Of a stretch of DNA of 32,284 nucleotides, positions 1-32,284 are shown one piece after another. This stretch comes from a virus: positions 1 through 32,284 of the IMG/VR virus record IMGVR_UViG_3300044639_000321; one strand, 5' to 3'. A model generated the notes under the pieces. The model was given only the letters and a program-made list of their open reading frames with translations. It was not told the DNA's origin and did no database searches. Both the position numbers and the translations under genes were made by a program. The stretch's first letter is position 1; each line of letters opens with the position of its first letter.

Positions 1-386
1 GTCATGAGTTTGTCTGCTTCCGTCTGCAGGGCACGAATACCTGCTTCGGCAATGTCATGTGAACTAGCGCCACTCAACGTACAAAGGTCATCACCAAACT
101 CTTTAGCCAATTTCTTCCATGCCTTTTGTTGTGCAGGTGTGATAGGTGTACGAACAGGTCGCATTTCACTGGCTTTATGCATTGCCCGAATCATAGCCTC
201 TTCGGCTACTCGGCTGGCCGCCATCATGGCCGCATAGTTAGGGTCAATGTTGTATCGGCGACTAGCACCCCCTGGGTAAACCATCACAAGATGAGTACCT
301 TTAGAAAAACTGTCCATAAGATCGTTGTCGTATTCAGAGACTGGAACATATCTGCGACCACGTTTTTCGTAGTAGATTTTTTTCAT
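1..386 (-). CDS. Hypothetical phage protein, C-terminal end outside window
   Basis: An open frame of 128 codons runs from an ATG at 386 to the left edge without a stop, so the gene is cut by the window. It begins MKKIYYEKRGRRYVPVSEYD and continues with an Ala/Met-rich helical stretch around residues 50-70. The start overlaps the TGA of the upstream gene as ATGA, which supports the reading frame and translational coupling. I do not recognise a domain. It closes a run of small genes downstream of the left early-type promoters, so an early accessory role is likely but unproven. Confidence 0.75.
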   Translation of the reverse strand, partial: MKKIYYEKRGRRYVPVSEYDNDLMDSFSKGTHLVMVYPGGASRRYNIDPNYAAMMAASRVAEEAMIRAMHKASEMRPVRTPITPAQQKAWKKLAKEFGDDLCTLSGASSHDIAEAGIRALQTEADKLM

Positions 387-739
387 GTTGTTTCCAAATC
401 TTCGTCTGTGTTTTTCTGTTTCAAAAGTCGGACCAGTCGGCGGTTGCGTTCATCTTGTTCTTTGCGTTCACGCTTTTTAGTATTGCTGATCTTTAGCATA
501 CCATCATAATCCCGTGCCCACAGTATGCCTTGCATAAACTGACCAGCCGCTTCCAATGTGCCAACAAAAAATGTAGCATCACGAACATAGATTGGCAATG
601 AATCCTGATCCTTGGGCACCAGGGCCACATTCTCTTGTGATCCAGGATGATCATTGCGGTAAGCAGTAAACCGCATGCCAAGAACATCTGCACGTTTTTC
701 CAACATACGAATTGTTTCAATTGTGTTCCAGCCTGCCAT
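383..739 (-). CDS. Hypothetical phage protein (118 aa)
   Basis: A 118-residue soluble protein starting MAGWNTIETIRMLEKRADVL. Its C-terminal third, about residues 85-118, is highly charged and predicted helical, with many Lys, Arg and Glu (KKRERKEQDERNRR), suggesting a coiled coil or a nucleic-acid-contacting tail. The TGA overlaps the next start as ATGA, and six bases separate its ATG from the stop of the gene upstream. No catalytic motif is visible and I cannot name the family. It belongs to the left small-gene cluster served by the promoter at 1759-1787. Confidence 0.7.
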   Translation of the reverse strand: MAGWNTIETIRMLEKRADVLGMRFTAYRNDHPGSQENVALVPKDQDSLPIYVRDATFFVGTLEAAGQFMQGILWARDYDGMLKISNTKKRERKEQDERNRRLVRLLKQKNTDEDLETT

Positions 740-745
740 AATGTG

Positions 746-1099
746 TTACCAACTTGAATTGTAAAAAACTTTTAGTCCCAAAAACACTTCTGCTTTGGCT
801 GCTCGAACAAACGCAAGATCACTTTCTCGATATTCGTCGTCGCTGTCCTGCCCAAAAAAGAATCCGCTAGTGGCAGGCAATTGTTTGTGCGTAACTGCCT
901 GTTCCAGAGCTTCGAGATCTTCCCAGGTCAGTTCCAGTTCGTCACCGTTGAACTCACCTTCGTTGCCTTTTTCGATCCACAAGCGATGCATCCAACCATG
1001 CAGGTTAGGATGTTTACGCCAGTAGGCAATTTCACGCTGTCCAGTGTTGTCATCTGCTGCTGCCTTGGCGGCAGCATAAGCATACATGTCTAGTCCCAT
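746..1099 (-). CDS. Conserved small phage protein, MGLDMYAYA family
   Basis: A 117-residue protein whose first residues, MGLDMYAYA, and following segment IAYWRKHPNLHGWMHRLW match a widespread phage and bacterial family of unknown function, which I recognise from memory and which is sometimes mislabelled in annotations. The middle is acidic, and aromatic residues recur (YWRKHP, WMHRLW, FYNSSW at the end). The ATG shares its A with the upstream TAA (TAATG), indicating coupled translation. The function is unknown; the family occurs mostly among accessory phage genes. Confidence 0.75.
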   Translation of the reverse strand: MGLDMYAYAAAKAAADDNTGQREIAYWRKHPNLHGWMHRLWIEKGNEGEFNGDELELTWEDLEALEQAVTHKQLPATSGFFFGQDSDDEYRESDLAFVRAAKAEVFLGLKVFYNSSW

Positions 1100-1344
1100 T
1101 ACATTACCTTTCTAATTGCAGCCATTGCTTCAGGAAAACGTTTCATAGTGTCAGTTGCACTGTCCAGCTCAAGCAGGGCAGCTTGTTCCAGCAAGCTGAT
1201 GGCATATTTCACATCGTCTGCGCCAACTGCCATCATCCAGTCCTGAATTTCTTCTGGCGTCTTCAAGTTCATCACAATGTTCATGTCTGACACTTGGTAT
1301 CGATTAAAACCCAATTGAGCAAAGTCAATTTTGCGATTGGTCAT
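1099..1344 (-). CDS. Hypothetical phage protein (81 aa)
   Basis: An 81-residue protein starting MTNRKIDFAQLGFNRYQVSD. I chose the ATG at 1344 over a TTG five codons earlier because a GGAG Shine-Dalgarno sequence lies upstream at an acceptable distance and the upstream gene's TAA (1348-1346) precedes it. The sequence is largely helical (PEEIQDWMMAVGADDVKYAISLL) without cysteines or recognisable catalytic residues. It is the second gene of the operon starting at the promoter 1759-1787. Function unknown. Confidence 0.7.
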   Translation of the reverse strand: MTNRKIDFAQLGFNRYQVSDMNIVMNLKTPEEIQDWMMAVGADDVKYAISLLEQAALLELDSATDTMKRFPEAMAAIRKVM

Positions 1345-1345
1345 G

Positions 1346-1729
1346 TTACCTAACTCCAAATACTGCTGCCATCAAGGCGTCAACTTCTGCTTGAGTAACA
1401 ACCACTGGCTCAGTGCGACGAACACGAGCAGGTTTTGCAGTCTTGGCGCGAATAGTTTTGGTAAGATGTTTTTTTGCAGTTTTAGCAGGGCGGCTTTTGA
1501 CTGCTACTTCACCTGCCAGTGCTTCACGCACCGCATCAGTGTCGGCAAAGCCTGCTAGATTCTGCAGATAACACACAGCCCCGGCCTTGTCCATTGCATC
1601 CGGCAACGGCACAATATTCACATCAGTGTCGCCCAGCTTGGCCAATTGCTTGCCCCGAGCTTCTGAGTTGGCAAAACGAACTTTAACAGCACCTTTGAGA
1701 ACGGAAGTACCAGCAAAAGTATAAAGCAT
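1346..1729 (-). CDS. Hypothetical basic phage protein (127 aa)
   Basis: This 127-residue protein is the first gene after the strong promoter at 1759-1787. Its leader carries a clear AAGGAG ribosome binding site. Residues 1-75 look like a compact domain (MLYTFAGTSVLKGAVKVRFA). Residues 77-108 are very basic and Ala/Lys/Arg-rich, reminiscent of a histone-like or nucleic-acid-binding linker, before a short C-terminal helix (QAEVDALMAAVFGVR). A DNA- or RNA-binding role is inference from charge only. Early expression is suggested by the sigma70-like promoter. Confidence 0.7.
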   Translation of the reverse strand: MLYTFAGTSVLKGAVKVRFANSEARGKQLAKLGDTDVNIVPLPDAMDKAGAVCYLQNLAGFADTDAVREALAGEVAVKSRPAKTAKKHLTKTIRAKTAKPARVRRTEPVVVTQAEVDALMAAVFGVR

Positions 1730-1758
1730 TTAAGACTCCTTTTTGTGTTTAAGCGTTA

Positions 1759-1787
1759 ATTATAACAGATTGGCGAATATTGGTCAA
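1759..1787 (-). promoter_or_regulatory. Early-type sigma70 promoter
   Basis: On the minus strand it reads TTGACC (1787-1782), a 17-nt spacer, then TATAAT (1764-1759), with TG one base before the -10 (extended -10). The -35 contains the TGA stop of the upstream SWIM gene. It directs transcription of the 1729-1 gene run. It belongs to a family of near-identical promoters in this window. Confidence 0.85.
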
Positions 1788-2134
1788 CCGTTTTGTTTTG
1801 TGTGCTTGCACTGGCTGCGGAATCGAAATCCCGAGCAAGTGCAGCTCAAGTTGTTGTTTAGGCGTGTCACAGTGTACACCTCACCCTTGCTGCCGGTCAC
1901 TGTCCAGGTCTCTCCTGCAGGTGGTGCCACATCAACAGAAACATTCCATTGGTCGGGCACAATTTTGAATTTGCGTCCACGGATATCAATACGCACAGGC
2001 GTCTTGAACTTGTGTGCTGCTCCTGTGCCAAACTTCACATAGGCATACATCTTGCTCTTGCCATCGTCCATCAGATACACATGGTTGGGAGCCGTGTCAC
2101 CGGACCATTCGGTTGTTTCAGCAAACCATTTCAT
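1784..2134 (-). CDS. Small SWIM zinc-finger protein
   Basis: A 116-residue protein whose C-terminus holds C98-x-C100-x8-C109-x-H111, the CxCxnCxH signature of SWIM zinc-binding domains, within SCTCSGFRFRSQCKHTK. The rest (residues 1-90) is beta-rich, with WNVSVDVAPPAGETWTVTGS. SWIM domains usually bind DNA or mediate protein contacts; they occur in phage and mobile-element proteins, but a stand-alone short version has no assigned activity. Its ATG overlaps the upstream stop as ATGA, and its own TGA lies inside the -35 box of the next promoter. Confidence 0.75.
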   Translation of the reverse strand: MKWFAETTEWSGDTAPNHVYLMDDGKSKMYAYVKFGTGAAHKFKTPVRIDIRGRKFKIVPDQWNVSVDVAPPAGETWTVTGSKGEVYTVTRLNNNLSCTCSGFRFRSQCKHTKQNG

Positions 2135-2313
2135 TTTTCAACCAGGCGCAGGCCTTCGTTCATGACTGTTTGTAAAGCCACCCGCTGTTCGGCTGTGAGT
2201 TCGTTGCGTTGTTTTGCGGCCAGCATAGACTCTAGGGATTCCAGCAAAAACCCGCTGACGCTGTGATCAATTCGATACTGTTCACAGATTGAGATAGCTT
2301 GAGTAATGTTCAT
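2131..2313 (-). CDS. Hypothetical small phage protein (60 aa)
   Basis: A 60-residue helical protein beginning MNITQAISICEQYRIDHSV. It has an AGGAG ribosome binding site eight to ten bases upstream of the ATG and directly follows the promoter at 2343-2371. The stop overlaps the start of the SWIM gene (ATGA), so the two are probably co-translated. No domain is recognisable. The position suggests an early gene. Confidence 0.7.
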   Translation of the reverse strand: MNITQAISICEQYRIDHSVSGFLLESLESMLAAKQRNELTAEQRVALQTVMNEGLRLVEK

Positions 2314-2332
2314 TCTCTGCTCCTGTTTTGCT

Positions 2333-2485
2333 CTATGCGTGTATTATAGCATTTTGAGCAATATTGGTCAACCAGCCCAAAACAGCCAACCACACAATCC
2401 ATTCAACCACTGTAAATTCGCTGCGATGATAGCACGACAACATCTTTCGTTTGAACTTTTCATAACGGGTTGTTGCTGGTTGCAT
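2333..2485 (-). CDS. Possible small membrane protein (50 aa)
   Basis: An ATG at 2485 opens a 50-codon frame ending in TAG at 2335-2333. The product starts MQPATTRYEKFKRKMLSCYH, a basic N-terminus, followed by a hydrophobic stretch (VVEWIVWLAVLGWL) that could cross the membrane once with a basic-in orientation. The ATG sits six bases after the TATAAT of the promoter at 2492-2520, so its mRNA would be leaderless. The last codons overlap the next promoter (2343-2371). A 31-residue alternative frame ending in the -35 TGA is also open. The call rests on position and composition only. Confidence 0.4.
   Translation of the reverse strand: MQPATTRYEKFKRKMLSCYHRSEFTVVEWIVWLAVLGWLTNIAQNAIIHA
2343..2371 (-). 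promoter_or_regulatory. Early-type sigma70 promoter
   Basis: On the minus strand TTGACC (2371-2366), 17 nt, then TATAAT (2348-2343), preceded by TGC as an extended -10. It shares most of its spacer with the promoter at 2492-2520. It drives the 60-residue gene and the SWIM gene. Confidence 0.88.
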
Positions 2486-2491
2486 GTGCGT

Positions 2492-2520
2492 ATTATAACA
2501 TTTTGGGCATTATTGGTCAA
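2492..2520 (-). promoter_or_regulatory. Early-type sigma70 promoter
   Basis: On the minus strand TTGACC (2520-2515), 17 nt, TATAAT (2497-2492), with TGT before the -10 as an extended -10. It lies just downstream of the porin terminator and starts the left early-type region. The predicted transcription start falls on or next to the ATG at 2485. Confidence 0.88.
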
Positions 2521-2523
2521 CCA

Positions 2524-2547
2524 TAAAAAAACCCGCCGAAGCGGGTT
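2524..2547 (-). terminator. Rho-independent terminator of the porin gene
   Basis: On the minus strand AACCCGC, a TTCG loop, GCGGGTT, then a run of T. The seven-base stem with a UUCG-type tetraloop (stem 2530-2536 and 2541-2547) is a textbook intrinsic terminator, placed 30 bases after the porin stop. T residues on both sides could make it work in both directions. Confidence 0.93.
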
Positions 2548-2577
2548 TTTGTTGTAATGCATTATACAGTGCGGAGT

Positions 2578-3456
2578 TTAGAAGTTGACTTCTAGGCCAG
2601 CACCAATTTTTTGTACATTGGTTGCAGAGTCTTCTTTGACATAACGTGCGTGAACCAGAGTGTTCTTGCTCAGTGCATAAGATGCGCCAACATTGTAGGC
2701 CTTGACAGTGTCATTCTCACCGTAGCCAGCCAACAAAGTCACTGCACCCAGGGCCTGGTTAACACCAACTGATTTACCAGTGGTTGATGCACTAGATACT
2801 TTGTCTTCAGAATACATACCAAACACAGTTGTGTTTGCAATCTTGTACTTGGCACCGACCACACCCGAGTAGCTGTTGGTACCAGTGGTATAGCGAGCAG
2901 CGGTTGCGCTCACAGCACCCAGGGTGTACTCAACACTGCTGGCTTGTGATTCTGTAGTGCCACCAGCAACTTCGCCATTGGCGATTGCATACGTGGCAGA
3001 GAGTCCAGCCACAGGCTTTGCAGTCAAGAACACTGCATTTTGCAAACGTGAACCTTGTGCAGCATGAATAACTGCGGTGCTGGAACCAAAAGCATTGCCC
3101 ATGGCGTCATAGTTGTCAAGTGTGCGAGCAATGGTGTGTTTGTCACGACCCATGGCCACGGAACCCAACTTGTGAGACAAGCCAACAACAGCAGTGCGGT
3201 CACCCAGTGTGGTTGCTGCAGGAGCGTCGCCACCGTAGCCAGTTTCAAGCACAACGCCAGCAGTGATGCCGCCAGCAAGTGCTTCTGTGGCCTTGATACC
3301 GAATCGGCTGGAATCGTTTGTCAACGCGGTTACACCTTCGGCAGTGCCGGTCTTGGTGTTTTCTTGATACAAGCGAGCTTTACCGTAAACGGTAGCGTCA
3401 GCTTGTGCTAGGGAGGCGGCCAATGCTAGGGCCATTACTAAAGCATATTTCTTCAT
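2578..3456 (-). CDS. Phage-encoded Gram-negative outer-membrane porin
   Basis: A 292-residue trimeric-porin family protein. Residues 1-19 form a signal peptide (MKKYALVMALALAASLAQA, cleavage before D20). The mature part opens with TVYGKARLY, has the porin hallmark SRFGIKATEALAGGITAG near residues 50-67, alternating amphipathic strands throughout, and ends with Phe (GLEVNF), the BAM-recognition terminus. Betaproteobacterial porins are usually about 330-390 residues, so this one is short, probably with trimmed loops. It has an AAGGA ribosome binding site and its own terminator. Phage porins are rare; possible roles are altered nutrient uptake, receptor replacement or superinfection exclusion (inference). 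The gene looks intact, not a decaying relic. Confidence 0.93.
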   Translation of the reverse strand: MKKYALVMALALAASLAQADATVYGKARLYQENTKTGTAEGVTALTNDSSRFGIKATEALAGGITAGVVLETGYGGDAPAATTLGDRTAVVGLSHKLGSVAMGRDKHTIARTLDNYDAMGNAFGSSTAVIHAAQGSRLQNAVFLTAKPVAGLSATYAIANGEVAGGTTESQASSVEYTLGAVSATAARYTTGTNSYSGVVGAKYKIANTTVFGMYSEDKVSSASTTGKSVGVNQALGAVTLLAGYGENDTVKAYNVGASYALSKNTLVHARYVKEDSATNVQKIGAGLEVNF

Positions 3457-3527
3457 GAGGTTTTTCCTTAAAATTAATTTTTGTGTTACTCACACTAGTT
3501 ACTTAGCGGATTGTAATTCATCCACCG
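3457..3527 (-). promoter_or_regulatory. Structured porin leader region
   Basis: The 71 bases before the porin start contain, on the minus strand, an inverted repeat TAGCGG...CCGCTA just after the upstream stop, a small GTGT/ACAC hairpin, and the palindrome AAAATTAATTTT directly before the AAGGA ribosome binding site. No convincing -35/-10 pair or TAAATA late element is visible, so the porin may be transcribed by read-through or from an unrecognised promoter. The structures may affect translation. Confidence 0.4.
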
Positions 3528-5453
3528 CTATTTTACCACTAAATTGGATGCTTCTGCATCAGAATAGGTGGATGGTATGAGATTTGCCTGCGGAATCACG
3601 CCCGCATACTCGCTGGGTATAGCAGTATCTTGTCCAATTCCCACACCGTTTAGCACCAAGAGATTGCGGCCTTCTCTTAGGCAGGCCACCATGGCTTGTC
3701 CACCCTGTGTAGAAAGATCAGCAACAGTTTCAATAAACTGTGCTGGGCCATTGGCTTCTGTGTTTGTTCCATATCCTGGAAGACTTTGTACAAAACTCAT
3801 GACTGGGCCGCGACCTGATGCACCAAGATTGGGAATGTCTATGCTGGCCAGAGCAAGATTGGTATTTTCGGAAACCAATTTTGCTGCCATTGAATTAAAA
3901 TCAGAATTCAAAATACCTGATTGCGTGGGATACGATACAGATATTGTAGACACCTGCACAGCAGCATTGGATATTAGTGTCTGCAATGCTGTGTCAGCAT
4001 TGGCATAAACTCCGGCACCTGTGCCTGCAGGAATAGTAACAGGTCCGGTGACAGCATCGCCGTAGACTCCGTCAACTGTGTTTTGCATTCTGGTATAGGT
4101 ATCGGTTAACCCTCCGAGAATACCTGTACCGGTCATGCTGTTGATTGTGACAGTGGCGTTGCTCAGTACGCTGGTGTAGTCGACTCCGACTGCGGCACCA
4201 AGTAGGTCAGTAATTACCAGAGTCCCATTAGGTCCGGTTCCAGTTGCATATGAACTGGAATAGTATGCGGCCACGCTAGCAGGTACAGCCTGTTCTAGTG
4301 CAGATATAGATGGTAGGTCCCTAGTGGTCTGCATGTCAACGAATGCTGCTGACAATTGAGGCAACCCAAGATTGTTTATATTTTTTATCTGCTGTAGACT
4401 AACTTGCATGGCCTTGCAAGCCAGAGCCTGGTCTGCTGGGATGATTCTGGCAAGTCTTTCATAGCTGATTGTATTTAGAGTGCCCAAGGTCATCACATAT
4501 CTTGGCAAGTAAATCAACAATTTTGAATTCACTGTGCCTTGTGTGTTATCGTAGATGGCTCGTAACACTGACGTGGTATCTTGATTGTAGGTTCGAACTG
4601 TGAGACTGGTAATACTGTTGGGGAATATTTTTGCAGGATTCAACAGGTCTGCCATGGTGTTTATGTTCTTGGTAGTCACACCAAAAATAGCCAACACTTG
4701 TTCTAGGTCAGTGCCTGTGACATTTAGCATGCCCAGGTATGCTAGATGTTGTACACTATCACTCACATTGTCATTGGGATTGGTGAGATTACCGATACTG
4801 GCTTCGTCAAGTCCTGCTTGAATCAAGATAGATTGAATGTTTGCTGTGAGGTTGGTCAGTGTAACCAATTGTCGTAGCAATGCTGCTGGAGAACCAAAAT
4901 TGCCAAGATTGTCAAGATCAATCAATTGTCCCAGTGCCGCTAGATCTAGTCCAAATGTTCTCATGGCCAAGGTGGTGTCGCTGAGATTGCCAGTGATAAG
5001 ACTGTTCATTGTGGTAAACGTTGAACCAAGATAGGTCTGACTGTTTACACTGGTGTTGATAAATTGATTGGTTGAAGTTACATAACCTTGTGCTGCACTA
5101 AACACCTGTGCAAAAACAGCAGTATTACCATTGCCAAGATAACTGGTGCCTTGAGCAGTAATTATACCAGTAAATCCTGATGTGGTGTTTGTGCCCAGAG
5201 AAGCATACGCAGCAGGTGTGTTGTCAGCCAGTGCAGGTACAGTGTTTGCACAAAATGTAAACATGCTGGTCAGTGTGTTTCCACTGATGTTGGCTGCGGC
5301 ACTGTTGCCCACAGTATTAAAAAATGGCGTCAATAGTGATGTGCTGGTATAAGCTGCGTCGGCAGCAGTCCAGGTATTGGCAATGGCCACGCCGCTGTTG
5401 TTGCTCAACGTGGCTCCAGCAATCATCTGTAATGGTGTTAATATACTAGCCAT
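3528..5453 (-). CDS. Large putative virion structural protein
   Basis: A 641-residue protein rich in Ala, Ser, Thr, Asn and Gly, with no signal peptide, few Cys and long beta/alpha-mixed stretches, starting MASILTPLQMIAGATLSNNS. Its ATG overlaps the PAAR gene stop as TAATG, so it is translated with a spike-tip protein. This context suggests a baseplate, hub or tail-associated role. In marine T4-like phages I recall large structural proteins of this composition, but I cannot assign a T4 counterpart. It ends 71 bases before the porin gene. Confidence 0.75.
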   Translation of the reverse strand: MASILTPLQMIAGATLSNNSGVAIANTWTAADAAYTSTSLLTPFFNTVGNSAAANISGNTLTSMFTFCANTVPALADNTPAAYASLGTNTTSGFTGIITAQGTSYLGNGNTAVFAQVFSAAQGYVTSTNQFINTSVNSQTYLGSTFTTMNSLITGNLSDTTLAMRTFGLDLAALGQLIDLDNLGNFGSPAALLRQLVTLTNLTANIQSILIQAGLDEASIGNLTNPNDNVSDSVQHLAYLGMLNVTGTDLEQVLAIFGVTTKNINTMADLLNPAKIFPNSITSLTVRTYNQDTTSVLRAIYDNTQGTVNSKLLIYLPRYVMTLGTLNTISYERLARIIPADQALACKAMQVSLQQIKNINNLGLPQLSAAFVDMQTTRDLPSISALEQAVPASVAAYYSSSYATGTGPNGTLVITDLLGAAVGVDYTSVLSNATVTINSMTGTGILGGLTDTYTRMQNTVDGVYGDAVTGPVTIPAGTGAGVYANADTALQTLISNAAVQVSTISVSYPTQSGILNSDFNSMAAKLVSENTNLALASIDIPNLGASGRGPVMSFVQSLPGYGTNTEANGPAQFIETVADLSTQGGQAMVACLREGRNLLVLNGVGIGQDTAIPSEYAGVIPQANLIPSTYSDAEASNLVVK

Positions 5454-5740
5454 TATGCTGCAAACACATCACCACTGCCTTGGCCAACTGATGTACAGCC
5501 TGCTAATGCATCGCCTACTCTGGCCAGAGGTTTACCATTTACAAAAACTGTGCTACTGCCCTGAGAGATTGAAGCCACATGCCCTTTGCATGGATTGCCG
5601 GGTCGTAAATGCCCTGTGCTACTGTCTCCCACTCTGGCTGCTGGTCGGTTGTTGATGAACACATCACCACTGCCGTTGGCAATGGTGTATCCACTGCAAT
5701 GTGGAACTCCTTGGTCACCTTTTCTCGCCGCTGCGGGCAT
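5453..5740 (-). CDS. PAAR-domain spike tip protein
   Basis: A 95-residue PAAR protein. It shows the family opening MPAAARKGD, the motif NRPAARVGD (about residues 31-39), a repeat of the same unit as GKPLARVGD (69-77), and His/Cys residues (H14, C15, H44, C51, C82) suited to a metal site at the tip. PAAR proteins cap the central spike (gp5.4 position in T4) and sharpen it for membrane penetration. I chose the ATG at 5740 because GGAG lies seven bases upstream; a TTG two codons earlier is less likely. Its start lies inside the upstream gene, and its stop overlaps the next start. Confidence 0.93.
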   Translation of the reverse strand: MPAAARKGDQGVPHCSGYTIANGSGDVFINNRPAARVGDSSTGHLRPGNPCKGHVASISQGSSTVFVNGKPLARVGDALAGCTSVGQGSGDVFAA

Positions 5741-5930
5741 GTTCAATCTCCATAAGTTTTAAAAACTGATTGTGCCATTGTTCAATTTCATCGTGTTCCT
5801 CACTGGTGTGTGGGCCTGGTGGGATTTCTGGTAGAAATTCTATCACATGGTCTAAGTCGTCAGGGATATCTTTGTATTGGTCATACACAAAAAGCTCAGT
5901 GCCTTTCATGATTACAAATCTATGCCCCAT
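5715..5930 (-). CDS. Hypothetical phage protein (71 aa)
   Basis: A 71-residue acidic protein beginning MGHRFVIMKGTELFVYDQYK, with a C-terminal helix (HDEIEQWHNQFLKLMEIEHA). Its 3' end overlaps the PAAR gene by 26 bases. The ATG follows a late-promoter-like CATAAATA by only four bases and has no Shine-Dalgarno sequence, so it may be leaderless. Linkage to the PAAR gene suggests a virion or assembly role, but no family is recognised. Confidence 0.65.
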   Translation of the reverse strand: MGHRFVIMKGTELFVYDQYKDIPDDLDHVIEFLPEIPPGPHTSEEHDEIEQWHNQFLKLMEIEHARSGEKR

Positions 5931-5934
5931 GCTG

Positions 5935-5942
5935 TATTTATG
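5935..5942 (-). promoter_or_regulatory. T4-type late promoter (CATAAATA)
   Basis: On the minus strand CATAAATA, one mismatch from the T4 late consensus TATAAATA, lies in a 31-base gap. The ATG of the 71-residue gene follows four bases later. It would transcribe the 71-residue, PAAR and 641-residue virion genes. Confidence 0.6.
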
Positions 5943-5961
5943 GATGTGAAATACTGGGCTG

Positions 5962-6261
5962 TTAACCCATTATCAATTTCTTTTCCGGCACTCGGATACC
6001 AGTCAATGCTTCAATATACTTCATCTTGACTGCATCATCTGTTAATGCGTAGATTGCCACGTTGTTGATGTTTAGTTTGACTGGCTCATCTGCATCAGCA
6101 GTAAACATGCTGGGCACTAGTCCTAGACCCTGTGGTCCAGGCGCTACACTAACAGGTGCGCTGATTTCTAACCAATCACCTTCAGCTTGTGTTAGCTTGG
6201 CAATGAGTTCTTCGCCTGAGTTCAATTTAAAAGTTACTGTGCTGCCTACGAGATGTTTCAT
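5962..6261 (-). CDS. Conserved phage protein, possibly Sm-like fold
   Basis: A 99-residue protein starting MKHLVGSTVTFKLNSGEELI. The pattern of a short beta strand, SGEE turn and AKL strand, then a second strand pair ending in NNVAIYALTDDAVKMKYIEA, resembles Sm/LSm-like small barrels such as Hfq relatives; that is a fold guess. I recall similar proteins in marine T4-like phages without assigned function. Its start overlaps the glutaredoxin stop (ATGA), so the two are coupled. Confidence 0.7.
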   Translation of the reverse strand: MKHLVGSTVTFKLNSGEELIAKLTQAEGDWLEISAPVSVAPGPQGLGLVPSMFTADADEPVKLNINNVAIYALTDDAVKMKYIEALTGIRVPEKKLIMG

Positions 6262-6482
6262 TCTGTTAATTTCTTTTTAAGTTCTGTAAATCCACCCACA
6301 AGTTCTTGATCCAGAAAGATCTGTGGTAATGTTCGAGCCGTTGGTACTGCTTCTAGCAAGTCTTCTCGGCTGAATCCGTGCCCAATTTTCTTTTCTTCAT
6401 ATGCAATATTGCGCTGCTCCAACAAGGCTTTGGCTTGATCGCAGAATGTGCAGTTGTCTTTGCTCCAAACAATGGCTTTCAT
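6258..6482 (-). CDS. Glutaredoxin
   Basis: A 74-residue glutaredoxin with the dithiol active site C11-T-F-C14, the cis-proline segment TLPQIFLD (P53), and the C-terminal glutathione-binding GGFTEL (G63-G64). It would reduce the phage ribonucleotide reductase using glutathione, the role of NrdC/glutaredoxin in T4. It lies in the same strand block as nrdA and nrdB, separated by small genes and a methyltransferase. Length and motifs are complete, so it is likely functional in the host cytoplasm. Confidence 0.93.
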   Translation of the reverse strand: MKAIVWSKDNCTFCDQAKALLEQRNIAYEEKKIGHGFSREDLLEAVPTARTLPQIFLDQELVGGFTELKKKLTE

Positions 6483-6493
6483 TGTGTTCTTCT

Positions 6494-7345
6494 TTAAACT
6501 TCGAATACTATTTTGATATTGCCGTCCATGGTGTTATTGAGCCCCCAATTTTGAACATAGGCATCTTCCAATTGCATTATTTCTCTAACAATTAACTCAT
6601 GAACATTGCTAAAATCTCTAGCAGCATACTTTTCAATTGAAGGCCAGTCAGGACCTGCACAGTTAAAATAGTGTTGTTCAAATGTATACAGTATGTCGGC
6701 TGCAACAATTTGATAGTTTGTTTTTTCAAGTTCTTTCTTGATGTAGCAATAGTAATCAAAAATAGTTACTGGTCTGCTGAGATCAAAAATCTGAGCAAAT
6801 TCGTGAGGCTCGGTACAACTGATCAATCTGGCCAGATTGAATGCCACAAACCCTCTGCCACCGGGCTTGATTATTTTTCCAAACTTGTTGATGAGATCTT
6901 TAAAATCCAATAGAGACACATGATGTATTGCTGATATAGTCATGGCACTATCATATTCACCGGGGTGATTGGCCACAAACTCATCATCAAAATAGCCACG
7001 TATATCTGCTGCTTCTCTTACAGGATCCATGCCCACAATCTGTGGTATGTATTTTTTAAAAACATTATCACCACAGCCTACATCTAAAATGATGTTTGGA
7101 TTGGACTTGAGCAGTAATTCAAGATAGTAAAAAATACTGTAACTGAATATTCCAAACTTTGCAAACTCAGTTCTTGGCAACACATATGGGCCAGTGCCAA
7201 AAGGCATAGTTGGTGCCAGTTGTTCCACTGAGAGGTCAGAAATTTCCGACACTAGTGTTGGAAATTCTTTGGATAATTGTTGATAGATAGTTGAGGTTGC
7301 AAACTGTTGCTCCCACTGGGCTTTGTTAAATCTGTTGTAGTTCAT
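6494..7345 (-). CDS. Class I SAM-dependent methyltransferase
   Basis: A 283-residue protein with SAM motif I at residues 86-94 (ILDVGCGDN), an acidic GMDPV loop for the ribose contact at about 105-109, and motif IV-like AMTISAIHHVSLLDF, followed by KIIKPGGRGFVAF, typical of the post-I strands. The N-terminal 80 residues are a separate helical segment. The fold suggests a small-molecule, sugar or protein methyltransferase rather than a DNA one, since no DPPY or PCQ motif is seen. The substrate is unknown. It is preceded by a gap with weak promoter-like sequence and followed 11 bases later by the glutaredoxin gene. Confidence 0.85.
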   Translation of the reverse strand: MNYNRFNKAQWEQQFATSTIYQQLSKEFPTLVSEISDLSVEQLAPTMPFGTGPYVLPRTEFAKFGIFSYSIFYYLELLLKSNPNIILDVGCGDNVFKKYIPQIVGMDPVREAADIRGYFDDEFVANHPGEYDSAMTISAIHHVSLLDFKDLINKFGKIIKPGGRGFVAFNLARLISCTEPHEFAQIFDLSRPVTIFDYYCYIKKELEKTNYQIVAADILYTFEQHYFNCAGPDWPSIEKYAARDFSNVHELIVREIMQLEDAYVQNWGLNNTMDGNIKIVFEV

Positions 7346-7352
7346 AGTGAAT

Positions 7353-7360
7353 TACTTATG
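7353..7360 (-). promoter_or_regulatory. Weak late-promoter-like element
   Basis: CATAAGTA on the minus strand, two mismatches from TATAAATA, lies seven bases before the methyltransferase ATG, which lacks a clear Shine-Dalgarno sequence. This matches the geometry of better late elements in the window, but the match is weak. Confidence 0.25.
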
Positions 7361-7403
7361 TTGTTGGCAGTGTATCATAATTTAATTTTCTTTCATTAAT
7401 ATC

Positions 7404-7517
7404 TTATATCCATCGCAGCATCCATAACACCACATCCTTTTGATCAGTGAATCCCCACCACTCTTGTTGATCCTCAGAATTGCTACTATAACAAAGAAGT
7501 TGACCTCCGAGGGTCAT
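7404..7517 (-). CDS. Tryptophan-rich small protein (37 aa)
   Basis: A 37-codon frame from ATG 7517 to TAA 7406-7404. Its start overlaps the stop of the upstream cysteine-rich gene as ATGA, the same coupling used by most genes here, which is the main support. The product starts MTLGGQLLCYSSNSEDQQEW and is rich in Trp near the C-terminus (EWWGF, VVLWMLRWI). No family is recognised. Confidence 0.55.
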   Translation of the reverse strand: MTLGGQLLCYSSNSEDQQEWWGFTDQKDVVLWMLRWI

Positions 7518-7684
7518 GCTTTTTCCAATTCCTTGTGTAGTTCTATTGACTCTCTAATTTGTGAACATTCAGTTTGATATTGACATTCATGCACTGTATT
7601 TGCTAACTGATATACAGGAAGCAGTGAGCAAAATTGTGTGTAATGTGAGCCCTCTAGTGGGCAGATTGTGCATTGAGTTTTCAT
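7514..7684 (-). CDS. Cysteine-rich small protein (56 aa)
   Basis: A 56-residue protein with CTIC at residues 5-8, a further Cys in QFCSLL and two in HECQYQTEC. The spacing could form one zinc site, but no named zinc finger matches. I set the start at ATG 7684 because GGAG lies seven bases upstream and it follows the nrdB stop directly. It is cotranscribed with nrdB. A role in redox or in the reductase is conceivable but is inference. Confidence 0.7.
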   Translation of the reverse strand: MKTQCTICPLEGSHYTQFCSLLPVYQLANTVHECQYQTECSQIRESIELHKELEKA

Positions 7685-7685
7685 T

Positions 7686-8786
7686 TTATAACTCCGGTAG
7701 TGCATCGTAGTCCAGCTGATCGCTCATGACCCCAATAACATAGTTAGTGCTTTCGGACTCTTGCAGTGCAGTTTGTTTGTTTGATGTGTTTACATGCTTG
7801 TTGAACCAAGGAATAGGTGTTGATCGAGGTGCAGGTTCCTGATACTTGATACCAATTTCCTTGAGTGCGCCCACGGCTGTGTAGTCCACAAAGTCTTTGA
7901 GAATGTTGGCATTGAGACCAATCACAGGGCCCTTGTTGAACAAGTAGTCTGCCCAGCCCTTTTCTTCACGGATCACGTCCAGATACAACTCATACACTTC
8001 AGCCTCACATTCTACCTTGGCGGCTGCAAATCGTGGATCTTCCTTGATGACCTGATTGATAATATAAGCGGTCCATTCCTTGTGCAGAATCTCATCTTGT
8101 AGAATCAAGCTGATGATGTTGCCATTGCCCATGAAGATCTTGTTCTCTACCATGGCCAGGCTGGTGGCAAATGATACCATGAACCTGAATGCTTCCAGCG
8201 CATAACTGGCATGCAAGGCCATCCAGATTGCTCTCACATGTTCTACTTCTTCCACAGGTTGGCCTAGTTCTTTGGCACAGTTGATTCTGTGCAGGTCATC
8301 ATAGTATTTGCCCACACTGGATGCCATGTCAATGATCTGCTGTGTGTCGTGGATGGTGTTGAACACATCCTTGGGCACGTTGTAGATGTTGCGAATGATA
8401 TGACTGTAGCTCTTTGAATGAATGTTGGTTTCAAAGAATGTCCAGTTGTAGATCAAGGCTTCTAGTTCTGGCAATGATACCACAGGCATAAAGATCTGAC
8501 TGGGTCCACGACCTTGCAAACTATCCAAGGCAGTTTGGCGTAGCAAGTTGCTGGTAAAGATATGACGTACTGTTTCGCTGGCATCCTTGAAGTCGTTTGA
8601 GTCTTTGGTCAAGCTGACTTCTTCTGGTTGCCAAAAGAATCCACGTGCTGTGGCTTCATAGTCTGCAATCTTTTTGTACTTGACTTCTTCGAAACGTTGG
8701 ATTGTGACAGGACCAGCAGGGTCCAGGAACATCTTGCGATTGAGATAGTCTGTTCGTGTTGCTAGATTGTATTGTTGTTTTGACAT
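7686..8786 (-). CDS. nrdB: Ribonucleotide reductase class Ia small subunit
   Basis: A 366-residue R2 protein that houses the di-iron centre and tyrosyl radical used by NrdA. Visible ligands are D88 (ALDSLQG), E119 and H123 (FFETNIHS), E198 (YALEAF), E232 and H235 (LQDEILH), with the radical Tyr at Y127 (SKSYSHI). Length is close to E. coli NrdB. The first Glu-His pair is one residue longer than the ETIH of E. coli, a detail worth aligning. It is separated from nrdA by a small membrane protein gene and a conserved gene. The C-terminal DYDALPEL tail resembles the R1-docking peptide. Confidence 0.96.
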   Translation of the reverse strand: MSKQQYNLATRTDYLNRKMFLDPAGPVTIQRFEEVKYKKIADYEATARGFFWQPEEVSLTKDSNDFKDASETVRHIFTSNLLRQTALDSLQGRGPSQIFMPVVSLPELEALIYNWTFFETNIHSKSYSHIIRNIYNVPKDVFNTIHDTQQIIDMASSVGKYYDDLHRINCAKELGQPVEEVEHVRAIWMALHASYALEAFRFMVSFATSLAMVENKIFMGNGNIISLILQDEILHKEWTAYIINQVIKEDPRFAAAKVECEAEVYELYLDVIREEKGWADYLFNKGPVIGLNANILKDFVDYTAVGALKEIGIKYQEPAPRSTPIPWFNKHVNTSNKQTALQESESTNYVIGVMSDQLDYDALPEL

Positions 8787-8801
8787 TTTAATAATTCTCT
8801 G

Positions 8802-9437
8802 TTAGTCATTTTTTTCTTCAATGGTGTAAAACCAATCATCTCCTGCGGTCCACTTGCGTGTGCCATCCACTGTCCATAAATTTTGTGCGGCTTTAAAGTC
8901 TGGAAACTTAACATTACCCGAGATCAAACTTTGATCGTACCATAGGCATCGATTGTTGGGCTGGCAAGCAAACTGGCCGTTTTCCAGTCGAATAAAGTTA
9001 AAGCTCTTGTGTTCTTCAGCAACTTCGGTAAAGCCTGTGTCCACATCCATGCCGTCGGCACAAAAGTCCACTGTGAACAGGTAAGTGCCGTAGTGCCATT
9101 CCCGATCTTTGCCCAGAAACTTCACACCTAGATTACGCAGACCTATTTTTTCAATAATGGTAAAACGATAGCCCATGCAGTCCCAGAGTTGTAGGGTGTC
9201 AATAGGCAACTGGCCTGTGTAGTTTTCTTGCCATACATAGGCATGTATAGGCAGTTTGTCGTAGAGTGCTCCGTAATTGGGCAACAAGCTCTCGATGCGA
9301 AACACCTGTCCTCTTAGTGCTTTGAGACTGACCCAGATGGCAGGTTCTAGTTCTCCGTGACCTTTTTCAAAGTTGTAGAGAAATTCTCTTTTGATCCAGC
9401 ACTTGATGGGAGGTAATGATCCTACTATGTAACTCAT
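8802..9437 (-). CDS. Conserved phage protein between nrdA and nrdB
   Basis: A 211-residue protein starting MSYIVGSLPPIKCWIKREFL; the ATG at 9437 is preferred to a GTG nine codons earlier because the small upstream gene ends just before it. It is beta-rich with many Trp and Tyr (PAIWVSLKALRGQVFRIES, YRFTIIEKIGLRNLGVKFLG, WHYGTYLFTVDF). I recall homologues at the same place in marine T4-like phages, always without function. Conservation beside ribonucleotide reductase genes hints at a nucleotide-metabolism or virion role, not demonstrated. Confidence 0.75.
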   Translation of the reverse strand: MSYIVGSLPPIKCWIKREFLYNFEKGHGELEPAIWVSLKALRGQVFRIESLLPNYGALYDKLPIHAYVWQENYTGQLPIDTLQLWDCMGYRFTIIEKIGLRNLGVKFLGKDREWHYGTYLFTVDFCADGMDVDTGFTEVAEEHKSFNFIRLENGQFACQPNNRCLWYDQSLISGNVKFPDFKAAQNLWTVDGTRKWTAGDDWFYTIEEKND

Positions 9438-9444
9438 ATTTTTT

Positions 9445-9612
9445 TTACCAATGTCGTATAACACCTGCTATAATAAACATGTTTGTGATAACATAACATG
9501 CAATTATAGCAGTTCTTACCAGGGCCACACGATCCGCATCGCTGTTATTTGCACAGGCTTTTTCTCCTAGTGCCTTGGCCCATAGTCTCCATGCTGCTGT
9601 TACAATTTGCAT
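9445..9612 (-). CDS. Small membrane protein downstream of nrdA (55 aa)
   Basis: A 55-codon frame from ATG 9612 to TAA 9447-9445. The ATG lies inside the last codons of nrdA in another frame, so translation should be coupled. The product starts MQIVTAAWRLWAKALGEKAC, an amphipathic aromatic helix, and ends with one membrane-spanning segment (RTAIIACYVITNMFIIAG) and IRHW. The stop is seven bases before the next ATG. I recall similar proteins with WRLWAKxLGEKA in T4-like cyanophages. The function is unknown. Confidence 0.75.
   Translation of the reverse strand: MQIVTAAWRLWAKALGEKACANNSDADRVALVRTAIIACYVITNMFIIAGVIRHW
9465..9512. repeat. 10-bp inverted repeat carrying extended -10 motifs
   Basis: CTGCTATAAT at 9465-9474 (plus) and its reverse complement ATTATAGCAG at 9503-9512 are separated by 28 bases, inside the 55-residue gene. 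Each arm reads as TGCTATAAT on its strand, identical to the extended -10 of the early promoters here. No good -35 lies at 17 bases on the minus strand. Confidence 0.45.
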
Positions 9613-11915
9613 GCTTCGCAGTCTTCTTGATCATCAAAATCAATCACTTCAAGTGGAGCATCTTCTGTGACATTCTTGCTGCCTGTTTTGTTGATCAGGC
9701 TGTAGTAAAAAGTCTTTAGACCCCAGTAATGAGACTGCATCAGGTTTCTTGCAATCAAGGTAGTTGGCACCTTACGGTCTGCAAAGTGTGCAGGATTGTA
9801 AAATGTGTTGGTGCTGATACTCTGATCAACATAGGCAGCAATAACCGCCGCTGTCTTCAAGTAACCATCACAGTCTTTTTGTTCCCACATCAGTTGATAC
9901 TTGTTTTTAAGTTTGTGATATTCAGGAACCACCTGTGTCAAGCTGCCGGCTTTGGATTCTTTCACACTGATCAGGCTCATGGGCATTTCGATACCGTTGG
10001 TTGAGTTGATCACAACGGAACTGGATTCCACCGGTGCCACTGCCATTTGTGTGGCATTGCGCACTCCATGTGTTTTCATTTCTGAGCGCAAGGCTTCCCA
10101 GGGCAGCTCAGGGGCAAAGTCTGCAAGTTCATTCACACCTTGAGCTCGTAGTTCCCAGGGGAATGTGCCTTGGCCATAACGTGTGTGGTCTGAACCTAGA
10201 CACTTGCCACGTTCCTTGGCTAGTTCTACACTGGCTTCGGTCAAGTAAAATGCTAGATGTTCCATCCAGGTTTTGACTTCGCCCAGTGCATCCTTTTCAC
10301 CATATTGCAAGCCACGCTTGGCGTGCCAGTATGCTAAGTTAGTAATGCCAATACCTAATGGACGAATTTCGTCGTTGCTTAGTTTGGATTGTATACTTAG
10401 AAAATCTTGATAATCAAGTATATTGTTAAGGCTACGGTGTAGAATACGGCAAGCACGGCGCATATCTTCGGGATTCCTGAAAGCTCCCCAGTTGATTGAG
10501 CCGAGTGTGCAGAGCGCAATACGTCCCTCCGCATCGTCAAGTCTTTTGAATGATTTTGTTGGTAAAAGGATTTCACAGCATAGGTTACTCTGGTAGATGG
10601 TATGATACTCGGGATCAAACGGGCCCTGCTTCATTACATTGTCAATGAACACTAGATAGATGCGTCCGGTGTCTGTGCGCTCTTTTAGTATTCCACTTTT
10701 GAATACATCTTCTGCGTTCATTGTCTTTTTGCGTAGGTCCTTGCGCTTTTCGTATTTGACATAGAGTTCTTCAAACAGTTCAGTGTTAGAATAGAATGCC
10801 TGATACAGATCTGGAACTTCGTTGGGATCAAAGAATGTTATTTGTTCTTTGTTCTTGAATCGTCTCCAGAAGAAGGCGGAGAGGACCACACCATAGTCCA
10901 TGTGTCGCACACGAGTTTCTTCTGTGCCTTGGTTGTTCTTGAGCACAATGAGATCATCAAACTGATGATGCCAGATGGGATAGAACACTGTGGCTGACGC
11001 ATTGCGAATGCCACCTTGTGAACATGAACGCAGGTCACCAAACCATTTTTTCAAGAAAGGTATCATGCCTGTGTGCATGATCTCGCCACCGCGAATGGGT
11101 GAGCCTAATGGACGTAGACGTCCAATCTCCAATCCAATGCCAGCTCGCTTGCTGGCATACTTGGCCATCATTTCGCCCGAAGCAAATATACTATCGAGGT
11201 CGTCATCGCTGCGTATAAGGACGCAACTCGAAAATTGTTTAGTAGGAGTCCCCAGCCCAGCCAGAACAGGAGTAGCAAGAGTAAAAAGACCATCACTCGC
11301 TGCATTGTAATATTCTTTGATATAGCGCATTCTCGCTGAGTTCGGTTCTTCTGAGTGAAATACAGTAGCGGCCGCGACCATGTATCTAATTTGTGGAGTT
11401 TCATAAGTTTGTCCTGTTGAGCGATTTTTTACCAGATACTTTTCAATCAGTTGCTCAATAGCTGCATAACTGTATTGTTCGTCCTTGGCATGATCCAGCA
11501 TGTCATTCATGCGGTTCCAATCGTCTTCGGTATACCATTCCAGCAACTCAGGAGTGTATAGGCCAGTGGCCACATTGGTCTTAACAATGTCATACAGGTG
11601 AGGAGGCGTGTAGGTTCCATATACGTCTTTTCTCAACATTGACAATCGTTGCTTGCCTGCCACAAACTGATAGTTGGTGTGTCCAACTCCGGGATTTGAT
11701 TCCACATCAATCAGGTCAACAATAGCTCTGAGTGTGATACCATCAATTTCTCTTGTGGTGATACCATCATAAAAATGCAACTGTGCCTTGATTTCTACCA
11801 TGCTTTGACTAACATCTGCGATGCCTGCGCATACTTTTGCAATCTGTGTTTGCCATTTTTCCAACGCCAGCGGCTCGCGAAGGCCATTGCGCTTTTGTAC
11901 TATGATTGTTTTCAT
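9600..11915 (-). CDS. nrdA: Ribonucleotide reductase class Ia large subunit
   Basis: A 771-residue R1 protein that reduces ribonucleoside diphosphates with NrdB. It has an N-terminal ATP-cone-like region (residues 1-95), C231 in SSCVL and C469 in LCTLGSINWG as the redox pair, N444-L-C446-C-E448 as the active-site loop with thiyl radical Cys446, and C-terminal C766-E-A-C769 for re-reduction by glutaredoxin. No intein is present. The gene lacks a clear Shine-Dalgarno sequence; its ATG follows the upstream stop by two bases, suggesting coupled translation. Its 3' end overlaps the 55-residue gene. Confidence 0.97.
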   Translation of the reverse strand: MKTIIVQKRNGLREPLALEKWQTQIAKVCAGIADVSQSMVEIKAQLHFYDGITTREIDGITLRAIVDLIDVESNPGVGHTNYQFVAGKQRLSMLRKDVYGTYTPPHLYDIVKTNVATGLYTPELLEWYTEDDWNRMNDMLDHAKDEQYSYAAIEQLIEKYLVKNRSTGQTYETPQIRYMVAAATVFHSEEPNSARMRYIKEYYNAASDGLFTLATPVLAGLGTPTKQFSSCVLIRSDDDLDSIFASGEMMAKYASKRAGIGLEIGRLRPLGSPIRGGEIMHTGMIPFLKKWFGDLRSCSQGGIRNASATVFYPIWHHQFDDLIVLKNNQGTEETRVRHMDYGVVLSAFFWRRFKNKEQITFFDPNEVPDLYQAFYSNTELFEELYVKYEKRKDLRKKTMNAEDVFKSGILKERTDTGRIYLVFIDNVMKQGPFDPEYHTIYQSNLCCEILLPTKSFKRLDDAEGRIALCTLGSINWGAFRNPEDMRRACRILHRSLNNILDYQDFLSIQSKLSNDEIRPLGIGITNLAYWHAKRGLQYGEKDALGEVKTWMEHLAFYLTEASVELAKERGKCLGSDHTRYGQGTFPWELRAQGVNELADFAPELPWEALRSEMKTHGVRNATQMAVAPVESSSVVINSTNGIEMPMSLISVKESKAGSLTQVVPEYHKLKNKYQLMWEQKDCDGYLKTAAVIAAYVDQSISTNTFYNPAHFADRKVPTTLIARNLMQSHYWGLKTFYYSLINKTGSKNVTEDAPLEVIDFDDQEDCEACKL

Positions 11916-11917
11916 TA

Positions 11918-12343
11918 TTATTTAATTTGTTGTTTTATTTCTTGTAGCGAAACACTATGATGAACTTTATAAGGTCCCGGATCGATATTTAACACTTGTT
12001 CCGGCCCCCAATTCAATATATATTTCTTTTGGGCAACTAGGACTAAATTGTCACTATCAGTGTCTACCAAGTGGGAATCCTGCATTTCCGAGTGGTCCAG
12101 CATAGCTATAGTATACATGATTCCTAGCCCGCGAGCAAGACCGCAGTACATGTTATCGCTCAATAGTTGCCAGGGATCTGGCCAAGTGGGCTGATCATCC
12201 CAGTGCAAATGGTATGCACGCCAGGGAGTACGAAACCACCAGGCGTTGATCAGGTGCAGGGCCGATTCTGAATCAACCTGTGCAGCCTGGACCCGGAGTT
12301 GTGACCAACTGTCAAGCCGTTGAGCAAAAGTGGGAAGCCACAT
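11918..12343 (-). CDS. Conserved T4-like phage protein (141 aa)
   Basis: A 141-residue protein starting MWLPTFAQRLDSWSQLRVQA, with the aromatic-rich core WRAYHLHWDDQPTWPDPWQL followed by LLSDNMYCGLARGLGIMY. I recall this PDPWQLLSDN pattern in conserved proteins of T4-like cyanophages near nrd or fibre genes, without known activity. No catalytic motif is evident. It sits six bases after the fibre gene stop and two bases before nrdA. Confidence 0.7.
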   Translation of the reverse strand: MWLPTFAQRLDSWSQLRVQAAQVDSESALHLINAWWFRTPWRAYHLHWDDQPTWPDPWQLLSDNMYCGLARGLGIMYTIAMLDHSEMQDSHLVDTDSDNLVLVAQKKYILNWGPEQVLNIDPGPYKVHHSVSLQEIKQQIK

Positions 12344-12349
12344 CGCTTT

Positions 12350-13951
12350 TTATGCTAGGTGGGTTATTGAATATTGAATAGTACCGGCATTGCCGGTATT
12401 GGTGGTGGATGCAGTCCAGGATACCACACTGGCTGTTTCGCTCACAGCAAATGTCACGCCCGGACCTGTGCCATTGTTTACACTGGTATCTTGTCCAGTT
12501 AATCCGGTGCCTGCTGCGGTTGTGCCTGCCACAATAAAATACACTCCGGTTTGAATGTCGACTGTTCTCACAATAGTGTAATTGATTTGCACTGCACGAA
12601 TTTTGGTCGCATCAAATGTGGTTATAACTTGACCAGCAGTGTTGTCAACCAAGGTCAGTGATTGTCCTGTTTCTCTTACATAGGTACCTTGCTTGATTTG
12701 ATCAGCACTTTCATACGCAAGATTAACTCCATCATTTATGTTGATTCGTGGATAGGTAGTAGCATAAACAGAAGTACGTTCAAACATGTCACCTATGCTG
12801 ACATTTTGTTCTCCCAGGAAGTTGATTACTGATGTGGCTGGACTTGTGGTTCCATTAAAGTGGTTGCCAACGTCATAGAACACATTGTAGCCTGAAGCAT
12901 TGAGTCCAGTGTTGGCAGCAATTTTGATACCTTCAGCATAGATATTATCAAAGCTGTTGCCCAGGATACGGAATCCTGTAGGACCGCCATTCACTGGAGC
13001 AGGATCGCCCAACAGCACACCTTGAAATAATGTATCAAATTGACTTTCAGTTACCACACACCCTTGCGTTTCATTAGCAGTGTTGAACGCCCACGTGGCA
13101 CCAGTAAAACTACATCTACGGAACGTGATGTTGTTGCAGATCAAACTCAGCGTTGAATCAAATCGCACACATGCCATGTCGTCGGCATCTGTCACAAGAT
13201 CAGCCTGCACCAATGGCCCGCTGAAACTGACATCAGTGAATGTGCAAAAACTAGCATCCTGGACCAGGAAAACGTCTGTGGTTTCTAATGAACGAAATCC
13301 CAGGGATGCAATTTCAATATTGGTAGGTGCTATAGCACCATTGTTTCCAATGTTCACACCTATCTGTTGCAGGCTGTCGCCAAATCTGGCCACGTATGCA
13401 CTCAAAGTACTTGTGGGGCTCGAAGTGTCCAGCGTGATAACACTAGAGTTTGCACCTTCGCCATAGAGTCTGGCATAAGGTGGAATTACGATTGATTCAG
13501 TAATCAAGTAAACACCGGCTGGGAAGAACAACGAACGGCGGATTTGCGGGTTGATTTCTCTACAGAACAACTGATACAATGCGCGATTAATTGCTTCGGT
13601 ATCGTCTGTGACACCATCGCCTACTGCACCAAAGTCCAGGACGCTGGCAAATTGATCCAACCAGTTTTGTAAACTCAAACTAACTGGACTGCCTGACGTG
13701 GCACCAGTTTGCACAGTGTATCCAGCAGCAGCACCTTGGTAGGTGTATGCTCCATTTACCAACAGCAAATCTGAGAACTCTGTGAGAACTTCAGTATTGC
13801 CAACAACCGGGGCGCCGTCCTGCAGAGTGCCATTGCCGATGTATAATCTGCGTTCGTCAATGGCCCAGCCCAATTCTGCACCGGCCAATTGCGGCAGATT
13901 TTCTGCTAGACCTTTACGGTTTGTGATGCGACTAACTTGTACAATTGCCAT
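12350..13951 (-). CDS. Pectate-lyase-fold tail fibre or spike
   Basis: A 533-residue fibre protein. Residues 1-41 (MAIVQVSRITNRKGL ... ERRLYIGNG) match the phage tail-attachment segment seen at the N-terminus of Mtd-like and hyaluronidase-like fibres. Residues 104-120 (VLDFGAVGDGVTDDTEA) are the start of the Pectate_lyase_3 right-handed beta-helix, which extends through repeated Asn/Phe-rich turns to about residue 420. A beta-sandwich-like C-terminus, rich in Thr, Gly and Val, ends the protein. It probably binds or degrades host surface polysaccharide. A late promoter and a CAGGATT ribosome binding site lie upstream. Confidence 0.9.
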   Translation of the reverse strand: MAIVQVSRITNRKGLAENLPQLAGAELGWAIDERRLYIGNGTLQDGAPVVGNTEVLTEFSDLLLVNGAYTYQGAAAGYTVQTGATSGSPVSLSLQNWLDQFASVLDFGAVGDGVTDDTEAINRALYQLFCREINPQIRRSLFFPAGVYLITESIVIPPYARLYGEGANSSVITLDTSSPTSTLSAYVARFGDSLQQIGVNIGNNGAIAPTNIEIASLGFRSLETTDVFLVQDASFCTFTDVSFSGPLVQADLVTDADDMACVRFDSTLSLICNNITFRRCSFTGATWAFNTANETQGCVVTESQFDTLFQGVLLGDPAPVNGGPTGFRILGNSFDNIYAEGIKIAANTGLNASGYNVFYDVGNHFNGTTSPATSVINFLGEQNVSIGDMFERTSVYATTYPRININDGVNLAYESADQIKQGTYVRETGQSLTLVDNTAGQVITTFDATKIRAVQINYTIVRTVDIQTGVYFIVAGTTAAGTGLTGQDTSVNNGTGPGVTFAVSETASVVSWTASTTNTGNAGTIQYSITHLA

Positions 13952-13972
13952 ATGAATCCTGATTCTGTGCTG

Positions 13973-13980
13973 TATTTAGC
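13973..13980 (-). promoter_or_regulatory. T4-type late promoter (GCTAAATA)
   Basis: GCTAAATA on the minus strand, 21 bases before the fibre ATG. The TAA is also the stop codon of the exonuclease gene. The distance leaves room for a normal leader with a ribosome binding site. Confidence 0.55.
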
Positions 13981-14686
13981 GTGTGGCGTAATACAGTTCA
14001 ACTCGCTTCATCCACTCATTGGTCCAGTGTGCAAACTCATCACCCTCAATCACATACTCGGTGTATATGGGCTTGCTCAAGCTACCATCAGCCAGCAGGT
14101 CGGGCTGTTGAGCCATCAAAATAACGCCGCAGTCAATGGTTGTGCCGTGGGTTTCATTGTGTGCTGCTGCATACGCTGCCAACTGCACAAAATAATCATC
14201 AATCCATTCACGTTTTTTGGGTTTGTTGGTCTGTTTGAAATCCATGATAGCAGGCTTGTTTTTCCATACGCCCAAACAGTCTGTGGTTCCGGCATATAAC
14301 CCACTATAATACACAGGAACTTCTGCACCCCAAAATTCATTCACATGGCACAGTCCTTGCAGAATAACTTCTGCTGCCATGAACCAGCTAGGATGTGCAA
14401 AAGGGTTTCCGGGCAAGGGTTTCATGTCGTCATTCAACATGTAGTGCTCGAGATACGCATGCATGCGTGTGCCACGATTGGCTGCTTCGGTGGTGATTTC
14501 TTGTGCTTTTTGCTCGCCCACTCGTTTACGCCAGTTGGCCAGGACCTGACGTTTTTCTTCTGACTTGGTTCGGTCCAGGATTGTGGTTACACTGGGCACC
14601 TTGCTGCCGTCGGGCAGGCAGTAGTGTCGTTTGCCGTCTATTGTTTCTCTATTGATGGGTGTGTAGTTGTATCGGTTGACTATCAT
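13976..14686 (-). CDS. PD-(D/E)XK exonuclease
   Basis: A 236-residue RecB/MGME1-like nuclease. Motif residues seen are RGTRMHAYLEHY (H76), E122, GTTDCLGV (D136), D149-F-K151 and the RecB-type QLAAYA (Q168), in the order expected for the family. Such enzymes trim single-stranded ends during phage replication and recombination, and I recall equivalents in marine T4-like phages. It follows iscA with adjacent stop and start, so it may be cotranscribed with the Fe-S genes. Some family members (Cas4, AddB) carry an Fe-S cluster, but here only two Cys occur outside the core, so a cluster is unlikely. Confidence 0.88.
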   Translation of the reverse strand: MIVNRYNYTPINRETIDGKRHYCLPDGSKVPSVTTILDRTKSEEKRQVLANWRKRVGEQKAQEITTEAANRGTRMHAYLEHYMLNDDMKPLPGNPFAHPSWFMAAEVILQGLCHVNEFWGAEVPVYYSGLYAGTTDCLGVWKNKPAIMDFKQTNKPKKREWIDDYFVQLAAYAAAHNETHGTTIDCGVILMAQQPDLLADGSLSKPIYTEYVIEGDEFAHWTNEWMKRVELYYATR

Positions 14687-15007
14687 TTAAACTCTAAAAC
14701 TTTCTCCGCAACCACAGCGGTCGCGTTCGTTGGGATTTGAAAATTGAAATCCTTCATTGAGTCCTTGTCTTGTGTAGTCTACTTCAAGTCCTTTAAGATA
14801 GGCACAACTTTTGGGATCAACAAACAATTTGCAGTTGGCACAGTCAATGCAGATATCGTCAGGCTGTGCTGTATCTACATATTCTAGCACATAAGCAAGT
14901 CCAGAGCAACCTGTGGTTCTTACACCAACACGAATACCAATACCATGGCCGCGACGTTGAATGGTTTGAGTTATTTTTCTAGCAGCATCATCAGTTAAGG
15001 AGATCAT
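14687..15007 (-). CDS. iscA: A-type Fe-S carrier (IscA/HesB family)
   Basis: A 106-residue protein with the three invariant ligands C34 (TTGCSGLAY), C98 and C100 (CGCGESF), and the family core LEYVD. A-type carriers accept and transfer Fe-S clusters to apoproteins. Four extra Cys (53, 56, 59, 68) are present, more than usual. Its start overlaps the iscU 3' end by 17 bases, so the pair is an operon. It may be specialised for a phage or host cluster enzyme; the client is unknown. Confidence 0.93.
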   Translation of the reverse strand: MISLTDDAARKITQTIQRRGHGIGIRVGVRTTGCSGLAYVLEYVDTAQPDDICIDCANCKLFVDPKSCAYLKGLEVDYTRQGLNEGFQFSNPNERDRCGCGESFRV

Positions 15008-15383
15008 GCTTGCTCTTGTAATCTTCTACAGCAGCCTTGATGGCATCTTCGGCCAGGATGCTGCAATGGATCTTGACAGGGGGTAATGCTAGTTCTTCGG
15101 CAATGTCGGAGTTTTTGATTGTTCCTGCTTTGTCGATGTGCATTCCTTTGACCCATTCGGTAATGAGGCTCGAACTCGCAATAGCCGATCCGCAGCCATA
15201 CGTTTTAAATTTTGCATCTGTAATAATACCTGTATCATTGTCGACCTTTATCTGTAGTTTCATTACGTCACCGCAGGCAGGAGCGCCAACCATGCCTGTG
15301 CCAACGTCCGCATCGTCCTTGGCAAAGCTGCCCACATTGCGTGGATTTTCATAGTGATCGATTACTTGATTTGAATAAGCCAT
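14991..15383 (-). CDS. iscU: Fe-S cluster scaffold IscU
   Basis: A 130-residue IscU with all functional residues: C37, D39, C64, H106 and C107, plus the HscA-recognition LPPVK (100-104). The start MAYSNQVIDHYENPRNVGSF is typical and picks ATG 15383, which has an AAGGAA ribosome binding site; an upstream in-frame start is less likely. It would receive sulfur from the host IscS, since no desulfurase is encoded here. A TTGACT-17-TATACT promoter stands just upstream, so iscU-iscA-exonuclease may be expressed early. Confidence 0.96.
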   Translation of the reverse strand: MAYSNQVIDHYENPRNVGSFAKDDADVGTGMVGAPACGDVMKLQIKVDNDTGIITDAKFKTYGCGSAIASSSLITEWVKGMHIDKAGTIKNSDIAEELALPPVKIHCSILAEDAIKAAVEDYKSKHDLLN

Positions 15384-15400
15384 ACCAGTTCCTTTTGTTG

Positions 15401-15429
15401 AGTATACTACCAACAGGCTGACTAGTCAA
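15401..15429 (-). promoter_or_regulatory. Sigma70-type promoter of iscU
   Basis: On the minus strand TTGACT (15429-15424), a 17-nt spacer, TATACT (15406-15401). The iscU ATG is 18 bases downstream with a ribosome binding site. Its spacer differs from the repeated early promoters, so it may be acquired with iscU or tuned separately. Confidence 0.8.
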
Positions 15430-15439
15430 CCAGTTTGAA

Positions 15440-15790
15440 TCAACCGAGATTACGGTCTTTGTTCATGGCTGATTTTGCAGCCTGTGCCACAATATTTTGT
15501 GCTTGATTTACCGGCATAGTTGTGGGTCCAGGTTGTTCGCCACCTTTGAATATCAATTCAGTGGCATCTGGCGACATGGGTTCTATTATGCCACTCAGGG
15601 GCGGTTGGCCAACTAGGTTTTGCAAAGTATCGGGAGTGATGTCAATACCAATATTTTTAGCACGATTGATAAATGCCTGCACAGGCATCTGTAATTTTGC
15701 TGAAGTATCTGTGGCACGGCCCACAGCAAATTGGGCCAAGGCCAATAATTTGTCTGCGGTGTTGTCTACAGCTACTTCATCGATTCGCAT
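15440..15790 (-). CDS. Conserved phage protein, probably virion-linked (116 aa)
   Basis: A 116-residue protein with the core LALAQFAVGRATDTSAKLQM followed by QAFINRAKNIGIDITPDTLQ and the motif QPPLSGIIEPM, then IFKGG. I recall this pattern as a conserved protein of marine T4-like phages, typically beside the protein encoded upstream. Its ATG overlaps that gene's stop as TAATG. No enzyme motif is present; a structural or assembly role is inferred. Confidence 0.7.
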   Translation of the reverse strand: MRIDEVAVDNTADKLLALAQFAVGRATDTSAKLQMPVQAFINRAKNIGIDITPDTLQNLVGQPPLSGIIEPMSPDATELIFKGGEQPGPTTMPVNQAQNIVAQAAKSAMNKDRNLG

Positions 15791-16677
15791 TATCTGCGCT
15801 CTCGTCCCAGAGATGCTGCTGGACCAACGGCTGCTGCATCTAGTTCTTCTTCGGGGGAGGGCGCAGTCATGCTTGGATCAATTTGTTCTTCGCCGGCCGG
15901 AGGAGGTGGAGCCATTTCAGCTCCGGGCATTTCAACAGGGCCTTGTCCAGTTACCACACCCAGAGCTTGTTCCAGCTGTTGCTTGCTGCCCTGTAGATTC
16001 TGAACCAGTCCGGTCAATGCTGCCTGTGCATCATTGTTGAACTGAGCTGCTTGATCTGCACCAATTTGATTTTTAATTGAATCCACCAAGGCTGGCAATT
16101 CTTTAAATTGCATCTCAGTGGTGTCTTCAATCATGCCTTGCATTTTGTCAACCATGTCTTGTGCAGCCAGGACCACTTGGGCTTGCTGAACTTCGCTTTC
16201 GCTGAGATAGTATCCATAAGTTTGCGCACGACGACGATGTTCTTGCACCGAGGTAGTGCTACTGAGACTGGTAAGTTCGTTCTGCTTGTCGGTCACTTGT
16301 TTTTTTAGATCTTCAAGTTCTTTTTGTATCTGTGTCTTCTGGTCCATCTTTTGCTTCACAGCCATGGCAGCAGCCTGTTGAGGATTTACTCCCGGCGCTG
16401 GCGCAGCAGTGTTGGCCGCGGCCATTTCATCTTCGTAGATTTGTTCTGCAAGTGCTTGTTCCATCATCATCAACTTCAGGTAAGCAGGGTCACGCTCACT
16501 AGAATGACGTGCAGGACCGCTTCTGTGTTCAGATAATACCCCACGTACCTTGCGATACATGTTGTGCAGTTGATCGCGATTCATTGAGTCAAATTGAACT
16601 TGTTGATCAAAATGACTCTCGAATACCTTAGCGATTTGTTGTGTGGGGCGTGTTACGGCCAGTTCGTTTAGTTTCAT
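15790..16677 (-). CDS. Coiled-coil virion or assembly protein (295 aa)
   Basis: A 295-residue protein. Residues 10-70 carry ESHFDQQVQFDSMNRDQLHN, a segment I associate with T4-like phages. Residues 105-135 (MDQKTQIQKELEDLKKQVTD) form a coiled coil, more helices follow to about 235, and the tail is rich in Pro and acidic residues. The composition resembles a scaffold or core protein, but I cannot assign a T4 counterpart. A late promoter at 16701-16708 and a GAGGAAAC ribosome binding site lie upstream, inside the previous gene. Confidence 0.7.
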   Translation of the reverse strand: MKLNELAVTRPTQQIAKVFESHFDQQVQFDSMNRDQLHNMYRKVRGVLSEHRSGPARHSSERDPAYLKLMMMEQALAEQIYEDEMAAANTAAPAPGVNPQQAAAMAVKQKMDQKTQIQKELEDLKKQVTDKQNELTSLSSTTSVQEHRRRAQTYGYYLSESEVQQAQVVLAAQDMVDKMQGMIEDTTEMQFKELPALVDSIKNQIGADQAAQFNNDAQAALTGLVQNLQGSKQQLEQALGVVTGQGPVEMPGAEMAPPPPAGEEQIDPSMTAPSPEEELDAAAVGPAASLGRERR

Positions 16678-17119
16678 TTGAGTTTCCTCGTAGTTGCCAG
16701 TATTTAGCCAAATTTATACATTTTGTCAACTCTTGTTCCAGCAGTTGACTTTGGTCTTGTCGGTAGGATACTTTGGTTATTACAGTTTCCCAGGCAGTTC
16801 CCGACATACGATCTGCAATGTTTTTACGGATGTAAATGTCATTGCGCAATCGTGTGAGTGATTGATCTAGCTCTTGTATTTGTCTAGCAAGATTAAAATA
16901 GTTTAATCTGTCAGCTATGCACCAGGCAAGGGCAGATTTGGTGGTGCTAAATTTGCCCACAGCATCGTCTCTTATGGAAACGTCAAATCCCTGATCTCTA
17001 GGTTGTATTGTGTATTTGCCAAACGCACGGTATTTTTCCCCGTCTTCCACAATGACATTTTCCAGCAGATGAGGCAGTTCTCTTTCGGCCAGGGCGGCCA
17101 ATTTGCGGCTGGCTTTCAT
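16628..17119 (-). CDS. Conserved T4-like phage protein (163 aa)
   Basis: A 163-residue protein starting MKASRKLAALAERELPHLLE. Residues 30-75 form a small domain (YRAFGKYTIQPRDQGFDVSI). Residues 75-140 are helical with a heptad-like pattern (LARQIQELDQSLTRLRNDIY), ending in a basic tail. Its last 50 bases overlap the next gene and contain that gene's leader and ribosome binding site. Synteny with the small membrane protein upstream and the coiled-coil protein downstream is familiar from marine T4-like phages; function unknown. Confidence 0.7.
   Translation of the reverse strand: MKASRKLAALAERELPHLLENVIVEDGEKYRAFGKYTIQPRDQGFDVSIRDDAVGKFSTTKSALAWCIADRLNYFNLARQIQELDQSLTRLRNDIYIRKNIADRMSGTAWETVITKVSYRQDQSQLLEQELTKCINLAKYWQLRGNSNETKRTGRNTPHTTNR
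16701..16708 (-). promoter_or_regulatory. T4-type late promoter (GCTAAATA)
   Basis: GCTAAATA on the minus strand lies within the 3' part of the 163-residue gene and 23 bases before the ATG of the coiled-coil protein. Normal leader length with a GAGGAAAC site. Confidence 0.55.
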
Positions 17120-17376
17120 TTGAATACGTAGTTCGATAACAACCAGCCAACAGTGGCCAACAAGAATCCAATGGATCCAAGTCCCCAGTTTATCAATTGA
17201 TTGTTTCGATTGTCCACAATTTTATGCATCATGGCATGAACTTCTTCTGTCATTTCTTTGAGTCGATTGATAGCAGAATTGGCAGAATCTAGTTGTAGTT
17301 CTAGATGGCGATAACGTTCGGCGCAGAGCTCTACATGCGCTTCCAGGCTCTTCTTTTCGATTTCTGTTGTGTCCAT
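17116..17376 (-). CDS. Small coiled-coil membrane protein (86 aa)
   Basis: An 86-residue protein. Residues 5-60 are a charged heptad helix (RYRHLELQLDSANSAINRLK), and residues 64-84 form one transmembrane segment (WGLGSIGFLLATVGWLLSNY) near the C-terminus. This topology suits a membrane-tethered coiled coil with the helix in the cytoplasm. Spanin or holin roles were considered; a single C-terminal segment without lipobox or signal does not fit either well. The ATG follows CATAAATA by four bases. Confidence 0.75.
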   Translation of the reverse strand: MDTTEIEKKSLEAHVELCAERYRHLELQLDSANSAINRLKEMTEEVHAMMHKIVDNRNNQLINWGLGSIGFLLATVGWLLSNYVFK

Positions 17377-17379
17377 GAA

Positions 17380-17790
17380 TTATTTATGGCCTTTTGGATA
17401 GAACCAAATGTTCACGTCTGGTTGTAGTAGTGCGGTCAGTTGTTGTTGGACATAGTTGATGATGGGGACGCCACGGCATGCCTGTTTGAGCAGTCCCACT
17501 GGGTCGTCATTGAGTCTGAACACATCATCAAACTCTGTTTCAAACTCAAATTCCCAACGACCGTTTTTCATTCGTATGTCGGATATACTCTGCGGCTGTG
17601 TGTACAGTCCTATCAATTGCAATATAGTTTCCCAGTTGCGTTGTTGATTTCTACTGCTGTTCCAGGATTCAAAATCTGTTATTGATTGATCAATCCGATC
17701 CACAAACGGCAAGACGTTTGTTCGAAAATGTCCTGTAACACCAGTGGGTCTACAATCAAAATCAGTTAATACACAAATACTATATGCCAT
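17380..17790 (-). CDS. Conserved T4-like phage protein (136 aa)
   Basis: A 136-residue protein starting MAYSICVLTDFDCRPTGVTG, with WNSSRNQQRNWETILQLIGL, GRWEFEFETEFDDVFRL and a C-terminal helix ending in NIWFYPKGHK. I recall the RNWETILQ-type block from T4-like cyanophages. It starts 16 bases after the T-run of a strong terminator, has no Shine-Dalgarno sequence, and its ATG is four bases after GTAAATA. This is the clearest leaderless candidate of the window. Function unknown. Confidence 0.75.
   Translation of the reverse strand: MAYSICVLTDFDCRPTGVTGHFRTNVLPFVDRIDQSITDFESWNSSRNQQRNWETILQLIGLYTQPQSISDIRMKNGRWEFEFETEFDDVFRLNDDPVGLLKQACRGVPIINYVQQQLTALLQPDVNIWFYPKGHK
17381..17388 (-). promoter_or_regulatory. 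Possible T4-type late promoter (CATAAATA)
   Basis: CATAAATA on the minus strand, four bases before the ATG of the membrane protein gene; the sequence also encodes the last codons and stop (His-Lys-stop) of the upstream gene, so it could be coincidental. Confidence 0.45.
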
Positions 17791-17794
17791 GAGG

Positions 17795-17802
17795 TATTTA
17801 CG
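17795..17802 (-). promoter_or_regulatory. T4-type late promoter (CGTAAATA)
   Basis: CGTAAATA on the minus strand lies between the terminator T-run (ending at 17806) and the ATG at 17790. It is the only visible promoter for the 17790-15790 block and leaves no room for a ribosome binding site. Confidence 0.6.
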
Positions 17803-17805
17803 GCC

Positions 17806-17834
17806 AAAAAAAAGCCCTGGAAATAAACCAGGGC
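17806..17834 (-). terminator. Rho-independent terminator
   Basis: On the minus strand GCCCTGG, a 7-base AT loop, CCAGGGC and eight T. It ends the 143-residue gene 27 bases after its stop. A T-run on the other side may give bidirectional function. Confidence 0.93.
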
Positions 17835-17860
17835 CTTGATTTTTTTACTACTATCTAGTA

Positions 17861-18292
17861 TTAGACAGGAGCAAAGTTGGTAGCAGCAGTAGTGAACACT
17901 GCGTTACCGGCAGCAGTGTTCAATTGCAGATCCTGACCACCAGATGCCACTGTAGCACTGGTATTAGCAGTGGTCAACAATGTAGCAGCAGTGTATGCGC
18001 CTGTAGGATAGATAGCCAAGTTCAACACTGTTGGTGCTGCTGGGCTAACTTGATACATGGCTACTGTACCCTTGGTTTGAATAGCTTGCAACACATTGTT
18101 GATATAGCCATTCACGTTTGCTGATGTAGTCAACGCACCATTTGCCACCAAGCTGAAGAAATCCAGCTTAGGACCTTGGAAGTTAACTGAACCAGTTGCA
18201 GCAATGTTGGCTGTTCCGCCGATGTTGCCATTGGCTGTATCCATATTGAATACTGGTTGATTCGTGCCGTTTGTTTTTGTAAATCCTGACAT
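17861..18292 (-). CDS. Probable abundant virion protein (143 aa)
   Basis: A 143-residue protein rich in Ala, Thr, Asn and Gly, beginning MSGFTKTNGTNQPVFNMDTA, with no charged clusters and a beta-rich pattern (FQGPKLDFFSLVANG, GTVAMYQVSPAAPTVLNLAI). It is the sole gene of its own unit: late promoter, 5' hairpin, strong AAGGAG site and a strong terminator. That layout suits a highly expressed capsid decoration or other structural protein. The function is inference from layout and composition; no homology to Soc or Hoc is visible. Confidence 0.75.
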   Translation of the reverse strand: MSGFTKTNGTNQPVFNMDTANGNIGGTANIAATGSVNFQGPKLDFFSLVANGALTTSANVNGYINNVLQAIQTKGTVAMYQVSPAAPTVLNLAIYPTGAYTAATLLTTANTSATVASGGQDLQLNTAAGNAVFTTAATNFAPV

Positions 18293-18309
18293 TTAAAGTC
18301 TCCTTAAGT

Positions 18310-18340
18310 AAGTGGGCTACTTGCCCTACTTTTATTTATC
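18310..18340 (-). promoter_or_regulatory. Late promoter with 5' stem-loop leader
   Basis: GATAAATA (18340-18333) on the minus strand is followed at once by AAGTAGGGC, a 5-base loop, GCCCACTT (arms 18331-18323 and 18317-18310, one bulged A). The mRNA would begin with this hairpin, then AAGGAG and the ATG at 18292. Terminal hairpins often protect mRNA. Confidence 0.65.
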
Positions 18341-18354
18341 GATCTTGATAAAAA

Positions 18355-20304
18355 TTAAGGGCTTGGTGGGTTGTTTCGAGCTTTGTTTCTGGCTGTGAAA
18401 TCAAAGCGATTTACTGCTTTACCATAACCTGCAGGGGTTGCAAACACCCATCCTTCATTGCCGGGCACTTGTGCATCCAGCTTGGTCAACAGGTCCAGTT
18501 TTAGATCATGCAGCAATTCAAACAACACAAAGGCAGCGGCCAAGGCTTGTTCATTGCTGGTGGGGCTGCGCAGATATTGCAGAATGTTGTTGTATTTTTG
18601 CGGTGTCTGAGTCTGTTGCAGCCAGGCTAGAAATCCTGGAACAAGGTCACTGAAATTGCCGGTGTAGGCTGCGTGATTTGGATCCACACGTTTGTTGATG
18701 TAGTCTATTGCCAACTTGGCCAAGTCAGTTATTTTCATGGCCCGTAATTCAGCAGGATTAAACAAGGTGTTCATAACTGCTCGGTTTTGACGCAACAGTG
18801 TTTTGATTTGTTTAACAATGGGATCTGCTGTTTCCACAGGTTTGGCATAGATGGGTTCAATCAACAACAGGCCGGGCACAGGGTTGAACTTGACTCTGCT
18901 GAGTGGTTGCTTGGCTGCTCCTGCCTCTTCGTACATGGTATGCACAGCAACGCCAACTTGGGATCCTGCAATGTCCTTGCCCAGTTTGCTAGCAACTGGA
19001 ATTCTGTATTCCACTGTATTTGGTTTGAATTCCACAAGGCCTGCATTTATTTCCCAGGGCTTTTCGGGACTATACAACAGGTCGCCCTTGACATAGCCAC
19101 GAAAGTTTTCTGGGGTAGCAGCTTCCAAATATGGCCAGATGCTTTGATACACTGGCAACAGTGTTTGCACTCGGGTGGCCTGGTTGCCTTTGGCAGCAGC
19201 ATTGGCATCACGCTGTGCCATGTGATCGGCCACAGCATCGGTACTGGTAAACAGGCCATCATATCCAACTGCACCGAATCCTGCATCATCTGTGAGCACA
19301 AATTCTCCGGTATCGGGCTTGCGACCAAATACCACAGCAGGCTTTCCGTCCCATTTTACGGACCCTTGTTTGGGCTGTTTGTAAAAAGAATCAGCAATGG
19401 CCAGCGCACGGTCAACACCCGCGGTTCCTTGACGGAACACATAGTCTTCCAGATGCTCAATGCCCTTGGCTTGGCCGCCCACCGAGGTGGGCTCTTGTTC
19501 GTATATCTGATACAGGGGCTTGGCTTCAATCAATTGCTGCATGCCTTGGTTTACTATTCTGTCTCGTAGTCTGGCCAAGAAGTTCACATCATTTTCTTTT
19601 ACAGGCATTTCAGGTTCTTTAAGGCCTTCGCGGGAGAGATATTCACGAAAGTCTTTGATCTTGGCATCACGTTCGGGATCTGTTGCCAAAGCAGCATAAA
19701 TGGATTCTACGTTCTTTAACGCAGCTCGATCCTGAGTTCCGCCCAGCAATACCGCAGACACATAGTCCGGATCCTGGCCACCTCGGACTAGTTCATTTGT
19801 GGTGCGACTGATCATGCCATTTGCACCCACCTTGAGCCCGGCCTGTTTGGCCAAGCTGCTCAGCAGCACATTACGATTCATGCCCTTGTAGGCCGATCCT
19901 TCAGATCCACCATAATAGAATGTGCCCCAGTCCAGATTGGGAAAAAACATGAAGTCAGTTTGCACAAATCCTTTGTTGGGATCACCGCCAATAGGTGTTC
20001 TAAGATGCACTTCGCCTAATTTACGAACCCATTCACGTGGGTCAAGCCCCTGACTGGTGGCCCATTGTGTCAGTCCTGCTGCCACTTGTTCTTTGGTTGT
20101 TTCTCCAAGATCCACAGCCAGATCCAGATCGCCGGATGTGGGCTTGCGACCAGTGCTGCCTAGCCAACGATCTTGAGGGAATTTGATACCTGTAACTTGT
20201 TCCACCCAGGCAATGGTGGCTGCAACGTCAGCTTGATTGATGCGTTGTGTCAGTGGTTGGCCTTGAGGGTCTTTGAATACATTGCCGCCTTCGAAAATTT
20301 TCAT
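18355..20304 (-). CDS. Two-domain nucleotidyltransferase and ligase-like protein
   Basis: A 649-residue protein. Residues 1-165 hold a Pol-beta-type nucleotidyltransferase core: G49-S50, D59-L-D61-L in GDLDLAVDL, and D117 in VQTDFMF. Residues 265-460 plus the C-terminus look like a covalent nucleotidyltransferase (DNA/RNA ligase type): K317-W-D-G (motif I, VKWDGKPAV), FRGYVKGDLLY (401-411, motif III region), then E617-G-W-V (motif IV) and K629 (motif V). A helical insert of about 140 residues (490-610) separates motifs III and IV. It could seal or tail nucleic acid. It follows a small conserved gene with an AGGATCAGGATC ribosome site. The domains are read by motif; the combined activity is unproven. 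Confidence 0.75.
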   Translation of the reverse strand: MKIFEGGNVFKDPQGQPLTQRINQADVAATIAWVEQVTGIKFPQDRWLGSTGRKPTSGDLDLAVDLGETTKEQVAAGLTQWATSQGLDPREWVRKLGEVHLRTPIGGDPNKGFVQTDFMFFPNLDWGTFYYGGSEGSAYKGMNRNVLLSSLAKQAGLKVGANGMISRTTNELVRGGQDPDYVSAVLLGGTQDRAALKNVESIYAALATDPERDAKIKDFREYLSREGLKEPEMPVKENDVNFLARLRDRIVNQGMQQLIEAKPLYQIYEQEPTSVGGQAKGIEHLEDYVFRQGTAGVDRALAIADSFYKQPKQGSVKWDGKPAVVFGRKPDTGEFVLTDDAGFGAVGYDGLFTSTDAVADHMAQRDANAAAKGNQATRVQTLLPVYQSIWPYLEAATPENFRGYVKGDLLYSPEKPWEINAGLVEFKPNTVEYRIPVASKLGKDIAGSQVGVAVHTMYEEAGAAKQPLSRVKFNPVPGLLLIEPIYAKPVETADPIVKQIKTLLRQNRAVMNTLFNPAELRAMKITDLAKLAIDYINKRVDPNHAAYTGNFSDLVPGFLAWLQQTQTPQKYNNILQYLRSPTSNEQALAAAFVLFELLHDLKLDLLTKLDAQVPGNEGWVFATPAGYGKAVNRFDFTARNKARNNPPSP

Positions 20305-20327
20305 CTTGATCCTGATCCTGTTGTTTT

Positions 20328-20576
20328 TTATGTGCTTGTTGGCGTTTTTCTAACGGTTCTAGCAAAACGTCCTGCGTCTCGAGTGCGTATAGAATTCAGC
20401 AGCTTACGGGTTAGATTTTCTGCTTGTTCGGGTGTGTAAGTGGCATCAATCTGCTCCAGCAAATTAATGGCGCTGGCTATAACATTAGATGCTCGACTCT
20501 CAATCACTAGATCGCGCTCACGCTCGATATACATGGAATCTAATTCTTCTAACAAACTGCGGGTGCGTTTTTGCAT
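20328..20576 (-). CDS. Conserved small phage protein (82 aa)
   Basis: An 82-residue, highly charged helical protein starting MQKRTRSLLEELDSMYIERE, with a middle helix ASNVIASAINLLEQIDATYT and a basic C-terminus (NSIRTRDAGRFARTVRK). An AAAGG-like site and a late promoter are upstream. I recall similar small proteins near head genes of T4-like phages. No domain is assignable. Confidence 0.7.
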   Translation of the reverse strand: MQKRTRSLLEELDSMYIERERDLVIESRASNVIASAINLLEQIDATYTPEQAENLTRKLLNSIRTRDAGRFARTVRKTPTST

Positions 20577-20601
20577 GATTTTTATTGCAGACCTTTGATA
20601 T

Positions 20602-20609
20602 TATTTATC
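20602..20609 (-). promoter_or_regulatory. T4-type late promoter (GATAAATA)
   Basis: GATAAATA on the minus strand, 25 bases before the ATG at 20576, in the gap after the helicase gene. It would transcribe the 82-residue and nucleotidyltransferase/ligase genes. Confidence 0.65.
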
Positions 20610-20630
20610 GGTTTTTAATTTTGGCTAGGG

Positions 20631-22118
20631 TTAGCTAGCTTTGATCTGCCCCAGCAACTGCTTGAGTTTGTTGCTTTGTACATCTGCTGTGACTCGACCA
20701 CTTAAGGGATCATGACCATCTCGTGGTCTGGGCTTTTCCCAGGGCTGCGAACTACCACCGCTGTCAGCAGGCGCGACTTGACTGCGGGCCTTGATTGAAT
20801 CCATGATTGAACTTTGTGGTTTGTTGTGGCCGTTTTCGTCCCCACCTTCATCAGTAATGCGCATGGTTTCAATGTTGTACTCCAGATCAATTTTTTGACC
20901 AACGCCGGTCGAGCTTCGAGATTTCATACATTGTATCTGATACTTGCCGCGCTCTTTCATGGAGCGACTGGTAAAGATACCAAACACATTGTCTGCTGTG
21001 TTGATTTTGCTGATACCACCTGAAATGTGGCTGTGATCAAATTCCATTTCTTCCACTGCTGATCTGTTCAACTGACTTGCTGTTACCAACAACACGCCCA
21101 GTTCCTTGGCCAAGTTGCGCAGTTCTTCCGACACATACTTGTCTTTCACAAACAAGTCGTTGGGGCTGACCTTGGCACTCACAGGCATGACCAAGTCAAG
21201 ATAATCCACCATCACAAAGTCCACTTTAATACCTGTTTGAATTTGCACTTCTTTCAGGTATGCACGAATGTCGTTCACATTGCTTTGTGCTGGCAAGCCT
21301 TTCACACGATACTGTCCGGATTTCTTGGCCACCATCTTGACCTTGAGTTCTGTTGAATCAATATCACGGCGTATGTCCTTGGTGCTCATGTTTGTGAGCA
21401 TGGCGTCTGTTCTCAAACTTGTGAGTTCTTCTGATAGTTCCAGTGTGATGTACACGCCACTCATGCCCTGCTGCAACCAGTTTAGTGCAATGTTCATCAT
21501 CACAAGACTCTTGCCCGAGCCCGAACCACCTGCAAAGATGTTGAGTTCTCCACGACTGAATCCACCATACAGTAGCCGATCCATCTGTGGCCAGCCTGTT
21601 GATACTTGTCCACCCGAGTTGAAATACTTGTTGATACGTGCTGCTGGATCTGCAAAGTAGTCTGTGCCCATGTCCTTGGTCAGACTGATCTGTACAGCAT
21701 CCTTGATCAGTTTTTCCACAGGATCATAGTCGCCCTTTTCCAACAAGTCTGCTGCTTTTAGAATAGCACGTTCCAGTTCTTGACGCCGTGTAAATGCTTC
21801 AAACTCAGTCATGAACCAGTCATAGTGACCTTCGTTGAGATCTGGCACTGCATTCAACTTGATGCCTGTGGCCGCAGCAATCTGTGCTCGGTCTGGCAGA
21901 GTCTTGAACTGTTCCGAATGCTCCTTGATAAACGCCGCAGCGGTTCTTAGATTGCGATCAAAATTTTCTGGATTGTAGATGTTCTGCACCCGAACGTAGC
22001 TGGCAGCATCCTCCAGCATCATTTCTAGGAATAGTTTTTGAACATCAGTGCTGTAGTCTTTTAACAAGTTGTTTCTTTCGTAATTCAATTTTGATTCGGC
22101 TAGTTTCTCTAGCGTCAA
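20631..22118 (-). CDS. 41: Replicative DNA helicase (gp41-like, DnaB family)
   Basis: A RecA-fold helicase of up to 495 residues. The Walker A is A-G-G-S-G-S-G-K203-S, the Walker B region reads FVMVDYLDLV near residue 295, and ASQLNRSAV with GGISKINTADNVFGIF follows as in DnaB/gp41. The N-terminal 150 residues are the helical dimer domain, and the C-terminal 80 are Pro/Gly-rich, as in gp41 tails. No ATG exists in the first 32 codons; the start is probably a TTG (22118, or 22088 or 22064), all overlapping the primase gene end. It unwinds DNA and works with the primase encoded upstream. Confidence 0.93.
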   Translation of the reverse strand: MTLEKLAESKLNYERNNLLKDYSTDVQKLFLEMMLEDAASYVRVQNIYNPENFDRNLRTAAAFIKEHSEQFKTLPDRAQIAAATGIKLNAVPDLNEGHYDWFMTEFEAFTRRQELERAILKAADLLEKGDYDPVEKLIKDAVQISLTKDMGTDYFADPAARINKYFNSGGQVSTGWPQMDRLLYGGFSRGELNIFAGGSGSGKSLVMMNIALNWLQQGMSGVYITLELSEELTSLRTDAMLTNMSTKDIRRDIDSTELKVKMVAKKSGQYRVKGLPAQSNVNDIRAYLKEVQIQTGIKVDFVMVDYLDLVMPVSAKVSPNDLFVKDKYVSEELRNLAKELGVLLVTASQLNRSAVEEMEFDHSHISGGISKINTADNVFGIFTSRSMKERGKYQIQCMKSRSSTGVGQKIDLEYNIETMRITDEGGDENGHNKPQSSIMDSIKARSQVAPADSGGSSQPWEKPRPRDGHDPLSGRVTADVQSNKLKQLLGQIKAS

Positions 22119-23028
22119 TTATAGTTAGCAATGTGCCCAGGCGCCCATATAGTTTGACAGCATCATTCACATCCTTGACTTCCCGGGGCCATGCGGGCAT
22201 GCTCACAGCCCAACCCAGTTCCAGCGCACGATCCACTAGTTCCATACCTGCTAGATCCTGGTCAGGCACCACTGTGATTTCTCGACCAAGGTTGCGAATC
22301 AGTCTAGCTTGAGCATCACTTATAGTATTGTGCATCAAGGCAACACCGCCAATGCTGAGTGCATCAAAAATGCCTTCTGTCACAATCACCTGAGTCCAGT
22401 CTGATCGCTGTAGGTCTGTGCCAAACACATAGCCCGGCTGCATGTCATTTATGTAACGCGGATTCCGATCATCCAGAAATCTAACAGTGTGTCCCACAAT
22501 GCTGTTGTGATGTGTGAATGGTATGATCACTTGTTCACGACTGGGCCAGGCACGTTCGGGACTTGTTTGTGTCATCACAGGATAATCATCCGGCACACAT
22601 CTTGCTCGCACATAGTCGCGGTGTGGTCCTGTGTTACCAACTAGTTCAGCAAATGGCGGCAGGTCGCGTTCTTCAAACTTGGTATCTGCTAGAATATCCA
22701 CGGTGCGTTGTCTATCATCTAGTATGCCGTGTATGCTTTTATGGCGCAGGCTTTCAAGGTTGGCCAATTCTATTTCACGATCGGGCACACCCAGCCAGCC
22801 CAAGAGCCTGCGGGCCTTGAAACTCAATGAGCGGCCAAGGATAAAGCTAGCGGTGTAGTTGCAGTTGAAGCAGTGATAACTCCAACCTTGTTCAGATGCT
22901 TTAAGACCGCCACGACTTCTACGATCTGGTGTGTCGCCGTTGTGTTCACAACACACAGCATTAAAACTGATCCAACCCGATGCACTAGATTTTCGTTTGG
23001 TAGGTAAGTATCCAAGAATGTCGAGCAT
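22045..23028 (-). CDS. 61: DNA primase (gp61-like)
   Basis: A 327-residue primase. The N-terminal zinc site is C26-C-E-H29 and C53-F-N-C56. A helical linker follows, then a Toprim domain with VIVTEGIFDAL (E218) and VVPDQD (D256, D258). It makes RNA primers for the lagging strand together with the helicase whose gene overlaps its last 74 bases, the 61-41 order known from T4-like phages. The ATG follows the SGNH gene stop by two bases without a clear ribosome binding site. Confidence 0.93.
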   Translation of the reverse strand: MLDILGYLPTKRKSSASGWISFNAVCCEHNGDTPDRRSRGGLKASEQGWSYHCFNCNYTASFILGRSLSFKARRLLGWLGVPDREIELANLESLRHKSIHGILDDRQRTVDILADTKFEERDLPPFAELVGNTGPHRDYVRARCVPDDYPVMTQTSPERAWPSREQVIIPFTHHNSIVGHTVRFLDDRNPRYINDMQPGYVFGTDLQRSDWTQVIVTEGIFDALSIGGVALMHNTISDAQARLIRNLGREITVVPDQDLAGMELVDRALELGWAVSMPAWPREVKDVNDAVKLYGRLGTLLTIIDARETSRIKIELRKKQLVKRLQH

Positions 23029-23030
23029 TC

Positions 23031-23762
23031 TTACATTGTAACATCATCTATGGTAGAAATCAACTTTTCTGCAATCATTTTATGCCCTATTTCGTTGGGA
23101 TGACCTCCGGGCATGATCAGTTCCCTTTTCTGATTGCCCGGATGATTGCGAAACCACATGGTGGTAGAGAAGCCTGGCCATATCTGAGTGGGCAAATCCA
23201 GTTTGATATCTTCAGGCATGATCTGGAACTGCATCATTCGAAGATTGCGCCTGGCAGCAATACCATCAAAGCTCAGCAGAGTTTGTTGGTAATTTAGTCT
23301 TGCCAACTCTGAGCAGTTGGTCAACACCAGTTGTTGCTTGACCATGTTTCTGAATTCTTGCGGAACCACACTACTGCCGTATTCCACCCAGGTTGAGTGT
23401 ATAAACCGATTCCAAGGAGGATCGTTGGCGTAACTCACATGATTGGGATTGTAAAAGCTCAGCCGATCTGAGTCTGTATGCCCGATCAAGATCAGGCATT
23501 GTTCTGGCTCGGGCTCGTGATCCAGCCACCATAAAAATGTCCACATGGAACTTTGCATACTGCCTCCGGCAATTCCAAAGTTTTCCATGGGTACATTATA
23601 ATGTTTTCCCAGCAGCCCCAGGAAGTTGTGACTGTTGCGATAGGTATTGTTTTGATGCCAGCATGTGTGTGCATCCGAATGCCTACATTGCAATTCTGGA
23701 TCCAGCAGCTCATCGCCAAACATCCAGGAATCACCAAACCCTACAATTTTTTTAAATTTCAT
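23031..23762 (-). CDS. SGNH/GDSL-family hydrolase
   Basis: A 243-residue protein with block I GFGDSWMFGDEL (nucleophile S12), block II NFGIAGGS (G66-G67), a block III-like LIGHTDSDR (H95, D97 in place of GxND) and block V GGHPNEIGH (H221). The usual Asp three residues before the catalytic His is Pro here, so a dyad or a different acid is expected. Such enzymes are esterases or lipases; possible substrates are acetyl groups of host surface sugar. The ATG overlaps the fibre gene stop as ATGA, linking it to a virion protein. Confidence 0.82.
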   Translation of the reverse strand: MKFKKIVGFGDSWMFGDELLDPELQCRHSDAHTCWHQNNTYRNSHNFLGLLGKHYNVPMENFGIAGGSMQSSMWTFLWWLDHEPEPEQCLILIGHTDSDRLSFYNPNHVSYANDPPWNRFIHSTWVEYGSSVVPQEFRNMVKQQLVLTNCSELARLNYQQTLLSFDGIAARRNLRMMQFQIMPEDIKLDLPTQIWPGFSTTMWFRNHPGNQKRELIMPGGHPNEIGHKMIAEKLISTIDDVTM

Positions 23763-24838
23763 CTAACTAGTATACTTGTCACGGCTCCGGTATTGATGCT
23801 TATTGCAGCCACTTGATTAGTGGCCGGGTTGGTCACATATCCTGTTCCGCCGTTTATAACATTTATGGCAGATACTGAGGTGCCGGTAATTACTGCTTCA
23901 GCAACAGCACCTGCACCAAGACCAATGATGTTGACTCTGGGTGGAGCTAGGTATCCGTAACCACCTTGATTCACAGTGATAGAAGTGATCACTCCATTTG
24001 CCCCATTTGCTGTGGCTGTGGCCAATTGAATTTGTGCTGTGCCTGGATAGGAGTCAAGACTCAGCCGTAGCAAGGGATGATATCCCGGCACTGTGATGGG
24101 TTCTGTTCCGGTGCGATTATAGTATTGATAGATATCTGACACGTCTGCCCAGATTGATTCATAATTTTGTGCTGCCTGTGCCTTGATGTTGCCAGTGAAG
24201 TGATCCATTTCCAACTGGAATGTGGTCAGGCTTGCACCTGTGGTTGACACAAAACTTGAATATCGCTGAGGATTTGCATTGGTATTGCCCGGTGGCGGGT
24301 TGAGTGCCCAGTCAGGATAATTGCCCTGCAACACAGGATTTATATACACCTCTGGACCATAAATGGTAGGAATGCTTAGTAGGCCGCTGGGCACAAACTG
24401 TGGCTGCACAGAATCCACAATGTCCACATCAGCACGGGCCAGAGCCTGTGCATCCACAAACACTGCTTCAACTAGGTCGCCGCTGGCACGTTCAATTGCA
24501 TAGCTCGACGGTTCTGCCGGAAACTCTGTGGTTTCTGCGGCACTGAGTGTTACCTTGGCACGACCAAATTGAGCATTGATTATGACCATTTCTTTTTCAA
24601 TCAGCTGCTGGTTGCCAGCCAGATTGATCAGTCTAAACTTCAGTGCTGACCCTGTGATATTCACAGGTTTTTGATCTTGATTTACAAACTCAAACAAGAT
24701 CACATTATCAACACCTTTGTTGACGGTTAATTTTTTTGCATACACAGGGTCCCACCTCCGGTCAAAATAAGCGCCGCTGGTATCTATTAATAAAATTCGC
24801 TGAACTTGCTGGTAAAGATAAACAGGGGTTGAATACAT
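23759..24838 (-). CDS. Tail fibre or baseplate protein with GYG repeats
   Basis: A 359-residue structural protein. Residues 30-145 form a beta-sandwich-like domain (VNKGVDNVILFEFVNQDQKP ...) that resembles BppU-type N-terminal modules. The middle contains helix-rich connector sequence (MDHFTGNIKAQAAQNYESIW). The C-terminus has two imperfect repeats around GGYGYLAPPRVNI and GGTGYVTNP, a pattern common in T4-like cyanophage fibres. I set the start at ATG 24838, with GGAG seven bases upstream, rather than the TTG at 24850. Late promoter GGTAAATA precedes it. It probably joins the tail to receptor-binding parts. Confidence 0.78.
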   Translation of the reverse strand: MYSTPVYLYQQVQRILLIDTSGAYFDRRWDPVYAKKLTVNKGVDNVILFEFVNQDQKPVNITGSALKFRLINLAGNQQLIEKEMVIINAQFGRAKVTLSAAETTEFPAEPSSYAIERASGDLVEAVFVDAQALARADVDIVDSVQPQFVPSGLLSIPTIYGPEVYINPVLQGNYPDWALNPPPGNTNANPQRYSSFVSTTGASLTTFQLEMDHFTGNIKAQAAQNYESIWADVSDIYQYYNRTGTEPITVPGYHPLLRLSLDSYPGTAQIQLATATANGANGVITSITVNQGGYGYLAPPRVNIIGLGAGAVAEAVITGTSVSAINVINGGTGYVTNPATNQVAAISINTGAVTSILVR

Positions 24839-24854
24839 AGGACGCTCCAAACAA

Positions 24855-24862
24855 TATTTACC
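24855..24862 (-). promoter_or_regulatory. T4-type late promoter (GGTAAATA)
   Basis: GGTAAATA on the minus strand, 16 bases before the fibre ATG, with GGAG between. It is back to back with the plus-strand late promoter at 24876-24883. Confidence 0.6.
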
Positions 24863-24875
24863 TAAGGAGCCTTGG

Positions 24876-24883
24876 TATAAATA
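24876..24883 (+). promoter_or_regulatory. T4-type late promoter, exact consensus TATAAATA
   Basis: TATAAATA on the plus strand, 16 bases before the ATG of the only plus-strand gene. It matches the T4 late consensus exactly and defends the assignment of the minus-strand variants. Confidence 0.8.
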
Positions 24884-24899
24884 TCCAAACTAATACTAT

Positions 24900-25277
24900 A
24901 TGGGCAAAGACTTATTTCAAAAACTAGCTGACAAATATCCGTTTATTACCTTGTGCGTTTACGCCAGCAATGAATATGTGGGGATTGTGCAAAACAGAGA
25001 TGATGTTATCACAACCATCTATGACTTTGGAACTGTCAAAGATTCAGAACAAAAACGACGTTATCTTGACCTGGCCAACACTTGGTGGTGGGAAAGCAAC
25101 AGAAGCATCCCTATCAACATATTCCTGCGTGGAGAATGGGATGAATTTCGTCTGTGCCTTCGAACATTTGTCAACAAAGATCTGGAAATCTTGCACGGTC
25201 CTGTGTGCAGCCTAAATGACATTGCCCGTAGAAAAGGCAAGAGAAAATCAATTACTCTTGTGAGACGTCTAGACTAA
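24900..25277 (+). CDS. Conserved T4-like phage protein (125 aa), sole plus-strand gene
   Basis: A 125-residue protein starting MGKDLFQKLADKYPFITLCV, with YVGIVQNRDD, DLANTWWWESNRSIPINIFL and a basic tail RRKGKRKSITLVRR. I recall this WWWESNRxIPINIFL block as highly conserved in T4-like cyanophages, function unknown. It has its own exact late promoter but no obvious Shine-Dalgarno sequence. Its 3' end overlaps the convergent DnaE-like gene by nine bases. A virion or late assembly role is suggested by the promoter. Confidence 0.82.
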   Translation: MGKDLFQKLADKYPFITLCVYASNEYVGIVQNRDDVITTIYDFGTVKDSEQKRRYLDLANTWWWESNRSIPINIFLRGEWDEFRLCLRTFVNKDLEILHGPVCSLNDIARRKGKRKSITLVRRLD

Positions 25278-25829
25278 CAGATTCATATGCAGTGCCACTA
25301 GAGCCGCATATCCTAGAGCATGTGCCTTTTTAAATGTGTAGCCTCGACTGGTATCGCCGTCCCAGACTGAATCAAACACCGTGGGCCAGGCTTGATTCTG
25401 TAGGTGTGCCTTGCCCGGGCGTATGATTGATATAAATGCAGCCATTCTGGGTATGCTGTCAGGCTTCATGGTTTCAAGTAAATGTCCATAATTGCCCACA
25501 TGAACCAACTGTCTAGCCCATTCAGGATCTTGCCATAGTCTAGTCCATGGGGGCGTGGCTGCAAGCACAGCGTCATAGTGTTCAGGGCTCTGAATCAACT
25601 GATACACACTCATGTTCAAGAAGTCCAGTTTGAAGTAGCCTCGTGATTCTGCTGACTCGTAGTCTATGGCAGCACAGTGATTGATAGGATCTTGTGGAAT
25701 GTCTGTGACATACACTCCTGAATTGTGACGTCTAGGCCGCCCATCTGTGATCTGCCGTGCAGGTGTGTGCTGAATCAATTTCAGTATATCATCTCGATCA
25801 GCAAAGTCAATGTCGATATCTGCGCTCAT
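25269..25829 (-). CDS. Miniature DNA polymerase III alpha (DnaE) palm-like protein
   Basis: A 186-residue protein beginning MSADIDIDFADRDDILKLI. I chose ATG 25829 because it overlaps the upstream stop as ATGA. Four blocks follow bacterial DnaE order: ADIDIDF (DnaE PDFDxDF, first catalytic Asp pair), RHNSGVYVTDIP (DnaE KHAGGVVIAP), YFKLDFLNM (DnaE VKFDFLGL, third catalytic Asp, here D69), then LLETMKPDSIPRMAAFISII with RPG and GYTFKKAHALGYAALVALHM, matching DnaE blocks LQPD...ALFRPGPL and GYGFNKSHSAAYALVSYQ. PHP, fingers, beta-binding and OB parts are absent. It may be a catalytic or decoy palm. The reading comes from remembered DnaE sequence, not a search. Confidence 0.72.
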   Translation of the reverse strand: MSADIDIDFADRDDILKLIQHTPARQITDGRPRRHNSGVYVTDIPQDPINHCAAIDYESAESRGYFKLDFLNMSVYQLIQSPEHYDAVLAATPPWTRLWQDPEWARQLVHVGNYGHLLETMKPDSIPRMAAFISIIRPGKAHLQNQAWPTVFDSVWDGDTSRGYTFKKAHALGYAALVALHMNLLV

Positions 25830-26164
25830 ACTGTACACAACGCCACAACGGTTTGTAATTGCTGTTCGGCTAGACGCACAGCATCCAGTGCATCTGCCAC
25901 AGCAGGATGCTTTTGTGCTAGGCCCTGGGCTGCTTTCTCTTGTGTCATCTTTAGCCATGCCCAGGCCAGTGCTTCTTCAGCATTGGCTGTAAGACCCACA
26001 CTAGAGTCACCACCAATGGTAAGCCAGGTGTAGCCATCATACACCTGCATTTGACTGTTATGGTATCGTACCAAACCTGCACTAGGAGTATTGTTGTTGA
26101 TGGATGCTCCAATTGGGTTTGATACTGTGACCCATGTGCTTGCGCCATAAACGTTTGTGATCAT
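25826..26164 (-). CDS. Conserved phage virion-like protein (112 aa)
   Basis: A 112-residue protein starting MITNVYGASTWVTVSNPIGA. The N-terminal half is beta-rich with VRYHNSQMQVYDGYTWLTIG, a fibre-like unit. The C-terminal half is a long helix, EEALAWAWLKMTQEKAAQGL and DAVRLAEQQLQTVVAL. I recall the VYDGxxWxxI plus helix arrangement in T4-like cyanophages, role unknown. It lies between a zinc-finger gene and the DnaE-like gene with overlapping ends. Confidence 0.72.
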   Translation of the reverse strand: MITNVYGASTWVTVSNPIGASINNNTPSAGLVRYHNSQMQVYDGYTWLTIGGDSSVGLTANAEEALAWAWLKMTQEKAAQGLAQKHPAVADALDAVRLAEQQLQTVVALCTV

Positions 26165-26165
26165 G

Positions 26166-26840
26166 TTACCATCCTGCTTGTTTCAAAATGTTCTTGGCAT
26201 AGGCCTGATCCTGGGGTCTATCCTGAAATCGCCTTTGCCATGCATCGCTGTCAATATAAGGCCATATCATACTAACCTGTGTGGCATCTAGTTCGCTTAG
26301 AAACTTCTGCCCCGATTCTGAATTGTAAATTACCCAAGGACTTATTCTACCTGCAGTCACAGCATAGCACAGGACATTGGCATTGCCATATCGCATGCAA
26401 TCATGTGCCGGGCTGGCATTTTTTTCTGACCAGTCTATGCCAAACTCAATGGCTCGTGCAAGTGCATCATCCACTGCTTCTACTTTTAGATGATCCACTA
26501 GATATTCTGTGTACACCTTGTCGCTGCACCAGTGATCAATCTTGCGATTGTGTTTCAACAGCCAGGCCATGAATCTTTCCGGATTGATCACTCGAGTGTT
26601 CACACAGTAGTGTCCAAACTTTACAAACGCACGATAGTAACTGCTTTCACAAAAGGTATCGTGTGACTTGTTTCTGGCTGATCCTGCCATGCTTTCGTAA
26701 AAGCGGATGTAGGCTTGAAATCCCAGTCTTGGGCCCGGTTCGTCACGCTCGCGACGACGACGTTTGGGTTCGCACATGTGCGCTTGTATAGATGTTTCTC
26801 TCACAAACTCTTTTTTGCAATATTCGCACACATGGGTCAT
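26166..26840 (-). CDS. Conserved T4-like protein with C2H2-like zinc finger
   Basis: A 224-residue protein. The N-terminus CEYCKKEFVRETSIQAHMC has C5, C8, H21 and C23, a C2HC-type finger, followed by a very basic stretch KRRRRER. The remainder is helical with RFYESMAGSARNKSHDTFCE, FVKFGHYC, and GRISPWVIYNSESGQKFLSE. I recall the GRISPWVLY block from T4-like cyanophages. Nucleic-acid binding is likely for the finger; the overall role is unknown. It is cotranscribed with the possible clamp-loader gene upstream. Confidence 0.78.
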   Translation of the reverse strand: MTHVCEYCKKEFVRETSIQAHMCEPKRRRRERDEPGPRLGFQAYIRFYESMAGSARNKSHDTFCESSYYRAFVKFGHYCVNTRVINPERFMAWLLKHNRKIDHWCSDKVYTEYLVDHLKVEAVDDALARAIEFGIDWSEKNASPAHDCMRYGNANVLCYAVTAGRISPWVIYNSESGQKFLSELDATQVSMIWPYIDSDAWQRRFQDRPQDQAYAKNILKQAGW

Positions 26841-26845
26841 GCTGA

Positions 26846-27292
26846 TTACTTTTTGGTGTTACCCGAGTCTCGATTGTATGCGTCTAGTTCTTTTTGTGTG
26901 ATCAGTTCTGCCATTACGTCAATTTCGTCGTCTTTGTAGGTGGGATATATTTCCATCAAGGCTTTACGTTTGGCACTGAGTCCTGCTTGTTTTTTCTTGA
27001 GAGCGATCCAAGGATGTCGCATTGTGCCCATGCCCGGACTCATTGCAGTAGCACACAGCCATTGCAGTTTGGGATGACGGCCTATGTCAAAAAAGTGCTT
27101 GTTGAGATAGTGGTTGCAGCTCTGCACATAGTATTCTTGTAGTTCCTGGGCTCCTTCCACTGCTGAACCCCAGCGCAACATCAGGAACGTGGAGAATTTC
27201 TTGCGCTCATCTGAGTCAAGTTCATCATAGAAGTTTCTGTTCTTGACGTCCAGTTGGCGCATCTCGTTTGAAATGTGTAGTTTATCACTCAT
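26846..27292 (-). CDS. Possible phage clamp-loader small subunit (gp62-like)
   Basis: A 148-residue protein starting MSDKLHISNEMRQLDVKNRN; the ATG at 27292 overlaps the upstream TGA (ATGA). Residues 22-100 read DERKKFSTFLMLRWGSAVEG ... NKHFFDIGRHPKLQWLCATA, a helical pattern similar to what I recall for phage clamp-loader A subunits (gp62 family). It sits close to UvsW and other replication genes. Similarity to T4 gp62 itself is weak, so the call is tentative; an alternative is an unrelated conserved phage protein. Confidence 0.5.
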   Translation of the reverse strand: MSDKLHISNEMRQLDVKNRNFYDELDSDERKKFSTFLMLRWGSAVEGAQELQEYYVQSCNHYLNKHFFDIGRHPKLQWLCATAMSPGMGTMRHPWIALKKKQAGLSAKRKALMEIYPTYKDDEIDVMAELITQKELDAYNRDSGNTKK

Positions 27293-27549
27293 GTGGTCTT
27301 GCTCAGTTGATAGATCATTATAGCACGTTCCAGAGCATCTTGTAAAGTGGGATTGGTCCGGGCCGTTCGCCGAATCTCTCCCCACATTTTATCTTCCATT
27401 ATGTGATCATACACGGGTCTGCCATCACTGGTTCTAGGATCATGATCATGGCCCACCACTGTGCGAGCAAGTTCGCCGGCACGTCTGGAGTACACAGTAC
27501 CTTCCACACGCTCGTAGATCAAGGGCACACCAGGCACAAGGCTACCCAT
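27289..27549 (-). CDS. Conserved phage protein (86 aa)
   Basis: An 86-residue protein starting MGSLVPGVPLIYERVEGTVY. I place the start at ATG 27549, which overlaps the stop of the 46-residue gene, rather than at an ATG seven codons upstream that would lie deep inside it. The PGVxLIYERxxGTVYSR opening is followed by GEIRRTARTNPTLQDALERA, a helical region. I do not recognise a domain, though the style is typical of T4-like conserved genes. Confidence 0.68.
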   Translation of the reverse strand: MGSLVPGVPLIYERVEGTVYSRRAGELARTVVGHDHDPRTSDGRPVYDHIMEDKMWGEIRRTARTNPTLQDALERAIMIYQLSKTT

Positions 27550-27682
27550 ACTGATACCCGTACTGAACATGTGCCCAGCGCAGGAATCGTTCTAGTCCTT
27601 CGCGGTCATCGGGATAACTTTCCAGATACAGTCTAGCCAGTCGATTGATTGTTTGAAATACTTCAGGTTCTGTGTAGGACAT
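27542..27682 (-). CDS. Small conserved-looking protein (46 aa)
   Basis: A 46-codon frame from ATG 27682 to TAG 27544-27542. The ATG is two bases after the stop of the 166-residue gene, and the 3' end overlaps the next start by eight bases; this tight fit on both sides is the main evidence. The product starts MSYTEPEVFQTINRLARLYL and is one or two amphipathic helices, with an aromatic tail YGYQYG. Function unknown. Confidence 0.65.
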   Translation of the reverse strand: MSYTEPEVFQTINRLARLYLESYPDDREGLERFLRWAHVQYGYQYG

Positions 27683-27684
27683 AT

Positions 27685-28185
27685 CTACCAGGCCTTGTTG
27701 TAGTCAACTATTTCGCAGTTGCGGCTGACGTCTTTGACAAAGTACACACAGTCAGGTTGTTCAGCATCGTTGATGGGCACACACAGCATCTGCCCATTCT
27801 TGAGTTTGGGTGCATACCAAGACACTTCTTGATAAACGTCGATAATCTCAATGGGTGGAAAACTGGGTCTAAAACTGCTGAGAGGATTGAACTGGAACAC
27901 ATTGAAACCACGATCATTGATACTGGTCAAGGGCAGCATTTCGAGATCGCCTAGGTCCGGCTCGCCAATTAGAATTTGCCAGTCCACGGGCATTTTAATT
28001 CTGGCATCACCTATTTGCAACACCAGAGCAGGTGCGCTGAAGCTTTCTAAAAATATCAAAGGTATGTAATGATAATCTGGATCTTGTGGGTTGCTGTTGT
28101 CTAGGATGGCAAAACGCATGTCATCTACTTCGTCGGGCAAATGATCTAGATCATAGGGTTTGTTGTCAAGTGTTAAAATTCTCAT
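27685..28185 (-). CDS. Conserved T4-like phage protein downstream of uvsW (166 aa)
   Basis: A 166-residue acidic protein beginning MRILTLDNKPYDLDHLPDEV and ending VYFVKDVSRNCEIVDYNKAW. The middle has a beta-rich core (ARIKMPVDWQILIGEPDLGD) and the block EVSWYAPKLKNGQMLCVPIN, which I associate with marine T4-like phages. A TTGACT-17-TATTAT promoter lies directly before it, and the ATG begins six bases after the -10, without a ribosome binding site: a leaderless candidate. Function unknown. Confidence 0.75.
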   Translation of the reverse strand: MRILTLDNKPYDLDHLPDEVDDMRFAILDNSNPQDPDYHYIPLIFLESFSAPALVLQIGDARIKMPVDWQILIGEPDLGDLEMLPLTSINDRGFNVFQFNPLSSFRPSFPPIEIIDVYQEVSWYAPKLKNGQMLCVPINDAEQPDCVYFVKDVSRNCEIVDYNKAW

Positions 28186-28191
28186 GTGTTA

Positions 28192-28220
28192 ATAATACAG
28201 TATTTGTAAAGTAAAGTCAA
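28192..28220 (-). promoter_or_regulatory. Sigma70-type promoter before the 166-aa gene
   Basis: On the minus strand TTGACT (28220-28215), 17 nt, TATTAT (28197-28192), in the 38-base gap after uvsW. The expected start site coincides with the ATG at 28185. Confidence 0.7.
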
Positions 28221-28223
28221 CCA

Positions 28224-29693
28224 TTATTTGATCTTCATCCACTCTAGTTTCTCTGCAGAGAATGGGTATGAGGCTTCTTTGTAAAACTGTTTGCGCTTGG
28301 TCAAGTGACGTTTGGCAAACTTGCAGGTGCTGGTGATATCCCAGATTTCCACGTGGTCTTTGTCTTCGGCTTTTCTAATGCCGCGCCCAATACTCTGTAT
28401 CACACGCACAAAGCTCTTGCCTGGCTCTACCAGCACAAGATTAAAGATACGTGGTATGTTGATGCCCACAGCAGCCACGCCATACGTGGCCACAATGATC
28501 TTGTCCGTGGCATCAGCTACCTGGTTGTATTCGTCCTGGCGAGTTTTTGACTTGGTAGCACCAGACACAAATACTGCTTTGTCACCCAGGCGTTCTACCA
28601 GTTGTCGTCCACATTCGGTCCTGTCTACCAGCACCAGAGTGTTGCCTGTTTCGTTTACCTTGCGTATCAGTTCAGCCATGGTGTCCAAGCGTCCAGACTC
28701 TTCCAGCAGGTATTTGAGCTCGCTTTGATAGTCAGCATATTCCACATGGTCCACCAGTTGCACGATGTTCACATGGCACTGTGCCAGAACACCTGCGTCT
28801 TGTAGTGTGCTGGCACTGAGTTGACTGACCACAGGACCTAGACTAACCAACAGGGCCTGGCTTTCAAACAGTTCTTTTGGCACTGTCCCGGTTAGTCCCC
28901 ATCTTAAGGGAATCTGACTCATGGCTCCGGTCAGCAGAGTCTTGAGTGCATCAGCCTTGGCCATGTGAACCTCGTCCACAATCACACACACCACATCTTG
29001 TATAAACTCATGAATGGTTATTTCTGCTTCGCCAGTCTTGGTCAGCTTCATCATGTTGTTGAGACTCTGCCAAGTGCATATAGTATGCTGACGGTTGTAT
29101 TCTTTACGATCGCCAAAATACACGCCCACATCCAGATTCATGTTGACGTAGTCTTGTTCAGTCTGCGTTACCAGACTCTTGTTGGGCACAATCACAATGC
29201 TACGACCATAGGCACTGACTGCATCGCTTAGTGCTGCTGTGATGATGGTCTTGCCTGCACCTGTGGCCACTTCTTGTATGCACTGCGGATTGGTCAGGAA
29301 CTTGTTGATGATTTCCACTTGGTAATCACGCAGCATCATGGGCTGGCCGGCTGCTGGATGAGTCCGCGGCCACAGCACATGACTGTAGTGATTCTCAGAC
29401 ACTGCTGCAAAGTCAAAAGAAGTGGTGTACTCACGTTGATCATCCAGCACAGGGCTGTAGTCAAACTTGTCAAGTATGGGCATGATCTCCGGCAAGAGAT
29501 TCACATAGGTGCTGCCACCCAACTGGAAGTAGGCAATCTTGCCATCCCATCGGCCCAGACGTACTGCGGGTAGGTAACGTGCTGCCGGATTCTCATACTT
29601 AAAAGCATTAACCAGAGCCTTGCGGCAATCCAGATCAAGTCCTTCTATCTTGATGTTGACTTCATCTCGAATTACTATGGTGCATTGTTTCAT
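28224..29693 (-). CDS. uvsW: Recombination DNA helicase UvsW
   Basis: A 489-residue SF2 helicase. Residues 1-100 form the UvsW N-terminal DNA-binding module (RLGRWDGKIAYFQLGG). Motif Q/I follow: LRDYQVEII, ATGAGKT (143-149), motif II DEVH (240-243), motif III GLTGT, and C-terminal motifs VFVSGATKSKT and QSIGRGIRK (motif VI). UvsW resolves stalled forks and R-loops and switches T4 from origin to recombination-dependent replication. The length is close to T4 UvsW. Its first 32 bases overlap the upstream gene. Confidence 0.95.
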   Translation of the reverse strand: MKQCTIVIRDEVNIKIEGLDLDCRKALVNAFKYENPAARYLPAVRLGRWDGKIAYFQLGGSTYVNLLPEIMPILDKFDYSPVLDDQREYTTSFDFAAVSENHYSHVLWPRTHPAAGQPMMLRDYQVEIINKFLTNPQCIQEVATGAGKTIITAALSDAVSAYGRSIVIVPNKSLVTQTEQDYVNMNLDVGVYFGDRKEYNRQHTICTWQSLNNMMKLTKTGEAEITIHEFIQDVVCVIVDEVHMAKADALKTLLTGAMSQIPLRWGLTGTVPKELFESQALLVSLGPVVSQLSASTLQDAGVLAQCHVNIVQLVDHVEYADYQSELKYLLEESGRLDTMAELIRKVNETGNTLVLVDRTECGRQLVERLGDKAVFVSGATKSKTRQDEYNQVADATDKIIVATYGVAAVGINIPRIFNLVLVEPGKSFVRVIQSIGRGIRKAEDKDHVEIWDITSTCKFAKRHLTKRKQFYKEASYPFSAEKLEWMKIK

Positions 29694-30558
29694 CTATATA
29701 AACTTGGGTAATGTATTGGTGTGGTCTTATTTGATCCAGCAACTGTTTGCGCGGCATTGTTTCAATCAACTGTGCTACTGGGAATCGCAATGGCAACAAT
29801 TGTGGATGATTGAAATTTGGTAAGCCACGAGATTTAAAAAATTCATGGTGTTGATAATAATATGTTTGCATACTTTCTAATTTTTTTGCCACACGCTCGT
29901 GTGAATTTTCAAATAATCGCACTGCAAAATCTGCGCTGTAATGCTGGAATGGCTGAAATGCATCGTCGCCTATGTAGTTATCATTGTCGTGAGCAAGGTC
30001 TTCGAGTGGTTTACCTATTTCCGCATAATTGATACACACTGATCCAAATCCAGGGCGCATGTTTCCGTATTGGCTCATTTGTTCATTGGTTAGCTTTTTG
30101 GTTTTGGGCATGCCGTACCAGGTACAAGTGAATCGTGGCACTAAGTCTTTTATCGATTCACAACGATGCACTGCTAGATTTAATTCCGCCAAGGCCCGAC
30201 GAACTGTTAATGGAGCACGATGCCAAAAATCATGATCTTGCTGATCCAATAATCCGTGATATCTTTCAAATATGTTATGCAGATAATTTAAACAATCTTG
30301 ATCCCAGGTAAATTCACGATCAATAATGTGTTCATGGGCGTTGATTGTTGTAATACAGTCAATTATCATTCGTTCAGCACGTGATTGTTCTTGTTCTTGA
30401 GAATCAAATCCATGAAATCTGTCGGGGTGATCTAGTGGGTACGATTCCCGGGCACCCATTCTCTCAACCCAGGCACTGGCTATAGATGTTTGATGTATCT
30501 CAAAATCAAGTGTAAGAGCATTTATGCCGAGTTCGATGTGTAAGTATTGTTGAGCCAT
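29662..30558 (-). CDS. Hypothetical protein (298 aa)
   Basis: A 298-residue protein rich in His, Gln and Asp that starts MAQQYLHIELGINALTLDFE. Notable segments are DFWHRAPLTVRRALAELNLA, RFTCTWYGMPKTKKLTNEQM and RPGFGSVCINYAEIGKPLED. Many His are scattered (HEHII, HHEFF, HHSN at the end). I know no family for it. It is the first gene after the AAA+ gene terminator and has its own TTGACT-17-TATACT promoter whose -10 is five bases from the ATG. It overlaps uvsW by 32 bases, so it may be coupled with it. Confidence 0.72.
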   Translation of the reverse strand: MAQQYLHIELGINALTLDFEIHQTSIASAWVERMGARESYPLDHPDRFHGFDSQEQEQSRAERMIIDCITTINAHEHIIDREFTWDQDCLNYLHNIFERYHGLLDQQDHDFWHRAPLTVRRALAELNLAVHRCESIKDLVPRFTCTWYGMPKTKKLTNEQMSQYGNMRPGFGSVCINYAEIGKPLEDLAHDNDNYIGDDAFQPFQHYSADFAVRLFENSHERVAKKLESMQTYYYQHHEFFKSRGLPNFNHPQLLPLRFPVAQLIETMPRKQLLDQIRPHQYITQVYIDETMHHSNSR

Positions 30559-30563
30559 GCTGT

Positions 30564-30592
30564 AGTATATACTTATTGCTGCAAGAAGTCAA
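30564..30592 (-). promoter_or_regulatory. Sigma70-type promoter of the 298-aa gene
   Basis: On the minus strand TTGACT (30592-30587), 17 nt, TATACT (30569-30564). The first bases of the -35 are the T-run of the preceding terminator. The ATG is five bases after the -10, so the transcript would be leaderless. Confidence 0.75.
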
Positions 30593-30622
30593 AAAAACAG
30601 TCGCCTTTTTAGTGGCGACTGT
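30591..30622 (-). terminator. Rho-independent terminator of the AAA+ gene
   Basis: On the minus strand ACAGTCGCC, an 8-base loop, GGCGACTGT and seven T (stem 30614-30622 with 30597-30605). It ends the AAA+ gene transcript and overlaps the next promoter's -35. Confidence 0.95.
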
Positions 30623-30626
30623 GAAA

Positions 30627-30654
30627 TCTGGGCAGGAGCCAACCTAGGCCCAGA
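30627..30654 (-). ncRNA. sRNA-like 3' hairpin with anti-Shine-Dalgarno loop
   Basis: On the minus strand TCTGGGC, a 14-base loop, GCCCAGA form a 7-bp hairpin between the AAA+ stop and the terminator. The loop holds GGTTGGCTCCT (30644-30634), the exact reverse complement of AGGAGCCAACC (31700-31690), the ribosome binding site region of the same gene's GTG start. Hairpin plus terminator resemble a 3'-UTR-derived small RNA. Structure is read from sequence; regulation is inference. Confidence 0.5.
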
Positions 30655-30663
30655 AAACTCTTA

Positions 30664-31689
30664 TCATTGTGCTGGCTTCATGCAAGTTGTCTCTGCCATC
30701 AAGCGCCATTTTGCTGGAAAGCTCTTTACCAAGTCTGCCACTTTCAGCGCCATACGCAGGCTCATTTCACGTAGACGATTCTGGTTGGAGTTCATGAACT
30801 CAATGATGTCGTCTTGCTGGCACTGCTCAAAGTCGTAGTCTGCAAACAACACGCCATCGCTGGCAATTTGTTTGATACGCAGAATCTTGTCACGCATGGT
30901 GTCCAGAGTCAAGTCCAGGTAATGGCAACGACTCTGCAATGCATCCAGGTGATCCCGCAATTTCTGCGATTTCATTTTGTCAAACTTCAAGTTGGTGATA
31001 AAAATCACACTGCCTTTGAATTCAAAACTGTCTGGGATGCCTTCGCGGCGCAGGCTCGAGCTTTCTGATAACCAAGAAATCTTACGCTTCTTGCCTGAGT
31101 CCAAGGCACCTTTAAGCAAGTTCAATGCAACGTCATCCAACAGGATTGAGTCACAGTCATCAAACACCAGCACACAGTTTTCATCTGAGTACTTGTACAG
31201 AGTCTGATACAGGCCAATTGGGGTTGCTGAGCCTTTGACAACTTCTGCACGAAGTCGTTTGCCCGCCAGTTTGTCAAACATGGTGGCTTTGTCAATTTCC
31301 AACTCCACGCCAAAGCTCTTGCCCACGCCTGGAGGACCTGACACAATCATGGCACGAATGTCGCCGGCTGTGGCAGCCTTTGTCATGTCTGTAAGAATTT
31401 CAAAACGCTCGCGAATTCGAGCCATTGCTTGTTCTTCAGTTTCGACTGCTACCTGAGCCACGGGTGTTTGAACTTGTTCTGTCACAGCTTCTCCTGATAC
31501 CATTTCATAGTCTGAAATATTGTTTACACGAATGCGGATAGTTTCGGGGCAGTTGGGAAATGCCCCGTCATTTTGCACAGTCACATATCCACCCTTGACG
31601 CCAGTTTGAAATCCACTGACTAGTTTGAAAACGTTTCCGTTTACTTTTTTGTTACGATACTCACCACTAACGATTTGAATTGCACTCAC
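30664..31689 (-). CDS. AAA+ ATPase
   Basis: A 341-residue protein. Residues 1-60 form a beta-rich N-terminal domain (VSGEYRNKKVNGNVFKLVSG). An AAA+ core follows: Walker A GPPGVGKS (118-125), Walker B VLVFDDCD (173-180), sensor-like VIFITNLKF, and a C-terminal helical lid to residue 330. It starts at GTG 31689 with a strong AAGGAG site seven bases upstream. Its role is unknown; candidates are a remodeller of phage or host protein complexes or a replication factor. It has its own early-type promoter, a 3' hairpin complementary to its ribosome site and a terminator, making it a monocistronic unit. Confidence 0.85.
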   Translation of the reverse strand: MSAIQIVSGEYRNKKVNGNVFKLVSGFQTGVKGGYVTVQNDGAFPNCPETIRIRVNNISDYEMVSGEAVTEQVQTPVAQVAVETEEQAMARIRERFEILTDMTKAATAGDIRAMIVSGPPGVGKSFGVELEIDKATMFDKLAGKRLRAEVVKGSATPIGLYQTLYKYSDENCVLVFDDCDSILLDDVALNLLKGALDSGKKRKISWLSESSSLRREGIPDSFEFKGSVIFITNLKFDKMKSQKLRDHLDALQSRCHYLDLTLDTMRDKILRIKQIASDGVLFADYDFEQCQQDDIIEFMNSNQNRLREMSLRMALKVADLVKSFPAKWRLMAETTCMKPAQ

Positions 31690-31719
31690 GGTTGGCTCCT
31701 TTTTGTGCGTTAAAATAGT

Positions 31720-31748
31720 ATTATAGCAGAACTCTGAATAAAGGTCAA
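31720..31748 (-). promoter_or_regulatory. Early-type sigma70 promoter of the AAA+ gene
   Basis: On the minus strand TTGACC (31748-31743), 17 nt, TATAAT (31725-31720), with TGC before the -10. The spacer starts TTTATTCA like its two neighbours on the right. Confidence 0.9.
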
Positions 31749-31764
31749 ATGCGCTGAAGTGTTG

Positions 31765-31926
31765 TTAATAACGGGCGCTTAAGGCTGCTTTGTAGGCTAG
31801 CACAAACTTGTTAAAAGCGTCTTGCACTTCGTCATTCTGGTCTAGAAACATCTCGTTGAGTACAACCTGAACTTTAAGTGTTGCATTGTCTAAACGCTGT
31901 TCTTCTTGTGTCTGTAAATCTTGCAT
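31765..31926 (-). CDS. Small acidic helical early protein (53 aa)
   Basis: A 53-codon frame from ATG 31926 to TAA 31767-31765, with an AAGGA site upstream and its own promoter at 31953-31981. The product starts MQDLQTQEEQRLDNATLKVQ and continues as one long helix with FLDQNDEVQDAFNKFVLAYK. It could form a helical hairpin. Short early phage proteins like this often act on host factors, but no target can be inferred. Confidence 0.72.
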   Translation of the reverse strand: MQDLQTQEEQRLDNATLKVQVVLNEMFLDQNDEVQDAFNKFVLAYKAALSARY

Positions 31927-31952
31927 GGTGTTTCCTTTGTTGCTAAGTGTAT

Positions 31953-31981
31953 ATTATAACATTTCGGTGAATAAAGGTCAA
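31953..31981 (-). promoter_or_regulatory. Early-type sigma70 promoter of the 53-aa gene
   Basis: On the minus strand TTGACC (31981-31976), 17 nt, TATAAT (31958-31953), with TGT before the -10. The spacer differs at one base from the promoter at 32128-32156. Confidence 0.92.
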
Positions 31982-31987
31982 ATCCTG

Positions 31988-32101
31988 TTATTTGTTAGCT
32001 AGCCGTTTTATAATAGCAATAAACCAATGCTGGGCAAGAATTTCTTGGAATCTCAGCTCTGGGTTGTACCATTCACCAGTTTTGCGATCTTGTACCATCA
32101 T
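31988..32101 (-). CDS. Small early protein (37 aa)
   Basis: A 37-codon frame from ATG 32101 (tandem ATG ATG) to TAA 31990-31988. GGAG lies six bases upstream, and the promoter at 32128-32156 precedes it. The product starts MMVQDRKTGEWYNPELRFQE and ends in a hydrophobic-basic helix (HWFIAIIKRLANK). The gene fills the space between two promoters exactly. No family is known. Confidence 0.7.
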   Translation of the reverse strand: MMVQDRKTGEWYNPELRFQEILAQHWFIAIIKRLANK

Positions 32102-32127
32102 AATCAGCTCCTTTTTGCTATGTGTGT

Positions 32128-32156
32128 ATTATAGCATTTCGGTGAATAAAGGTCAA
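32128..32156 (-). promoter_or_regulatory. Early-type sigma70 promoter of the 37-aa gene
   Basis: On the minus strand TTGACC (32156-32151), 17 nt, TATAAT (32133-32128), with TGC before the -10. The TGA inside the -35 is the stop codon of the partial gene upstream. Confidence 0.92.
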
Positions 32157-32284
32157 TCGAAGCAGGCTGTGTAAACTGCTTCGCGTACAGCGGTGTCTAC
32201 TGCTTCGGCATAGACTTCTTCCAGTGCCAGTGCAGCCAGCATGGCTTGCACTGTGCCCCAGCTGAGTTGGCGTTGAAACTTCAG
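32153..32284 (-). CDS. Hypothetical protein, only C-terminal 43 residues in window
   Basis: An open frame enters from the right edge and ends in TGA at 32155-32153. The visible part reads LKFQRQLSWGTVQAMLAALA followed by LEEVYAEAVDTAVREAVYTA, an Ala-rich helical end. The stop is shared with the -35 of the next promoter, as at the end of the SWIM gene. The start and family are not visible. Confidence 0.55.
   Translation of the reverse strand: MKFQRQLSWGTVQAMLAALALEEVYAEAVDTAVREAVYTACFD

What the first reader, a model, noticed from the sequence alone, without database searches (positions are those of the whole stretch)
25269..25829. 186-residue stand-alone miniature of the DnaE (family C polymerase) palm
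The protein keeps, in the correct order, the blocks around all three DnaE catalytic aspartates (DIDIDF; KLDFL), the basic GVYV block, the MKPDSIPRMA...IIRPG block and the GYTFKKAHALGYAAL block, yet lacks PHP, fingers, thumb and beta-binding parts. T4-like phages replicate with a family B polymerase, so a family C palm remnant beside primase, helicase and UvsW genes is unexpected. It could be a minimal nucleotidyltransferase, an inhibitor that mimics host Pol III, or a repurposed structural part.
Basis: partly seen in the sequence, partly recalled or inferred. Interest (0 to 1): 0.86.

Follow-up and report, generated by a model that had tools for sequence, protein, structure and literature searches.

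The report
Half of a split mini polymerase
The gene encodes one half of a stripped-down copy of the bacterial chromosome-copying enzyme, which these large viruses keep as two separate genes beside their own unrelated DNA polymerase; the arrangement is already described in print, but no laboratory test of it turned up.

Summary
The finding is real. On the minus strand, 25829-25269 encodes a 186-aa protein ("B") homologous to the DnaE (Pol III alpha) catalytic core; its model is confident (pLDDT 94), and the 13 best fold matches are family C polymerases (Z 6.3-9.8; next row 3.1).

It is not a stand-alone palm remnant but the C-terminal half of a minimal DnaE cut into two genes. The other half ("A", ~175 aa, with GxGRGS) lies elsewhere in the genome. 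A aligns with E. coli alpha residues 278-393, B with 398-776. Of 60 phage records matching A at 1e-10, 60 have B. Equivalents of D401, D403, D555 and the steric-gate H760 are invariant in 214 of 214 distinct B, GxGRGS in 91 of 91 distinct A. Twelve of 12 named phages examined also have a family B polymerase. A is absent from this 32-kb fragment; in three near relatives it lies 95-108 kb from B.

Iyer et al. 2021 (PMC7824862, passages) already described this split minimal Pol III: a new member of a known kind. Added here: exact cut, both half-sites, A's clamp-loader neighbourhood, a convergent companion gene, an unsplit compact DnaE in near relatives.

The parts
25269..25829 (-). Protein B: C-terminal half of the split minimal DnaE (D4, D6, D69 = E. 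coli D401, D403, D555; D8 = D405; H35-G38 = HAGG; K67 = K553; R137-P138 = RPG; H170 = steric-gate H760)
24900..25277 (+). Gene C (phrog_11637, unknown function), convergent with B and overlapping its 3' end; found in 58 phage records, all of which carry B
25826..26164 (-). Small ORF (112 aa) just upstream of B, ATGA overlap with the B start; no Pfam match
26166..26840 (-). Upstream neighbour, phrog_11058, unknown function
26846..27286 (-). Upstream neighbour, phrog_11758, unknown function
27685..28185 (-). Upstream neighbour, phrog_11279, unknown function
28224..29693 (-). UvsW-like DNA helicase upstream of B
   Evidence: a helicase annotated at the same place
22045..23028 (-). DNA primase (phrog_47), downstream part of the cluster
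20631..22118 (-). DnaB-type replicative helicase (DnaB_C), downstream part of the cluster

Best explanation
Protein B is the magnesium-binding and template-side half of a minimal DnaE-type polymerase made of two separately encoded chains. Protein A (not in this fragment) supplies the first part of the palm, with the GxGRGS motif that in this fold contacts the nucleotide triphosphate (recalled; Iyer et al. call this half NTP-binding). B supplies the three metal-binding aspartates, the basic K67, and a stub of the fingers with the steric-gate histidine. The two chains are inferred to assemble non-covalently at the junction where DnaE runs from residue 393 to 398 and so rebuild one active site. 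With no room for PHP, clamp-binding or OB parts and little thumb, the enzyme is inferred to be distributive and tied to the phage replisome, where it would fill gaps, extend primers or do repair beside the family B replicase. Shown here: homology, the complementary cut, co-occurrence, invariance of the catalytic positions, purifying selection on B, coexistence with a family B polymerase in named relatives. Inferred: binding of A to B, catalysis, the job in the cell.
For: Fold comparison: B 1-186 on E. coli alpha 398-776 (Z 8.2, 182 aligned, rmsd 3.9), Taq 460-833 (Z 9.8), PolC 970-1291 (Z 9.7); the best row outside the DNA polymerases has Z 3.1. A 79-178 on E. coli 278-393 (Z 9.4), A 75-178 on M. 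tuberculosis 304-413 (Z 11.8), A 82-178 on PolC 824-965 (Z 7.7); all 15 rows are DNA polymerases. Profile search of the PDB: 9 of 9 hits for B and 9 of 9 for A are Pol III alpha. Invariance: D4, D6, D8, K67, D69, H170 in 13 of 13 B found by tblastn and 214 of 214 distinct B; R, E and GxGRGS in 12 of 12 A found by Pfam profile and 91 of 91 distinct A. Co-occurrence: 60 of 60 records with A have B; on IMG/VR contigs of 176 kb or more, 10 of 12 picked by B have A and 7 of 9 picked by A have B. No fusion: the 259 open frames matching B, duplicates included, are all under 250 aa. Distances of A and B correlate, r = 0.90 over 22 records, 0 of 10,000 permutations as high. dN/dS of B has median 0.091 over 22 usable of 61 pairs with the window. 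A lies by an RFC-type clamp-loader gene in 49 of 51 loci.
Against: No complex was modelled (the tool takes one chain) and no coordinates were given, so clustering of D4, D6 and D69 was read from superposition only. About 80 residues of the thumb stretch and about 90 of the fingers stretch are gone relative to E. coli, so catalysis is not assured. Foldseek alone is weak (best E 4.8e-4 for B, 1.7e-3 for A). G009 and G010 (191 and 359 kb) have A but no B, and G022 and G026 (262 and 195 kb) have B but no A, although these contigs may be incomplete. Retrieval bias: the contig scans used patterns that contain K67-D69, H35-G38, R137 (B) or GRGSS (A), so invariance at those positions is partly built in; D4, D6, D8 and H170 are in no pattern, and searches are free of it. 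The A-B distance correlation also reflects shared phage ancestry. The window lacks A.
Confidence: 0.68

Rival explanations
1. The A-B pair is a nucleotidyltransferase but not a template-directed DNA polymerase, for example a terminal transferase or an enzyme that adds nucleotides to a protein or small molecule.
For: Most of the thumb and fingers stretches are missing; metal and GS-motif residues are kept.
Against: The steric-gate His, the RP of the RPG block and H35-G38 are invariant, and both genes sit among replication genes (for B; 95, 97, 99 for A).
Confidence: 0.15
2. B, or A plus B, is a decoy of host Pol III alpha that binds host epsilon, tau or clamp and blocks host replication.
For: Sequence and fold resemble host alpha.
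Against: The parts of alpha that bind epsilon (PHP), clamp and tau (C-terminal regions; recalled) are the parts missing; a decoy does not need every catalytic residue, yet these are invariant.
Confidence: 0.07
3. It is a catalytically dead scaffold or virion part that kept the fold.
For: Some neighbours are annotated as virion structural proteins.
Against: Invariance of D4, D6, D8 and H170 in 214 of 214 distinct B is not expected of a dead scaffold.
Confidence: 0.06
4. It is a decaying remnant of a once complete DnaE.
For: Large deletions relative to DnaE.
Against: dN/dS median 0.091 over 22 usable of 61 pairs; invariant residues across 214 distinct sequences.
Confidence: 0.02

Closest known systems
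Split minimal DNA polymerase III alpha of group 2.2 jumbo phages (Iyer et al. 2021, PMC7824862; passages read)
   Same: Two distantly located genes for an N-terminal NTP-binding and a C-terminal Mg2+/template-binding part; family B polymerase in the same phages. In PHROGs the halves are 11127 (A) and 11778 (B).
   Different: Nothing that defines the kind. The window protein is a divergent member (29-44% identity to the 12 named phage proteins) on a fragment that does not include A. In near relatives L110, L112 and L117 a separate unsplit PHP-less DnaE is also present, whereas that paper says phages with the split form hold no other Pol III domains.
Bacterial DnaE (Pol III alpha)
   Same: Palm and fingers core, D401/D403/D405/D555, GS motif (in A), HAGG, RPG, FNKSH with H760.
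   Different: Cut in two at E. coli 393/398; no room for PHP, beta-binding, OB or C-terminal domains; thumb and fingers stretches reduced.
PolC
   Same: Same core fold (PolC 970-1291).
   Different: B carries the DnaE-type Asp at the D405 position in 214 of 214 distinct sequences, which PolC replaces with Asn (PMC3919608, passages).
PHP-less compact phage DnaE (for example the 567-aa protein of L112)
   Same: Same catalytic blocks, no PHP.
   Different: Unsplit; matches most of PF07733 (19-260 of 260) and most of the fingers model PF17657 (22-154 of 166).

Membership tests
Split minimal Pol III alpha (Iyer et al. 2021) | Stand-alone C-terminal half with the Mg2+-binding aspartates | tested here: met
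Split minimal Pol III alpha (Iyer et al. 2021) | Stand-alone N-terminal half with the GS motif, at a distance in the same genome | tested here: inconclusive
   Absent from the 32-kb window; present in 3 of 3 contigs of 176 kb or more of close relatives, 95-108 kb from B, and in 0 of 3 shorter ones of 85-100 kb; present in 12 of 12 named phages
Split minimal Pol III alpha (Iyer et al. 2021) | Family B polymerase in the same phage | tested here: inconclusive
   12 of 12 named relatives; not searched for in the window or in the window-clade contigs
Split minimal Pol III alpha (Iyer et al. 2021) | Reconstitution of an active enzyme from the two halves | not testable with these tools
   No complex modelling and no bench work
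Family C polymerase, DnaE type | D401, D403, D555 equivalents | tested here: met
   D4, D6, D69 in 13 of 13 and 214 of 214 distinct sequences
Family C polymerase, DnaE type | DnaE-type Asp at D405 | tested here: met
   D8 in 214 of 214; PMC3919608 passages
Family C polymerase, DnaE type | GS motif in the same chain | tested here: not met
   B starts after it; it is on A
Family C polymerase, DnaE type | PHP domain and full thumb in the same chain | tested here: not met
   186 aa aligned to E. coli 398-776 only; D8-H35 is 27 residues against 106 in E. coli
Family C polymerase, DnaE type | Full fingers domain in the same chain | tested here: not met
   R137-H170 is 33 residues against 121 in E. 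coli; no PF17657 match for the two B proteins scanned
Family C polymerase, DnaE type | Polymerase activity | not testable with these tools
   Needs biochemistry

The most novel reading that the evidence does not exclude
A and B together are the smallest family C DNA polymerase, active only as a heterodimer with one active site shared between two chains, and the product of the convergent gene C is a dedicated third part or regulator, so that these phages run a three-part mini Pol III next to a T4-like family B replisome.
Probability: 0.25. Interest if true: 0.72.

Novelty: new member of a known kind. Interest (0 to 1): 0.45.

Why it matters
If the two halves rebuild an active enzyme, they show how little of a family C polymerase is needed for catalysis, with the core split at the catalytic loop and no clamp-binding part. 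It would also be a replisome that pairs a bacterial-type with an archaeo-eukaryotic-type polymerase. The question is directly testable with two small proteins, for example those of Pseudomonas phage Paride or Escherichia phage PBECO4.

Tried and rejected
Pfam, NCBIfam and PDB searches with the single sequence gave no DnaE match; PHROGs, profiles and folds did. A stand-alone enzyme was rejected because the GS-motif half is absent from B and present as a separate gene. Trans-splicing or split inteins: not supported; in the 12 phages read, the half-proteins end and start near the DnaE junction with no intein-sized extra sequence, and no fused A-B frame occurs among 259 B and 110 A open frames, duplicates included. 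Rejoining by frameshift: not possible in the 12 named phages, where the genes lie about 11 kb or more apart. Bacterial origin of B: the scan of 84,980 species genomes gave 13 loci, all in metagenome-assembled genomes; I take these to be phage contigs, which was not tested. A DnaQ-type exonuclease as partner: PF00929 is in 9 of 15 records (9 of 12 named phages, 0 of 3 window-clade contigs), so it is not an obligate partner. The first ~75 residues of A are not covered by the rows and were not tested alone. The weaker A matches (146 records at E up to 0.01, 60 shown) include phages without B, such as Tenacibaculum phage Larrie; I take them to be ordinary DnaE but did not check them one by one. 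A tree to decide between a primitive and a reduced form was not made: too few aligned residues and too few outgroups in hand.

Full report
What was checked. The ORF at 25269-25829 is on the minus strand and encodes 186 aa. It hits PHROG 11778 at E = 4.7e-50, and tblastn finds 63 phage records, most of them of 284 kb or more, such as RaK2, 121Q, GAP32, PA5oct, Atu_ph07, SCTP-2 and Phosso, plus the 141-kb Slicko01 (RAS14). The single sequence does not hit DnaE in Pfam, NCBIfam or PDB sequences. A 53-row profile does: 9 PDB hits at E up to 10, all Pol III alpha, best E = 4.8e-4, with the pieces PDIDIDF, KMDFL...RPG and FNKSH in order.

The missing half. A PF07733 search over 12 named phages that hold B gave, in 12 of 12, a second small ORF matching only profile positions of about 16-98 of 260. 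Reading both shows that protein A ends at the DnaE 'ERFLN' stretch and B begins just before 'DIDIDF'. Fold comparison puts the cut between E. coli residues 393 and 398: A aligns with 2hnh 278-393 and B with 2hnh 398-776; the same complementarity holds for M. tuberculosis DnaE 5lew (304-413, then 418-803) and PolC 3f2b (824-965, then 970-1291). The aligned part of A begins at residue 75-82.

Active site. With E. coli numbering, D4/D6/D69 are D401/D403/D555 and H170 is H760. PMC3919608 (passages) states that the three aspartates are absolutely conserved in family C and that D405 is DnaE-type, Asn in PolC; B has Asp there (D8). PMC8485763 (abstract and passages) identifies H760 as the steric gate. 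In 214 distinct B sequences D4, D6, D8, H35, G38, K67, D69, R137, P138, K140 and H170 are invariant; in 91 distinct A sequences R109, E113 and GxGRGS are invariant. Caveat: the contig scans that supplied most of these rows searched for patterns containing K67-D69, H35-G38 or R137 in B and GRGSS in A, so those positions are partly selected for; D4, D6, D8 and H170 are in no pattern, and the rows found by tblastn or by Pfam profile show the same residues in 13 of 13 B and 12 of 12 A. The spans D8-H35 (27 residues, 106 in E. coli) and R137-H170 (33 residues, 121 in E. coli) show where thumb and fingers were lost or never present.

Pairing. In the phage collection 60 records match A at E of 1e-10 or less. 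All 60 have B: 58 are in the listing, and RAS14 and CM1 have it (comparison). Of 62 B records that I saw (one of the 63 was never listed), 61 have A; Slicko01 has it by PF07733, and the exception, PP728206, is a 109.5-kb record. On IMG/VR contigs of 176 kb or more, 10 of 12 picked by B have A (3 of 3, 7 of 9; G022 and G026 lack it) and 7 of 9 picked by A have B (G009 and G010 lack it, also with the deeper profile). Three B contigs of 85-100 kb have no A. In the window's own clade (G001-G003) A lies 95-108 kb from B, which would explain its absence here. Sequence distances of A and B correlate with r = 0.90 over 22 records (0 of 10,000 permutations), in part because both follow the phage tree.

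Setting. In the window B lies between a UvsW-like helicase with several small genes upstream and a convergent gene, primase and replicative helicase downstream. Annotated helicase or UvsW upstream and primase or helicase downstream are seen at the same places in Phosso, Paride, RaK2, SCTP-2, PBECO4, GAP32, Hallingskeid and XbC2; in Vibrio phage 2.275.O the upstream gene is annotated only as a P-loop NTPase, in Atu_ph07 only the downstream primase/helicase is labelled, in Slicko01 the downstream part is kept but no UvsW is labelled upstream, and XacN1 and RAS14 differ. Around A, 51 of 51 loci with room have a GroES-like gene and 49 of 51 an RFC-type clamp-loader gene downstream (the names are my reading, in line with the annotations). 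The 12 named phages have PF00136 family B polymerase matches, 12 of 12; a simple pattern search found the DTDS motif in 11 of 12 and the SLYP-type motif A in 9 of 12. B is under purifying selection: dN/dS median 0.091 over the 22 of 61 pairs with the window where synonymous changes were not saturated; the three closest pairs give 0.07-0.09.

Gene C. The convergent gene (24900-25277 plus) overlaps the 3' end of B. Homologues occur in the same 58 phage records with either of two queries, all of them B records; of the 60 listed B records only XacN1 and Slicko01 have no match. In the fetched loci, 212 of 249 B loci with room have a convergent ORF of at least 90 aa there, and 195 of those 212 resemble the window's C. 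Its function is unknown (phrog_11637). C is not discussed in the passages of PMC7824862 that I read; I did not read the whole paper or its supplements.

Prior art. PMC7824862 (passages read) reports the phage-specific minimal Pol III alpha, split into two distantly encoded proteins, next to a family B polymerase, and suggests cooperation in strand synthesis or repair and an ancestral origin. PMC5259590 (passages) had noted a truncated 172-aa alpha in phage CBB; PMC6102473 (passages) noted an alpha and an epsilon subunit in Atu_ph07. The listings of searches showed no experimental study of the pair. The terms looked for were not found in that sense in the 2026 survey of bacterial DNA polymerases PMC12926913 (passages), and the 2026 jumbo-phage review PMC13282480 has no occurrence of 'DNA polymerase' in its main text. 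The library holds open-licence papers only, so absence is not proved; the 2016 survey of viral replication proteins that I looked for is not held.

Reading. The best-supported account is a two-chain minimal DnaE with a shared active site that works beside the family B replicase. Homology, cut, pairing and invariance are shown; binding, catalysis and role are inferred. The Asp at D405 in every B is DnaE-like rather than PolC-like; this fits descent from the DnaE branch, but it would also fit an ancestral state with the PolC Asn derived, so the ancestral view of Iyer et al. is not settled here.

Noticed in passing
L112:14863-16563 (-), L117:14809-16518 (-), L110:14141-15862 (-); fragments in L113, L252 and L272: Contigs that carry B, three of them close to the window, also carry an unsplit, PHP-less DnaE of about 567 aa (PF07733 and PF17657) about 4 kb from B; 2 of 18 window-clade loci with 7 kb or more downstream, plus L110. 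The closest phage match is an unannotated 484-kb uncultured phage (37% identity)..
   Followed up: partly
window 24900-25277 (+): Gene C, convergent with B and overlapping its 3' end, has nearly the same phage distribution as B (58 of 58 C records have B). Function unknown.
   Followed up: partly
A loci, for example L392 and L394: A is followed by a conserved ~131-aa family (49 of 51), a GroES-like gene (51 of 51) and the clamp loader (49 of 51) in the loci with room.
   Followed up: partly
window 18355-20304 (-): DUF6267 protein whose N-terminus reads GSTGRKPTSGDLDLAVD, which looks like a Pol-beta-type nucleotidyltransferase signature (my reading); no PDB sequence match.
   Followed up: partly
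window 2578-3456 (-): Gram-negative porin gene (Porin_4, E = 2.6e-25) in a phage fragment; I would not expect one there.
   Followed up: no
window 14687-15413 (-): IscU-like (NifU_N) and IscA-like (Fe-S_biosyn) genes side by side in the phage.
   Followed up: no
window 5453-5746 (-): PAAR-motif protein, plausibly a tail-spike tip.
   Followed up: no
G010 (359 kb) and G009 (191 kb): Contigs with A but no detectable B even with the deep profile; either incomplete or true A-only phages.
   Followed up: partly
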